NCBI RefSeq assembly: GCF_000468095.1
Contig: NZ_ASZC01000002.1
Location: 372,001 to 436,000, forward strand
Direction: 5' to 3'
DNA from: Pantoea sp. AS-PWVM4
GTDB taxonomy: Bacteria > Pseudomonadota > Gammaproteobacteria > Enterobacterales > Enterobacteriaceae
DNA: 64,000 nt
Positions 1-64,000 of this stretch are shown one piece after another. The notes below the pieces were generated by a model. That model was not told where the DNA came from. It ran no database searches and was given only the letters and a program-made list of their open reading frames with translations. Made by a program: the position numbers and the translations under genes. Numbering within the stretch: position 1 is the stretch's first letter; every line of letters begins with the position of its first letter.

Positions 1-27
1 CTGTCGCCACCGCCGCATGAGATGTAA
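1..27 (+). CDS. ftsK: FtsK, C-terminal end only (partial)
   Basis: Eight codons followed by TAA read LSPPPHEM. The proline-rich ending and the position just upstream of lolA match the end of the DNA translocase FtsK in enterobacteria. Only the tail of the gamma domain is in the window, so the call rests mainly on gene order. Confidence 0.6.
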   Translation: MSPPPHEM

Positions 28-53
28 CTGCTTACTCTCCAACAGTTAATCCC

Positions 54-78
54 GGGCCAGTATTTACTGGCCCATTGT
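54..78 (+). terminator. Hairpin after ftsK
   Basis: A perfect 8-bp stem (GGGCCAGT/ACTGGCCC) closes a 4-nt loop and is followed by a weak T-containing tail (attgttt). It lies between the ftsK stop and lolA. It is probably a ftsK terminator or a processing hairpin; the U-tract is poor. Confidence 0.5.
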
Positions 79-202
79 TTATCTGGCAGTCGATCCCCAT
101 ATCAACGGGAGCTTTCGGCTTTTTCTCCTGTCGAAGAGACAGTGCGGCAACTACGTTTAATGCAGTAAGTGTCGGGAAACAATGAATAAGGAATCGAATC
201 AG

Positions 203-814
203 ATGAAATTACGCGTGATTGCCTGCGGTCTGCTGGCCTCTTTTCTTTCCGCTTCCGTGCTGGCTGATGCTTCCAGCGATTTGCAGCAGCGTCTGAATAA
301 AGTGAATAGCTTCCATGCCAGCTTTAGCCAGAAAGTGACTGATGGTAGCGGAGCGAACGTGCAAGATGGTGAAGGTGAGTTGTGGGTAAAACGTCCCAGC
401 TTGTTTAACTGGCATATGACGGCACCGGACGAAAGCGTGATCATTTCCGATGGTAAAACCCTGTGGTTTTACAATCCGTTTGTCGAGCAGGTTAGCGCCA
501 GTTGGCTGAAAAATGCCACCAGCAACACCCCGTTTATGTTGATCGCCCGTAACCAGCCGAGTGACTGGAAGCAGTACAACATCAAACAGCAGGGCGATAA
601 TTTTGAGCTGACGCCGAAAAGTAGCGACGGCAATCTCAAGCAGTTCACCATCACTGTCACGCCATCTGGCACCATCAATCAATTCAGTGCGATTGAACAG
701 GATGGACAGCGCAGCAGCTATCAGCTGAAAAGTCAGACCAATGGGGCAATTAGCCCGGATAAATTCACCTTTACGCCGCCGAAAGGGGTAACGGTAGACG
801 ATCAACGTCAGTGA
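203..814 (+). CDS. lolA: Outer-membrane lipoprotein carrier protein LolA
   Basis: LolA is the periplasmic chaperone that takes mature lipoproteins from the LolCDE ABC transporter and passes them to LolB at the outer membrane. The protein is 203 aa, as usual for the family. Residues 1-21 form a signal peptide with cleavage after VLA, followed by [10 protein letters not shown]. The body carries family blocks such as [23 protein letters not shown] and [11 protein letters not shown]. An in-frame ATG at 182 would add seven residues (MNKESNQ). I chose 203 because AAGGA lies 10 nt upstream of it and because homologues begin here. rarA follows after 7 bp, so the two are probably cotranscribed. Confidence 0.96.
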
Positions 815-821
815 GGTCACG

Positions 822-2171
822 GTGAGTAATCTTTCCCTGGATTTCTCCTCCAGCAATGAGTTTCAGCCACTGGCCGCACGTATGCGGCCAGTGACGCTGG
901 CACAATACATCGGTCAGCAACATCTGCTGGCAGCAGGTAAACCGTTGCCCCGTGCGATTGAGGCGGGGCATCTGCATTCGATGATTTTGTGGGGGCCGCC
1001 AGGGACAGGGAAAACCACCCTGGCCGAGATCATCGCCCATTATGGCAAAGCCGATGTTGAGCGCATCTCCGCTGTGACATCCGGCGTGAAAGAGATCCGT
1101 GAAGCGATTGAACGCGCCCGGCAAAATCGCCAGGTTGGCCGTCGCACCATTTTGTTTGTTGATGAGGTGCACCGCTTTAACAAAAGCCAGCAAGATGCGT
1201 TTTTGCCGCATATTGAGGATGGCACCATCACCTTTATAGGTGCTACCACCGAAAACCCCTCGTTTGAACTGAATTCAGCGTTGTTGTCACGGGCGCGCGT
1301 CTACCTGCTGAAATCATTAACCACTGCGGATATTGAGCAGGTTTTACAGCAGGCGATGCAGGACAGCGCGCGCGGTTACGGTAATAGCGACATTTTATTG
1401 CCTGATAATACGCGCCGCATGATTGCTGAGTTGGTGAACGGTGACGCTCGCCGCGCGCTGAATACGCTGGAAATGATGGCAGATATGGCGGAAACCAACG
1501 GCGCTGGCCAGCGTGAGTTGACGCCGCAGTTGCTGAATGAGGTTTCCGGGGAGCGCGCCGCGCGTTTTGATAACAAAGGCGATCGCTTCTATGACCTGAT
1601 TTCAGCCTTGCATAAGTCGGTAAGGGGGTCGGCACCGGATGCCGCCCTTTACTGGTATGCGCGTATTATCACTGCCGGTGGCGATCCGCTGTATGTGGCG
1701 CGTCGTCTGTTGGCCATCGCCTCGGAAGACGTTGGCAATGCCGACCCGCGTGGTATGCAGGTGGCGATTGCGGCCTGGGATTGCTTTACACGCGTCGGGC
1801 CCGCCGAAGGGGAACGCGCCATTGCTCAGGCGATTGTGTATCTCGCCAGTGCGCCGAAAAGTAATGCCGTTTACACCGCTTTCAAAGCGGCAATGCGTGA
1901 CGCACGCGAATTTCCGGATTATGACGTCCCCGAACATCTGCGCAACGCGCCGACCAAATTGATGAAAGAGATGGGGCTGGGCAAGGAGTATCGCTACGCG
2001 CATGACGAGCCGAATGCATTTGCCGCCGGTGAAGTCTACTTTCCGCCAGAAATGGCACAAACACGCTACTATCATCCCACCAATCGTGGTCTTGAAGGGA
2101 AAATTGGCGAAAAACTCGCCTGGCTGGCTGAACAGGATCAAAATAGCCCGATAAAACGCTACCGCTCCTAA
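822..2171 (+). CDS. rarA: Replication-associated recombination protein RarA (MgsA), AAA+ ATPase
   Basis: This clamp-loader-like AAA+ ATPase of the WRNIP1/Mgs1 family acts at stalled replication forks and at single-stranded DNA ends near replisomes. It has 449 aa (E. coli 447). Walker A GPPGTGKT is at residues 58-65 and Walker B ILFVDEVH at about 110-117. A sensor region ([19 protein letters not shown]) and the C-terminal tetramerisation domain ([20 protein letters not shown]) follow. The start is GTG at 822, 7 bp after the lolA stop, and the N-terminus MSNLSLDF matches the family. It belongs to the lolA-rarA-serS cluster. Confidence 0.96.
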
Positions 2172-2249
2172 AGGCGTTACGGTAAGGTGATCCAGGAATT
2201 CAATGCATTCCAGAGGGATGCATCACTTCATTCGTTCAATCAACCTTAA

Positions 2250-3557
<1,308 letters not shown>

Positions 3558-3574
3558 TCTCCCGCTGTTTTTAA

Positions 3575-3599
3575 AAACCCGGCAATGCCGGGTTTTTTA
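3575..3599 (+). terminator. Intrinsic terminator of serS
   Basis: The stem ACCCGGC/GCCGGGT with a short AAT loop is followed by six Ts and preceded by a run of As, so it may work in both directions. It starts about 18 nt after the serS stop. Confidence 0.9.
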
Positions 3600-3870
3600 T
3601 TTCCCAAATAAAAAACTGATTTAATCTTTACCCGGAATTAATCAGAAATAAACGTTATCGTCATCTGAGAAGCCTGATCGTCTAAAAATCCACAAATTCA
3701 TAGAGATAGCGAGACGGTTAAGAAAGTTCTTTCGTACTCTAACTAACTGAAGATAAAAAAATTAAATTGGTTAGCAGCAAAAAATGCGGCGGTGTTTTTT
3801 TGCACATTGACTTTAAAATAGCAACTGGCAAACTGCGCGCAATTCTCTCTATTCCTTTGGTTTTTTCCCT

Positions 3871-5022
3871 ATGTCAACCTGGTCGCGCCCCGTCCTGCTG
3901 CTGCTTTGCGGTTTGCTGCTCCTGACGGTGTCTATCGCTGTGCTCAATACACTGGTGCCGTTATGGCTGACGCATGATCAACTGCCAACCTGGCAGGTGG
4001 GTATGGTCAGTTCATCATATTATACCGGTAACCTTGCAGGCACTTTGCTGGCAGGCTGGTTGATCACCCACTACGGTTTTAATCGTTGCTACTATCTGGC
4101 GACGATCCTGTTTGCCGTGGCAACCGTGGGGATGGCGCTGCTGGGTGGATTTTACAGCTGGACACTGCTGCGTTTTATCGCCGGTGTCGGTTGCGCACTG
4201 ATGTGGGTAGTGGTGGAAAGCGCTTTGCTTTGTAGCGGCACCGTGCGCAATCGCGGCCAGTTACTTGCTGCTTACATGATTATTTATTATCTCGGCACCG
4301 TGGCCGGGCAACTGCTGGTCAGCCGTGTTTCAACCGAATTGTTGCATGTTATTCCGTGGGTAACGGCCCTGGTGCTCTGTGCGGTGTTACCAGTGGTGTT
4401 TGTTCGCGTGAATGCCGGACATGCCAGCGAAGATGCGTCACCAGGACGTATCTGGCCGATGATGCGCCGTCGCAGTTCGCGTCTGGGTATTAACGGCTGC
4501 ATTATCTCCGGGATTCTGTTGGGTTCACTGTATGGCTTGATGCCGCTTTATCTGGCACATCAGGGTATGAGCGATGCCACGGTAGGTTACTGGATGGCGC
4601 TGCTGGTCAGTTCCGGTATCGTTGGGCAGTGGCCGGTGGGGCGTCTGGCCGATCGCTTTGGCCGTTTGTTGGTGCTGCGTGTTCAGGTATTTGTCATCAT
4701 CCTCGGTGCGATCGCGATGCTGAGTGATGCGGCAATGGCCCCGGCCTTATTCGTGCTGGGCCTGGCTGGGTTTACGCTCTATCCGGTGGCGATGTCCTGG
4801 GCGTGTGAAACGGTGGCACATCACGAACTGGTGGCGATGAATCAGGCACTGCTGTTCAGCTACACCCTGGGTAGTCTGGTTGGACCGGGCACCACGGCGA
4901 TGTTGATGCAGAGCTACTCAGATCGTCTGTTGTTTGTGATGATTGCGGGGGTGGCACTGGTTTATCTGGTGATGCTGCTGCGCAAAGCCGACCATCACGC
5001 CACACCTGTGGCGCACGCGTAG
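3871..5022 (+). CDS. ycaD: MFS transporter, YcaD family
   Basis: This is a 383-aa integral membrane protein (E. coli YcaD 382) with about 12 hydrophobic segments and the Major Facilitator signature GRLADRFGR in the cytoplasmic loop between the two halves (about 255-265). Family-specific blocks are [33 protein letters not shown] and [21 protein letters not shown]. The substrate is not known. The start agrees with homologues (MSTxxRPV), but no Shine-Dalgarno sequence is visible: the 20 nt upstream are pyrimidine-rich. E. coli has dmsABC and ycaC between serS and this gene; none is present here. It is convergent with pflA. Confidence 0.9.
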
Positions 5023-5032
5023 AGCGTGTCTG

Positions 5033-5078
5033 CACACCGCCGTACCCGCGCGATAAATCGCGCCGCTACGGAGGTGTG
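5033..5078. repeat. REP-like palindrome, single unit (copy A)
   Basis: Nested inverted repeats: CACACC/GGTGTG outermost, CCGTA/TACGG next, and GCGCGAT-aa-ATCGCGC at the core. The right part is the unit shared with the elements at 37170-37236 and 45648-45723. It fills the space between the convergent ycaD and pflA stops. Confidence 0.8.
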
Positions 5079-5092
5079 TTGGGCTGGCAGGG

Positions 5093-5833
5093 TTAATACA
5101 TCACCTGATGACCATATCCAGCCAGAATGTTCTTCACCCGTTCCATCGTTTCTTTCGTCGGTGGCTTCACACCTTCCAGCTTGTACTCTTCACCCATCGC
5201 AATCCATTTATGCTTACCTAATTCGTGGTAAGGCAATAATTCAATCTTCTCGATGTTGTCCATGTCCTGGGTGAATTCACCCAGGCGATGTACCGAATCA
5301 TCATCGTCGGAATAGCCGGGCACCACGACATAGCGAATCCAGGTGCGAACACCTTTCTTCTGCAAATAGCGGGCAAAGTCCATGGTACGGTGGTTCGAGA
5401 CACCGACCAGAATCTGGTGGATATCATCATTGATCTGTTTGAGATCGAGCATCACCAGGTCAGTGACTTCAAGCAGCTCATCAATAACCGGATCGTAACG
5501 TCGCACAAAACCATTGGTATCGAGACAAGTATGGATACCCTCGGCGCGGCAGGCACGGAACCAGTCGCGTACGAACTCAGCCTGGAGAATCGCTTCGCCG
5601 CCGGAAGCTGTCACACCACCGCCAGAGGCATTCATAAAATGGCGGTACGACAGCACATCTTTCATTAAATCTTCAACCGTCACCTCTTTGCCGCCGTGGG
5701 TATCCCAGGTATCACGGTTGTGACAATAGAGGCAGCGCATCAGGCAGCCCTGGAAGAAGGTGATAAAGCGGATTCCCGGGCCGTCAACGGTGCCGCAGGA
5801 TTCGAAGGAGTGAATACGACCGATGGTTGACAT
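5093..5833 (-). CDS. pflA: Pyruvate formate-lyase 1-activating enzyme
   Basis: PflA is a radical SAM enzyme that puts the glycyl radical on PflB under anaerobic conditions. The 246-aa protein has the CxxxCxxC cluster motif at Cys30, Cys34 and Cys37 ([12 protein letters not shown]), followed by the GGE-type SAM-binding segment ([12 protein letters not shown]). A longer reading frame exists to 5875, but the ATG at 5833 has GGAGAA 9 nt upstream and gives the standard N-terminus [20 protein letters not shown]. It follows pflB with a hairpin terminator in the gap, so its expression may depend on readthrough or on its own promoter. Confidence 0.97.
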
Positions 5834-5950
5834 TGCGATGAGTTCTCCAATTTGGCCTGGTATCAGGCGGCACAATCTGTGTCGTGCTCTGAGGTTTAAG
5901 TCGGTTTTGCCAGAGAGCCTCGGTTAGCCTTCTGGCAAAACGACCTGGAG

Positions 5951-5976
5951 AAAAGGCTCCCGCAGGAGCCTTTTTT
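5951..5976 (-). terminator. Terminator between pflB and pflA
   Basis: The stem GGCTCC/GGAGCC with a 4-nt loop is flanked by AAAA and TTTTTT, so it is a terminator read from either strand. It lies 12 bp downstream of the pflB stop and should reduce pflA relative to pflB. Confidence 0.88.
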
Positions 5977-5987
5977 AGCGGGACGAA

Positions 5988-8273
5988 TTACAGGGACTTG
6001 GTGAAAGTACGGGTAATCACATCCTGTTGCTGCTCTTTAGTCAGCGAGTTAAAACGCACGGCGTAACCGGAAACACGGATGGTCAATTGCGGATATTTTT
6101 CCGGGTGATCCATCGCATCCAACAGCATTTCACGGTTCATCACGTTAACGTTCAGATGCTGACCGCCCTCGATATTGTTGGCTTCATGGTGGAAGTAGCC
6201 ATCCATCAGGCCCGCGAGGTTGGTTTTACGTACGTTATCATCTTTACCCAGCGCGTTCGGTACGATAGAGAAGGTATAAGAGATACCATCTTTGGCGTAG
6301 GCGAACGGCAGTTTAGCGACCGAGGTCAGTGAGGCAACCGCACCTTTCTGGTCACGTCCGTGCATCGGGTTAGCACCCGGTCCGAACGGTGCACCTGCGC
6401 GACGGCCATCCGGGGTATTACCGGTTTTCTTACCATAAACCACGTTAGAGGTAATGGTCAGCACTGACTGAGTCGGAACAGCATTGCGATAGGTCGCCAG
6501 TTTCTGAATTTTTTTCATGAAACGTTCAACCAGGTCACAGGCCATATCATCGACGCGAGCGTCGTTGTTACCAAACTGCGGGTATTCACCTTCGATCTCG
6601 AAATCAATCGCCAGGCCATCCGCATCGCGCACCGGTTTCACTTTGGCGTACTTGATAGCCGAGAGTGAGTCAGCAGCTACAGACAGACCGGCGATACCAC
6701 AAGCCATAGTACGGTAAACGTCACGGTCATGCAGAGCCATCAGTGACGCTTCATAGCTGTATTTATCATGCATGTAGTGGATAACGTTCAGGGCGGTGAC
6801 ATACTGTTTTGCCAGCCAGTCCATGAAGTGGTCCATACGCGCCATGACGGTTTCGAAGTTCAGTACGTCATCAGTGATCGGCGCTTCTTTCGGGCCAACC
6901 TGCATTTTCAGTTTTTCGTCAACGCCGCCGTTGATTGCGTACAGCAGGGTTTTCGCCAGGTTAGCGCGGGCACCGAAGAACTGCATTTGTTTACCGATCA
7001 CCATCGGGCTAACACAACAGGCGATGGCATAGTCATCGTTGTTGAAGTCAGGACGCATCAGGTCATCGTTTTCATATTGCAGTGATGAAGTATCGATGGA
7101 GACTTTTGCCGCATATTTTTTAAAGTTAATCGGCAGTTTTTCTGACCACAGGATGGTCATGTTTGGTTCCGGTGATGGACCCATGGTGTACAGCGTGTTC
7201 AGGAAACGGAAGGTGCTTTTGGTGACCAGAGTACGACCGTCGACGCCCATACCTGCCAGGGACTCAGTTGCCCAGATCGGGTCGCCAGAGAACAGCTCAT
7301 CATATTCCGGCGTACGCAGGAAGCGCACCATACGCAGTTTCATGACCAGGTGGTCAATCAGTTCTTGCGCTTCGGCTTCATTCAGCTTGCCTGCTTTGAT
7401 ATCACGTTCGATGTAAACATCAAGGAAGGTAGACACGCGACCAAACGACATCGCCGCACCATTCTGTGATTTAACCGCAGCCAGGTAGCCGTAGTAAGTC
7501 CACTGCACCGCTTCCTGCGCCGTGGTGGCAGGCAGAGAGATATCGTGACCATATTTAGCCGCCATCTCTTTGATCTGGCCCAGCGCACGGTGCTGTTCAG
7601 AAATCTCTTCACGCAGACGGATAGTGGCTTCCAGATTGACGCCGTTTTCCATGTCGCTTTGCAGTGAATTGAACTGCGCAACTTTGTCTTTCATCAGGTA
7701 GTCGATGCCATACAGCGCAACGCGACGATAGTCACCAATGATACGACCACGACCATAAGCATCTGGCAGACCGGTCAGTACACCGGATTTACGGCAACGC
7801 AGGATGTCAGGGGTATAGACATCAAACACGCCCTGGTTATGGGTTTTACGGTAATCAGTGAAGACTTTTTTCAGTGAGGCATCCAGCTCACGGCCATAAA
7901 CCTTACAGGAGCCTTCCACCATTTTGATACCGCCAAACGGGATGATGGCGCGTTTCAACGGGGCTTCAGTTTGCAGACCAACGATTTTTTCCAGTGACTT
8001 GTTGATGTAACCGGCATCGTGTGAAGTGATGGTTGAAGCAAGATCGGTATCGAAGTCAACCGGAGCGTGAGTACGGTTTTCAATCTTGATGCCTTCCAGC
8101 ACGTTATCCCACAGTTTAGTGGTTGCCGGGGTGGCACCCGCGAGGAACGACTCGTCGCCTTCATAAGGGGTGTAATTTTTCTGGATGAAATCGCGTACGT
8201 TGACACCGTTCTGCCATTCGCCCGCGTTAAATCCTTCCCAGGCTGCCGCCAATTTTTCATTCAGTTCGGTCAT
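5988..8273 (-). CDS. pflB: Formate C-acetyltransferase (pyruvate formate-lyase)
   Basis: PflB is the glycyl-radical enzyme that converts pyruvate and CoA to acetyl-CoA and formate in anaerobic growth. It has 761 aa. The catalytic pair Cys419-Cys420 sits in AIACCVSP and the radical glycine is Gly736 in [12 protein letters not shown] near the C-terminus. The N-terminus [15 protein letters not shown] matches the family, so I start at 8273 rather than at the upstream ATG of the open frame. There is one extra residue relative to E. coli (760 aa), in [10 protein letters not shown] just before the C-terminal radical domain. The focA-pflB gap is 73 bp, as expected for an operon. Confidence 0.98.
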
Positions 8274-8346
8274 GATATACCTGCCTTTATTTAGGGAAAC
8301 TTTCACGTTTGGCACGCGATCAGGCGTGCCCGTACTCAATACTTAA

Positions 8347-9207
8347 TTAATGTACCGGGTCATCACCGCGTAGGTAGATAACCCAGTAGGTCAATCCGAC
8401 TAACAGGCCACCACCAATGATGTTGCCGATGGTGACAGGAATAAGGTTGTCGACAATAAAGTTACCGACACTGAGCGCCTGGAATTGTGAGGCACTGGCT
8501 CCGGCCATTTGCCAGAACTCCGGGCTGGCGAAGTCGCGAATCATGATCGCCATCGGAATCAAAAACATGTTAGCGATACTGTGCTCAAAGCCGCTGGCAA
8601 CAAACATAGCGACAGGCAGAATCATTGCCACCATTTTGTCGAGCAGGCTGCGGCCGGAGTAACTCATCCATACCGCCAGGCACACCATCAGGTTGGCAAG
8701 GGTGCCAAGGCTAACGGCTTCAATAAAGCTATGATGCATTTTATGGTCAGCAGTTTGCAGAACGTTTAAGCCCCACGCGCCGTTTGCCACCATATGTTCG
8801 CCAGAGAGCCAAATTAGCGCGACAAAAAACAGTGCGCCAATCAGGTTACCGATATACACATTTAACCAGTTACGCCCCAGCTGTGCCCAGGTGATGCGAC
8901 CGCTGGCTTTAGCCACCACAATCAGCACGGTGGAGGTAAAAAGGTCAGCACCGCACACCACCACCAGCATTAATCCCAGAGAGAAGCAGATGCCGCCAAT
9001 CAGTTTTGCCATGCCGTAAGGCATCGCGCCGCTACCGGTGGTGGCGGTGATATAGAACACAAAAGCGATAGAAATGAATACGCCAGCGGTTATGGCAAGA
9101 AAGAAGGTGGTTAAGGGGTGTTTAGTGGCTTTATAAACCCCGGCATCTTCAGCAACCTTTGCCATTGCCGCCGGTAATAATGAATTAAACGGGTTGTCAG
9201 TTTTCAC
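8347..9207 (-). CDS. focA: Formate transporter FocA
   Basis: FocA is the pentameric inner-membrane channel that exports and re-imports formate made by PflB. It is 286 aa with six hydrophobic segments. FNT-family blocks are present: GICFSLGLMLVVVCGADLFTS (omega-loop region), GRNWLNVYIGNLIGA, SGFEHSIANMFLIP and IPVTIGNIIGGGLLVG. The conserved gating His lies in GFEHSIANM. A Gly/Pro-poor charged N-terminus, MKTDNPFNSLLPAAMAKVAE, matches the segment known to contact PflB. It is the first gene of focA-pflB, behind an FNR-type promoter. Confidence 0.97.
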   Translation of the reverse strand: MKTDNPFNSLLPAAMAKVAEDAGVYKATKHPLTTFFLAITAGVFISIAFVFYITATTGSGAMPYGMAKLIGGICFSLGLMLVVVCGADLFTSTVLIVVAKASGRITWAQLGRNWLNVYIGNLIGALFFVALIWLSGEHMVANGAWGLNVLQTADHKMHHSFIEAVSLGTLANLMVCLAVWMSYSGRSLLDKMVAMILPVAMFVASGFEHSIANMFLIPMAIMIRDFASPEFWQMAGASASQFQALSVGNFIVDNLIPVTIGNIIGGGLLVGLTYWVIYLRGDDPVH

Positions 9208-9231
9208 ACTAACGCTCTCCAGGAATTATCT

Positions 9232-9280
9232 GGGATTAATACTAACAAAGGAGTATAGGACAGGATTTGATATGGATCAT
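9232..9280 (-). promoter_or_regulatory. FNR-dependent promoter of focA-pflB
   Basis: TTGAT-ATGG-ATCAT at 9267-9280 matches the FNR consensus TTGATNNNNATCAA at 9 of 10 fixed positions. Read on the minus strand, a -10 element TAGTAT lies at 9244-9239, which predicts a transcription start near 9232. The FNR box centre is then 41.5 bp upstream, the class II activator position. The predicted leader is about 25 nt. The box and -10 are seen; the start site is inferred. Confidence 0.72.
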
Positions 9281-9487
9281 ATTTGGCCGGTGGGGTGGGG
9301 GTGTCAGGGGCTATTGGACAAGCGAAACCGCATTAACCAATTGAATATTATCAAATAAATATTTTTTAATATTTGCAAATATTGTTGAGAAACGCAACGA
9401 TAGAAAAGTTGAATTGTTAACGAATATTATTGCTTGAGTCTAAAATGTTATCTGAAATTTTCCTGAGAAAGGTAAAACCGCTGATAA
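9281..9487. other. Upstream regulatory stretch of focA, AT-rich
   Basis: No gene is visible between the FNR box and the ycaO terminator. The stretch is strongly AT-rich and includes a perfect 16-bp palindrome at 9368-9383 (AATATTTGCAAATATT). By analogy with E. coli it may hold distal sites for anaerobic regulators, but I could not match any other site with confidence. Confidence 0.5.
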
Positions 9488-9522
9488 TAAAAAAAGGCGC
9501 TGAAGTTATTCAGCGCCTTTTT
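9488..9522 (-). terminator. Terminator of ycaO
   Basis: A perfect 9-bp stem GGCGCTGAA/TTCAGCGCC has a GTTA loop and A/T runs on both sides. It lies 38 bp past the ycaO stop on the minus strand and can work in both directions. Confidence 0.9.
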
Positions 9523-9559
9523 GGGCATTATCTGACCTTTTACAGCAAAATAAGGCTAT

Positions 9560-11323
9560 TTATTTCGCTAACCAATAACGACGTTTGGCCGCCTGTAACT
9601 TTTCATAAGCTGCCAGCAACGACTGATGGGCCGGGAAGGCTTTCAAATCTAAATCTACGGCTTGCAGGCCGTAGAACGGCGCTTCACCGCTGATAGCGGC
9701 TGATGCCGCGTCAACGGCTGCTTCACCGTACATACGGATAAAGGCGCGGTGGTATTGAACCGGATCGCGTTCCTCTTCCATAGCCAGCAGCAGCAGGGTT
9801 TGCAGGCAGCGGTAGTAGTTAGCACGCTCAGCACTGAAGATTGACTGGTTAAATTCCATCGTCCATTCAGTCCAGATCAGTGCCTGATCGAGGTCACCAC
9901 CAGCCAGTGCCAGCATGGCTTTCAGCTCGCCAATACGCAGCGTAAACCAGCCATTGTCTTTGCCCGATGCCAGACCCAGCAATTCGCGAACACGGGTGAA
10001 GTCATCGTGACCTTCTTCATCCAGTTGGGTGATCAGATCCAGATAGGCTTCCGGCTCCCATTGGCTCGCCGGCAGGGCCAGCAGGGTTTCACGCAGCGGT
10101 GCGCCCATGTTGTTGTTTGCCAGCAGCAAGTCTTCCGCCGGGTAAATATCAGACATGCCCGGTACAATGATGCGGCAGGCATACACGCTCAAATGCTCGT
10201 AATCGGCGATGTACACTTCTTTATCTTCAGCGCGGAAGATAGCCATCAGCGTGTCAAACTCTTCGTGTGTGCTGCCAGCAAAGCTCCAGTCAACAAACGG
10301 ATAGTCGGCATCGTCTTTGAACATATCCCAGGAAATCAGACCGCTTGAATCAATAAAGTGGGTTTCCAGGTTGGCATGCTCGGCAACTTCTTCATCATCG
10401 AAGGTTGGCGGCGTGAACACGTCGAGATCTTTCAGGCCACGACCTTGCAGCAGCTCGGTAACGGTACGCTCCAGCGCCACACCAAAATCAGGATGTGCAC
10501 CAAATGAAGCGAAACAGGTGCCGTTCGCCGGGTTGAACAGCACCACACAGATCACCGGGTATTTACCGCCGAGGGAGGCGTCATAGGCAAAAATCGGGAA
10601 GCCTTCAGCTTCCAGACGTGCGATGGCCTCAACCACGCCAGGATAGCGCTGCATAACAGCTTCAGGAATTTCTGGCAGGCTGATGGATTCAGCAATGATG
10701 CGGTTTTTAATATGGCGCTCAAACACCTCGGACAGTCCCTGTACACGCGCTTCGTTAGCGGTGTTACCTGCTGACATTCCGTTGGACACATACAGGTTGC
10801 CGATAATATTCATCGGGATATAGACGGTCTGCTGGTCTGACTGACGTGTAAAGGGCAGGCCGCAAATGCCACGCTCAGCATTGCCGGATTGCAGGTCGAT
10901 CAGGTCACTCGCGCTCAGGCTATCTTCAGGATCATAGAATTCACGCAGGCGAGTATCGAGGATCCCTGCTGGCAGGCTGCCATCTTCAGGTAAGGGGAAC
11001 CACTTCTCGTTGGGATAGTGGACAAACTCGCCGTTAGCGATGGACTCACCCAGCCAGAAGTCAGCAAAGAAGTAGTTGGTTGAGAGGCGCTCAAAGTATT
11101 CGCCCAGCGCAGAAGCCAGCGCGGCCTTTTTGCTGGCACCTTTACCGTTGGTAAAGCACAGCGGGCAGTCACGATCGCGAATATGGACTGACCACACATG
11201 AGGGACAGGGTTCAGCCAGGAGGCTTCTTCGATGTTAAAACCCAAATCCTGCAATTTTTGCTGGAAGCGTGAAATGGAGTCTTCCAGTGCAGCGTCTTTA
11301 CCTGGAATAAAAGTTTGCGTCAT
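9560..11323 (-). CDS. ycaO: YcaO protein, ATP-dependent ribosomal S12 methylthiotransferase accessory factor
   Basis: This is a stand-alone YcaO-domain protein of 587 aa (E. coli 586). YcaO enzymes use ATP to activate amide backbones. E. coli YcaO is linked to beta-methylthiolation of ribosomal protein S12 with RimO, although the direct reaction is not settled. The N-terminal two thirds hold the YcaO fold (GKGASKKAALASALGEYFER; GMSAGNTANEARVQGLSEVFER). The C-terminal third is helical and TPR-like. No radical SAM, dehydrogenase or precursor-peptide gene lies nearby, so it is not part of an azole or RiPP cluster. The ATG at 11323 gives the family N-terminus MTQTFIPGKDAALEDSI. Confidence 0.93.
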   Translation of the reverse strand: MTQTFIPGKDAALEDSISRFQQKLQDLGFNIEEASWLNPVPHVWSVHIRDRDCPLCFTNGKGASKKAALASALGEYFERLSTNYFFADFWLGESIANGEFVHYPNEKWFPLPEDGSLPAGILDTRLREFYDPEDSLSASDLIDLQSGNAERGICGLPFTRQSDQQTVYIPMNIIGNLYVSNGMSAGNTANEARVQGLSEVFERHIKNRIIAESISLPEIPEAVMQRYPGVVEAIARLEAEGFPIFAYDASLGGKYPVICVVLFNPANGTCFASFGAHPDFGVALERTVTELLQGRGLKDLDVFTPPTFDDEEVAEHANLETHFIDSSGLISWDMFKDDADYPFVDWSFAGSTHEEFDTLMAIFRAEDKEVYIADYEHLSVYACRIIVPGMSDIYPAEDLLLANNNMGAPLRETLLALPASQWEPEAYLDLITQLDEEGHDDFTRVRELLGLASGKDNGWFTLRIGELKAMLALAGGDLDQALIWTEWTMEFNQSIFSAERANYYRCLQTLLLLAMEEERDPVQYHRAFIRMYGEAAVDAASAAISGEAPFYGLQAVDLDLKAFPAHQSLLAAYEKLQAAKRRYWLAK

Positions 11324-11637
11324 GATGGCGCTCTCTAAGTCAATGGGGTGGGCGTAAAGCGCGCAATAATACGGGTTTTGCACGCAATTCGCTATTCGGT
11401 TGGCGAAGTTTCTCTCTCGCTTATGTTACGGGTTTTTATCCGCCTGGCGGCATTCTGATTTTACTTCGCAGATAAACCTCACAAAATTCCATTGTCGATT
11501 ACATTTATGACATAAGCTGCGGTGGAGCTGGCTCTGGAAATGTGATCACGGTTGGATAAATGATTGCAGCCATCCAGAGGCAATGATAAAACCGGTAGGG
11601 TATTCATAACCGTTCGATATGACAGTGGTGAGGGGAA
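11324..11637. promoter_or_regulatory. Divergent ycaO/serC intergenic region
   Basis: This 314-bp region separates two divergent genes and must hold both promoters. No coding frame is convincing. For serC, GAGGGGAA is the ribosome binding site just before 11638. TTGCAG at about 11562 followed by an A/T-rich block is a possible promoter, but a weak match. E. coli carries ycaP in this gap; it is absent here. Confidence 0.45.
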
Positions 11638-12723
11638 ATGACGCAGGTTTATAATTTTAGCTCCGGTCCAGCGATGCTGCCGGTTGAAGTGCTCCGTCGT
11701 GCAGAACAAGAATTGACAAACTGGCACGGGTTAGGCACCTCGGTGATGGAAATCAGTCACCGTAGTAAAGAATTTATTCAGGTGGCGGAAGAGGCTGAGA
11801 AAGACTTTCGCGATCTGCTGAAAATCCCCGCCAACTACAAAGTTTTATTCTGTCATGGCGGTGCGCGTGCGCAGTTTGCGGCTATCCCTGGTAACCTGTT
11901 GGGTGCTGCTAAATCTGCTGACTACATTGATGGCGGCTATTGGGCGCACAGTGCAATCAAAGAAGCGGAAAAATACTGCTCGCCAAATACCATTGATGTA
12001 AAAACCACCCGTGATGGTAAGCGTGCGATTCTGCCGATGCGCGAATGGCAACTGAGCAATGATGCGGCCTATGTGCATTTTTGCCCAAATGAAACTATCG
12101 ATGGTATCGCGATTGATGAACAGCCAGACTTTGGCGACAAAGTGGTGGTGGCCGACTATTCATCAACCATCCTGTCACGCCCGATTGACGTCAGCCGTTA
12201 TGGTGTAATCTATGCGGGTGCGCAGAAAAATATCGGTCCGGCAGGCCTGACGCTGGTTATCGTACGTGAAGATTTGCTGGGCAAAGCACACAGCTATGTG
12301 CCGTCCATTCTCGATTACAAGGTGCTGGCGGAGAACGATTCCATGTTCAACACCCCACCGACATTTGCCTGGTATCTCTCTGGCCTGGTCTTCAAATGGC
12401 TGAAAGAGAAAGGCGGTGTGGCCGATATGGACAAGCAGAATCAGGCTAAAGCTGATCTGCTTTACGGTGTGATTGATCGCAGCGACTTCTACCGTAACGA
12501 TGTTGCGGCGGAAAACCGTTCACGTATGAACGTGCCTTTCCAGTTGGCAGATGCTGCGCTGGACAAAGTATTCCTCGAAGAATCGCTCAAAGCTGGCCTG
12601 CATGCGCTGAAAGGTCATCGCGTGGTTGGTGGTATGCGTGCCTCGATTTACAATGCGATGCCGCTGGAAGGTGTAAAAGCCCTGACCGATTTCATGGTCG
12701 ATTTTGAGCGTCGCCACGGTTAA
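11638..12723 (+). CDS. serC: Phosphoserine/phosphohydroxythreonine aminotransferase
   Basis: SerC is a PLP enzyme that transfers an amino group from glutamate to 3-phosphohydroxypyruvate (serine synthesis) and to 3-hydroxy-4-phospho-oxobutanoate (pyridoxine synthesis). The 361-aa protein has the PLP lysine at Lys197 in [11 protein letters not shown]. Substrate-binding blocks [10 protein letters not shown] (6-15), SHRSKEF and CHGGARAQF are also present. A strong GAGGGGAA ribosome binding site precedes the ATG. aroA follows in the same direction with a hairpin between them. Confidence 0.97.
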
Positions 12724-12755
12724 TTATTCATATATGCCAGTTTGACTGGTACCAG

Positions 12756-12790
12756 ACCCCGTTGTTTTCAGACGGGGTTTCTTCTTTTCT
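12756..12790 (+). terminator. serC-aroA intercistronic terminator/attenuator
   Basis: The stem ACCCCGT/ACGGGGT closes a 9-nt loop and is followed by TTCTTCTTTT. It sits between serC and the aroA ribosome binding site. In E. coli the same gap holds a partial terminator that lowers aroA relative to serC. Confidence 0.75.
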
Positions 12791-12806
12791 GGAGATTGAG
12801 TTTCAC

Positions 12807-14093
12807 ATGCAGGACTCCCTGACACTACAACCGATTGCTCGTGTTGATGGCACGGTAAACCTACCGGGTTCCAAGAGCGTATCTAACCGTGCACTGCTGC
12901 TGGCAGCGCTGGCAAAAGGTACCACACGCCTGACCAACCTGCTGGATAGTGATGATGTTAAGCATATGCTTAACGCGCTGAAAGCGCTGGGTGTGGGCTA
13001 TACGCTCTCTGCGGATCGCACTGTTTGTGAGGTGACCGGTAATGCTGGTCCACTGCACGCAGATCAACCGCTGGAACTTTTTCTGGGTAATGCCGGCACA
13101 GCGATGCGTCCACTGGCTGCCGCATTGTGCCTTGGCCAGCAATCTATCGTGCTGACCGGTGAGCCGCGGATGAAAGAGCGCCCGATTGGTCACCTGGTTG
13201 ATGCACTGCGTCAGGGCGGAGCTAAAATCGATTATCTGGAGCAGACCGACTATCCACCGTTACTGCTCAAAGGGGGCTTTAACGGCGGTGAAGTGAGTGT
13301 CGACGGTAGTGTTTCCAGCCAGTTTTTGACGGCGTTATTAATGACGGCGCCTTTAGCAGGGCAGGACACCACCATCACGATCAAAGGTGATCTGGTATCA
13401 AAACCCTACATTGATATCACATTGCATCTGATGCGTTGTTTCGGTGTTGAAGTTGATAACCAGAATTACCAACGCTTTGTCGTTAAAGGGCAGCAGCAGT
13501 ACCAATCACCGGGCGATTATCTGGTCGAAGGTGATGCCTCTTCAGCTTCCTATTTCCTTGCTGCTGCGGCAATTAAAGGCGGGACCGTGCGTGTTACGGG
13601 TATTGGACGTAACAGCGTGCAGGGTGATATCCGTTTTGCCGATGTGCTGGAAAAAATGGGTGCCACCGTTGAATGGGGTGAGGATTACATTGCCTGTACT
13701 CGCGGTTCTCTGAACGCAATCGATATGGATATGAACCATATTCCTGATGCCGCGATGACCATTGCGACCACGGCATTGTTTGCTAACGGTACCACCCTGA
13801 TGCGCAACATCTATAACTGGCGCGTTAAAGAGACTGACCGTCTGGCGGCGATGGCGACTGAACTGCGTAAAGTCGGTGCTGAAGTTGAAGAAGGGCACGA
13901 TTTCATTCGTATCACCCCGCCTGCGCAGTTGCAGCATGCCGATATTGGCACTTACAACGACCACCGCATGGCAATGTGTTTCTCGCTGGTCGCTCTGTCA
14001 GATACGCCTGTAACAATCCTTGATCCAGGTTGTACCGCTAAAACCTTCCCTGACTATTTTCAGCAGTTGGCGAAAATCAGCCACACGTCCTGA
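12807..14093 (+). CDS. aroA: 3-Phosphoshikimate 1-carboxyvinyltransferase (EPSP synthase)
   Basis: AroA joins phosphoenolpyruvate to shikimate-3-phosphate in the sixth step of the shikimate pathway. It has 428 aa (E. coli 427). The shikimate phosphate site [14 protein letters not shown] begins at residue 21. [17 protein letters not shown] at 91-107 is the class I (glyphosate-sensitive type) PEP-site sequence. The C-terminal part has [19 protein letters not shown] and YNDHRMAM. An upstream in-frame ATG at 12762 overlaps the terminator, so I start at 12807 ([15 protein letters not shown]), with GGAG 12 nt upstream. Confidence 0.97.
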
Positions 14094-14099
14094 TACTGA

Positions 14100-14133
14100 C
14101 ACCCGGTGGCCTTTCCTGCCGGGTGACTTTACT
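14100..14133 (+). terminator. Terminator after aroA
   Basis: The stem CACCCGG/CCGGGTG has a 12-nt loop and is followed by ACTTTACTTT. The U-tract is interrupted, so the strength is uncertain. E. coli carries ycaL beyond this point; it is absent here. Confidence 0.65.
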
Positions 14134-14226
14134 TTCTCCTGGCCTTAGTAGCGGAAATTCCTCCGATTCTGCCCAAATTTATAACGCTGTCTGCGCTAAG
14201 GGGTAACGAACCTGACGCGGTCAGCG

Positions 14227-14232
14227 TATAAT
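14227..14232 (+). promoter_or_regulatory. Likely -10 element of the cmk-rpsA promoter
   Basis: A consensus TATAAT lies 61 bp before the cmk start in an otherwise non-coding gap. A good -35 hexamer is not evident at the expected spacing, so this is a partial promoter assignment. Confidence 0.5.
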
Positions 14233-14292
14233 GCTGCGCAATCCGCACAGCCATGCCGGCTGAAAATACGCATTCAGCAACAGGAGAAAACA

Positions 14293-14973
14293 ATGACGGC
14301 AATCGCCCCGGTTATTACCATCGATGGGCCTAGTGGTGCAGGGAAGGGAACCTTGTGCAAAGCGATGGCGGAGTCATTGCAGTGGCACTTGCTGGATTCG
14401 GGCGCGATATATCGCGTCCTGGCTTTGGCTGCGATCCATCATCAGGTGGATATTGAGTCTGAAGAGGCCTTAGTTCCGATGGCGGCTCACCTCGACGTGC
14501 GTTTTCTTTCCGTTGATGGTGAGATGCAGGTCATTCTGGAAGGTGAAGACGTGACCGGTGAAATCCGTACTCAGGAAGTGAGCAACACCGCGTCACGCGT
14601 TGCCGCCTTCCCGCGGGTACGTGAAGCGCTGTTACGTCGTCAGCGGGCTTTCCGTGAGGAGCCGGGTTTAATTGCTGATGGTCGTGATATGGGGACAGTC
14701 GTTTTCCCTGATGCACCGGTAAAAATCTTCCTTGATGCCAGTTCAGAAGAGCGTGCTCATCGCCGTATGCTACAGTTGCAGGAGAAGGGCTTTAGTGTTA
14801 ACTTTGATCGCCTTTTAGCCGAGATAAAGGAACGCGACGACCGCGACCGTAACCGCGCAATCGCCCCTTTGGTGCCTGCTGCCGATGCTCTGGTGCTGGA
14901 TTCAACCAGCATGTCAATTGAGCAAGTCATTGAAATGGCACTTGATTATGCCCGCCAGAAGCTGGGCATTTAA
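14293..14973 (+). CDS. cmk: Cytidylate kinase
   Basis: Cmk phosphorylates CMP and dCMP to the diphosphates, recycling CMP from RNA turnover and lipid synthesis. The 226-aa protein carries the P-loop GPSGAGKG at 12-19, the NMP-binding insert typical of the bacterial long form, and the block [16 protein letters not shown]. The lid region [13 protein letters not shown] is near residue 180. AGGAGAA precedes the ATG. It lies just upstream of rpsA, the usual linkage. Confidence 0.96.
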
Positions 14974-14999
14974 TATTTTCGGTAACCGAATTGCTGTAA

Positions 15000-15025
15000 C
15001 CCTGTACCACGGATCCGGTGCAGGG
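15000..15025 (+). promoter_or_regulatory. rpsA leader hairpin
   Basis: CCCTG-T-ACC pairs with GGT-G-CAGGG around a loop containing GGATCC, about 70 nt before the rpsA start. A short CGGTAACCG palindrome lies just before it. The rpsA start lacks a canonical Shine-Dalgarno sequence (only a short GAAG), as in E. coli, where a structured leader allows translational autocontrol by S1. Confidence 0.5.
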
Positions 15026-15096
15026 CATGTGAAACAACCCCATCCGACAATGACGTCAGGTGGACGTTAAATTGAAGAATCCTGAAGATTATCAAT

Positions 15097-16770
15097 ATGA
15101 CTGAATCTTTTGCTCAACTCTTTGAAGAGTCCCTGAAAGAAATCGAAACCCGTCCGGGTTCCATCGTTCGTGGCGTCGTTGTTGCTATCGACAAAGACGT
15201 AGTTCTGGTTGATGCGGGTCTGAAATCTGAATCTGCAATCCCTGCAGAGCAGTTCAAGAACGCAGCTGGCGAACTGGAAATCCAGGTGGGCGACGAAGTT
15301 GACGTTGCTCTGGACGCAGTAGAAGACGGCTTCGGTGAAACCCTGCTGTCCCGTGAAAAAGCTAAACGTCACGAAGCTTGGATCACGCTGGAAAAAGCTT
15401 ACGAAGATGCTGAAACTGTTACCGGTGTTATCAACGGCAAAGTTAAAGGTGGCTTCACAGTTGAGCTGAATGGTATTCGTGCGTTCCTGCCGGGTTCACT
15501 GGTAGACGTGCGTCCAGTTCGCGACACCCTGCACCTGGAAGGCAAAGAGCTTGAATTCAAAGTAATCAAGCTTGATCAGAAACGTAACAACGTGGTTGTT
15601 TCTCGCCGCGCAGTTATCGAATCTGAAAACAGCGCTGAACGTGATCAGCTGCTGGAAAACCTGCAGGAAGGCATGGAAGTCAAAGGTATCGTTAAGAACC
15701 TCACTGACTACGGCGCATTCGTGGACCTGGGCGGCGTTGACGGCCTGCTGCACATCACTGACATGGCCTGGAAACGCGTTAAGCATCCGAGCGAAATCGT
15801 CAACGTGGGCGACGAAATCACTGTTAAAGTGCTGAAGTTCGACCGCGAGCGTACCCGTGTATCTCTGGGCCTGAAACAGCTGGGCGAAGATCCGTGGGTA
15901 GCTATCGCTAAACGCTATCCGGAAGGCACCAAGCTGACCGGTCGTGTAACCAACCTGACTGATTACGGCTGCTTCGTAGAAATCGAAGAAGGCGTTGAAG
16001 GTCTGGTACACGTTTCTGAAATGGACTGGACCAACAAAAACATCCACCCGTCTAAAGTTGTTAACGTGGGCGACGTGGTTGAAGTTATGGTTCTGGACAT
16101 CGACGAAGAACGTCGTCGTATCTCCCTGGGTCTGAAGCAGTGCAAATCTAACCCATGGCAGCAGTTCGCAGAGACCCACAACAAAGGCGATCGCGTTGAA
16201 GGTAAAATCAAGTCAATCACTGACTTCGGTATCTTCATCGGCCTGGACGGTGGCATCGACGGTCTGGTTCACCTGTCTGACATCTCCTGGAACGCAACTG
16301 GCGAAGAAGCCGTTCGTGAGTACAAAAAAGGCGACGAAATCGCTGCCGTTGTACTGCAGGTTGATGCAGAGCGTGAGCGCATCTCTCTGGGTGTGAAACA
16401 GTTGGCTGAAGATCCGTTCAACAACTACATCACCCTGAACAAGAAAGGCGCTATCGTGACTGGTAAAGTCACTGCAGTTGACGCGAAAGGTGCTACAGTA
16501 GAATTAGCTGATGGCGTAGAGGGTTACCTGCGCGCTTCTGAAGCTTCACTGGACCGTATCGAAGACGCAACTCTGGTTCTGAGTGTTGGTGACGACGTTG
16601 AAGCTAAATTCACTGGCGTTGACCGTAAGAACCGCGTTGTAAGTCTGTCTGTCCGTGCGAAAGACCAGGCTGACGAGAAAGAAGCTATCAACACTGTTAA
16701 CACCAAACAGGAAGAAGGCAACTTCTCTAACGCTATGGCTGAAGCGTTCAAAGCGGCTAAAGGCGAGTAA
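15097..16770 (+). CDS. rpsA: 30S ribosomal protein S1
   Basis: S1 binds mRNA on the 30S subunit and is needed to initiate on structured or leaderless-type ribosome binding sites. The 557-aa protein has six S1 (OB-fold) repeats at roughly 21-87, 105-171, 192-260, 277-347, 364-434 and 451-520. Repeats 3-5 show the clearest motif ([50 protein letters not shown]). Codon use is strongly biased to the codons of highly expressed genes. It lies between cmk and ihfB, the standard arrangement. Confidence 0.98.
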
Positions 16771-16782
16771 TCGACCCGAAGC

Positions 16783-16806
16783 ACCGGGCGGCGTAAGCTG
16801 CCCGGT
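16783..16806 (+). other. Hairpin between rpsA and ihfB
   Basis: ACCGGGC pairs with GCCCGGT, with an additional GC/GC step around GTAA. It is GC-rich and lacks a T-run, so it is more likely a processing or stability hairpin (or weak terminator) than a full stop between rpsA and ihfB. Confidence 0.5.
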
Positions 16807-16856
16807 TTCGGTAAAAGCTGTCATACCTTTCCAAACAGGGATTAACCGGAGGTTAC

Positions 16857-17141
16857 ATGACCAAGTCAGAACTGATTGAAAGACTTGCTGGCCAGCAGAC
16901 TCATATTCCGGCGAAAGTCGTTGAGGATGCGGTTAAAGAGATGCTCGAGCATATGGCCACAACGTTGGCACAAGGCGAGCGCATTGAAATCCGGGGATTC
17001 GGCAGCTTTTCTTTGCACTACCGCGCACCGCGTACCGGACGTAACCCGAAAACGGGTGACAAAGTGGATCTGGAAGGTAAATACGTTCCCCACTTCAAAC
17101 CGGGCAAAGAATTGCGTGACCGTGCGAATATTTACGGCTAA
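16857..17141 (+). CDS. ihfB: Integration host factor subunit beta
   Basis: IhfB pairs with IhfA to bend DNA sharply at specific sites, helping recombination, replication and transcription. It is 94 aa, full length. The DNABII arm carries [12 protein letters not shown], with the intercalating proline at Pro64. The hydrophobic core [14 protein letters not shown] precedes it. CGGAGG lies just before the ATG. It is cotranscribed with or follows rpsA. Confidence 0.98.
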
Positions 17142-17160
17142 GCCGTTACCGAACAGTGAA

Positions 17161-17189
17161 AACGACACCATCTGGTGTCGTTTTTTTTT
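17161..17189 (+). terminator. Terminator of ihfB
   Basis: A perfect 10-bp stem AACGACACCA/TGGTGTCGTT with a 2-nt TC spacer runs into a long T tract. It is the strongest intrinsic terminator in the window. Confidence 0.93.
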
Positions 17190-17336
17190 GCCTGATGACA
17201 ATCGAGCTCCAGAATTAATGTAATACCACTGCAAAAGCCTGATTATCTCTGGAGCTGCCTCCAGAATCGTTAACGCCTGGCGCGAATAACGCGATCACCT
17301 CTGGCACACTCTTTTCTCCTTTCACGGAGAAGAAAG

Positions 17337-19595
17337 ATGCAGATAACATGGATAGTGCTGGCGCGATTGATGATGCTTGCTGCATTGCCATTAGGATTGA
17401 TACCTGACTTACCCGGTAATGACATCCTGTGGGCGATGGGGGCCAGCGCACTGTTACTGAGTCTGCAACCTCTTCCCTGGTTACGTCTCGTCGGCGTGAC
17501 TTTACTCCTGATGACTTGGGCATTGGCTGAGGCCCGGCAAATGGTCAGCACTATTGACCAACTGACGCAGGCACCGGTAAACGCTATCGTACGGATAACG
17601 GATGTGCGTCAGGACAATAAACAACTGACGGTTCAACTGCTGCAAATCAATGGGCGATATCAGTTTCCACCGCTCTTTGCCACGCTAAACCACAACGGGG
17701 AAGGGGAACCCTTTTGCAGCGGACAACGCTGGCGTATGCAGTTACGTTTACGTGCCGTGCATGCGCGCCTCAACGAAGGCGAGTTTGATGCACAGCGCTT
17801 TGCCCTGGCACAACACAAACCTTTGCAGGGCGTTATTGCGGCACGCCAGGTGTTGAATCCAACGTGTAGCTGGCGCGCTCGACTGATCAATTATCACCTT
17901 CCGGCATTTGCGGTGATGCAAGCCCCGGCGATTGTCCAGGCGCTGGCGTTTGGTATGCGGGAATCGATGACAGAAGATCAGCGTCGCATTCTACGCGAAA
18001 CGGGAACAGCGCATCTGATGGCAATTTCGGGTATGCATATCGCACTGGCAGCCAGTGTTGGTTGGCTATTTATGCGGATGCTGCAATGGGTGCTCCCCGC
18101 CCGACGGATTAATTATCTGTTTCCTTTGATAGCCAGTGGGTGCACTGCCGCGATTTATTGCTGGATATCTGGCAGCCATCCACCGGCACAGCGTGCCTTG
18201 CTCGCCCTGACGCTATGGATAGGCCTACGCATTGCGGGCTGGCAACTGAGTGGCTGGCAGGTGTGGACATTATGTGTTGGCTTGTTGCTGGCGCTGGATC
18301 CGCTCACTGTTTTGTCAGAGAGTTTTTGGTTATCAGCCCTGGCTGTAGCGGCGCTGCTAATCTGGTATCAATGGTTTGCATTACCTGCAAGGTTTCGTAA
18401 CGGGCGTCGCTGGTGGGGTTTGCAATTGCTGCATTTGCAATTGGGGATGATGTTGCTGATGGCGCCACTGCAAATATGGCTGTTTCAGGGCATTAGCCTC
18501 AGTGCGTTGCTGGCTAATCTGCTGGCAGTACCGATAATCTCATTTATTACGGTGCCGTTGATATTGCTGGCGATGGTGATGCCCGTGACTTCGTTTGCCA
18601 GTGGATTATGGTGGCTGGCGGATCAGTCGGTCCACCAGGTGATGTCTGGGCTGGCATGGCTTCCCGCGGGTTGGTTGCCATGGAGTGATGCATTGCCAGC
18701 GATGCTGTTGCTGTGGGGCGGGATGTTTGCCTGGCGTAGTGGCATTGTTTTTCGCGCCCCTGTGCAATGTTGCAGTATTGCCATCACTTTGCTGCTGTGG
18801 CGGGTCAGTGAGCCACGAGATGACTGGCAAATCGATATGATCGATGTTGGGCACGGACTGGCGATCGTCATTTCTCAGGGGGATGAGGCAGTGTTATACG
18901 ATACAGGCCCTCGCTGGACATATGGTGATGCAGGGAGCCGGGTCATCCTTCCCTGGTTGCAGCGTAAAAACCGAGCCTTACAGTCAATAATTTTGAGCCA
19001 TAAGCATCTGGACCATCGTGGAGGGCTGGCAGCAATTATCGCTGCTCACCCTGGCACACCGGTGCGTAGCGCATTGGCTGAACCTAACCATCTTCCCTGT
19101 TATCAAGGGGGAGAGTGGCTCTGGGGGAAACTTCGTTTTAGCGTACTCTGGCCGCCTCGTGGCTCCTCCAGAGGCGAAAATAACGACTCCTGTGTGGTAC
19201 GGGTCGATGATGGCAAAGTGAGTTTGCTGTTGACGGGGGATATTGAGCGGGAGGCTGAAAGGATGCTGGTCGCGCAGCAAAAGCAGGCACTGGCCTCAAC
19301 CATTTTACAGGTGCCTCATCATGGTAGTCGAACCTCTTCCAGCGCGTTGTTGTTGCGTAATGTCTCCGGGGAGGTCGCGATTGCCTCTGTGGCACGTTAT
19401 AACGTCTGGCGGATGCCAGCGAAGACGGTGATTAGCACCTATCAGCAGCAGGGTTATCATTGGCATGACACCGCCCAATCCGGCCAGATACAGATAGGGA
19501 TCCGTGCAGGTCATTGGCAAATAAAGGGGTTAAGAGAGCAAATAATGCCTCGCTGGTATCATCAGTGGTTTGGCGTCAAACGTGAATCCAGGTAG
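17337..19595 (+). CDS. ycaI: ComEC/Rec2-family DNA internalisation protein (YcaI)
   Basis: This 752-aa membrane protein matches ComEC, the inner-membrane channel that passes single-stranded DNA into the cytoplasm in naturally competent bacteria. An N-terminal OB-like region (about 60-150) is followed by the Competence domain with many membrane segments (GTAHLMAISGMHIALAASVG near 220-240). The C-terminal third (from about 500) is a metallo-beta-lactamase-like domain with SHKHLDHRGG and LLTGDIE. In enterobacteria its role in DNA uptake is not firmly established. ACGGAGAAG precedes the ATG. The 3' end overlaps the predicted msbA promoter. Confidence 0.9.
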   Translation: MQITWIVLARLMMLAALPLGLIPDLPGNDILWAMGASALLLSLQPLPWLRLVGVTLLLMTWALAEARQMVSTIDQLTQAPVNAIVRITDVRQDNKQLTVQLLQINGRYQFPPLFATLNHNGEGEPFCSGQRWRMQLRLRAVHARLNEGEFDAQRFALAQHKPLQGVIAARQVLNPTCSWRARLINYHLPAFAVMQAPAIVQALAFGMRESMTEDQRRILRETGTAHLMAISGMHIALAASVGWLFMRMLQWVLPARRINYLFPLIASGCTAAIYCWISGSHPPAQRALLALTLWIGLRIAGWQLSGWQVWTLCVGLLLALDPLTVLSESFWLSALAVAALLIWYQWFALPARFRNGRRWWGLQLLHLQLGMMLLMAPLQIWLFQGISLSALLANLLAVPIISFITVPLILLAMVMPVTSFASGLWWLADQSVHQVMSGLAWLPAGWLPWSDALPAMLLLWGGMFAWRSGIVFRAPVQCCSIAITLLLWRVSEPRDDWQIDMIDVGHGLAIVISQGDEAVLYDTGPRWTYGDAGSRVILPWLQRKNRALQSIILSHKHLDHRGGLAAIIAAHPGTPVRSALAEPNHLPCYQGGEWLWGKLRFSVLWPPRGSSRGENNDSCVVRVDDGKVSLLLTGDIEREAERMLVAQQKQALASTILQVPHHGSRTSSSALLLRNVSGEVAIASVARYNVWRMPAKTVISTYQQQGYHWHDTAQSGQIQIGIRAGHWQIKGLREQIMPRWYHQWFGVKRESR

Positions 19596-19598
19596 AAT
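19570..19598 (+). promoter_or_regulatory. Candidate promoter of msbA-lpxK
   Basis: TTGGCG (19570-19575) and TAGAAT (19593-19598) are separated by exactly 17 bp, with a predicted start near 19605 and a leader of about 25 nt. The -35 lies inside the last codons of ycaI. Confidence 0.5.
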
Positions 19599-19629
19599 GA
19601 GCGGCTATTTCAAACAGCGTGACTAAATA

Positions 19630-21378
19630 ATGCAACAAGACAAAGATCTCTCAACGTGGCAGACATTTCGCCGACTCTGGCCGATGATTGCGCCCCACAA
19701 AGCTGGCTTATTCGTGTCTGCTGTGGCGCTGATACTCAATGCGGCAGGCGACACCTTAATGCTCTCCCTGTTGAAACCTTTACTGGATGACGGCTTCGGT
19801 AAAGCTGACAAATCCGTGCTGTTGTGGATGCCGCTGGCGGTAATCGGTTTGATGCTGATGCGCGGAATAACCAGTTATATTTCTAGCTATTGCATTTCGT
19901 GGGTTTCCGGCAACGTAGTGATGAATATGCGTCGTCGCCTGTTCAGTCACATGATGGGTATGCCGGTAGCCTTCTTTGACCAGCAGTCGACAGGTACGTT
20001 GCTGTCTCGTATCACTTATGACTCCGAGCAGGTCGCTTCATCATCTTCCAGCGCGCTGGTTACGGTGGTGCGTGAAGGTGCATCGATCATCGGCCTGTTC
20101 ATCATGATGTTTTACTACAGCTGGCAGCTGTCATTGATCCTGATTGTTCTGGCACCGATCGTTTCTTTTGCGATTCGCAACGTCTCAAAACGCTTCCGTA
20201 ATATCAGCAAAACCATGCAGAACACCATGGGGCAAGTGACAACCAGCGCCGAGCAAATGCTGAAAGGGCACAAAGAGGTGCTGATTTTTGGCGGCCAGGA
20301 AGTAGAGTCCCAGCGATTTGCACGCGTCAGCAATCAGATGCGTCAACAGGGCATGAAACTGGTTTCTGCCTCGTCTATCTCTGACCCGGTTATTCAGCTG
20401 ATCGCTTCTCTGGCGCTGGCTTTTGTGCTGTATGCTGCCAGCTTCCCAAGCGTAATGGATACATTGACCGCCGGTACCATCACGGTGGTGTTCTCCTCGA
20501 TGATCGCCCTGATGCGCCCGCTTAAGTCGCTGACTAACGTTAATGCGCAGTTCCAGCGTGGTATGGCGGCTTGTCAGACGCTGTTCAGCATTCTGGATAG
20601 CGAGCAGGAGAATGACAGCGGTACGCGTCAGCTGGAACGCGCTAAAGGTGATGTGGAATTCCGTCATGTAACCTTCACTTACCCTGGCCGTGATACTCCG
20701 GCGTTGCGCGATATCAATCTGAGCTTACCAGCCGGAAAAACCGTGGCACTGGTGGGTCGTTCAGGTTCAGGTAAATCTACCATGGCGAGTCTGCTGACCC
20801 GCTTTTACGATATTCAACAGGGTGAAATCCTGCTGGACGGACACGATTTACGCGAATACACCCTGGGTTCGTTACGTAACCAGGTGGCGTTAGTGTCGCA
20901 GAATGTGCATCTGTTCAACGACACCATCGCGAATAACATCGCTTATGCACGCAATGAACAGTACAGCCGCGAAGAGGTTGAGCGGGCAGCGACTATGGCG
21001 CATGCGATGGATTTCATCAAAAAAATGGATAACGGGCTTGATACCGTCATCGGCGAAAATGGTGTGCTGCTCTCCGGCGGCCAACGTCAGCGTATCGCCA
21101 TTGCCCGTGCTTTATTGCGTGATTGCCCAATCCTGATCCTTGATGAAGCGACTTCTGCTCTGGATACCGAGTCTGAACGTGCGATTCAGTCGGCGTTGGA
21201 TGAATTGCAGAAAAACCGCACCTCGGTAGTGATTGCGCACCGTCTTTCAACCATCGAAAAAGCGGATGAAATCGTGGTGGTTGAAGATGGTCGTATTGTT
21301 GAGCGTGGTACGCATGAGGTTCTGCTGGCCGAAAAAGGAGCTTATGCACAACTTCACAAATTGCAGTTTGGCCAATGA
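19630..21378 (+). CDS. msbA: Lipid A export permease/ATP-binding protein MsbA
   Basis: MsbA is the homodimeric ABC exporter that flips core-lipid A across the inner membrane. It has 582 aa, identical in length to E. coli. The N-terminal half has six membrane helices. The ATPase domain has Walker [10 protein letters not shown] (about 376-384), signature [16 protein letters not shown] (about 480) and Walker [13 protein letters not shown] (about 500). The H-loop is in [14 protein letters not shown]. lpxK overlaps its stop by 4 bp (ATGA), showing translational coupling of two essential LPS steps. Confidence 0.97.
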
Positions 21379-22376
21379 TTGAACGCATCTGGAGTGGGCG
21401 TTCGCCGCTGTGGCTGCTGTTATGGCCGCTCAGCCTGCTGTATGGGGCAGTCAGCTGGCTGATTCGCCTCAGTTTCCAGCATGGCTGGCGTAAAAGCTGG
21501 CGTGCGCCCTGTCCGGTGATTGTGGTGGGTAATCTCACTGCTGGCGGTAACGGCAAAACACCGGTGGTTATCTGGCTGGTGCAGGCGTTGCAACAACGAG
21601 GTCTGCGTCCTGGGATAGTGTCGCGCGGCTATGGTGGTAAAGCTGAACGTTATCCACTGTTAGTCGATGCCGAAACGTCCACCGAGTTGGCAGGTGATGA
21701 GCCGGTGTTGATAGCACAACGTACCGGTGCGCCGGTCGCGGTGGCCCCGCAACGTCGTGTTGCTGTCGAGGCCTTATTGTCCCGGCAGCAGCTGGATGTG
21801 ATTATCACCGATGATGGATTGCAGCATTACGCTCTGCAACGTGACCGCGAGTGGGTCGTGGTGGATGGCGTACGTCGTTTCGGCAATGGCTGGTGGTTGC
21901 CCGCCGGGCCAATGCGCGAACGTGCTTCCCGTCTTGATCAGGTTGATGCCGTTATCGTGAACGGTGGTGAAGCCAGTGGTCGTGAAATCGCCATGACATT
22001 ACAACCAGGCCAGGCGATAAATCTCGTTACCGGGCAAAGCGCCAGCCTGACACAGTTGCCACCGGTGATCGCCATGGCCGGTATTGGGCATCCGCCTCGT
22101 TTCTTCACTACCCTGAAGCAGCAAGGGTTACAGCCTGTTGCGGAAATCGCTTTTGCTGACCATCACGCTTATAGCGAAGCCGAATTAAGCAGCCTGACGC
22201 AACAAGGGCAGTGTCTGCTGATGACGGAAAAAGATGCAGTGAAATGCCGAGCGTTTGCGCGTGAAAACTGGTGGTATTTACCCGTCGATGCGCATCTTGC
22301 AGGGGCGTCCTTGCCTGTGCTGTTAGATGACATCACGCAACTTTGTCTCAACGCCCGCGACGCAAAACCGCGCTAA
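21375..22376 (+). CDS. lpxK: Tetraacyldisaccharide 4'-kinase
   Basis: LpxK phosphorylates the 4' position of the tetraacyldisaccharide 1-phosphate precursor to make lipid IVA, at the inner membrane. The 333-aa protein has an N-terminal membrane-associated helix (about 10-33) and an unusual P-loop [11 protein letters not shown] at 52-62. The block [20 protein letters not shown] is the catalytic region of the family. It starts inside the msbA stop (ATGA overlap) and is cotranscribed with msbA. Confidence 0.96.
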
Positions 22377-22397
22377 AACTGACAGGGAAACTGAGTA

Positions 22398-23615
22398 ATG
22401 ACCCGCGCTGATTCCCTCTCTTTACAGACCGCTCGCAATCTCCATCTTGCCGCTCAGGGGCTGCTTCGGCCTGCCGGGCGGCGTGCCCGTTTCGCTGATA
22501 TTCATGCCACTATCCGTCAGATGTCATTGCTGCAAATTGACACCATCAATGTGGTGGCGCGCAGCCCCTATCTGGTGTTATTCAGCCGTCTGGGTGACTA
22601 CCCGATAACCTGGCTGGAAGAGTCGCTGGCATCGGGCGAGTTGTTTGAGTACTGGGCGCATGAAGCCTGTTTTATCCCGCGTGAAGACTACCCGCTGCTG
22701 CGCCATCGCATGCTCGATCCCTCGCGCCTTGGCTGGAAATATAACGCGCAGTGGGTTGAAGAGCATCAGCAGGAGATTGCCGACCTGCTGGAGCATATCA
22801 ACGCTAACGGTCCGGTGCGTGCCGCTGATTTTGCCACGGAAAAGCACAGTAAACCGGGCTGGTGGGCGTGGAAGCCGCATAAACGCCATCTGGAAAACTT
22901 GTTTAGTGCAGGGGAATTGATGGTGGTAGAACGCCGCAATTTCCATCGGGTGTATGACCTACAGCAACGGGTGATGCCGGACTGGGATGATGAGCAACAT
23001 GCGCTCAGTGAAGAGGACGCGGTGGTCAGTATGCTCAACCACAGCGCGCGTAGTCTGGGTATTTTCCGCCCCACCTGGTTGGCTGATTACTATCGGCTGA
23101 AGCGGGTTGCATTGAAACCCTGGCTTGAGGCCGCGCAGGAGCGGGGCGCGATTATTCCGGTGCAGGTTGAGCAACTGGGCGAGATGTGGCTGCATCATGA
23201 GTTACTCCCGCAACTGGAAAAATCGTCGGCAGCCACCCATACCGCGCTGCTTTCTCCCTTTGACCCGGTGGTATGGGATCGACGCCGGGCGCTGGAACTG
23301 TTCAATTTTGACTACCGCATCGAATGCTATACGCCAGCGGAGAAGCGTAAGTTCGGCTACTTTGTGCTGCCGGTTTTGCATCGTGGCGTACTGAAAGGTC
23401 GGCTCGATGCGAAGATGGATCGCCAGGCGCAGCAATTGGTGATCCGTGCTTTCTGGCTGGAGGAGGGGGTGCGTGTGACGGCCAGCTTTGTCAATGACGT
23501 TCAGCGTGCCATCACGCGATTTGCCCAATGGCAGGGGGCCAGTGAAGTGTTGATTGAGCAGGCACCATCGGCATTGCGTGCTGCCTGGTCAGATCGCTGG
23601 ACAATAACTGCGTAG
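22398..23615 (+). CDS. ycaQ: YcaQ/AlkZ-like winged-helix DNA glycosylase
   Basis: This 405-aa protein belongs to the HTH_42 family with AlkZ. E. coli YcaQ unhooks DNA interstrand crosslinks and removes some alkylated purines. Several winged-helix-like segments are expected across the chain. The conserved catalytic region [21 protein letters not shown] (about 45-65; QxD/Q-type motif) and [42 protein letters not shown] (about 285-330) match the family well. It starts 21 bp after lpxK and is followed by ycaR. Confidence 0.9.
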
Positions 23616-23692
23616 TGGATTCCGGCACGTTGTCTCGCGCTACGCTATGGTATGCTTATTACCTGACGAATCGATCCGGTATGGAGGAGATT

Positions 23693-23875
23693 ATGGATCA
23701 CCGTTTGCTTGAAATTGTGGCCTGCCCAGTTTGCAATGGAAAACTGTACTACAACAAAGAACAGCAGGAGTTAATCTGCAAACCCGATGGGCTGGCATTC
23801 CCGGTGCGCGATGGTATTCCGGTATTACTGGAAAACGAAGCGCGAACCTTGTCTGTTGAAGAGATCCATCCATGA
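23693..23875 (+). CDS. ycaR: Trm112-family protein YcaR
   Basis: A 60-aa cytosolic protein of the UPF0434/Trm112 group. It has one CPVCNG motif at about 11-16 but lacks the second Cys pair of true zinc-binding Trm112 proteins. Its precise role is unknown; eukaryotic relatives activate methyltransferases. The ATG at 23693 has GGAGGAGA directly upstream, much better than the upstream start of the longer frame, and gives the family N-terminus MDHRLLEI. It overlaps kdsB by 4 bp (ATGA). Confidence 0.93.
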
Positions 23876-24621
23876 GTTTCGTCGCCATTATTCCGGCGCG
23901 CTACGCTTCGACGCGTCTGCCGGGCAAGCCATTGGTGGATATTCTTGGTAAACCGATGGTGGTGCATGTGATGGAACGTGCGCGTGAATCCGGTGCCGAA
24001 CGGGTGATTGTTGCCACGGATCATCCTGATGTTGCGGCGGCGGTAGAAGCGGCAGGTGGTGAAGTCTGCATGACGCGTGCTGACCATCATTCCGGTACCG
24101 AGCGCCTGGCGGAAGTGATTGAAAAATATCAGTTCCCGGATGACACCATCATTGTCAATGTGCAGGGTGACGAGCCGATGATCCCGCCAGCGATTGTGCG
24201 CCAGGTGGCGGCAAACCTGGCTGAGGCTGATGCGGGTATGGCGACCCTTGCGGTGCCCATCCGTGATGCGGAAGAAGCGTTCAACCCAAATGCGGTAAAA
24301 GTGGTTACTGATGCGCAGGGTTATGCACTTTACTTCTCGCGCGCCACCATTCCGTGGGATCGCGAGCGTTACGCGAAATCGCGCGAGCAGGCTGGCGATA
24401 CGCTGCTGCGTCATATTGGTATCTATGCTTACCGCGCAGGCTTTGTCCGTCGTTATATCTCGTGGCAACCCTGCCCGCTGGAGCAGATTGAGTTGCTCGA
24501 GCAGTTGCGTGTCTTGTGGTATGGCGAGAAGATCCATGTCGCCGTAGCAGAGACGGTGCCCAGCGTTGGTGTTGACACCCCGGAAGACCTGTTGCGCGTT
24601 CGCGCTGCCATGCAGGCTTAA
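23872..24621 (+). CDS. kdsB: 3-Deoxy-manno-octulosonate cytidylyltransferase
   Basis: KdsB activates KDO to CMP-KDO for transfer to lipid IVA in the LPS inner core. It is 249 aa (E. coli 248). The nucleotidyltransferase motif [14 protein letters not shown] lies at 8-21, and [12 protein letters not shown] (about 95-105) binds the metal and nucleotide. Other family blocks are [14 protein letters not shown] and [11 protein letters not shown]. The start overlaps the ycaR stop, so the two are translationally coupled. With msbA and lpxK upstream it forms an LPS cluster. Confidence 0.97.
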
Positions 24622-24630
24622 TCCCGCAGC

Positions 24631-24660
24631 GGCCAGCTTTTGCGGCTGGCCCTGCTGTTC
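24631..24660 (+). terminator. Hairpin after kdsB
   Basis: A 7-bp stem GGCCAGC/GCTGGCC with a TTTTGCG loop sits 9 bp after the kdsB stop. The trailing sequence is CTGCTGTTCTTTG, a poor U-tract, so termination is probably partial. Confidence 0.55.
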
Positions 24661-24733
24661 TTTGATCTGGCGCATCGCTCTGCGCTACCGTGACCTCCAG
24701 GATATTTAAGTCACTTTCTCAGGAGGATGACGC

Positions 24734-25627
24734 ATGGAACAGCTTCGCTCAGAACTCACGCTGGTGCTTGGTGAAAGCGTCGGCCGTCTTGAAACCATCA
24801 GTGAACAATCCCAATCGCGGCTTTACGCGTTGTATGACGCCGCCGATAAACCGATGCCGGTTGTCGCGAAATATTTCCGTCATCAGGGGCGCGCAGCGCT
24901 GGAAGCCAAAAAGCTGGCGATGCTGGGCCGCGATGGATTAATTGCAGTACCGGCGGTGTTTGGCCTGGTACTCAGCCAGCAGAAACCGGTACACGAAATG
25001 TTGCTGATGGCACGTCTCAATGGTGTGTCTGCCGAAGCGCCCGCGCGAACGGCTGCACGTTGGGAGCAGCTCTGCGAGCAGGTGGTTGAAGGCTTACTGG
25101 CGTGGCATCGCATTGACAGTCATGGACTGGTCGGCAGCATCGACAGCATTCAGGAAAACAACTGGCCTGCCTGGTATCAGCAGCGGGTCGAGGTGTTGTG
25201 GTCAACGTTAGGCTACCTGTCGCCCCCCGATTTCACCCTCGACGATCGGCAAATTCTGTTTCGTAGCCGTCAGCAACTGACCCGATTATTTCAGGGGTTT
25301 GACGATCCCTGCGTGCTGATCCACGGCAACTTGCGGCTGGCGAGCATCATGAAGGATGTGCGCAGTGATCAACTGGTGGCAATGACACAACCCGGCAATG
25401 TGTTGTGGGCGCCACGCGAATTTGAACTGATGCGGCTGGGTGACAACGGGGCAGAAGCCTCGCTGTTGCAGCACTATTTGCAGCGTGCACCGGTCGCAGA
25501 AGGATTTCTCTGGCGGCGCTGGCTGTATCAACTCTGGGATTGCATTGATACCCTGGTCAGCACCGGCCAGTTCGACCGTCCACGCTTTGATAACGCGCGT
25601 GAACAGTTACTCCCCTGGCTGGGATGA
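24734..25627 (+). CDS. ycbJ: YcbJ, aminoglycoside phosphotransferase-fold protein of unknown function
   Basis: A 297-aa protein matching E. coli YcbJ in length and throughout its sequence. The fold looks like the APH/choline-kinase family: an N-lobe with a candidate lysine in VVAKYFRH (about 43-50), then VLIHGNLRLASIMKD at about 194-208 where kinases have the Brenner motif HGDxxxxN. Here the catalytic Asp is Asn199 and the distal Asn is not conserved, so it may be a pseudokinase. The substrate is unknown. Its 3' end overlaps the end of elyC on the other strand by 21 bp. Confidence 0.88.
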   Translation: MEQLRSELTLVLGESVGRLETISEQSQSRLYALYDAADKPMPVVAKYFRHQGRAALEAKKLAMLGRDGLIAVPAVFGLVLSQQKPVHEMLLMARLNGVSAEAPARTAARWEQLCEQVVEGLLAWHRIDSHGLVGSIDSIQENNWPAWYQQRVEVLWSTLGYLSPPDFTLDDRQILFRSRQQLTRLFQGFDDPCVLIHGNLRLASIMKDVRSDQLVAMTQPGNVLWAPREFELMRLGDNGAEASLLQHYLQRAPVAEGFLWRRWLYQLWDCIDTLVSTGQFDRPRFDNAREQLLPWLG

Positions 25628-26392
25628 GGTGAGGTCATCACCGCGCAGTGCCTGCCACGCCTGCCCCAGGGTTTCATAAATTGCCCGCTCGCTATGGCTG
25701 AGCCACAACGGTGAAGGGATCGCGCGCTCCCAGCCGTTTAATGGCGAGGTGATGGCCAGTTGATTAGCCGGGGCGGCCAGTGGATTAAGTCCGGCACGCT
25801 GGAAGAACTGCATCGCCCGTGGCAGATGATTGGCGGATGTCACCAGCAGGAAGGGATGTTGCCCCACGGCGATTTTTACGGCCTGCGCTTCTTCCCGGGT
25901 ATCTTTAGGCTGGTCCAGCACGATAATTGCGCTGTCGGGGACGCCGAGGCTCTCCGCCACCATCGCCGCCACGCGGCCATTGCTCATGGGGTTATTCCCT
26001 GCTGCCGCGCCGGTAAAAATCATCTTCGCCTGCGGATAACGTCGCCATTGACGCACCCCTTCAGCCACCCGAGGCAGACTATTCCCAATCAGGTTCGAAC
26101 TGGGTGCCCATTCCGGATTAAAGGTGTATCCGCCACCCAACACCACGATATAATCGACGCTGACAGAACGGTTCCAGGTCGGATAGGCCTTTTCCAGTGG
26201 CAGCAACAGGCGATCGGCTACCGGTTGCAGGCTGAGTAACAGCAGCAACAGCCAACTGATTGATATCAGGATTTTGCCGCTTTTCTGCCAGCGGCTGAAC
26301 CAGAGCAATAAAAGTCCGGCTGCCATCAACGACAGCAGCAGTGGCAAGGGCAGTAACATTCCCCCGATCACTTTTTTTAACGTGAAAAACAT
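25607..26392 (-). CDS. elyC: Envelope biogenesis factor ElyC (DUF218)
   Basis: ElyC is an inner-membrane protein needed for peptidoglycan assembly at low temperature in E. coli, thought to act on undecaprenyl-phosphate carrier metabolism. The 261-aa protein has two N-terminal membrane segments (about 8-30 and 36-57) and a periplasmic DUF218 domain beginning DYIVVLGGGY. DUF218 blocks ANHLPRAMQFFQRAGL and DTREEAQAVK are present. I use the ATG at 26392, which has AGGAG 8-10 nt upstream and matches E. coli length (259 aa), not the longer open frame. It diverges from cmoM. Confidence 0.92.
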   Translation of the reverse strand: MFFTLKKVIGGMLLPLPLLLSLMAAGLLLLWFSRWQKSGKILISISWLLLLLLSLQPVADRLLLPLEKAYPTWNRSVSVDYIVVLGGGYTFNPEWAPSSNLIGNSLPRVAEGVRQWRRYPQAKMIFTGAAAGNNPMSNGRVAAMVAESLGVPDSAIIVLDQPKDTREEAQAVKIAVGQHPFLLVTSANHLPRAMQFFQRAGLNPLAAPANQLAITSPLNGWERAIPSPLWLSHSERAIYETLGQAWQALRGDDLTSSQPGE

Positions 26393-26516
26393 CGAAAATT
26401 GCTCCTTTTGGCCGAAAAAACAGCAGCCAGACACTAACCACGGGATGAAAGGTTCATTCTTATTGCGCCTGTGACAAAATAGCACAAGTTGAAGGCAGCA
26501 GAACGGAGCGACCAGC

Positions 26517-27287
26517 ATGCAGGATCGTAACTTTGACGATCTCGCGGAGAGATTTTCAAAGAACATATATGGCACCAAAAAAGGCATGGTGCGTCAGGCG
26601 ATCCTGTGGGATGAGCTGGATACGTTGTTGCCGACGCTGCCCGCCGGGCCGCTGTCGGTGCTGGATGCCGGTGGCGGAGTAGGGCAAATTTCCAGCGGTC
26701 TGGCGGCGCGCGGCCATCAGGTGTTGTTGTGTGATCTGTCTGCGGAGATGTTGAAGCTGGCGGAAGCGCATGCCCTTGCCGAGGGTGTGAGCCACAACAT
26801 GCAATTCAAACAAATTAGCGCGCAACAGGTCGGCGAACATTTGGATAAACCAGTTGATCTGGTATTGTTTCACGCTGTGCTGGAATGGGTCGCGCAACCC
26901 GAGGTGGTATTGCAGGCGTTATGGCACACCCTGAAGCCCGGTGGCGTGTTGTCGCTGATGTTTTTTAATCGCCATGCCTTAACCATGCGCCTGCTGACCC
27001 TTGGCAATTTCGGCTATCTACAGGCCAATATGTCCAAGCGCAAGAAGCGCACGCTGTCGCCCGATTACCCACGCGATCCCGAAGAGGTGTATCGCTGGCT
27101 GACAGATTGTGGATTTGAGATTGAACAGCGCGCTGGCATTCGTGTCTTTTGTGACTACATGAAAGAACAGTCTGCCGCCGTGAAAGACGTTGAGTCCATT
27201 ATTGAGATGGAACGGCGCTACTGTCGCCAGGAGCCCTTTTTAAGTTTAGGGCGTTATATCCATGTGACCGCGCGCAAACCCAGGTAG
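26517..27287 (+). CDS. cmoM: tRNA 5-carboxymethoxyuridine methyltransferase CmoM
   Basis: CmoM (formerly SmtA) methylates cmo5U34 to mcmo5U in several tRNAs, using S-adenosylmethionine. The 256-aa protein has SAM motif [10 protein letters not shown] at 48-56, the acidic post-I residue in [11 protein letters not shown], and [11 protein letters not shown] as motif IV. The C-terminal block [20 protein letters not shown] is typical of CmoM. It lies 11 bp upstream of mukF, so it is the first gene of the cmoM-mukFEB operon. Confidence 0.95.
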
Positions 27288-27298
27288 AAGGACCAACT

Positions 27299-28621
27299 AT
27301 GAGCGATTTTTCCCAGACGGTGCCCGAACTGGTGGCATGGGCGCGCAAGAACGATTTTTCGCTTGCGCTGCCGGTTGAACGTCTGGCGTTTTTGCTGGCT
27401 ATCGCCACCCTGAACGGTGAGCGGATGGACGGTGAGATGAGTGAAGGCGAGTTGATTGACGCATTTCGTCATGTCAGTAAAGCGTTCGAACAAACCCACG
27501 AAACCGTTCAGGTGCGTGCCAATAACGCCATCAACGATATGGTGCGGCAGCGTCTGCTCAACCGTTTTACCAGCGAACTGACGGAAGGCCATGCGATTTA
27601 CCGCCTGACGCCGTTGGCTATCGGTATCACCGACTACTATATTCGCCAGCGTGAGTTTTCCACCCTGCGTCTGTCGATGCAGCTGTCGATCGTGGCGCAA
27701 GAGCTGAAACGTGCGGCGGATGCTGCGGAAGAAGACGGTGATGAATTTCACTGGCATCGCAACGTGTTTGCGCCGCTGAAATATTCGGTGGCGGAGATCT
27801 TCGACAGTATCGACATGACGCAACGCCTGATGGATGAACAGCAGCAGGCGGTGAAGACCGATATCGCCGATCTGCTGAACAAAGACTGGCGCGCGGCGAT
27901 CTCCAGTTGTGAAATGCTGCTGTCAGAAACCTCCGGCACCCTGCGTGAGTTGCAGGATACGCTGGAGGCGGCGGGCGATAAGTTGCAGGCCAATCTGCTG
28001 CGTATCCAGGACGCTACCCTGAGCAGCCCGGATCTCGGTTTTGTCGACAAGCTGGTGTTTGATCTGCAAAACAAGCTGGACCGCATTATCAGCTGGGGCC
28101 AGCAGGCTATTGACCTGTGGATCGGTTATGACCGCCATGTTCACAAATTCATTCGTACCGCCATCGACATGGACAAGAACCGCGTGTTCGCCCAGCGTTT
28201 ACGTTTGTCGGTACAAAACTATTTCGACCAACCCTGGGCGCTGACCTACGCCAACGCTGACCGCCTTTTTGATATGCGCGACGAAGAGATGACGCTGCGT
28301 AACGACGAGGTGATGGGCGAGCTGCCGGCGGAGCTGGAGTACGAAGAGTTTAACGAGATTCGTGAGCAGCTGGCGGCGATGATTGAAGAAGCCTTACAGG
28401 TGTATAAGCAGGAACACAAACCCCTTAACCTCGCGACGGTGATGCGTGACTATCTGGCGCAATATCCGCGCGCGCGTCATTTTGATCTGGCGCGCATTGT
28501 CATCGATCAGGCGGTTCGTCTTGGCGTCGCCGAGGCTGATTTAGCCGGTCTGCCTGCGGAATGGCAGACCATTAATGAATACGGAGCCAAGGTGCAGGCA
28601 CATGTCATCGACAAATATTGA
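27299..28621 (+). CDS. mukF: Chromosome partition protein MukF (kleisin)
   Basis: MukF is the kleisin of the MukBEF condensin: it bridges the MukB ATPase heads and recruits MukE. The 440-aa protein begins with a winged-helix dimerisation domain ([22 protein letters not shown]). A long helical middle region and a C-terminal winged helix that contacts the MukB cap follow. Length equals E. coli MukF. The 3' end overlaps mukE by 20 bp. Confidence 0.97.
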
Positions 28622-29321
28622 ACAAGTGATGCCAGTCAAACTGGCGCTGGCACTGGCAAATCCCCTTTTTCCTGCGCTCGATAGCCAGTTACGCGCAGGA
28701 CGCCATATTGGCATCGAAGAGCTGGATAATCATGCTTTCCTGATGGATTACCAGGAGTATCTGGAAGAGTTTTATGCGCGTTACAACGTGGAACTGATCC
28801 GCGCGCCGGAAGGTTTTTTCTATTTGCGCCCGCGTTCAACCACGCTGATCCCGCGCTCGGTACTGTCCGAGCTGGATATGATGGTCGGCAAAATCCTGTG
28901 TTACCTCTATCTCAGCCCGGAACGTCTTGCCAACGAAGGTATTTTCACCCAGCAGGAGCTGTACGATGAGCTGCTGTCGCTGGCGGATGAGAGCAAACTG
29001 CTCAAGCTGGTGAATCAGCGCTCCACCGGTTCTGACCTCGATCGTGCCAAGTTGCAGGAGAAGATGCGCGCTTCACTGAACCGCCTGCGTCGTCTCGGCA
29101 TGGTGTGGTTTATGGGCAATGACAGCAGCAAATTCCGTATCACCGAATCGGTGTTCCGGTTCGGGGCGGATGTGCGCAGCGGTGATGATGCCCGCGAAGC
29201 GCAGCTGCGTCTGATTCGCGATGGTGAAGCCATGCTGATTACAACTGCTCCGGCCACCGAAGAAAGCGACAACGACGCCGAGAATGAAGCGAGTGATAAC
29301 GCGGAGGATGAACAGGCATGA
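28602..29321 (+). CDS. mukE: Chromosome partition protein MukE
   Basis: MukE is the KITE-type subunit that binds MukF and modulates the MukB ATPase. The 239-aa protein starts [15 protein letters not shown]. It has two winged-helix domains in conserved sequence such as [35 protein letters not shown]. The last ~25 residues are very acidic ([19 protein letters not shown]) and a few residues longer than in E. coli. I use the ATG at 28602, inside mukF, rather than the upstream in-frame start, on family alignment. mukB overlaps its stop by 4 bp. Confidence 0.96.
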
Positions 29322-32300
29322 TTGAACGCGGTAAATTTCGTTCGCTAACGCTGATCAACTGGAACGGCTTCTTTGCCCGTACCTTTGATCTTGATGAATT
29401 GGTGACCACGCTGTCAGGCGGCAACGGTGCGGGTAAATCCACCACGATGGCGGCCTTTGTCACGGCGTTGATTCCGGATCTGACGCTGCTGCATTTCCGT
29501 AACACCACCGAAGCCGGGGCGACCTCCGGTTCGCGCGACAAAGGTTTGCACGGTAAATTGCGTGCGGGCGTCTGCTATGCGGTGCTGGATGTCGTCAACT
29601 CACGTCATCAGCGCGTAGTGGTGGGCGTGCGTCTGCAACAGGTCGCCGGGCGTGATAAGAAGGTGGATATCAAGCCGTTCAGCATTCACGGCCTGCCCAC
29701 CGATACACAACCTACCGATATCCTGACTGAGATCCTCGGCAGTCGTCAGGCGCGCGTGTTGCCACTGACCGAAGTGAAAGATCGTGTCGAGGCGCAGGAA
29801 GGCGTGCAGTTCCGCCAGTACAGCTCGGTAACGGATTATCATGCCACGCTGTTCGAACTTGGCGTGGTGCCGCGCCGCCTGCGTACCGCGGGCGATCGCA
29901 GCAAATTCTATCGTCTGATTGAAGCGTCGTTATACGGCGGTATCTCCAGCGCCATTACCCGATCGTTACGTGATTACCTGCTGCCGGAAAACAGCGGCGT
30001 GCGTAAAGCCTTCCAGGATATGGAAGCGGCACTGCGTGAAAACCGCATGACGCTGGAAGCGATTCGCGTTACCCAGTCAGACCGCGATTTGTTTAAGCAT
30101 TTGATCTCCGAAGCGACCAGCTACGTTTCGGCGGATTACATGCGTCACGCCAATGAACGTCGCATCCACCTGGATGGCGCATTGCAACTGCGTAATGAGC
30201 TGTTTACCAGCCGTAACCAACTGGCGTCGGAACAGTATCGCCACATCGAAATGGCGCGAGAGCTTTCTGAGCACAGCGGTGCGGAAAACGATCTGGAAAC
30301 CGATTATCAGGCAGCCAGCGATCACCTGAATCTGGTGCAGACGGCGATGCGTCAGCAGGAGAAGATCGAGCGTTACGATTCCGATCTGGAAGAGCTGACT
30401 TACCGTCTCGAAGAGCAGAACGAGGTGGTGGCTGAAGCGCGTGAAGTACATGAAGAAAATGAAGCACGCGCCGAAGCGGCAGAAGTGGAAGTGGATGAGC
30501 TGAAAAGCCAACTGGCCGACTTCCAGCAGGCGCTGGATGTGCAGCAAACCCGAGCCATTCAGTATCAACAGGCATTGCAGGCACTGGATAAAGCCCGTGC
30601 GCAGTGTCAATTGCCGGATCTGTCCATCGACAACGCTGCGGAGTGGCAGGAAACTTTTCAGGCTCGCGAAGAAGAAGCGACCGAAAAACTGTTGCGTCTG
30701 GAACAGAAACTCAGCGTTGCTGAAGCGGCGCACAGCCAATTTGAACAGGCACTGGCGCTGGTTATCAGCATTGCTGGTGACGTTAACCGTCAGGATGCCT
30801 GGCAGGTCGGGCGTGAATTGCTGCGTGATGCGGCCAATCAGCGTCATCATGCCGAACAACTCTCCTCGCTGCGTCTGCGTCTGAACGAGCTGGAACAGCG
30901 TCTGCGCGAGCAGAACGAAGCCGAGCGTCTGCTGGCTGAATTCTGTAAGCGTCAGGGGCAGCAATATGATGCCGATGCGCTGGAAGGCTTACAGCGTGAG
31001 CTGGAAGCGCAGATCGAACAGCTGAGCAGCAGCGTTGCCGATGCCGGTGAACGTCGTATGCTGATGCGTCAGGAGCTGGAGCAACTGCGTGAGCGTATCA
31101 CCGCGCTGACCGCGCGCGCGCCGCACTGGCTGGCTGCGCAGGAGATCCTGACGCAGCTGAGCGAGCAAACCGGACAGCAGCTGACCAGCAGCCAGCAAAT
31201 CACCGAATTTATGCAGCAGTTGCTGGAGCGCGAGCGCGAAACCACCGTCGAACGTGATGAGGTGGCGGCACGTAAACGTGATGTTGAGAAGCAAATCGAA
31301 CGTCTCAGCCAGCCGGGTGGTGCAGAAGATGCTCGTCTGACGCAGCTTGCTGAGCGTTTTGGCGGCGTATTGCTGTCTGAAATTTATGATGATGTCACGC
31401 TGGACGATGCGCCGTACTTCTCCGCGCTTTATGGTCCATCGCGCCATGCGATTGTGGTGCCGGATCTCTCACTGGTGCGTGAGCTGCTGAATGGCCTGGA
31501 AGATTGCCCGGAAGATCTCTATCTGATTGAAGGGGATCCGCAGTCATTTGATGACAGCGTTTTCGGCGTTGATGAGCTGGAAAACGCGGTAGTGGTGAAG
31601 GTGGCCGAGCGTCAGTGGCGCTACTCCCGCTTCCCGAAGGTGCCGCTATTTGGCCGTGCCGCGCGTGAGAATCAGCTGGAGCTGTTAAACAACGAACGCG
31701 ATCAACTGGCGGAACGTTATGCAACGCTCTCCTTTGATGTGCAGAAAACCCAGCGCCTGCATCAGTCATTCAGCCGCTTTATCGGCAGCCATTTAGCGGT
31801 AGCGTTTGACGAAGACCCGGAAGCATTGATTCGCCAGCTCAACAGCCGCCGCGGCGAACTGGAACGCGCGCTGAGTCAGCATGAAAACGATAACCAACAG
31901 CAGCGCATGCAGTACGAACAGGCGAAAGAGGGCGTGGCCCAACTGAACCGCCTGCTGCCGCGTGTGACGCTGCTGCTGGATGATACGCTGGCGGATCGCT
32001 GTGAAGAGATCCGTGAGCGCGTCGAAGAAGCACAGGAAGCGGCGCGTTTCCTGCATCAGCACAGTAATAAACTCGGCAAACTGGAGCCGCTGCTGCCGGT
32101 GCTACAGAGCGATCCGCAGCAGCACGATCAGCTGGAGCGTGATTATCAGCAGGCGCAGCAGTTGCAGCGCGAGGCGCGTCAGCAGGCGTTTGCGCTCACC
32201 GAAGTGGTTCAGCGTCGCGCACATTTCAGCTACGAAGACTCGGCTGGCATGCTTACCGGTAACAGCGATCTCAACGAGAAGTTACGTCAGCGCCTTGAGC

Positions 32301-33784
32301 AGGCAGAGGGCGAGCGCAGTCGCGCCCGCGAACGTCTGCGTGAACATCAGGCTCAGTTGACGCAATATTCTCAGGTACTGGCTTCGCTGAAAAGTTCGTA
32401 TGACGCTAAACGCGACATGTTGAAAGAGTTGCAGCAGGAGATGCAGGACATCGGTGTGCATGCCGATGCCAGCGCCGAGGAGCGTGCACGCGCCCGCCGC
32501 GATGAACTCTATACCGCGTTAAGCCATAACCGTGCGCGTCGTAACCAGTTGGAAAAACAGCTCACTTTCTGCGAAGCAGAAATGGACAGCCTACAGAAGA
32601 AATTGCGCAAGCTGGAGCGTGATTATCACCAGATACGCGAGCAGGTTGTCACGGCGAAAGCGGGCTGGTGCGCGGTGCTGCGCCTGGTGAAAGAAAATGG
32701 TGTCGAGCGACGCCTGCATCGTCGTGAACTGGCTTATCTGAGCGGCGATGAATTGCGTTCAATGTCGGATAAGGCGTTGGGCGCCCTGCGTCTGGCGGTG
32801 GCGGATAACGAACATCTCCGCGATGTATTGCGGATGTCGGAAGATCCGAAACGTCCGGAGCGTAAAATTCAGTTCTTTATCGCGGTCTACCAGCATCTGC
32901 GTGAACGTATTCGTCAGGACATCATTCGTACCGATGATCCGGTGGAAGCGATTGAGCAGATGGAGATTGAGCTGAACCGCCTGACGGAGGAGCTGACGGC
33001 GCGCGAGCAGACGCTGGCGATCAGTTCGCGCAGCGTCGCCAACATCATTCGTAAAACCATTCAGCGTGAGCAGAACCGTATTCGTCAGCTTAACCAGGGC
33101 TTGCAAGCGGTCAGTTTTGGTCAGGTGCGCAGCGTGCGGCTGAACGTGAACGTGCGTGAAACGCACTCGATGCTGCTGGAAACGCTGTCAGAGGAACACG
33201 AACAGCATCAGGATCTGTTTAACAGCAATCGCCTGACCTTCTCTGAAGCGCTGGCGAAGTTGTATCAGCGCCTGAATCCACAAATCGATATGGGCCAGCG
33301 TACGCCACAGACCATTGGTGAAGAGCTGCTCGATTACCGCAACTACCTGGAGATGGAGGTTGAGGTTAACCGTGGCTCCGATGGCTGGCTACGCGCGGAA
33401 AGTGGTGCGCTCTCAACCGGTGAAGCGATCGGTACCGGTATGTCGATTCTGGTGATGGTGGTGCAGAGCTGGGAAGAGGAGTCACGCCGTTTGCGTGGCA
33501 AAGATATTTCCCCATGCCGTCTGCTGTTCCTCGATGAAGCCGCGCGTCTTGATGCGCGTTCCATCGCCACCTTGTTTGAGTTGTGCGAGCGTCTGGAAAT
33601 GCAGTTGGTGATTGCCGCCCCGGAAAATATCAGTCCGGAAAAAGGGACCACTTATAAACTGGTGCGTAAGGTGTTTAACAACACCGAACACGTTCATGTA
33701 GTGGGCCTGCGTGGCTTCTCAGCGGATCCGGCACCGGTGAAGCGAGAAAATAACGCGCCGGACCTGGAAACAGAAAATTCGTAG
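29318..33784 (+). CDS. mukB: Chromosome partition protein MukB (SMC-like condensin)
   Basis: MukB is the SMC-like ATPase that compacts and segregates the chromosome with MukE and MukF. It has 1,488 aa (E. coli 1,486). Walker [10 protein letters not shown] lies at 34-42. Long Glu/Arg/Gln-rich coiled coils run from about 230 to 650 and from about 780 to 1,230, with a globular hinge between them ([22 protein letters not shown] near 690-720). The signature [10 protein letters not shown] (about 1,365) and Walker [12 protein letters not shown] (about 1,402) complete the ATPase head. It overlaps mukE by ATGA, and a terminator follows. Confidence 0.98.
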
Positions 33785-33825
33785 CGGGAATTGTGGTTAA
33801 AATTCATCGCTACAGTTAATGTGTA

Positions 33826-33862
33826 AACGGCATTTGCTACCAGAGGCAAATGCCGTTTTTAT
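33826..33862 (+). terminator. Terminator of the cmoM-mukFEB operon
   Basis: The stem CGGCATTTGC/GCAAATGCCG (10 bp, flanked by AAA/TTT) has an 8-nt loop and ends in TTTTT. It starts about 40 bp after the mukB stop. Confidence 0.92.
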
Positions 33863-33940
33863 TTGTATACTCAAAAATATGTATAAGGTAGTACACAGCA
33901 TAGCGAGTCGGCTGTGTCTTAGGCGAGAAGGGGGCCAGGG

Positions 33941-35752
33941 ATGTTGCTGAATAATAAGAGCAGATTTAATCGTGCTGTCATAGCACTCAGTTTGTCACTG
34001 GTATTGTCGCCACTGGCGGCCAGCCATGCGGCAATTATCGCAGCGCTACCGGGTACGACGCACCATACTCTGTCGGTCGCGGATAGCCAGCGTCAGATTC
34101 AGCAGGTTTTCAGCCCCAGCGAACAACCGTTCTATCTTCCCGGGCTGGCAGGCATTTATGCCGCCCGTAATATGGCGCCGTTGTGGCAGGATCGCACGGC
34201 GGTGCAGGCGTTTCAGCAGCAACTGGCGGAAGTGGCATTATCCGGGGTACAGCCGCAGTTTACGCGCTGGGTAGGGCTACTGACCAACCCAGCGATAAAA
34301 GGGCTGGCACGCGATATCGTGCTGAGTGATGCCATGTTGGGCTATCTGCAATTTGTCTCCGGCGTGCCGACGCAGGGCGAAACCTGGTTGTACAGCAACG
34401 TGCCGTACAAGATGGCGATGCCCACCATTGCGGCGATTAACCAGTGGCAAAACGCGGTAAATGGTGGCGGAAGCCGTGCCTTTGTCATCTCGCTTGAGCC
34501 GCAACATCCGCAATACGCTCCCATGCACGCAGCGCTGAAAACCCTGTTGACCGACAACCGCCCGTGGCCGCAATTACGTGATAGCGGTACGCTGCGCCCC
34601 GGCCAAATCAGTAATGATGTGCCTGCCCTGCGTGAGATTTTACAACGTACCGGCATGTTGACCGGGCATAGCGCGACACCGACGCCCGCAGACGATGCTG
34701 TGCCTGTGGCACCGGTGCCGGTCAGTCAGAGTGCGCAGCCCGTTGCGGTCAGCCCCTCGGCAGCCAGCGTGAATGATCTCTCCGCTCAGGCACCACAAGC
34801 GCCGGGCAATGTCGCAGCGAATCCCGTGCAATCATCGGCCAACAATGTTTATGATGCTGCGCTGGTGGACGGCGTAAAACGCTTCCAGCATTGGCAAGGC
34901 CTGGCCGACGATGGCGCGATTGGTCCGCGCACCCGCGAATGGTTGAATGTCTCGCCGCAAATGCGCGCCGCCTTGCTGGCACTCAATATTCAGCGTTTGC
35001 GTTTGCTGCCGGATGATATGCATAACGGTATCATGGTCAATATCCCTAACTATTCACTGACCTACTACAACAATGGTGCCACCATCCTTTCGTCACGCGT
35101 GATTGTCGGACGTCCCGATCGCAAAACGCCGCTGATGCGCAGCGCATTGAATAATGTGGTGCTCAATCCGCCGTGGAATGTGCCGACTTCGCTGGTGCGC
35201 CAGGACATTGTACCGAAGGTCAAACAGGACCCGGGCTATCTGTATAAACACGGTTATACCCTGTTGTCAGGCTGGAGCGCTGATGCGCAAGTCATCGATC
35301 CCTCCACGCTCGACTGGAGTATGGTTTCAGCCGCCAGCTTCCCATACCGTATCCGTCAGGCTCCTGGCGCAATGAATTCGCTGGGGCGTTATAAATTCAA
35401 TATGCCCAGCTCGGATGCGATTTATCTGCACGATACGCCGAACCACAACCTGTTTCAGCGTGATATTCGTGCGCTCAGCTCTGGCTGTGTCCGGGTGAAT
35501 AAGGCGTCTGAACTGGCGGATTTGTTGCTTCAGGATGCGGGGTGGAATGACAGCCGTATCTCTGACACCCTGAAAGAGGGTAGCACGCGCTACATCCCGA
35601 TTCGTCATCGTATCCCGGTTAACCTCTATTATCTGACGGCCTGGGTGGCGGAAGATGGTCAACCGCAATATCGTACAGATATTTACAATTATGATAATCC
35701 GGCCCGTTCGGGGAGCCAGGTGCTGACCAAAGCTGGTCAATTGCTACTCTAG
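33941..35752 (+). CDS. ldtD: L,D-transpeptidase LdtD (YcbB)
   Basis: LdtD makes 3-3 (mDAP-mDAP) crosslinks in peptidoglycan and is the beta-lactam-insensitive crosslinker in E. coli. The 603-aa protein has a signal peptide (1-30, ending AASHA), a scaffold domain, a peptidoglycan-binding domain 1 ([27 protein letters not shown], about 305-330) and a C-terminal YkuD catalytic domain. The active-site cysteine is Cys516 in SSGCVRVN, with its His in YLHDTPNHN. The scaffold and peptidoglycan-binding domain are separated by an Ala/Pro/Val/Ser-rich linker of about 60 residues (about 245-305). AAGGGGG precedes the ATG. The 3-3 endopeptidase mepK is next door. Confidence 0.95.
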
Positions 35753-35941
35753 TGATTGATTTAATTCATCTCCTTTCTGGTTAACTTTCATACAACCGGC
35801 AGCAAAATTGCGATTTTGCGCCGGTTCTGCATTTTCTTTCCCTTATTCTGGGTTGACTGAGTCTGAGGCTAACGTTAATGTTCCGCCTTGTGTGCTTTTT
35901 ACACATTTTTTTATCGCTTTAATCTCAGGTAACCCCGTTTC

Positions 35942-36493
35942 ATGGCTAATTTTGATTCTCAGCGTCGCAAATTGCTCCTGATCGGAGGCGCAACGGCAGG
36001 TCTGGCACTTCTTCCTGGCTCCGCACTGGCCTCGATGTCCACCTCCCGGCCGCGTATTTTGACGCTTAATAACCTTCACACCGGTGAAACCCTCAAAACA
36101 GAGTTTTTTAACGGCAAGAGTTATGACAAGGATGAGTTAGCTCGCTTAAATCACTTCTTCCGTGATTACCGCGCCAATCAGATCAAAACCATCGATCCAC
36201 ATTTGTTTGATCAGATTTATCGCCTCCAGGCCGCGCTGGGAACACGCAAACCGATTCAACTGGTTTCAGGCTATCGCACCATTGCCACCAACAATATGTT
36301 GCGTGAGTCCGGTCCTGGCGTGGCGAAACACAGTTATCACACCAAAGGTCAGGCGATGGACTTCCATATCGAAGGCATTTCCCTGAGCAATGTTCGCAAA
36401 GCGGCGTTATCTCTGCGTGCAGGTGGTGTAGGATATTACCCGCGCAGCAACTTTGTTCACATTGACACCGGTCCTGTAAGGCACTGGTCGTAA
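35942..36493 (+). CDS. mepK: Murein endopeptidase MepK (YcbK), peptidase M15/DUF882
   Basis: MepK cleaves 3-3 crosslinks, and more weakly 4-3 crosslinks, in peptidoglycan, opposing LdtD. The 183-aa protein has a twin-arginine signal ([10 protein letters not shown], cleavage after GSALA at about 30), so it should be exported folded by Tat. The VanY-like zinc site is His133 and Asp140 in [12 protein letters not shown] plus His173 in NFVHIDTG. The gene lies 189 bp after ldtD in the same direction and is followed by gloC. Confidence 0.94.
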
Positions 36494-36530
36494 AAACCGA
36501 CAGCGCTGCGTGTGTCGGTCATGGAGCGCT

Positions 36531-37160
36531 ATGAACTACCTCATCATTCCAGTCACCGCATTTTCTCAGAATTGTTCTGTCATCTGGGGTGACGATACTC
36601 AGCAGGCTGCGCTGGTGGATCCGGGCGGCGATGCTGCAACCATTATCGCCGTACTTTCAGAGCGTGGTATCACGCCGACGCAGATTCTGCTGACGCATGG
36701 GCATCTCGATCATGTGGGTGCTGCGGCTGAACTGGCAGCACATTTTCAGGCGCCGATTGTCGGACCACAGTTACTGGATGCTTTCTGGCTGGAGGCATTG
36801 CCGACTCAGAGTCGCATGTTTGGTCTGCCGGAATGTGCACCGTTAACGCCAGATCGCTGGCTGGAAGAGGGTGAAACGGTGCAGGTCGGTGAAGTGACAC
36901 TGGAAGTGCTGCACTGTCCGGGACATACTCCAGGCCATATCGTGTTCTTTGACCGCGCCGGACGTCTGTTGATCTCAGGTGATGTGATTTTTAACGGTGG
37001 TGTCGGTCGAACCGATTTTCCGCAGGGCAGCCACAGCGATTTAATCGCGGCTATCAAAACCAAATTGCTGCCGCTGGGCGATGATGTGACTTTTGTACCA
37101 GGGCATGGCCCGATTTCCACGCTGGGCCGCGAACGTATCAGTAATCCATTTCTGCAATAA
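36531..37160 (+). CDS. gloC: Hydroxyacylglutathione hydrolase GloC (YcbL), metallo-beta-lactamase fold
   Basis: GloC is a type II glyoxalase that hydrolyses S-lactoylglutathione in methylglyoxal detoxification. The 209-aa protein has the metal motif THGHLDH (His56, His58, Asp60, His61), HCPGHTPGH, and [16 protein letters not shown] with the bridging Asp. GHGP near the C-terminus supplies the last His. The C-terminus stops at NPFLQ, about six residues shorter than E. coli YcbL. I chose the ATG at 36531 ([15 protein letters not shown]), as in homologues. Confidence 0.93.
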
Positions 37161-37169
37161 AACTGCATA

Positions 37170-37236
37170 AACCGTAGCGGCGTGATTTAACACGCGTCTT
37201 TTTCGCAATGCGCGATAAATCGCGCCGCTACAGGTT
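37170..37236. repeat. REP-like palindrome, paired units (copy B)
   Basis: Outer arms AACCGTAGCGGCG and CGCCGCTAC-A-GGTT enclose two small hairpins, GCGTG-type on the left and GCGCGAT-aa-ATCGCGC on the right, around a T-rich spacer. It fills the gap between the convergent gloC and aspC genes and could act as a bidirectional terminator or mRNA 3' end. It belongs with 5033-5078 and 45648-45723. Confidence 0.85.
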
Positions 37237-37241
37237 GATCC

Positions 37242-38432
37242 TTACAGCACTGCCACAATCGCTTCGCACAGCGCCGACATATTGTCTGGCGTCATTCCCG
37301 CGACGTTAACACGTCCCGAATTCACCGCGTAAACCCCAAACTCTTCACGCAGACGCACCACCTGATCTTTGGTCAGGCCGCTGAACGAGAACATGCCGTT
37401 CTGCTTGATGATAAAGCTGAAATCCTGCTCTGCACCGCTTGAGGCCAGTGTGTTAACGAACAGTTGACGCATACGCTGAATACGCTGGCGCATATCGGTC
37501 AGTTCCTGCTCCCAAATGGTACGCAGCGCGTCATTGCCCAGAATGGTCGCCACCACCGCCGCACCGTGGGCCGGTGGGTTAGAGTAGTTAGCGCGAATGC
37601 TGTACTTCACTTGGCTGAACGCAGTTTTTGCCACATCGCTATTGGCGGCAACCACCGTCAGGGCACCCACACGTTCGTTATACAAACCGAAGTTTTTTGA
37701 GTATGAGCTGGCAACAATCAACTCCTGATGCGAAGCGGCAAAAATGCGCAGGCCTTCTGCATCTTCATCCAGACCACGGGCAAAGCCCTGATAGGCGAAA
37801 TCAAACAGCGGCAGCCAGCCATTTGCCTGAGACAGGGCGGCCAGTTGTTGCCATTGCTCGGTTGTTGGATCAATACCGGTTGGGTTGTGACAGCAACCGT
37901 GGAACAGCACCACATCACCGGCTTTCGCTTCACGCAGTGACGCAACCATGCCGTCAAAATCCAACGTATGGTTGGCGGCATCGTAATACTGATAATCGCA
38001 GACCTCGAGACCCGCAGCGTTGAAGACGTTTTTGTGGTTCGGCCAGCTTGGATTGCTCACCCAGACACGTTTTACGCTGGTCTGATTGGCGAGGAAATCG
38101 GCAGCAACGCGCAGTGCGCCTGTACCACCCGGCGTTTGAGCGGTGCAGGCACGCCCAGCGGCAATCAGCGCGCTCTCTTTACCAAACAGCAGTTCCTGCG
38201 TGCAACGAGCAAAATCAGCCAGGCCATCAATGCTGAGGTAATTCTTGGTGGTCTCATTTTCCAGCAAGTATTGCTCAGCTTTTTTCACACTGGTGAGCAC
38301 CGGCGTTTTTCCGGTTTCATCTTTATAAACACCAATGCCAAGGTTGATTTTATTCGGGCGGTCGTCGGCGCGAAACAGGTCGGCCAAACCAAGGATAGGA
38401 TCGGCGGGTGCGGCAGAGATCGATTCAAACAT
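37242..38432 (-). CDS. aspC: Aspartate aminotransferase
   Basis: AspC interconverts aspartate and oxaloacetate with glutamate/2-oxoglutarate, using PLP. At 396 aa it equals E. coli AspC. The PLP lysine is Lys246 in [14 protein letters not shown]. Other class I aminotransferase blocks are [13 protein letters not shown] (about 178-190) and the substrate-binding arginine region NVAGM near the C-terminus. It lies downstream of ompF on the same strand, separated by the ompF terminator. Confidence 0.97.
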
Positions 38433-38572
38433 GAGTCAGGTCCAGTTGCGTGAACTTTAGCGAAATGAGCTATCAGGTTAGCGTCAGTCGGCACCGTTGC
38501 CAACCGTTGAGACGAAAAAGAAATAATGCCACGGCTGCGATTAATGCCGCTTATTGCGAAGTGGATCACTGA

Positions 38573-38604
38573 AAAGCAAAACGGAGCCAGAAGGCTCCGT
38601 TTTT
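38573..38604 (-). terminator. Terminator of ompF
   Basis: A perfect 8-bp stem ACGGAGCC/GGCTCCGT with an AGAA loop. On the minus strand it is followed by TTTTGCTTTTC. It lies 29 bp past the ompF stop. Confidence 0.88.
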
Positions 38605-38632
38605 AAGGTATTACGCGTTACTAATCGGCAGA

Positions 38633-39715
38633 TTAGAACTGGTAAACCAGACCAACTGCTACGATATCGTCGGTGTTCAGACCCAGCGGGTTGTTGTCGT
38701 CCAGCTGGTTGATTTTGTAGTCGACGTAGGTAGACATGTTTTTGTTGAAGTAGTAGGTTGCGCCCACTTCAACATATTTGTACAGGTCAGCATCGCCGAT
38801 ACCTTCGATGTCTTTGCCTTTAGACTGAACGTAGGCGATAGACGGACGCAGGCCGAAGTCGAACTGGTACTGTGCTACGAATTCGATAACCTGAGTTTTG
38901 TTAGCAAAACCGTCTACATCGTTGTTAGCGTTGCTGATGTAGGTTGCGTTACGGGTTTCGCTGTACATTGCTGCCAGGTATACGTTGTTCGCGTCATATT
39001 TCAGAGCAGTTGCCCACTGCTGAGCTTTGTCGCCGTTACCGTAGCCCATCTGGTTCTGCTCAGTGGTGCGGTCGCTTGAACCATAAGCACCTACGATGCC
39101 AACACCGATCGGAGAGGTATAGGAGATTGAAGTACCCCAGCCGTCGCCGTTCGCACGACGCGGATCGTCGGTACGGTCGTTTTTGCCCTGGTACTGAACA
39201 GCGAAGTTCAGGCCATCAACCAGACCGAAGAAGTTGCTGTTACGGTAGGTAGCCAGACCGGTAGAACGGCCAGCCAGGAAGTTGTCAGAGTAACCAGAGT
39301 CACCGCCGTATTCCGGCAGCATGTCGGTCCAGCCGATTGCGTCGTAAACCACGCCGTAGTTACGACCGTAGTCGAAAGAACCTGCGTCAGCGAATTTCAG
39401 ACCAGCAAAGCCCAGACGGGTTTTGTTGCCAGACTGTGCGTCAGAGCCGCCTTCAGAGTTGTTAGCCTGGATGTTGTATTCCCACTGGCCGTAACCGGTC
39501 AGCTGGTCGGTGATCTGAGTTTCACCTTTGAAGCCGAAGCGCACGTAAGACTGGTCGCCATCGTTGCCAGAGTCGTCAGAGAAGTAATGCAGACCATCAA
39601 CTTTACCGTACAGGTCTAATTTGTTGCCATCTTTGTTGTAGATTTCTGCTGCGTTGGCTGCACCAGCAGCTAACAGAGCAGGGATAACCACTGCAAGAAT
39701 GTTGCGCTTCATCAT
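38633..39715 (-). CDS. ompF: Outer-membrane porin OmpF
   Basis: OmpF is a general trimeric porin for small hydrophilic solutes. The 360-aa precursor has a signal peptide (1-22, ending AGAANA) and a 338-aa mature 16-strand barrel starting [16 protein letters not shown]. Loop 3 carries the constriction motif PEYGGD, and the chain ends in the BAM-recognised aromatic residue (VGLVYQF). The overall sequence and the locus between aspC and asnS identify OmpF rather than OmpC. Two ATGs are in tandem (MMKRN), as in E. coli. OmpR boxes and the MicF target are preserved upstream. Confidence 0.95.
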
Positions 39716-39911
39716 TTTTTATTACCCTCATTGGAGTTATTTGGACACCTGCCACTGCCGTCAAGAAACCTTTACGGGAACCTTGAAAGAAGTTTGGTGT
39801 CTCCTGTGTCTGCACGCATCTTTCCATCCCGGGGTTGGTAATTCTACCCCGAAAATGCTACTAATCTCGCAATTAGGTATCAAAAAGAAAAATTGTATTA
39901 CAAGATGTAAA
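39716..39911 (-). promoter_or_regulatory. ompF promoter, OmpR boxes and MicF-target leader
   Basis: Read on the minus strand, TTTACATCTTGTAATAC (within 39891-39911) resembles the E. coli OmpR box F1. A CTTTTTGATACC block (about 39873-39890) and a GTAGCATTTTC block (about 39853-39872) follow at the F2 and F3 positions. TAGAAT at 39846-39841 is the -10, giving a leader of about 119 nt (about 110 in E. coli). The leader end TTGACGGCAGTGGCAGGTGT and GAGGGTAATAAAAAATG match the E. coli segment paired by the sRNA MicF. The similarity is from memory of the E. coli sequence. Confidence 0.78.
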
Positions 39912-39947
39912 TATTCGGGAACTTTGTGAGAGAACTCTAAATTTACA

Positions 39948-39977
39948 AAAATAAAAAAAGGCCGGCATAGCCGACCT
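39948..39977 (-). terminator. Terminator of asnS
   Basis: On the minus strand, GGTCGGC pairs with GCCGGCC (one G-U pair) around a TAT loop, followed by TTTTTTTATTTTT. It ends the asnS transcript just before the ompF promoter region. Confidence 0.85.
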
Positions 39978-40015
39978 CGTTATATATATGAATTACTTAT
40001 AATTAATCGCGAATT

Positions 40016-41416
40016 TTAGAAATTGGCGTTGCGCGGCGTACGTGGGAAGGGGATAACATCCCTTACATTTTGTACACCAGTGACATACGCGATTAATCGT
40101 TCGAAACCTAAACCGAAGCCAGAGTGTGGCACGGTGCCGTAACGACGTAAGTCACGGTACCACCAGTAATCTTCTTTGTTCAGACCCATCTCAGCCAGGC
40201 GTGCATCCAGGACATCCAGACGTTCTTCACGCTGCGAACCACCGATGATTTCACCTATGCCAGGCGCCAGGACATCCATCGCTGCCACGGTTTTACCATC
40301 GTCATTCATACGCATGTAGAACGCTTTGATATCCTTCGGATAGTTTTTCACCACCACCGGGGCTTTGAAGTGTTTCTCAGCAAGGTAGCGCTCGTGTTCT
40401 GACGACAGATCGACACCCCAGGAGACCGGATTTTCGAAGCTCTGGCCGCTTTTCAGCAAAATCTCGATCGCATCGGTGTAGTCCACCTGAGCGAAATCTG
40501 CATTAACAAAACGTTCCAGGCGAGAAATCGCATCTTTGTCTACGCGCTCTGCAAAGAACGCCAGGTCATCAGCGCGCTCTTCCAGCACCGCCTTAAACAC
40601 ATACTTCAGCATGGCTTCCGCCAGGGCCGCGGCATCATCCAGTGTCGCGAACGCCACTTCCGGCTCCAGCATCCAGAACTCAGCCAGATGGCGACTGGTG
40701 TTGGAGTTTTCAGCACGGAAGGTTGGGCCGAAGGTGTAGATTTTGGACAGCGCGCAGGCATAAGTTTCGCCGTTCAACTGGCCGGACACCGTCAGGAAGG
40801 CTTCTTTACCAAAGAAGTCTTTGTCGTAATCGACTTTGCCCTGCGGGTCACGCGGCAGGTTTTCCATATCCAGCGTAGAGACGCGGAACATCTCACCGGC
40901 ACCTTCGGTATCCGAAGCGGTGATCAGCGGCGTGGAAACCCAGAAATAACCGTTTTCATGGAAGAAGCGATGCAACGCCTGCGCCAGGGTGTGACGAGTA
41001 CGTGCCACCGCGCCAATCAGGTTAGTGCGCGGGCGCAGGTGCGCCACTTCACGCAGGTATTCGATGCTGTGGCGTTTGGCAGCCATCGGATAGGTGTCCG
41101 GATCGTCCACCCAGCCCACTACTTCAACCTGAGTGGCTTGCAGTTCAAACGCCTGACCTTCACCCGGCGATTCCACCACTTTGCCGGTCACAATCACCGA
41201 GCAGCCCGTGGTCAGACGCAGCACTTCGTCCTGATAATTATTCAGAGAATTATTGACGACAGCCTGAACGGGATTAAAGCAGGAACCGTCATAAACGGCG
41301 ATAAAGGAAAGACCGGCTTTGGAATCTCTTCGGGTACGCACCCAACCACGTACGGTGACTTCACTGTCAACCGCGACACGGCCGTGCAGTACATCCGCTA
41401 CAGGCACTACGCTCAT
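40016..41416 (-). CDS. asnS: Asparagine--tRNA ligase
   Basis: AsnS charges tRNA-Asn directly with asparagine. The 466-aa protein has an N-terminal OB-fold anticodon-binding domain ([26 protein letters not shown]) and a class II catalytic core. Motif 2 is seen as [25 protein letters not shown] (about 232-256) and motif 3 as [15 protein letters not shown] (about 437-451). Length equals E. coli AsnS. AGAGAG lies about 8 nt before the ATG. ompF and pncB flank it on the same strand. Confidence 0.97.
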
Positions 41417-41542
41417 AAATATCTCTCTATATATTAGGATGAAGTCAATTTATACATTCCCCATACCGGGGTTTTGCTATGTTACTTACGAGCCATCAGG
41501 AAACAAGCAAAATTGCCGGGATACGGGGAGATTTGTTGCAGC

Positions 41543-41568
41543 ACAGCAGGGTACAGGTACCCTGCTGT
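41543..41568 (-). repeat. Perfect 12-bp inverted repeat after pncB
   Basis: ACAGCAGGGTAC and GTACCCTGCTGT are exact reverse complements separated by AG. The hairpin begins 8 nt after the pncB stop, where a terminator would be expected, but no T-run follows on either strand. Confidence 0.8.
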
Positions 41569-41575
41569 CGGGTGG

Positions 41576-42781
41576 TTAGCTGGCTCTTTTCACCAGCGGC
41601 AGGTCGAAGGCTTTACGCAGAGCGCGAACGAAGGCTTTATCCTGGCAGATGGTTTTGCCGGGACTGTCGGAAAGTTTAGCCACCGGCTTGCCGTTGCAGC
41701 TCACCAGTTTGATCACGATATTCAGGGGGGTTACGCCTGGAATATCGCAGGTCAGGCGCGTGCCGATACCAAACACCACATTGGCGCGCTGACCAAAGTG
41801 ACGATACAGCGCCAGCGCTTTGTCCAGATCGAGATTGTCGGAGAACACCAGCGTTTTGCTTTTCGGATCGATATCCAGTCGCTGATAGTGGGCGATGGCT
41901 TTCTCCCCCCATTCCACCGGATCGCCGGAATCATGGCGCAATCCCTGATAGCGGTTGGCAAAGCCGGGACCGAAATCGCGCAGGAAGGCATCCATAGTGA
42001 TGCAATCGGTCAGTGCGATGCCAAGCTGCTCGTCGTACTCATCCAGCCAGGATTGCAGCGCAGCACGCTGGCTATTGGCCAATACCGGGCTGATCTGCTG
42101 ATGTGCCTGGAACCACTCATGCGCCTGGGTGCCGACCGGGTTAAGTTGCAGACGACGCGCCAGATCATAGTTGCTGGTACCCACCAGCCACGGGAAATCC
42201 TGCTTCAGGGTGCTGACGATGGCTTCCTGCACTGGCTGGGAATAGCGGCGACGCGTACCGAAGTCCATCAAATGGAAGCGGGACATATCCAGGTCGCTGA
42301 CCTGCCGGCGAAAGTCCGTCAACTTTTGTTGCAGGTGATCGACTGCCTGCGCGACACCGATCTGCGGGGTGCGGTGACGGTGCACCAGTTCGCTGATCAG
42401 CGCCAGCAATGGCACTTCCCACAGAATCACCTCACGCCACGGACCGCTGATCTGGATGGCGAGTTTGCCGTGATCGTTGCGTACCACCACCTGGCTGGGA
42501 TCGAAGCGGAAACCGCGCAGCCAGCTGAGATAGTCAGCGTCAAAAAAGGGCAGGGCAGAAAGATAACGATATTCCTCTTCACTCAGGGCGAGAGAGTGCA
42601 TCGCATCAATATGGGTGCGGAGTTCATCCGTGTAGACGCCGAGTAACTCGGTGCCGCGGCAGCGAAATTCCGCCGTGACCGGGACATCGTAGTAACGATG
42701 ATATACGGCCTGCTGCATATGAAGCTTGTAGGCATCGGTATCAAGCAGCGTGGTCAAAATCGGGGAAGCGTGTCCTGTCAT
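41576..42781 (-). CDS. pncB: Nicotinate phosphoribosyltransferase
   Basis: PncB makes nicotinate mononucleotide from nicotinate and PRPP in the NAD salvage pathway. It has 401 aa from this start (E. coli 400). [32 protein letters not shown] is the conserved N-terminal region. [12 protein letters not shown] carries the phosphorylated histidine of the family, and [17 protein letters not shown] is the phosphoribosyl-site block. An ATG five codons upstream (42796) abuts a GGAAGAGG sequence with no spacing, so 42781 is preferred, though its own spacing is long. It is divergent from pepN. Confidence 0.95.
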
Positions 42782-43027
42782 GGTGCGTTTCAGCATCCTC
42801 TTCCGCGGAGCATAGCCCGGTGTTCAACAAAGTCATAAAGACGCAGGAGTATAAAACAGTAATAGACCGCGATCACACCATATTTGCAGGGGGCAGGTCG
42901 ATGGTCATTTGTGCCATTGTTAATAAATTGTAGCATTTTCTGCTAAGGCACGCATTGTGCGTGGCAAGTGAGGCCCAACCCGCTTAGACTTTGACGGGTA
43001 TACCTTTTAACGATGCGAGAAGGATTT

Positions 43028-45643
43028 ATGACGCAACAGCCGCAAATAAAATATCGTCACGACTACCGTGCACCCGATTTCACCATCACTGATATCGATT
43101 TGACGTTTGACCTTGATGCGGCCACCACGCGCGTCACCGCGGTCAGCCAGGTGAAGCGTTTAGGCAACAGCCAGGCTGAGCTGCGTCTGGATGGGGAAGA
43201 TTTGACCCTGGTATCACTGGCGGTGGACGGCACTCCGTGGACGCATTATCGCGAAGAAGAGGGCGCGCTGGTGTTGAGCCAGGTGCCAGACACCTTCACC
43301 CTGACCATCATCAATGATATCCACCCGGACCAAAACACCGCGCTGGAAGGTTTGTATAAGTCAGGTGAGGCGCTGTGCACGCAATGTGAAGCCGAAGGTT
43401 TCCGTCATATCACCTGGTATCTGGACCGCCCGGATGTGCTGGCGCGTTTTACCACCACCATTATCGCCGATGCCGCGCGCTATCCGTACCTGCTCTCCAA
43501 TGGCAACAAGCTGGAGAGTGGTCGTCATGAAGATGGTCGCCACTGGGTAAAATGGCAGGACCCGTTCCCGAAACCCTGTTATCTGTTTGCGCTGGTCGCT
43601 GGTGATTTTGATGTGCTGCGCGACAGCTTTACCACCCGCTCAGGCCGTGATGTGGCGCTGGAGATCTTTGTCGATCGCGGCAACCTTGACCGTGCCGACT
43701 GGGCAATGACCTCGCTGAAAAACAGCATGAAGTGGGATGAGGAGCGTTTTGACCTCGAATATGACCTCGATATCTTTATGATCGTCGCGGTGGATTTCTT
43801 CAATATGGGCGCGATGGAGAATAAAGGGCTGAACGTCTTTAACTCTAAATACGTGCTGGCGAAAGCGGAAACCGCCACCGACAAAGATTACCTCGGTATT
43901 GAAGCGGTGATTGGTCACGAATATTTCCACAACTGGACCGGCAACCGCGTCACCTGCCGTGACTGGTTCCAGCTCAGCCTGAAAGAGGGGCTGACGGTGT
44001 TCCGCGATCAGGAGTTCAGCTCAGATCTCGGTTCCCGCGCGGTGAATCGCATCGATAATGTGCGCGTGATGCGCGGCGCGCAGTTCGCTGAAGATGCCAG
44101 CCCGATGGCACACCCGATTCGCCCGGATCAGGTCATTGAGATGAACAACTTCTACACCCTGACGGTGTATGAAAAGGGTTCAGAAGTGATTCGCATGATG
44201 CACACCCTGCTGGGCGAAGAGAATTTCCAGAAAGGGATGCAGCTCTATTTTGAGCGCCATGATGGTAGCGCGGCGACCTGCGACGATTTCGTGCAGGCGA
44301 TGGAAGATGCGTCTAATGTCGACCTGTCACAGTTCCGTCGCTGGTATAGCCAGTCCGGTACGCCGGTGCTGACGGTGCGCGATGATTACAACCCGGAGCT
44401 GGAGCAATATACGCTGCACGTTACCCAGCACACGCCACCGACCGCCGAGCAGAAAGAGAAGCTGCCGTTACATATCCCGCTGGATATTGAACTGTATGAC
44501 GGTGAAGGCAAGGTGATCCCGCTGCAACACAATGGTCATCCGGTGCACCATGTGCTGAACGTCACCGAAGAGTTCCAGAGTTTCGTATTCGATAAGGTTT
44601 ATTTCCAGCCAGTGCCCTCATTGCTGCGCGAATTCTCTGCGCCGGTGAAGCTCGACTATAAATGGAGCGATGCACAACTGACGTTCCTGATGCGTCATGC
44701 CCGTAACGACTTTTCCCGCTGGGATGCAGCACAAAGCCTGCTGGCAACCTATATCCGCCTGAATGTCGCGCGTCATCAACAGGGGCAACCGCTGTCGCTG
44801 CCGCTGCATGTGGCTGATGCCTTCCGTGCGGTGTTGCTGGATGAGCAGGGCGATCCGGCGCTGATGGCGCTGATTCTGACGCTGCCTTCGGAGAATGAAA
44901 TCGCTGAGTTGTTTGAGGTGATTGATCCGCAGGCCATTGCTGAAGTGCGTGAGGCGCTGGTGCGCACCCTGGCGAAAGAATTGAGTGATGAGTTCCTGGC
45001 GGTTTATCGTGCCAATCAGAGCCATGAGTACCAGGTTGAGCATGCGGAAATCGGTAAACGCGCGCTGAAGAACGTCTGCCTGAGCTACCTGGCCTTTGCT
45101 GACGTCGAACAGGCTGACAAGCTGGTACAGGCGCAATATCAGCACGCCACCAACATGACTGATGCGCTGGCGGCAATGTCGGCGGCGGTCGCTGCACAAC
45201 TGCCGTGTCGTGATAGCTTAATGGCGGCCTATGACGAGCGTTGGCATCAGGATGGTCTGGTGATGGACAAATGGTTTGTGCTACAGGCCACCAGTCCGGC
45301 GTCTGACGTGCTGAGCAAGGTGCGTGAACTGCTGCATCATCGCTCTTTCACCATGGGTAACCCCAACCGCATTCGTTCGTTGATTGGCGCTTTTGCCTCG
45401 GCTAATCCGTCGGCCTTCCATGCCAAAGATGGCAGCGGTTATCAATTCCTGGTGGAGATGCTGACCGATCTCAACACGCGGAACCCGCAGGTTGCTGCGC
45501 GCATGATCGAGCCGCTGATTCGTCTGAAGCGTTACGATGCCGGGCGCCAGGCGTTGATGCGTCAGGCGCTGGAGACGTTGAAAGGACTGGATAAGCTGTC
45601 TGGCGACCTGTATGAGAAGATCACCAAAGCGTTGAATGCGTAA
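43028..45643 (+). CDS. pepN: Aminopeptidase N (alanyl aminopeptidase)
   Basis: PepN is the main broad-specificity zinc aminopeptidase of the M1 family, acting in the cytosol downstream of ATP-dependent proteases. The 871-aa protein (E. coli 870) has the GAMEN exopeptidase motif at 261-265 and the zinc motif HEYFH at 297-301. The third ligand is Glu320 in LKEGLTVFRDQE. N-terminal sequence MTQQPQIKYRHDYRAPDF matches homologues, and AAGGAT lies just before this ATG. A longer frame starts at 43013 but lacks that support. Confidence 0.97.
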   Translation: MTQQPQIKYRHDYRAPDFTITDIDLTFDLDAATTRVTAVSQVKRLGNSQAELRLDGEDLTLVSLAVDGTPWTHYREEEGALVLSQVPDTFTLTIINDIHPDQNTALEGLYKSGEALCTQCEAEGFRHITWYLDRPDVLARFTTTIIADAARYPYLLSNGNKLESGRHEDGRHWVKWQDPFPKPCYLFALVAGDFDVLRDSFTTRSGRDVALEIFVDRGNLDRADWAMTSLKNSMKWDEERFDLEYDLDIFMIVAVDFFNMGAMENKGLNVFNSKYVLAKAETATDKDYLGIEAVIGHEYFHNWTGNRVTCRDWFQLSLKEGLTVFRDQEFSSDLGSRAVNRIDNVRVMRGAQFAEDASPMAHPIRPDQVIEMNNFYTLTVYEKGSEVIRMMHTLLGEENFQKGMQLYFERHDGSAATCDDFVQAMEDASNVDLSQFRRWYSQSGTPVLTVRDDYNPELEQYTLHVTQHTPPTAEQKEKLPLHIPLDIELYDGEGKVIPLQHNGHPVHHVLNVTEEFQSFVFDKVYFQPVPSLLREFSAPVKLDYKWSDAQLTFLMRHARNDFSRWDAAQSLLATYIRLNVARHQQGQPLSLPLHVADAFRAVLLDEQGDPALMALILTLPSENEIAELFEVIDPQAIAEVREALVRTLAKELSDEFLAVYRANQSHEYQVEHAEIGKRALKNVCLSYLAFADVEQADKLVQAQYQHATNMTDALAAMSAAVAAQLPCRDSLMAAYDERWHQDGLVMDKWFVLQATSPASDVLSKVRELLHHRSFTMGNPNRIRSLIGAFASANPSAFHAKDGSGYQFLVEMLTDLNTRNPQVAARMIEPLIRLKRYDAGRQALMRQALETLKGLDKLSGDLYEKITKALNA

Positions 45644-45647
45644 TTAA

Positions 45648-45723
45648 CCGTAGCGGCGCGATAAATCGCGCGGCTTTTTGCCAATGGCGGCAGAAAACTG
45701 CGCAATAAATTGCGCCGCTACGG
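45648..45723. repeat. REP-like palindrome, paired units (copy C)
   Basis: The outer arms CCGTAGCGGCGC and GCGCCGCTACGG are perfect complements. Inside lie GCGCGAT-aa-ATCGCGC on the left and GCGCAAT-aa-ATTGCGC on the right, around a short spacer that itself contains small inverted repeats. It starts 4 bp after the pepN stop and ends 5 bp before the ssuB stop, filling the convergent gap. Confidence 0.88.
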
Positions 45724-45728
45724 GGCGA

Positions 45729-46520
45729 TTATCGCTGTTGTGCAAAGCGTAGCGGCTGTTCGCTGGAGCTACGCTTCATCACCCGATCCAGCACTTCCGC
45801 TTCCAGTTCAGCCAGTCGGGCAGAGCCGCGACGGCGTGGACGCGGCAGATCAACCGTTAAATCCAACCCGATTTGTCCTTCTTCAATCAGCAATACCCGA
45901 TCCGCCATCGCCACCGCTTCGCTGACGTCGTGCGTCACCAGCAACACGGTAAAGTTATGCTGTTGCCACAGCGATTCAATTAATCCCTGCATCTCAATAC
46001 GCGTTAAGGCGTCCAGCGCACCGAGCGGTTCATCCAGCAGCAGCAGACCGGGACGGTGGATCAACGCACGCGCCAGTGCGACACGCTGTTTCTGCCCGCC
46101 GGACAGCGCGGCGGGCCATTCGTTGGCACGCTCCGCCAGGCCCACGGCTGCCAGCGCTTCCAGCGCATTGTCCCGCCAGGCACGACCTTTTAGCCCAAGC
46201 CCGACGTTATCAATCACCTTTTTCCACGGCAGCAGACGCGCATCCTGAAACATCAAACGCGTATCATCGCGTGCCGACGCCAGCGGGGCATTGCCGGCCA
46301 GTAATTCGCCTTGCGTGGTGGATTCCAGTCCGGCCAACAGGCGCAGCAGGGTGCTTTTGCCGCATCCGCTGCGGCCCACCACCGCGACGAATTGTCCGGC
46401 CGGAATATGCAGATCAATATGGTTCAGGATGGTGCGGTCACCATAGCGTTTGACTACGCCGTTAACGCCCACCGGTGTTCCGCTGTTAAGCCGCGCCGGA
46501 GTGAGGGGTGCAGTGCTCAT
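45729..46520 (-). CDS. ssuB: Aliphatic sulfonates ABC transporter, ATP-binding protein
   Basis: SsuB is the ATPase of the SsuABC importer for alkanesulfonates under sulfur starvation. The 263-aa protein has Walker [11 protein letters not shown] at about 48-57, the signature [15 protein letters not shown] at about 139-153 and Walker [13 protein letters not shown] at about 160-171. The start overlaps the ssuC stop by 4 bp. It is the last gene of ssuEADCB and converges with pepN across the repeat element. Confidence 0.95.
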
Positions 46521-47302
46521 GCGTTAGCCTCCTTCAGTTGATAAGCCGGATGCCAGCGTAGCCAGACGCGCTCCAGCAGTTGGGCCGCGACATCGGCCAG
46601 TTTGCCGAGCAGGGCATACAGAATGATGGCGACCACCACCACGTCGGTTTGCAGAAATTCACGCGCGTTCATCGCCAGATAACCAATGCCCGAGTTAGCA
46701 GAAATGGTTTCGGCAACGATCAATGTCAGCCACATCAGGCCCAGGGCGAAACGTACCCCCACCATAATAGAGGGGAGGGCACCGGGCAGAATCACCTGAA
46801 TAAACAGGCTCCAGCCGGAAAGGCCATAACTGCGCGCCATCTCCACCAGCCCCCGATCAATATTGCGGATGCCGTGGTAGGTGTTGAGATAGATCGGAAA
46901 CAGCGTGCCGAGCGCGACGAGGAAAATTTTCGCCGCCTCATCAATGCCGAACCACAGGATCACCAGCGGAATCAGCGCCAGATGCGGCACATTGCGCAGC
47001 ATCTGCACCGAGGTATCGAGCAGGCGCTCACCCAGACGTGAGGTGCCGGTAATCAGGCCCAGTATCAGCCCGATCGAGCCGCCGATACTGAAACCAATCG
47101 CGGCGCGCCAGCCGCTGATGGCGAGGTGCTGCCACAATTCGCCGCTGGCCGAGAGATTCCAGAAGGTGATCAGGATATTCTCCGGCGACGGCAGAATGCG
47201 CGTCGATAACAGCCCGGTTTGGGAAGCCAGTTGCCATACCGCGACTAACAGGACCGGCAGCGCCCAGGGCAGCAAGGCATTACTCAGGTGTTTCTTTGTC
47301 AT
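46517..47302 (-). CDS. ssuC: Aliphatic sulfonates ABC transporter, permease
   Basis: SsuC is the inner-membrane permease of the sulfonate importer. The 261-aa protein has about six membrane helices and the EAA-type loop ([26 protein letters not shown], about 155-180) that contacts SsuB. The open frame extends much further upstream into ssuD, but the ATG at 47302 gives [25 protein letters not shown], which matches E. coli SsuC length and sequence. A 10-bp gap separates it from ssuD. Confidence 0.95.
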
Positions 47303-47312
47303 GATAGCCTCC

Positions 47313-48458
47313 TCAACTCTGCGACACTTTTTGCGGCGCGAAGTCATGGGCGACAGCCTCACCACGCGCTTTAATCGTCGACGGCTGCGGGATCTGCGGC
47401 ACGGCCAGGTCAAGGTGCGGGAACAGCAACTCGCCGACGCGATACGCCTCTTCCAGATGGGGATAGCCGGAAAGAATAAAGGTTTCGATACCGAGGTCGG
47501 TGTATTCCTGCATACGTGCCGCGATGGTCGGTCCATCGCCGACTAAGGCTGTACCAGCACCACCGCGCACCAGACCGACACCGGCCCACAAATTAGGGCT
47601 GATCTCCAGTTTGTCACGGCGTCCACCGTGCAACGCGGCCATGCGCTGCTGACCGACGGAATCGGTGCGGGCTAACGCGGCCTGCGCTTTGGCGATAGTG
47701 GCATCATCCAGATGGGCGATCAGCCGGTCGGCGGCACGCCACGCCTCTTCATTGGTTTCACGTACAATCACATGTAAACGGATGCCAAAACGTACCTTGC
47801 GCCCCTGAGCTTCTGCTTTCGCGCGGACCTGGGCGATCTTCTCCTTAACCTGGGCGGGCGGTTCACCCCAGGTGAGATAAACATCGACCTGCTCGGCCGC
47901 CAAATCCTGAGCTGCATCAGACGATCCACCAAACCACAACGGGGGACGGGGCTGCTGCACCGGTTTAAACATCAGCCGGGCACCGTGCACCTTGACATGT
48001 TTTCCTTCATAATCAACGGTTTCCCCTTCCAGTACGCGCCGCCAGATACGGGTGAATTCAGCCGATTCAGCATAGCGTTCACGGTGATCGAGGAACACGC
48101 CATCCCCCGCCAGTTCTTCCGGGTCTCCCCCGGTTACCAGATTAAACAGCGCCCGGCCATTCGACAGGCGATCGAGCGTGGCGGCCTGGCGCGCGGCCTG
48201 TGTTGGGGAAATCACGCCGGGGCGTAGCGCGACCAGAAAACGCAGACGTTGCGTCACCGGAATCAGCGATGCCGCCACCAGCCAGGCATCTTCACAGGAG
48301 CGACCCGTTGGGATTAGCACGCCACCAAAACCGAGGCGATCGGCGGCCTGCGCCACTTGTTGCAGGTAGGCATGGTCTACCGGGCGCGCACCTTGATCGG
48401 TGCCAAGATAGTGGCCATCACCGTGGGTCGGGAGAAACCAGAATACGGATACGCTCAT
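47313..48458 (-). CDS. ssuD: FMNH2-dependent alkanesulfonate monooxygenase
   Basis: SsuD cleaves C1-C14 alkanesulfonates to aldehyde and sulfite using reduced flavin supplied by SsuE. It is 381 aa, as in E. coli, with a luciferase-like TIM-barrel. Family blocks include [14 protein letters not shown] (about 7-20), [42 protein letters not shown] (about 79-120) and [26 protein letters not shown]. The genes on both sides are spaced by 10 bp, consistent with one transcript. Confidence 0.97.
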
Positions 48459-48468
48459 TATTCACTCC

Positions 48469-49422
48469 TTAAGGCTGAGCCGACTGTGGTTGCCAGATGC
48501 GATCGGCGATCGTCACTTTTACCGGCATCAAATGGTTGGCATAGAACAGGTCGGCCGTTTGCTGTTGGGCCTGCGCGGTATGGGCGCTGACCGGCGTAAT
48601 GGTGGTGGGTGGTCGATGGTCGAGATAGCTGGCAATCACCGGCTTGGGCAGACCCATCGCCTGCGCCAACAGGTCGATGCTCTGGTCACGCTGACTACGC
48701 GTTAACGCATCGGCCTCACTGAAGGTTTGCAACACCTGCTGCACAAAGTTGCCATTGGCGGCGGAGAATTTACGGGTGGCGAGATAGAAGGAACCGGTTT
48801 GATTCAGTTTGCTGCCATCGGCCAACACCCGCACATTGCCCTGTAACAAGGCGGCGGAGTAGTAGGGATCCCAGATCGCCCAGGCATCCACGTCACCCTG
48901 CTGAAAAGCGGCGCGAGCATCGGCAGGCGTCAGGTAAGTGGGTTGAATATCTTTAAAGCTCAGACCGGCCTGCGCCAGTGCGCGTAATAACAGGTTGTGG
49001 GAACTGGAACCTTTCTGAAATGCCACTTTGTGGCCTTTCAATTCGGCCACGCTGTGAATCGGGCTATCTTTGGGAACCAGAATCACTTCTGCCTTTGGTT
49101 TAGGAGGTTCCGAGCCGACATACAGCAAATCCGCCCCCGCAGCCTGGGCAAAAATGGGCGGGATATCGCCGGTGCTGCCGAGGTCGATACTGCCGACATT
49201 CAACGCTTCCAGCATCTGTGGTCCGGCGGGGAACTCAATCCACTGAATCTGCGTATGCGGGAAACGTTGCTCCAGCAGCCGATGCGATTTAGCCAGCACC
49301 ATGCTGACGGACCCTTTTTGATAGCCAATACGAAACTGCGCGGGTGCGTCAGCGGCACAGGTACTCAGGCTCAGCAGCGCGGTAAGGGTTGCGAGCAGCA
49401 GACCGGATAGCATCCTTTTCAT
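48469..49422 (-). CDS. ssuA: Aliphatic sulfonate-binding periplasmic protein
   Basis: SsuA is the periplasmic solute-binding protein that delivers alkanesulfonates to SsuBC. The 317-aa precursor has a signal peptide (about 1-24, MKRMLSGLLLATLTALL... to CAA-DAPAQ). The mature part begins FRIGYQKGS and has the NMT1/SsuA-type blocks EFPAGPQMLEALNVGSIDLGSTGD and ADARAAFQQGDVDAWAIWDPYY. The ATG at 49422 is chosen over a longer frame because it starts the signal peptide and has AGGAAG close upstream. Confidence 0.95.
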   Translation of the reverse strand: MKRMLSGLLLATLTALLSLSTCAADAPAQFRIGYQKGSVSMVLAKSHRLLEQRFPHTQIQWIEFPAGPQMLEALNVGSIDLGSTGDIPPIFAQAAGADLLYVGSEPPKPKAEVILVPKDSPIHSVAELKGHKVAFQKGSSSHNLLLRALAQAGLSFKDIQPTYLTPADARAAFQQGDVDAWAIWDPYYSAALLQGNVRVLADGSKLNQTGSFYLATRKFSAANGNFVQQVLQTFSEADALTRSQRDQSIDLLAQAMGLPKPVIASYLDHRPPTTITPVSAHTAQAQQQTADLFYANHLMPVKVTIADRIWQPQSAQP

Positions 49423-49432
49423 ACTTCTTCCT

Positions 49433-49984
49433 TTATACAGCTTTAGCAAAGGGTTGGTGGCGGCGATGCAGCGCATGCCAGAAGGTATCCAGTGCTTCAT
49501 CAATGCGCGCGGCCAGCAACTGATCCAGTTCCGGCTGGCGGTCATAGTGTTGAATCTGGCTGTCATCGGCGAACACACCGTGCAGGACTTCCTGCGCTTT
49601 CAGCGCATTGAGTACCGGTTTCAGGGCGTAATCCACTGCCAGCATATGTGCCACGCTGCCGCCGCTTGCCAGTGGCAGCACAACTTTATGTTCCAGGGCG
49701 CGCTCAGGTAACAGGTCCAGCAGCGTTTTCAGGGCGCCAGAAAATGAAGCTTTATAAATGGGGGTGGCGACAATCACACCATCTGCCTGCGCCAGATCCT
49801 CTTTCAGGGCCTGCAAGGCCGGGGAATCAAAACGCGCATACAACAAATCTTCCGGTTGGAAGTTGTGAATATTCCAGGGAATGACTTCTACGCCGCGAGC
49901 TTCCAGCGCCTGCTGGCACAGGCTTAGTAACGCCGTGGAACGGGACGGAAATCGTGGGCTGCCTGCCAGCGTAATAACCCGCAT
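49433..49984 (-). CDS. ssuE: NADPH-dependent FMN reductase SsuE
   Basis: SsuE reduces FMN with NADPH and supplies FMNH2 to SsuD. The 183-aa flavodoxin-fold protein has the FMN phosphate loop [10 protein letters not shown] near residue 8 and [31 protein letters not shown]. The C-terminus is about eight residues shorter than in E. coli (191). AAGGAG lies 5 nt before the ATG at 49984. It is the first gene of ssuEADCB. An inverted repeat ATAACTGAAAGTTAT overlaps the region just upstream and might be a regulator site (Cbl/CysB type), which is only a guess. Confidence 0.95.
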
Positions 49985-50376
49985 AGTCACTCCTTATAAC
50001 TGAAAGTTATTGATTATCTGATATTGAGAACTGATGTGGTAATCCTGACAGAGCGGGGGGCAGGGCTTAAATGATTTATCCGGCAATGATAAGCCGGAAT
50101 CTGCAAATAAACGGTGGGCATCAATATCAGGCGGTGGGGAATCGATACGACAATTCCGAAAACCGCTGAGTCACAAAATTGAAATGATTCACTCTCTTTA
50201 AGCAATGACATGCCGTTGAGTCGATTTATTAGTGTGCAAAAGGATAACAAATGTATCGCTACCCCATTATAAGTGATGTCAGCACCATACCAGGTTGCCA
50301 CGTCGCTATATTTCCGGTGACACGGCAACTTCTCGTATAAACAACGATGATGCGGTTAACCGCGAGGGTATCAGTT

Positions 50377-50436
50377 ATGTCTGGTTGTATCTCCCGGTAT
50401 CAATTTAATCAGCTCTGTCAAAATCGATACCAATAA
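50377..50436 (+). CDS. Possible 19-residue leader peptide (speculative)
   Basis: An ATG with GAGGG about 8 nt upstream opens a 19-codon frame, MSGCISRYQFNQLCQNRYQ, which ends at TAA. The second half of the frame forms a hairpin (50396-50431). A perfect AAGGAG follows shortly after the stop. It has no known match, and frames this short are common by chance. Confidence 0.2.
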   Translation: MSGCISRYQFNQLCQNRYQ

Positions 50437-50649
50437 CAAACAAGGAGATTTTAAATAATTTCTTGTTCTAAATTACAAATGGAAAAATGTCATCCAGGTG
50501 AGAAAAATAAACCACAACTCAACGGTGTAAAAATAATAAATAAATACATCATGGCTGATAAACATTATTTCTGATTAGCCCTGGGTCTGGTTGGAAAACG
50601 GAACTGTCAAAACCTGCGACCACTGATTAAGCTAGCGCTAAATGATTCT

Positions 50650-50658
50650 TGTGATAAT
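50650..50658 (+). promoter_or_regulatory. Candidate extended -10 promoter for the glycosyltransferase gene
   Basis: TGT-GATAAT fits an extended -10 element. It would give a leader of about 65 nt to the ATG at 50733. There is no convincing -35 hexamer. Confidence 0.35.
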
Positions 50659-50732
50659 GCATTCTGTGCGTTGTGGCGTACAGGGATGTGGTTGCTATTT
50701 TTCTTTTTACAAAGTTCAAAAAGAGAGTGCTT

Positions 50733-51740
50733 ATGTCAGAGAAACAACTGTCCGTTATCATTCCTACTTACAACGTAGAGAAATATATTGTTGAATGTGT
50801 GGATTCTCTGTTAGCGCAAATATCCACGCCCAATGAAATCATTATTGTGAATGACGGTTCAACCGATGGTACCCTGGCACTCCTCAATCAACATTATGCC
50901 AGTCAACCTCAGATCCAGATTGTTACTGTCCCTAACGGTGGCGCCGGACTGGCGCGCGACAAAGGGATTGAGCTGGCACAAGGGGAGTTTCTGTTCTTCT
51001 GCGACCCGGATGACCGAGTGGCACTTGGCCTGGTGCAGGAGTTGCAACAGGTGGCGCAGAGGCATCCCGAGGTGGAGCTGTTCTGCTTCAGCTCGACCAC
51101 CTTTGACCACGAACAGCCGCAGCGTTGTGCCTCTAAAGTGAAGCATGACCTGGCTGGCCTGCAACCGGCGCAGCAGGTCCTTTCCTCTTTATTACGTAAT
51201 GGTACCTATACCTCGGCGGCCTGGAACTACATCCTGAAACGCACGGTTGTCGATAATCATCAGCTACGCTTTGAACAACGGGTGCATGAAGATCACTGTT
51301 TCAGTCTTGGCGCTTTCCTGAAAAGCCGTCAGGCATGGGTGAGCGAGAAAAGCTATTATCAACAACGCGTACGCGTGGGTTCATTAACCAACGGCAGCAA
51401 AAATAGCGATTATTTTCTGCAACGTTACCATGCCTTTATGCAGGCGTATCACGATTTAATGACCACGCTGGAAAAAAATACCTGGCGCGATCGGCTTCAA
51501 AAAGAATATTTGTTACATTCCTTCCGCTTGATGATTTATCTCTCGTTATATAACCGTACTCCGGTGCCGCATTACGTGATTAATGCTATCCGTTTTCTCG
51601 GCCGGGAAATCAAAGCTACCGGGTTTAAAGAGTGGCTTTTATTGAATCAACCCGAGCTGTTTATTCGTCTTCAGAATTACAAAGTGGTAAAGGAGATGAA
51701 GAGAATCAGCCTTATTCCGAAAAGTGTTCCGGTGGTTTGA
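50733..51740 (+). CDS. Family 2 glycosyltransferase
   Basis: A 335-aa GT-A fold enzyme that probably transfers a sugar from a nucleotide donor to a lipid-linked polysaccharide intermediate on the cytoplasmic side. The N-terminal domain has SVIIPTYNVEKYI (7-19), IIIVNDGSTDGT with Asp41, GGAGLARDKGIELAQGEF, and the metal-binding DPDDR at 91-95. The C-terminal ~130 residues are helical and of unknown specificity. The ATG at 50733 has AAGAGAG 7 nt upstream. It is followed after 58 bp by a flippase gene, so it is likely part of a surface polysaccharide pathway whose other genes lie elsewhere. The pairing recalls the unlinked stewartan locus of Pantoea stewartii, which is only a memory-based guess. 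Confidence 0.85.
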   Translation: MSEKQLSVIIPTYNVEKYIVECVDSLLAQISTPNEIIIVNDGSTDGTLALLNQHYASQPQIQIVTVPNGGAGLARDKGIELAQGEFLFFCDPDDRVALGLVQELQQVAQRHPEVELFCFSSTTFDHEQPQRCASKVKHDLAGLQPAQQVLSSLLRNGTYTSAAWNYILKRTVVDNHQLRFEQRVHEDHCFSLGAFLKSRQAWVSEKSYYQQRVRVGSLTNGSKNSDYFLQRYHAFMQAYHDLMTTLEKNTWRDRLQKEYLLHSFRLMIYLSLYNRTPVPHYVINAIRFLGREIKATGFKEWLLLNQPELFIRLQNYKVVKEMKRISLIPKSVPVV

Positions 51741-51798
51741 TTGCACCAGAAATAAGTGCGAAAGTCATTGCAGGTCTGAGCATTAAGGTTGTTGCGTC

Positions 51799-53103
51799 AT
51801 GGCGAAAACACTCGATAAGAGTTTAGTGATTAATATTTTATCTTTACTGGCCTATCGGGGAGCGTCCTTTCTCTTCCCATTAGTCACCTTGCCCTATCTG
51901 GCGCGTATTTTGGGCGTCAACCAAATGGGGGTACTGGCGCTGGCGATTGCCTGCGTGATGTATTGCAGCACCATTTCAGACTGGGGTTTTAACGTTTATA
52001 CCACCAAGGATATTGCTCACCATCGTGAAGATAAAACGCGGGTGACGCAAATCTTCTGGTCAACCTTCAACGCCAAATTACTGTTAATGCTGTCCACCAG
52101 TGGCGTGCTGCTGCTGACGACCTGGCTCAATCCAGGCTGGCATTATCTGTTCTGGGTAGTGTTGGCGAATTGCACCACGCTGCTCGGTTCACTGTTCTCC
52201 TTTGGCTGGTTGATGCAGGGGTTCGAAAAACTGGGCAAAACAGCGGTGATCGCCACCTTTGGTAACTTCTGTGCCATCCCATTAACCTTCCTGTTGGTGA
52301 AAACCCCGGACGATACCTGGCTGGCAGCGTTGATCCCGGGTGTGGTGTCAATGATCAGCGCATTGATTACCCTTCGATTTGTATTGATGATGAAGGTGAT
52401 TGGTCGCTATCGTTTCGAACCCAGCGAAATCAAGCAACGCCTGAAAGATAGCGTGCACGTTTTTATTGCTATCGCGGGTGCCAACCTGTTTAACAGCGTC
52501 AACGTGGTGATCCTGGCGGCATTCACCTCGCATTATGCGATTGGTATCTATAACGGGGCTGATCGTCTGCGTAAGGCGGCAAATTCGGTGCCGGAGCAGA
52601 TTGGCAATGCATTTTTCCCCCGGGTCAGTTATCTGTTTGCCCGCGATAAAGCGGCGGCGATTGCGGCGACGCGCAAAAGTTTGCTGATCTCGTTCCTGCT
52701 CAGCCTCGGTATTGTGATCTTTACCTGGTTCTTCGCCGATGACGTGGTGCGCATTCTACTGGGTCAGGAGTTTGTGGCCTCGGCTGACGTGCTGCGCGTG
52801 TTTGTGCTGTGTTTCCTGTTTGGCAACATTGCTTATCCGGCGGGGTTGCAGGTGTTGATCCCCCACGGTCTGGCTCGTCAGCGTATGCTGGTGATGTTGG
52901 GACCGGGAATTATTAATATCCCGGTTTGTGCGTTTCTTGCCTGGAAATATGGGGCGATTGGCGCAGCCTGGTCGATGGTGATTGCTGAATTCCTCGTCTG
53001 CGTGGGGATTTTCTGGGTGATGGCGCGGCACGGTATTTTGCGCGAATACCTGCATAATTCACCGTCTACCCGCACAGCGATTAAAGATACCGCAAGTGAA
53101 TGA
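51799..53103 (+). CDS. Wzx-type polysaccharide repeat-unit flippase (MOP superfamily)
   Basis: A 434-aa membrane protein with about 12 predicted helices, of the RfbX/Wzx family. The N-terminus [31 protein letters not shown] is characteristic of O-antigen/exopolysaccharide flippases. Internal blocks typical of the family include [59 protein letters not shown] and [16 protein letters not shown]. It should move an undecaprenyl-linked oligosaccharide from the inner to the outer leaflet. No polymerase (Wzy) or chain-length regulator is nearby. It is cotranscribed with the glycosyltransferase; a hairpin follows its stop. Confidence 0.88.
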
Positions 53104-53107
53104 TGAT

Positions 53108-53130
53108 GCAGGTCAATCTGACCTGCGTTT
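53108..53130 (+). terminator. Hairpin/terminator after the flippase gene
   Basis: A perfect 8-bp stem GCAGGTCA/TGACCTGC closes an ATC loop and is followed by GTTT. It begins 5 bp after the flippase stop. The T-run is short, so termination may be partial. Confidence 0.65.
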
Positions 53131-53234
53131 CCTCGCGCTGCAATTTACTTTTGTGCCAGAGGCCTTTACCATTCTGGCGCACATTTTCCCGTGCACCCCG
53201 ACTTTCACGAAGCTTCCGCCATTCAGGAGAGTGC

Positions 53235-54245
53235 ATGTTATATCCTATCATCCGGCCGGCGCTGTTTAAGCTCGATCCAGAGCGTGCGCACGAACTTACC
53301 TTTCAACAATTGCGTTTTATCAGCGGCACCCCGCTGGAAGGGTTTATCCGCCAGTCGTTACCTGCGCGTCCGGTGAACTGCATGGGGCTGACCTTTCCTA
53401 ATGCTTTGGGGCTGGCAGCCGGTCTTGATAAAAATGCCGAATGTATTGATGCCTTTGGTGCTATGGGCTTTGGCTTTGTCGAAGTGGGCACCGTGACACC
53501 CCGCGCGCAACCCGGTAATGATAAACCGCGTATGTTCCGCCTGGTGGAAGCGGAAGGCATAATTAACCGCATGGGATTTAATAATCTGGGTGTCGATCAC
53601 CTGGTTGATAACGTTAAAAAGGCGCGTTTTAAAGGAATCCTTGGTATCAATATTGGTAAAAATAAAGATACGCCAGTTGAACAAGGTAAAGACGATTATC
53701 TGATCTGCATGGAAAAGGTGTATGCCCATGCCGGTTATATTGCCATCAATATTTCGTCACCTAACACGCCAGGATTACGCACACTGCAATATGGTGAAGC
53801 GCTGGATGATCTGCTGTCAGCGATCAAATTAAAGCAAAAAGAGTTGCAGGAACGGCACCTTAAATATGTTCCCGTCGCGGTGAAGATCGCGCCGGATCTT
53901 TCTGAAGAGGAATTGATCCAGGTGGCAGACAGTTTAGTGCGTCATGAAATTGATGGTGTGATTGCCACCAATACCACGCTGGACCGTTCACTGGTGGCGG
54001 GGCTGAAATACAGTGAAGAAGCCGGTGGTTTAAGTGGTCGTCCGGTACAAACACGCAGCACCGAAATCATTCGTCGCCTGTCGCAGGAACTGCAAGGCCG
54101 TCTGCCTATTATTGGTGTGGGTGGTATTGATTCGCTGGTGGCCGCGCGTGAAAAAATCGCCGCCGGTGCCACGCTGGTCCAGATATACTCCGGATTCATT
54201 TATAAAGGACCTGGTTTAATTAAAGATATCGTGACCCACCTCTAA
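53235..54245 (+). CDS. pyrD: Dihydroorotate dehydrogenase (quinone), class 2
   Basis: PyrD oxidises dihydroorotate to orotate with FMN and passes electrons to the quinone pool at the inner membrane. The 336-aa protein has the class 2 N-terminal membrane helix ([20 protein letters not shown]). The catalytic Ser175 is in [12 protein letters not shown]. Other FMN-site blocks are [15 protein letters not shown] and IIGVGGIDS with [12 protein letters not shown]. The ATG at 53235 has AGGAGAG upstream and matches the family start; a longer frame begins inside the flippase stop. A possible promoter is TTTACT, 17 bp, TACCAT just upstream. Confidence 0.97.
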
Positions 54246-54265
54246 GACATTTCCCACATTCCCGC

Positions 54266-54306
54266 GCCAGGGGGTTTATTTATCCCTCTGGCTCGTTTAT
54301 ATTTTG
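54266..54306 (+). terminator. Terminator of pyrD
   Basis: The stem GCCAGGGGG/CCCTCTGGC (9 bp with one G-U) closes a 9-nt AT loop and is followed by TCGTTTATATTTTG. It lies 20 bp past the pyrD stop. Confidence 0.75.
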
Positions 54307-54397
54307 TTCTGCTGGTGCATTTTTCAGCTTTTCCTTAGCGTTATTTTTCTTTGCTGTGAACCGCAATTTTGCGCAGCGATAAACCACAGGGCACATC

Positions 54398-54940
54398 ATG
54401 AAAATCAAACCCGATGACAACTGGCGTTGGTATTTTGACGCGGAGCATGACCGGATGATGCTTGATCTAGCTGATGGCATGTTATTTCGCTCGCGCTTCT
54501 CACGCAAAATGCTGACGCCAGATGCCTTTAATGAAAGCGGTTTTTGCGTGGATGATGCCGCGCTTTATTTTACCTTTGAAGAACGTTGTCGTCTGAGCGG
54601 ATTAAAAGGCGATCAACGTGCCGAGCTGGTATTAAATGCGCTGGTTGCCAGCCGTTTTCTAAAACCGCTGATGCCAAAAAGTTGGCACTTTACCAGCCAT
54701 GCTCACAGCTGGCAGCCTGCTGCGGGTGATATGGTGGCGGTGACGTTGGCCGATAGCGGTGAGCAGGCACAATTGCTGGTGGTGGAGAGTGGTGAGAATG
54801 CGGCGCTGTGTTTGCTGGCACAACATGCGCTAACCGTGGCGGGTAAAGGCATGGTGTTGGGTGATGCGATTAAAGTGATGAACGATCGCCTGCAACCTTG
54901 TCAGCAGGAATCATCCGCCCCGTTTGCCAGGGCGGTATAA
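54398..54940 (+). CDS. zapC: Cell division protein ZapC
   Basis: ZapC binds FtsZ and promotes bundling and stability of the Z ring. The 180-aa protein matches E. coli ZapC in length and sequence, with the N-terminal block [42 protein letters not shown] and the C-terminal block [17 protein letters not shown]. The stop at 54940 is 4 bp from the stop of the convergent ycbX, so the two transcripts very probably overlap. Confidence 0.95.
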
Positions 54941-54944
54941 CGCG

Positions 54945-56054
54945 TTACGCCAGTTCAATATCGCCAGCGGGAATACAACTACAACTCAGAATGGTGCCAT
55001 CCTGACGTACGGCACTTTTCTTCAATGCTTTCACTTCTCCCGATACCAGCGTCATTTTGCAGCTGCCGCATATCCCGGCACGGCAGGAGTAGGGGATACG
55101 AAAGCCCTGCATCTCCAACTGCTCCAGTAAGACTTGCTGATTGTCGCCGGCGAAGGCACTGCCCTGATAACCAATGGTGACAGGGCTGGTCGGGCTGGCG
55201 GTGGTTGCCAGTGTCTCCACGACCTGACCAGCACCATAGGCGCGAGCCGGTTGTTTCTCCACGATGGTGACGGGATCGCCCACCCGGATCACACCGCTGT
55301 TCAGCGCAATTAAATTCAGACCGAAATCAATGTCGCCACTGCCATCCTGCGCGCTGCGGAAACGTTGCAGGGTTGCCAGTGGTTCACCCTGCGGATGTTT
55401 CTGGCCACTTTCTGTTCCCACCGTGGTGAAGACACAGCGACTACAGGGCTTCGGCATCTCAAAGGTGATATCGCCAATTTTCAGGGTCTTCCAGCTATCT
55501 TCTTCCCATGCCTGCGCGCCACTGACCACCAGGTTAGGGCGGAACTGTTCCACGCGCACGCTGGCGGGGCAGCGTTGTTGCAGATCCTGCAATGACGCCA
55601 TGTTTACCAGCAGATAAGGAAAACCATCGGCGAAGCTGAGTGGCACCTGGTCAAAGCGTTTAACGCGCCGGGTCGGTTGGGAACCGGTCCAGCGTAGCTG
55701 CACCGGGCGCGGAAAAAAGCCGCTCAGCCATTGGTTGATCGCATCCGGGGCAACACGAGAAGTAAAGTGATTACCCCATACTTCGGTGGGCGCATCATCG
55801 GCGGCAAAATCGGTGAAGCGAATCAGCGCCTGGCTGCCATCGGGTGCCTGTAAAAACAGGCCGTCCGGCAACAGCGCCGGGGTGAAGCGCACCATCTCCG
55901 GGTACTGGCGAGCTGTGATAAAGGTGCCATCGGTTTCGGTGACCATAAAGATGCGATCAAATCCCAGGCCGCTATCCAGCACCTGGGCATGCGACAACTG
56001 AAGACCGCGCATCGATTTAACCGGATGGATATATAGACGGGACAACGTAATCAT
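54945..56054 (-). CDS. ycbX: YcbX, MOSC-domain protein with C-terminal 2Fe-2S ferredoxin domain
   Basis: YcbX is a molybdenum-cofactor-dependent reductase that detoxifies N-hydroxylated base analogues such as 6-hydroxylaminopurine in E. coli. The 369-aa protein has a MOSC N-terminal beta-barrel ([11 protein letters not shown]), the MOSC domain with the conserved cysteine in [12 protein letters not shown] (about 200-212), and a plant-type ferredoxin domain with CRAGICGSC and a last Cys in SCSC near 360. Two GTG codons precede the ATG at 56054. I chose the ATG because GGGAG is at 5-6 nt and the length matches E. coli (369). Confidence 0.94.
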
Positions 56055-56163
56055 CACCACTCCCTGAAAGCCGTCATGCAGGACAAAAAGAAGCTAACTT
56101 TAGGACATAGGACGCTGATTCGCTATAATGCGCAACAATTTTATCAAGGGTATAAGTGACGAT

Positions 56164-58275
56164 ATGAATTCTCTGTTTGCCAGTACGGCGCGTGGGCTCG
56201 AAGAGCTGTTGAAAACTGAGCTGGACGCGCTGGGTGCGCAGGATTTGCAGGTGGTGCAGGGCGGGGTGCATTTTGAGGCCGATGACCGCGTGATGTACCA
56301 AAGCCTGCTGTGGAGCCGTCTGGCTTCGCGTATTTTACTGCCGCTGGGAGAATTCGGCGTCTGGAGCGATCTCGATCTGTATGTCGGCGCCCAGAGTATT
56401 CCGTGGTGTGACATCTTCGACAGCAATACCAGCTTCGCCATCCACTTCAGTGGCACCAACGAGGTGATCCGCAATAGCCAGTTTGGTGCGCTGCGTATCA
56501 AAGACGCCATTGTTGACAGCTTTACGCGACAGAATCTGCCACGCCCGAATGTGGATCGTGAACAGCCGGGCATTCGTATCAATGCCTGGCTGAATAAAGA
56601 TCGCGTCAGCATCGCGCTGGATCTGAGCGGTGATGCGCTACATCAGCGTGGTTATCGCCAGCAAACCGGCCAGGCGCCATTGAAAGAGAATCTGGCGGCG
56701 GCGATCGTGATGCGTTCTGGTTGGCAAAAGGATACGCCACTGATCGATCCAATGTGTGGTTCCGGCACCCTGTTGATTGAAGCGGCGTTGATTGCCTGCG
56801 ATCGCGCGCCTGGCCTGTTGCGTTCGCGCTGGGGCTTTACTGACTGGAAAAAACATAATCAACCGCTGTGGCAGGAGTTGCGTAGCGAAGCGCAACAGCG
56901 CGCACGCACGGGTACGGCAGCGACCGGTGCGCGTTTCTTTGGTTATGACAATGATGGTCGTGTGCTGGAGTGGGCGCGTGCCAACGCGCGTCGTGCCGGT
57001 GTGGCCGATCTCTTCACCTTTGCGCAACAGGATGTCCTGAAGCTGAGCAATCCGTTGCCGCCGGAGGTGACCGGTACGGTGTTGAGTAACCCACCGTATG
57101 GTGAGCGTCTGGAGAGCGAACCGGCGCTGATTGCGTTGCACAGCCAGTTAGGCCGCATCATGAAGCAGAAGTTTGGTGGCTGGAACCTGTCGTTGTTCAG
57201 CGCCTCACCCGAGCTGCTGAGCTGCCTGTCGCTGCGTGCCGACCGTCAATTTAAAGCGAAAAACGGCCCGCTCGAGTGCGTGCAGAAAAATTATCAGCTG
57301 GCGGCCAGCAGTGGTGAAGGTACCGCGCAGATCGCGGAAGATTACGCTAACCGCCTGCGCAAGAACCTGAAAAAACTGGAGAAGTGGGCGCGCCAGTCGA
57401 ACATCGATTGTTATCGTCTTTACGATGCCGATCTGCCGGAATATAACGTGGCGGTGGATCGCTATGCCGATTGGGTGGTGATTCAGGAATACGCAGCGCC
57501 GAAAACCGTGGATGCCAATAAGGCGCGTCAACGCCTGTTCGACGTGATCAGCGCCACGCTTAGCGTGCTGGAGATCCCGGCGAACCGTCTGGTGCTGAAA
57601 ACCCGTGAGCGTCAAAAAGGCAAAAACCAGTATCAGAAGCTGGCGGAGAAGGGCAACTTCTTTGAAGTGCAGGAATTTGATGCCCGTTTCCTGGTTAACC
57701 TCACCGATTATCTCGATACCGGCCTGTTCCTCGATCACCGCATCGCGCGTCAGATGCTGGGTAAAATGAGCCAGGGCAAAGATTTCCTGAACCTGTTCTC
57801 GTACACCGGCAGCGCCAGTGTCCATGCAGGTCTGGGTGGGGCGAAATCCACCACCACGGTGGATATGTCGCGTACCTATCTGGAATGGGCTGAGCGCAAC
57901 TTGCGCCTCAACGGGCTGACGGGCCGCCAGCATCGCCTGATGCAGGCCGATTGTCTGAGCTGGTTGCGTGACAGCAACGAACAGTTTGACTTGATCTTCA
58001 TCGATCCGCCGACCTTCTCCAACTCGAAGCGTATGGAAGACGATTTTGACGTGCAGCGCGATCACCTGATGCTGATGCAAAACCTGAAGCGTCTGCTGCG
58101 TCGTGGCGGTACCATTATGTTTTCCAACAATAAACGCGGCTTCAAAATGGATCTTGATGGATTGCAGCGTCTGGGCTTGCAGGCGCAGGAAATCACCCAG
58201 AAGACCCAGTCGCAGGATTTTGCCCGTAATCACATTCACAACTGCTGGCTGGTCAGCCACGCCGGTAAGGAATAA
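56164..58275 (+). CDS. rlmL: Bifunctional 23S rRNA methyltransferase RlmKL
   Basis: RlmKL makes m2G2445 (N-terminal RlmL half) and m7G2069 (C-terminal RlmK half) in 23S rRNA, with both halves using SAM. The 703-aa protein starts with a ferredoxin-like/THUMP region ([20 protein letters not shown], about 1-150). The first Rossmann methyltransferase has [14 protein letters not shown] (about 197) and the NPPY motif [10 protein letters not shown] (about 308). The second has [20 protein letters not shown] (about 540) and [14 protein letters not shown] (about 615). uup follows after 5 bp. Confidence 0.96.
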
Positions 58276-58280
58276 GTTTT

Positions 58281-60194
58281 ATGTCATTGATCAGTATCCA
58301 CGGCGCTTATCTCTCCTTCAGCGATGCGCCGTTGCTGGATAACACCGAGCTGCACATTGAAGAGGGTGAGCGCGTCTGTCTGGTGGGGCGCAACGGGGCC
58401 GGTAAATCCACGCTGATGAAAATCATCAACGGTGAACAGCCGCTTGATGATGGTCGCATCATTTATGAAACCGACCTGGTGGTGGCACGTCTGCAACAGG
58501 ATCCGCCGCGCAACATCACTGGCTCGGTGTATGACTTCGTCGCCGAAGGGGTGGAAGAACAGGCGGAACACCTGAAGGCGTACCACGCTATCTCCCATGT
58601 GGTGATGGAGGATCCCAGCGAGAAAAACCTCAATGAGATGGCGCGTTTGCAGGGCATCCTGGATCACCACAACCTGTGGCAGCTGGAAAGCCGCATCAAT
58701 GATGTGCTGGAAAAAATCGGTTTACAGGCGGATACCGAACTGTCGTCATTGTCCGGCGGCTGGTTACGTAAAGCAGCGCTGGGACGTGCGCTGGTCAGCA
58801 ATCCACGCGTGCTGATGCTGGATGAGCCCACCAACCACCTCGATATCGAAACCATCGACTGGCTGGAAACCTTCCTGAAAACCTTCACTGGCAGCATCGT
58901 GTTTATTTCGCACGACCGTTCGTTTATCCGCAATATGGCGACGCGCATTGTCGATCTGGATCGCGGCAAGCTGGTCTCCTGGCCGGGCGACTACGACCAG
59001 TATCTGCTGGGTAAAGAAGAAGCGCTGCGCGTGGAAGAGATGCAAAACGCCGAATTTGACCGCAAGCTGGCGCAGGAAGAGGTGTGGATCCGTCAGGGCA
59101 TCAAGGCGCGTCGTACCCGTAACGAAGGTCGTGTTCGTGCCCTGAAAGCGTTGCGCCGTGAACGTTCTGAACGTCGTGAAGTGATGGGCAAAGCCAATAT
59201 GCAGGTGGGTGAAGCCTCACGCTCCGGCAAGATTGTGTTTGAGCTGGAGAATGTCAACTACGCTGTAGATGGCAAGGTGCTGGTGCAGGATTTCTCATCA
59301 CAGGTGCAGCGTGGTGACAAAATTGCGCTGATTGGCCCCAACGGCTGTGGCAAAACCACGCTGTTACGTCTGATGTTGCAACAACTGAAGGCGGATAGCG
59401 GTCGCGTGCACTCCGGAACGAAGCTGGAAGTGGCGTACTTTGACCAGCATCGTGCAGAACTTGATCCTGATCGCACCGTGATGGATAACCTGGCGGAAGG
59501 CAAGCAGGAAGTAATGGTGAACGGTAAGCCGCGCCATGTACTGGGTTATTTGCAGGACTTTTTGTTCCATCCGAAACGCGCCATGACGCCGGTGCGTGCG
59601 CTTTCCGGCGGTGAACGTAATCGTCTTCTGTTGGCACGTTTGTTCCTCAAACCCAGCAACCTGATGATTCTCGATGAACCGACCAACGACCTCGATGTGG
59701 AAACGCTGGAGCTGCTGGAAGAGTTGATTGATGGCTATCAGGGTACCGTGTTGCTGGTGAGCCACGATCGTCAGTTTGTCGATAACACCGTCACTGAATG
59801 CTGGATTTTCGAAGGTAACGGCGAGATTGGGACCTTTGTCGGCGGGTATCATGATGCGCAGCAGCAGCGTGCCGCGTATAAGCAGCTGAAGACCGCGCCG
59901 GTGGCGAAATCTTCCGTCACTGCAAAACCTGCGGAAAAAAGTGATGCCGGTAAACGTAACGCAACCAAGTTAAGTTACAACCTGACGCGTGAGCTGGAGC
60001 AGCTGCCGCAAAAACTGGAGCAGCTCGAAACGCGTATTGGCGAGTTGCAGGCGCAAATGAGTCATCCGGATTTCTTCAGTCAGCCGCACGATAAAACGCA
60101 GCCGGTGCTTGATGCGCTGGCGCAGACCGAGCAGGAACTGGAAACAGCGTTTGAACGCTGGGAAGAGTTGGAAGCTCTGAAAAACGGCGCTTAA
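58281..60194 (+). CDS. uup: ABC-F ATPase Uup
   Basis: Uup is a soluble ABC-F protein acting on ribosomes and branched DNA; loss raises transposon excision in E. coli. The 637-aa protein has two ATPase cassettes: Walker A GRNGAGKST (about 36) and GPNGCGKTT (about 353), signatures LSGGWLRKAALGRAL (about 155) and LSGGERNRLLLARLF (about 439), and Walker B VLMLDEPTNHLD (about 177) and LMILDEPTNDLD. The linker is Arg-rich (RRTRNEGRVRALKALRRERSERR). The last ~90 residues form the DNA-binding coiled coil. It lies 5 bp after rlmL. Confidence 0.96.
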   Translation: MSLISIHGAYLSFSDAPLLDNTELHIEEGERVCLVGRNGAGKSTLMKIINGEQPLDDGRIIYETDLVVARLQQDPPRNITGSVYDFVAEGVEEQAEHLKAYHAISHVVMEDPSEKNLNEMARLQGILDHHNLWQLESRINDVLEKIGLQADTELSSLSGGWLRKAALGRALVSNPRVLMLDEPTNHLDIETIDWLETFLKTFTGSIVFISHDRSFIRNMATRIVDLDRGKLVSWPGDYDQYLLGKEEALRVEEMQNAEFDRKLAQEEVWIRQGIKARRTRNEGRVRALKALRRERSERREVMGKANMQVGEASRSGKIVFELENVNYAVDGKVLVQDFSSQVQRGDKIALIGPNGCGKTTLLRLMLQQLKADSGRVHSGTKLEVAYFDQHRAELDPDRTVMDNLAEGKQEVMVNGKPRHVLGYLQDFLFHPKRAMTPVRALSGGERNRLLLARLFLKPSNLMILDEPTNDLDVETLELLEELIDGYQGTVLLVSHDRQFVDNTVTECWIFEGNGEIGTFVGGYHDAQQQRAAYKQLKTAPVAKSSVTAKPAEKSDAGKRNATKLSYNLTRELEQLPQKLEQLETRIGELQAQMSHPDFFSQPHDKTQPVLDALAQTEQELETAFERWEELEALKNGA

Positions 60195-60211
60195 TACAGA
60201 AGGAAACCGGT

Positions 60212-61495
60212 ATGTGTGCAGCGGATAATCCGCAATCGTGGGTGCTATGCCCACAATGCGATTTAACGGTTAAATTGCCTGCTGTGCCGATCGGCAGCCG
60301 GGCGCGTTGCCCGCGCTGCCATACCACGCTGACAGCAAACTGGCACGAACCGCAAAAGCGGCCGACCGGCTATGCATTTGCCGCGCTTTTTATGCTGGTG
60401 CTGGCGAATCTGTTCCCTTTCGTCAACATGCATGTCGCCGGTTTGAGTAGTGAAATCTCGCTGCCGGAAATCCCCAATGTGATGGTGCGTGAGGATTACA
60501 GCAGCCTCGCCACCCTGTTCCTGCTCTTTGTGCAGGGCATTCCCGCATTCTGTATGGTGACCATCATCCTGTTGGTCAACCGCATCAGAATGCCGCACCA
60601 CCTGCGGTTGGTGCTGGCACGCATTTTGTTCCAGTTGCGTAACTGGGGCATGGCGGAAATCTTCATGGCCGGGGTGCTGGTCAGCTTTGTCAAACTGATG
60701 GCTTACGGTGAACTGGGTCTGGGGATCAGTTTCTGGGCCTGGTGCCTGTTTTGCGTGTTGCAACTGCGCGCGTTTCAGGTGGTGGATCGCCGCTGGGTGT
60801 GGCAGCAGATCGCACCCTTGCCAGCGCTGCCACACGCACCGAAAGCAGGTATCAGTGGTTTACAACAGGGGATGAAACGTTGTTCGTGCTGCACCGCCAT
60901 TTTGCCTGTTGCGCAGAATCACTGTAGCCGCTGTGGTGTGGTGGTGCATGCGCGCCGACCGCACAGCCTGCAATGGACGCTGGCGTTGCTGGTGACTTCA
61001 CTGCTGCTTTACCTCCCTTCGAATATTATGCCGATCATGGTGACGGAGACGTTAGGCACGCAATATCCCTCTAACATTATGGCAGGGGTGATTTTGCTAT
61101 GGAGTGATGGCTCCTGGCCGGTGGCGCTGGTGATTTTTATCGCCAGCATCATGGTGCCGTCGTTGAAAATGTTGGCGATTGGTTGGTTATGCTGGGATGC
61201 CAGTGGACGCGGCCAGCATGACAGCGAAAAGATGCATCTGGTTTATGAGGTGGTGGAGTTTGTTGGCCGTTGGTCAATGATTGATGTGTTTGTGATTGCT
61301 GTCCTTTCCGCATTGGTCCGGATGGGGCGGCTGATGAGTGTTTACCCGGCGCCAGGCGCGCTACTGTTTGCGCTGGTGGTGATTCTCACCATGTTTGCAG
61401 CGTTGGCTTTTGATCCGCGCCTGACCTGGGATCGTGTACGGAAAACCGAACGTAAGGAGCCGCGTCTTGACGGACAATCATCAGGGCATTGCTAA
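60212..61495 (+). CDS. pqiA: Intermembrane transport protein PqiA
   Basis: PqiA is the inner-membrane partner of PqiB in an MCE system that links the inner and outer membranes and supports lipid transport. The 427-aa protein has two repeated units, each a zinc-ribbon-like cysteine pair followed by four membrane helices. The first unit has CPQCD (about 12-16) and CPRCH (about 31-35). The second has CSCC (about 220) and CSRCG (about 237). AAGGAAA precedes the ATG. The pqiB start lies inside the last codons. The locus is a paraquat-inducible operon in E. coli (SoxRS). Confidence 0.94.
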   Translation: MCAADNPQSWVLCPQCDLTVKLPAVPIGSRARCPRCHTTLTANWHEPQKRPTGYAFAALFMLVLANLFPFVNMHVAGLSSEISLPEIPNVMVREDYSSLATLFLLFVQGIPAFCMVTIILLVNRIRMPHHLRLVLARILFQLRNWGMAEIFMAGVLVSFVKLMAYGELGLGISFWAWCLFCVLQLRAFQVVDRRWVWQQIAPLPALPHAPKAGISGLQQGMKRCSCCTAILPVAQNHCSRCGVVVHARRPHSLQWTLALLVTSLLLYLPSNIMPIMVTETLGTQYPSNIMAGVILLWSDGSWPVALVIFIASIMVPSLKMLAIGWLCWDASGRGQHDSEKMHLVYEVVEFVGRWSMIDVFVIAVLSALVRMGRLMSVYPAPGALLFALVVILTMFAALAFDPRLTWDRVRKTERKEPRLDGQSSGHC

Positions 61496-63110
61496 CGTCG
61501 ACCAGATTAAACGCTGGTCGCCGGTCTGGATTGTACCCATCGTTACGCTGTTGATCGGCGGATGGATTCTTTTTTATCACTTCAGCCATCAGGGGCCGCA
61601 AGTCACGCTGATCACCGAAAATGCCGAAGGTATTGAAGCAGGTAAAACCACGATTAAAAGCCGTAGTGTGGATGTCGGCGTGGTGGAAAGTGCGGTGCTG
61701 ACTGACGATTTGCATCATGTAGAAATCACCGCGCGCCTGAATTCCGGTATGGAAAAACTGCTTCATAGCGATAGCGTGTTTTGGGTGGTCAAACCGCAGA
61801 TTGGCCGTGAAGGAATTACCGGCCTCGGTACCTTGCTGTCTGGTGCTTACATCGAATTGCAGCCGGGCACCAAGGGCGACAAGCCGACGAGTTACCAACT
61901 GCTGGACGCGCCGCCGCTGGCACCGCCCGATGCCAAAGGTATTCGCGTCACGCTTGATAGTAACAAAGCGGGGCAATTGAATCCGGGTGATCCGGTGTTG
62001 TTCCGTGGCTACCGGGTGGGATCGGTAGAAACCAGCAGTTTTGATACCGACAAACGTATGATGACGTATCAGCTGTTTATCTCAGCGCCTTATGACCGAC
62101 TGGTGACCACCAATGTGCGTTTCTGGAAGGACAGCGGCATCGCCGTGGATATGTCTTCCTCAGGTATGCGTGTCGAGATGGGATCATTGACCACGCTGTT
62201 CAGTGGCGGTGTGAGCTTTGATGTGCCAACTGGCTGGGAGCTGGGCGAAGTGGCGCAGAACAAGGCGGAATACCATCTGTTTGACGATCAGCGCAGTATC
62301 CAGGATTCGTTGTATACCAAGCATATCGATTTCCTGATGTTCTTCTCTGACTCCATTCGAGGTCTACAGGCGGGAGCACCGGTGGAGTTTCGCGGTATCC
62401 GGCTTGGCACGGTGGCGAAGGCACCTTACATGATCCCGGGCCTGGATCAGGCGCTGGACAATGATTATCGTGTGCCGGTATTGATTCGTATTGAGCCTGA
62501 TCGCTTCATTACCCGTCTGGGCGGAGATTTTAACCTTGAGCAACATCTGCAAGATGGTAAAAAGCGCGGCCTGCGTGCCACGTTGAAAACAGGGAATCTG
62601 CTTTCCGGCGCACTCTACGTTGATCTGGACTTCTATGACAATGTGGCGGCGTATAAAGGGCCGAATAAAGTTGCCGGTTTCGAAGTGATTCCGACGGTCA
62701 GCGGCGGCCTCAGTCAGATTCAACAAAAACTGATGGCGGCATTGGATAAGATTAACAATCTACCGTTGAATCCGATGATCAATGAGGCAACCGGTACGCT
62801 GAAAGAGAGTCAGAAAACGTTGCAGCAGTTGCAAAAAACGCTGAATAACCTGAATCAGATCACTGCCAGCCCGGCGATGAAGACGTTACCGGCTGATATG
62901 CAGCAGACATTGCGTGAGCTGAACCGCAGCATGAAAGGGTTGCAACCGGGATCGCCTGCTTATAACAAGCTGGTAGGCGGTATGCAGCAACTCGATAAGA
63001 CGCTGCGTGAATTGCAGCCGGTGTTGAAGACACTGAACAGCAAAAGCAACGCGCTGGTGTTTGAAGCCAAGCCGGGTGAGGACCCACAGCCAAAGAGGGC
63101 GAAACAGTGA
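61467..63110 (+). CDS. pqiB: Intermembrane transport protein PqiB (MCE family)
   Basis: PqiB forms the syringe-like hexameric needle of the Pqi lipid transport system. The 547-aa protein (E. coli 546) has an N-terminal membrane helix (WSPVWIVPIVTLLIGGWILFYHF, about 16-38), three MCE domains (about 45-140, 160-265, 285-400) and a C-terminal coiled coil rich in Leu/Gln (about 430-530). The start appears to be TTG at 61467, with AAGGAG 7 nt upstream; it overlaps pqiA by 29 bp. No ATG near this place gives the right length. Confidence 0.93.
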   Translation: MTDNHQGIANVDQIKRWSPVWIVPIVTLLIGGWILFYHFSHQGPQVTLITENAEGIEAGKTTIKSRSVDVGVVESAVLTDDLHHVEITARLNSGMEKLLHSDSVFWVVKPQIGREGITGLGTLLSGAYIELQPGTKGDKPTSYQLLDAPPLAPPDAKGIRVTLDSNKAGQLNPGDPVLFRGYRVGSVETSSFDTDKRMMTYQLFISAPYDRLVTTNVRFWKDSGIAVDMSSSGMRVEMGSLTTLFSGGVSFDVPTGWELGEVAQNKAEYHLFDDQRSIQDSLYTKHIDFLMFFSDSIRGLQAGAPVEFRGIRLGTVAKAPYMIPGLDQALDNDYRVPVLIRIEPDRFITRLGGDFNLEQHLQDGKKRGLRATLKTGNLLSGALYVDLDFYDNVAAYKGPNKVAGFEVIPTVSGGLSQIQQKLMAALDKINNLPLNPMINEATGTLKESQKTLQQLQKTLNNLNQITASPAMKTLPADMQQTLRELNRSMKGLQPGSPAYNKLVGGMQQLDKTLRELQPVLKTLNSKSNALVFEAKPGEDPQPKRAKQ

Positions 63111-63673
63111 AAAAAGGGTTGATGATTGGGGCGATGCTGCTGCTGGCGGGTTGCAGCAGCACCGTTGAAACGACGTACTATCAACTCCCGACAGGTGCCG
63201 CTATGGCACCTGTCAGCAGCGATGCCAGCAGTAAGCAGCCGATGCTTTGGGTTCAGCAGGTCAGCGTACCGGATTATCTGGCAGGCAATGGTTTGGTGTA
63301 CCAGACCAGCGACGTGAAATACGTCATTGCCGCTAATAATCTTTGGGCCAGTCCGCTTGACCAGCAATTGCAGCAAACGCTGGTGAATAATCTGAGCCGT
63401 GCGTTGCCGGGCCGCCTGGTATCAGGCTCGCCGTTGGCTGAGACGCACGATACCCTGACCGTCAATGTGACCGGTTTTCAGGGGCGCTTTGACGGTAAAG
63501 CCATTGTGAGTGGGGAGTGGGTGCTGCAACATGAAGGGCGTCTTATCAAACATGGCTTTAATCTGACGCTGCCACAGACTGAAGACGGTTACGATGCCTT
63601 GGTACGTACCCTGGCGCTTGGTTGGCAACAAGTCGCTCAGCAGATAGCGAATAATGCGATCGCGTTAAATTAA
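63107..63673 (+). CDS. pqiC: Outer-membrane lipoprotein PqiC
   Basis: PqiC is the outer-membrane lipoprotein that meets the PqiB needle. The 188-aa precursor starts at a GTG overlapping the pqiB stop (GTGA). It has a lipobox LLLAGC with the lipidated Cys at residue 16. The DUF330/ABC-transport-auxiliary body has WVQQVSVPDYLAGNGLVYQTSDVKYVIAANNLWASPLDQQL, nearly identical to E. coli PqiC. It is the last gene of pqiABC; a long-loop terminator follows. Confidence 0.93.
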   Translation: MKKGLMIGAMLLLAGCSSTVETTYYQLPTGAAMAPVSSDASSKQPMLWVQQVSVPDYLAGNGLVYQTSDVKYVIAANNLWASPLDQQLQQTLVNNLSRALPGRLVSGSPLAETHDTLTVNVTGFQGRFDGKAIVSGEWVLQHEGRLIKHGFNLTLPQTEDGYDALVRTLALGWQQVAQQIANNAIALN

Positions 63674-63693
63674 GGATTGTTCGAAGCTTATCT

Positions 63694-63747
63694 AAGTCCT
63701 TGATTTGTCATTAACGAGTGGCAAAAATATCAGGGACTTTTTTATTG
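63694..63747 (+). terminator. Long-loop terminator of pqiABC
   Basis: AAGTCCTTGAT (63694-63704) and ATCAGGGACTT (63729-63739) form an 11-bp stem with one G-U pair around a 24-nt loop. It is followed by TTTT-ATTG. The stem and T-run are convincing; the loop is longer than usual. Confidence 0.7.
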
Positions 63748-63843
63748 TCTAATCAGCCAGATAAGAGATTTTTCCGAAAATTTACCTCATTCTGTGATGT
63801 CGGTTTCAGGTCATATTTATGACATTGGCGTGAAATTTGCGCA

Positions 63844-63872
63844 TTGATCTTTTCGGCGCATGGCGTTAGAAC
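63844..63872 (+). promoter_or_regulatory. Candidate promoter of rmf
   Basis: TTGATC (63844-63849) and TAGAAC (63867-63872) lie 17 bp apart, about 80 bp before the rmf start. An inverted repeat GTCAT-ATTT-ATGAC lies about 25 bp further upstream and could bind a regulator. Confidence 0.5.
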
Positions 63873-63950
63873 GTTAGAGTGGTTGAACATTTTTCCGCCA
63901 CTCTATCTTTCCACCAGATTCCACCAGACCTGAAATGAGGGAAACGAGGT

Positions 63951-64000
63951 ATGAAGAGACAGAAACGAGACCGCCTGGAACGAGCACATTCACGAGGCTA
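63951..64000 (+). CDS. rmf: Ribosome modulation factor (partial, N-terminus)
   Basis: Sixteen codons are visible: MKRQKRDRLERAHSRG, the highly basic start of Rmf, which pairs 70S ribosomes into inactive 100S dimers in stationary phase. The gene runs out of the window. E. coli has Gln where Ser14 is here. pqiC upstream fits the E. coli gene order. GAGGGAAACGAGG precedes the ATG. Confidence 0.93.
   Translation, partial: MKRQKRDRLERAHSRG

Follow-up and report, generated by a model that had tools for sequence, protein, structure and literature searches.

GTAG-tagged REP elements enriched at convergent gene ends of Pantoea sp. AS-PWVM4, and their putative cognate RAYT

Related elements between convergent genes

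The window (the whole stretch analysed, 64,000 nt of contig NZ_ASZC01000002.1) carries pepN (aminopeptidase N, TIGR02414) at 43013–45643 on the plus strand and, facing it, the gene of an ssuB-type aliphatic sulfonate ABC transporter ATP-binding protein (NF008420) at 45729–46520 on the minus strand. The gap between these convergent genes is filled by a head-to-head dimer (45648–45723) of short palindromic units. The first unit (45650–45671, plus strand) has a GTAG tag at 45650–45653, a GCGCGAT/ATCGCGC stem and no mismatch to the family described below, and a TTTTT run (45675–45679, plus strand) lies 3 nt past its head. Hairpin and run together are laid out like a predicted intrinsic terminator that would act on pepN transcripts. 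The second unit (45700–45721, minus strand) has two mismatches and a compensated stem (GCGCAAT/ATTGCGC), and the TTTT past its head (45694–45697, minus strand) faces ssuB transcripts. The predicted RNA fold of 45648–45723 is −50.6 kcal/mol on the plus strand (z −7.7) and −48.8 kcal/mol on the minus strand (z −8.0).

The same unit, GTAGCGGCGCGAT-TT-ATCGCGC, is common to three elements of the window (5042–5069, 37174–37231 and 45650–45721), all with stable predicted RNA folds. Seven matches to GTAGCGGCGCGATNNATCGCGC were found in the window at up to three mismatches, every one of them within these elements, against a chance mean of 0.01. Like 45650–45721, the element at 37174–37231 is a head-to-head dimer with its GTAG tags outside. 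It consists of a decayed plus-strand unit with three mismatches (37174–37195), followed past its head by a TTTTT run (37199–37203, plus strand), and a minus-strand unit without mismatches (37210–37231), the head of which has no T-run behind it. The spacer of this dimer is identical in the present genome and in two related genomes (G031, of the same species, and G012), and it is therefore regarded as an old inherited copy. At 5042–5069 there is a single palindrome, tagged at both ends but with one of the tags decayed to GTAC: a minus-strand unit without mismatches (5048–5069) overlaps a two-mismatch plus-strand match with the GTAC tag (5042–5063). It is probably a collapsed dimer.

All three elements lie between convergent genes: an MFS transporter gene (NF002962) and pflA at 5042–5069, genes for a GloB-like metallo-hydrolase (TIGR03413, below cut-off) and an aromatic aminotransferase at 37174–37231, and pepN and the sulfonate transporter ATPase gene at 45650–45721. 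We take ycaD, gloC, aspC and ssuB to be the E. coli equivalents of the flanking genes. Genes were called by a gene finder trained on the 856-kb sample described below; the stops of the six flanking genes agree with the open reading frames, and some starts differ. Elsewhere in the window, convergent pairs either overlap (25627/25607) or leave 4 bp between them (54940/54945); for called genes, every convergent gap of at least 50 bp therefore has an element. The preliminary description, which had reported three such elements with a common unit, two of them paired head to head like a BIME and all of them between convergent genes, is borne out on each of these points. An Rfam search at gathering thresholds gave no match anywhere in the window.

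At 23749–24675, two long open reading frames overlap on opposite strands (308 aa on the minus, 249 aa on the plus strand), and the choice between them as the gene affects whether the window has another convergent gap.

A GTAG-tagged REP family

Across the whole genome (4,990,872 bp, 46 contigs), 444 forward and 442 reverse matches were found at up to three mismatches (886 raw), while the reversed pattern used as a control gave one forward and no reverse match; the family proposed from the window is evidently present elsewhere. The unit is near-palindromic and many copies match on both strands, so raw strand-matches exceed distinct units. In an 856-kb sample of about 17% of the genome (C2:1–456000, which includes the window, and C3:1–400000), 186 raw matches at up to four mismatches correspond to 127 distinct units, with the consensus GTAG-CG-GCGCGAT-TT-ATCGCGC. 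The letters of the tag are kept in 91–98% of these units. Among the GTAG-tagged palindromes of the sample, 87 of 90 have an AT-2nt-AT centre; with three permuted tags the corresponding counts were 2/18, 1/12 and 4/12. Double changes in stem pairs kept the pairing in 13 cells and broke it in none, beside 39 single changes, a tally that counts copies with four kinds of change and not independent events.

The units form 73 clusters: head-to-head pairs with their tags outside and single units number 28 each, and there are 12 tail-to-tail pairs and five larger clusters. Twelve of the 127 units have a tag at either end of the palindrome, and convergent gaps hold ten of these twelve. Collapse of a dimer is their probable origin, because at one divergent site (gap 242) the dimer of the present genome is matched by a collapsed palindrome in another genome of the species. 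Nearly all units (124/127) are extragenic, in gaps between predicted genes (15 bp tolerance), and two of the three inside predicted genes are matches with four mismatches. With a tag and a short palindrome, more than 100 copies, extragenic location and inverted dimers or BIMEs, the elements are a GTAG-tagged REP family, often in REPIN- or BIME-like inverted pairs. A 43-bp REP-containing unit near G000:C2 273894 (gap 240) is tandemly duplicated in the present genome (G000) and single in G031.

The distribution of the family is narrow. Among 198 genomes from 154 genera of the host family, nine have any match at up to two mismatches, and none except the present genome has more than two. In the genus itself, matches occur in 33 of 61 genomes and reach up to 934 in one genome, and the plasmid records carrying the element are from Pantoea in 15 of 15 cases. 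A search of E. coli genomes with the element at 45640–45735 gave no match.

Gene orientation and turnover

In the 856-kb sample, the share of gaps that carry units is 39/118 for convergent, 27/494 for co-directional and 4/118 for divergent neighbours (convergent versus co-directional, p = 1.7e-14), which makes 70 REP-bearing gaps. The preference is also seen in gaps of at least 60 bp (29/53, 27/235 and 4/117, respectively; convergent versus co-directional p = 7e-11) and in those of 80–150 bp (21/27, 5/76 and 1/27; p = 3e-12). Two of the four REP-bearing divergent gaps exceed 1 kb, and one of these two matches has four mismatches; both gaps may hold uncalled genes. The 54 units in co-directional gaps lie a median of 46.5 nt from the upstream stop and 172 nt from the downstream start. 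REP copies are thus strongly enriched at convergent gene ends rather than confined to them: the strict confinement first claimed is contradicted by the co-directional and divergent sites, but copies are by no means equally common in all classes of gap. A liking of REPs for convergent and unidirectional gaps was already known (PMC3733652).

Turnover of copies was compared for the C2 stretch. In G031, a unit is present in 43 of 44 orthologous REP-bearing gaps, the exception being a four-mismatch match; one gap has the full dimer only in G031 and a remnant in the present genome. Copies vary inside the species, too: identity falls below 93% in 11 of 37 shared gaps, where the differences include exchanged spacers, one collapsed dimer and one tandem duplication. 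In G012, a unit is present in 25 of 41 orthologous REP-bearing gaps, and two gaps have units only there. Sharing is more frequent for convergent gaps (20/27) than for other REP-bearing gaps (5/14; p = 0.023). Outside the units, the convergent gaps that share a REP with G012 have a median identity of 49% (17 gaps), compared with 73% for REP-free convergent gaps (7 gaps), and gaps can therefore stay occupied while the copies change.

Insertion of REPs into terminator loops was considered for gaps 124 and 307, where comparison of the present genome with G012 gave the appearance of a REP dimer placed between terminator arms. In a systematic test, flanking arms of at least 7 bp were found at 14 of 73 clusters against 8.8 expected (8 bp, 6 against 2.7; 9 bp, 4 against 1.2). 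This excess was discounted because three of the four clusters with 9-bp arms have REP-like arms, and the test is not counted as evidence.

The RAYT gene

The NCBIfam RAYT model NF047646 detects one gene in the genome (G000:C3:86541–86909, minus strand; E = 9e-16, 59.7 bits), within an open reading frame of 150 aa at C3:86499–86951 (minus strand; L237:1459–1911). Exact copies of the family REP stand on both sides of it, at C3:86425 (−) and 86464 (+) on one side and 87079 (+) on the other (L237 1385, 1424 and 2039), in agreement with the preliminary description, which had named a RAYT elsewhere in the genome as a possibility. The protein has the motifs NHLH, WQ and YIEQNP, and N73, H74, L75, H76 and Y130 are invariant in ten RAYTs of the genus. 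Its identification as a RAYT is based on the HUH motif, the catalytic tyrosine and the flanking REPs, not on the NF047646 cut-off of 80 bits, which is exceeded in none of the 61 genus genomes. E. coli RayT scores 179 bits (4.6e-53) with the same model, which argues against an E. coli subtype for the protein found here.

The open reading frame gave no match to Pfam at E ≤ 0.001, and a search of the genome with Y1_Tnp (PF01797) gave nothing at the same threshold. The idea of REP-rich genomes lacking a RAYT, based on PF01797, was rejected: this model also misses E. coli RayT (E = 0.017), and NF047646 found the RAYT. Since Y1_Tnp misses both proteins, claims of 'REPs without a RAYT' that are built on it can be wrong.

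The search of the 61 genus genomes gave a RAYT for 11 of the 24 with at least ten matches to either of two REP families (the second is described below) and for none of the other 37 (p = 6e-6). No RAYT was found in 13 of the 24, and RAYT loss, or a search miss, is common among REP-bearing genomes of the genus. Weak RAYT hits in the REP-poor G007 and at G017:C59 were dropped, as PF01797 gave E = 1e-41 and 5e-40 against 7e-5 with the RAYT model. The PF01797 hits in two REP-rich genomes were read from their open reading frames as an IS200/IS605-type TnpA beside a TnpB-like frame (G036) and as a broken TnpA (G040). Taken together with the REPs flanking the gene, the data suggest that the family is spread, or was formerly spread, by the cognate putative RAYT of the same genome.

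Directly upstream of the RAYT gene of G024 lies a tandem array of BIME-like pairs with GCGCGAT and GCGCAAT stems (L232:104–1316), with a period of about 174 bp in its first part.

Lineage of the RAYT

In a tree of 30 proteins, one branch (support 99/100) unites E. coli RayT, 11 RAYTs of the host family, a protein from a P. aeruginosa plasmid and a Chloroflexota protein. The ten genus RAYTs fall outside this branch and sit, partly unresolved, among proteins of Anaerolineaceae, Leptolinea, Spirosoma and Chitinophagaceae with 30–34% identity to the RAYT of the present genome. A profile of the genus RAYTs has matches in 15 of the 198 family genomes, with 4e-77 for the present genome and 3e-10 at best for the 14 others; 11 of these 14 were read, and all 11 group with E. 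coli RayT. A contig search of genomes named three relatives of the protein, all distant. By its place in the tree, the RAYT does not belong to the clade that the other sampled enterobacterial RAYTs form.

With E. coli RayT (group 2, subclass 2.2), the match by blastp extends over 96 residues at 20.8% identity, although the layout is like that of the E. coli REP/BIME system, a REPtron with a single RAYT gene flanked by its own REPs and with inverted pairs. The motifs resemble those of TnpA-REP subclass 2.4, or RAYT group 4, to which the protein may belong; according to the account in PMC6006769, that subclass shares NHxH, WQ and YIxxNP as well as double-foot REPs. The likeness is one of motifs, drawn without reference members: the set for subclass 2.4 is NH[IFV]H, WQ and YIxNNP, and related RAYTs of the genus have YIENNP (G055), YIQNNP (G013) and YIAENP (G008). 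Reports of subclass 2.4 come from Cyanobacteria, Bacteroidetes and various phyla, and double-foot REPs are noted for part of them (PMC6006769). The nearest relatives of the present RAYT found beyond the genus belong to Chloroflexota and Bacteroidota. In contrast to the long hairpins described in that account of subclass 2.4 (PMC6006769), the REPs found here are short hairpins.

REP stems and RAYT type

The REP stems differ with the type of RAYT among the relatives. In the present genome, G031, G012 and G024, the RAYTs (60–99% identical to that of the present genome) are flanked by GTAGCGGCGCGAT REPs. A second set is 46–50% identical to it. In this set the RAYTs of G028 and G055 are flanked by GTAGGGTCGCCAT, those of G008 and G017 by GTAGGGGCGCCAT with GTAGGGGGCGCAT or GTAGGGGACGCAT, and those of G013 and G060 by GTAGGGTGCGCAT, to which G013 adds GTAGGGTCGGCAT; a truncated RAYT gene in G018 is flanked by GTAGGGTCGCCAT and two further stems. 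The six intact RAYTs of the second set are united in the tree (95/91) and the first set is unresolved. The GTAG tag and an AT-TN-AT centre are constant across the stem types. The second family of GTAG palindromes, GTAGGGTCGCCAT-TN-ATGGCGACC, has 760 matches in G055 and one in the present genome; this family, together with other stems that keep the tag and centre, occurs in genus genomes such as G055, G056 and G018.

Co-evolution of RAYTs and REPs has already been reported for other groups, 2 and 3, and the same paper describes perfect palindromes with short loops in these groups (Corneloup et al. 2021, PMC8266576). Compared with the groups treated there (PMC8266576), the stem here varies among near relatives of one genus, and the tag and the AT-TN-AT centre stay constant.

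A proposed role in termination where genes converge

T-runs and separate terminators both bear on the role of the elements. Of 115 units (the 12 double-tagged ones were left out), 47 have a TTTT no more than 10 nt from the head and one has it on the tag side, the background being 6.3% of intergenic 10-nt windows. In convergent gaps of 40–400 bp, a separate site resembling an intrinsic terminator, on either strand, was found in 7 of 33 gaps with a REP and in 18 of 29 without (p = 0.0017). When the REP hairpins are counted, 22 of the 33 have a terminator-like site.

The pepN/ssuB gap was compared at the 30 best-matching pepN loci (pepN was matched in 60 of the 61 genus genomes). Sixteen have a REP, 12 of them from the family of the present genome (family A) and four from another (family B), and 14 have none. 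A separate terminator on the pepN strand is present in 2 of the 16 REP-bearing and 11 of the 14 REP-free gaps (p = 6e-4), related genomes and related copies entering this and the preceding comparison as non-independent data. Both separate terminators in the REP-bearing gaps are hairpins with the same ATTTAT centre. Eight of the 16 REP-bearing gaps have no hairpin followed by a T-run even with the REP counted. In the orthologous regions, four units of the related GGTCGCCAT family occupy the same convergent gap without a TTTT. In L117 (G040), a different palindrome, ccctctcccgcttgcgggagaggg, takes the place of the REP or terminator seen in this gap in relatives.

A takeover of termination at such ends is the best-supported functional reading of these elements. 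A cognate RAYT (TnpA-REP), an HUH transposase encoded elsewhere in the genome, would spread, or would once have spread, the REP copies, and these would be retained chiefly behind stop codons. At convergent gene ends, a REP would then replace the usual intrinsic terminator. Its hairpin (GCGCGAU-UU-AUCGCGC), which in many copies has a T-run at the head, would stop transcription, and a head-to-head pair would do so from both sides. Judged from the sequence comparisons, the probability that a RAYT-mobilised REP/REPIN family occupies the terminator niche at convergent ends is put at roughly two in three. The bidirectional terminator of the preliminary description has indirect support from the scarcity of separate terminators in REP-bearing gaps; of the 15 convergent head-to-head pairs only four have a TTTT behind both heads, nine having it behind one and two behind none. 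Other results that weigh against the reading are the absence of a T-run at most units, the eight REP-bearing pepN/ssuB gaps in which no hairpin with a T-run is seen, the four GGTCGCCAT units lacking a TTTT, and tail-to-tail pairs, whose outward-facing heads are found in convergent gaps as well (17 units). The sub-cut-off score of the RAYT and the 13 REP-bearing genomes in which none was found likewise count against it.

The strongest competing account is that REPs are selfish DNA that inserts anywhere or prefers 3′ ends and survives where it is harmless, so that promoterless convergent gaps collect copies and termination was never selected. The poverty of divergent gaps (4/118) and the turnover of copies even inside one species are as expected on this account, as is the T-run frequency, which is not significantly higher at convergent than at co-directional units (p = 0.12). 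It does not, however, predict the scarcity of separate terminators in REP-bearing convergent gaps, nor the one-sided T-run at the head, and we regard it as possible with the odds somewhat against it.

The classical role of E. coli REPs is to block 3′-to-5′ exonucleases and so stabilise the upstream mRNA. A putative post-transcriptional role of this kind would agree with the stable folds of the three window elements, the compensated stem changes and the position of co-directional units nearer to the upstream stop than to the downstream start. Alone, it leaves the T-runs and the scarcity of terminators unexplained, and it is considered unlikely. Supercoils build up where genes converge, and the BIMEs of E. 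coli are bound by gyrase, IHF and Pol I; putative sites for these proteins might accordingly manage supercoils between converging transcription units. Single units make up 28 of the 73 clusters and 27 of the 70 REP-bearing gaps are co-directional, however, which makes this highly improbable. That the three sites are coincidental palindromes without a common origin is already refuted by the counts in the window (7 against 0.01) and genome-wide (886 against 1).

Relation to known elements and implications

REPs and REPINs with a RAYT are a known kind of element, and it is the present family and its RAYT lineage that look new for this group of bacteria. In its GTAG tag, the shortness of its palindrome, its high copy number, its inverted dimers, its preference for convergent and unidirectional gaps and its linked RAYT, the family agrees with the published GTAG REPs (Di Nocera et al. 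2013, PMC3733652). The enterobacterial family GTAG-3 is described there as having unpaired nucleotides between stem and loop (PMC3733652), whereas the present REP has an uninterrupted 7-bp stem and a 2-nt loop. The word Pantoea is absent from the main text of that paper; the present REP may equal one of the 24 families described there (PMC3733652). The arrangement of two inverted REPs and a spacer as one unit is that of REPINs as outlined by Bertels and Rainey (2011, PMC3116915), with the difference that here the spacer often starts with a T-run. By title and abstract, the open-licence literature on RAYTs and REPINs in Pantoea holds no description of the family, and that on REPs as bidirectional or intrinsic terminators does not describe it in Pantoea.

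A wider scenario, which we offer tentatively and consider rather less likely than its opposite, is that a horizontally acquired REP/RAYT system of non-enterobacterial origin took over termination at many convergent ends. At pepN/ssuB, two families with different stems and RAYT types would each have displaced the terminator in different species.

The build-up of REPs at 3′ ends is a long-standing question, and the pepN/ssuB gap is a natural experiment that bears on it, one REP family being present in 12 of its 30 genomes, another in four, and an ordinary terminator in 11 of the remaining 14. The RAYTs of the genus, 46–99% identical to that of the present genome and with differing flanking stems, are useful for mapping hairpin recognition by RAYTs. 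If the wider scenario is true, a selfish element would have become an interchangeable, self-spreading terminator, with a stem that co-evolves with its transposase.
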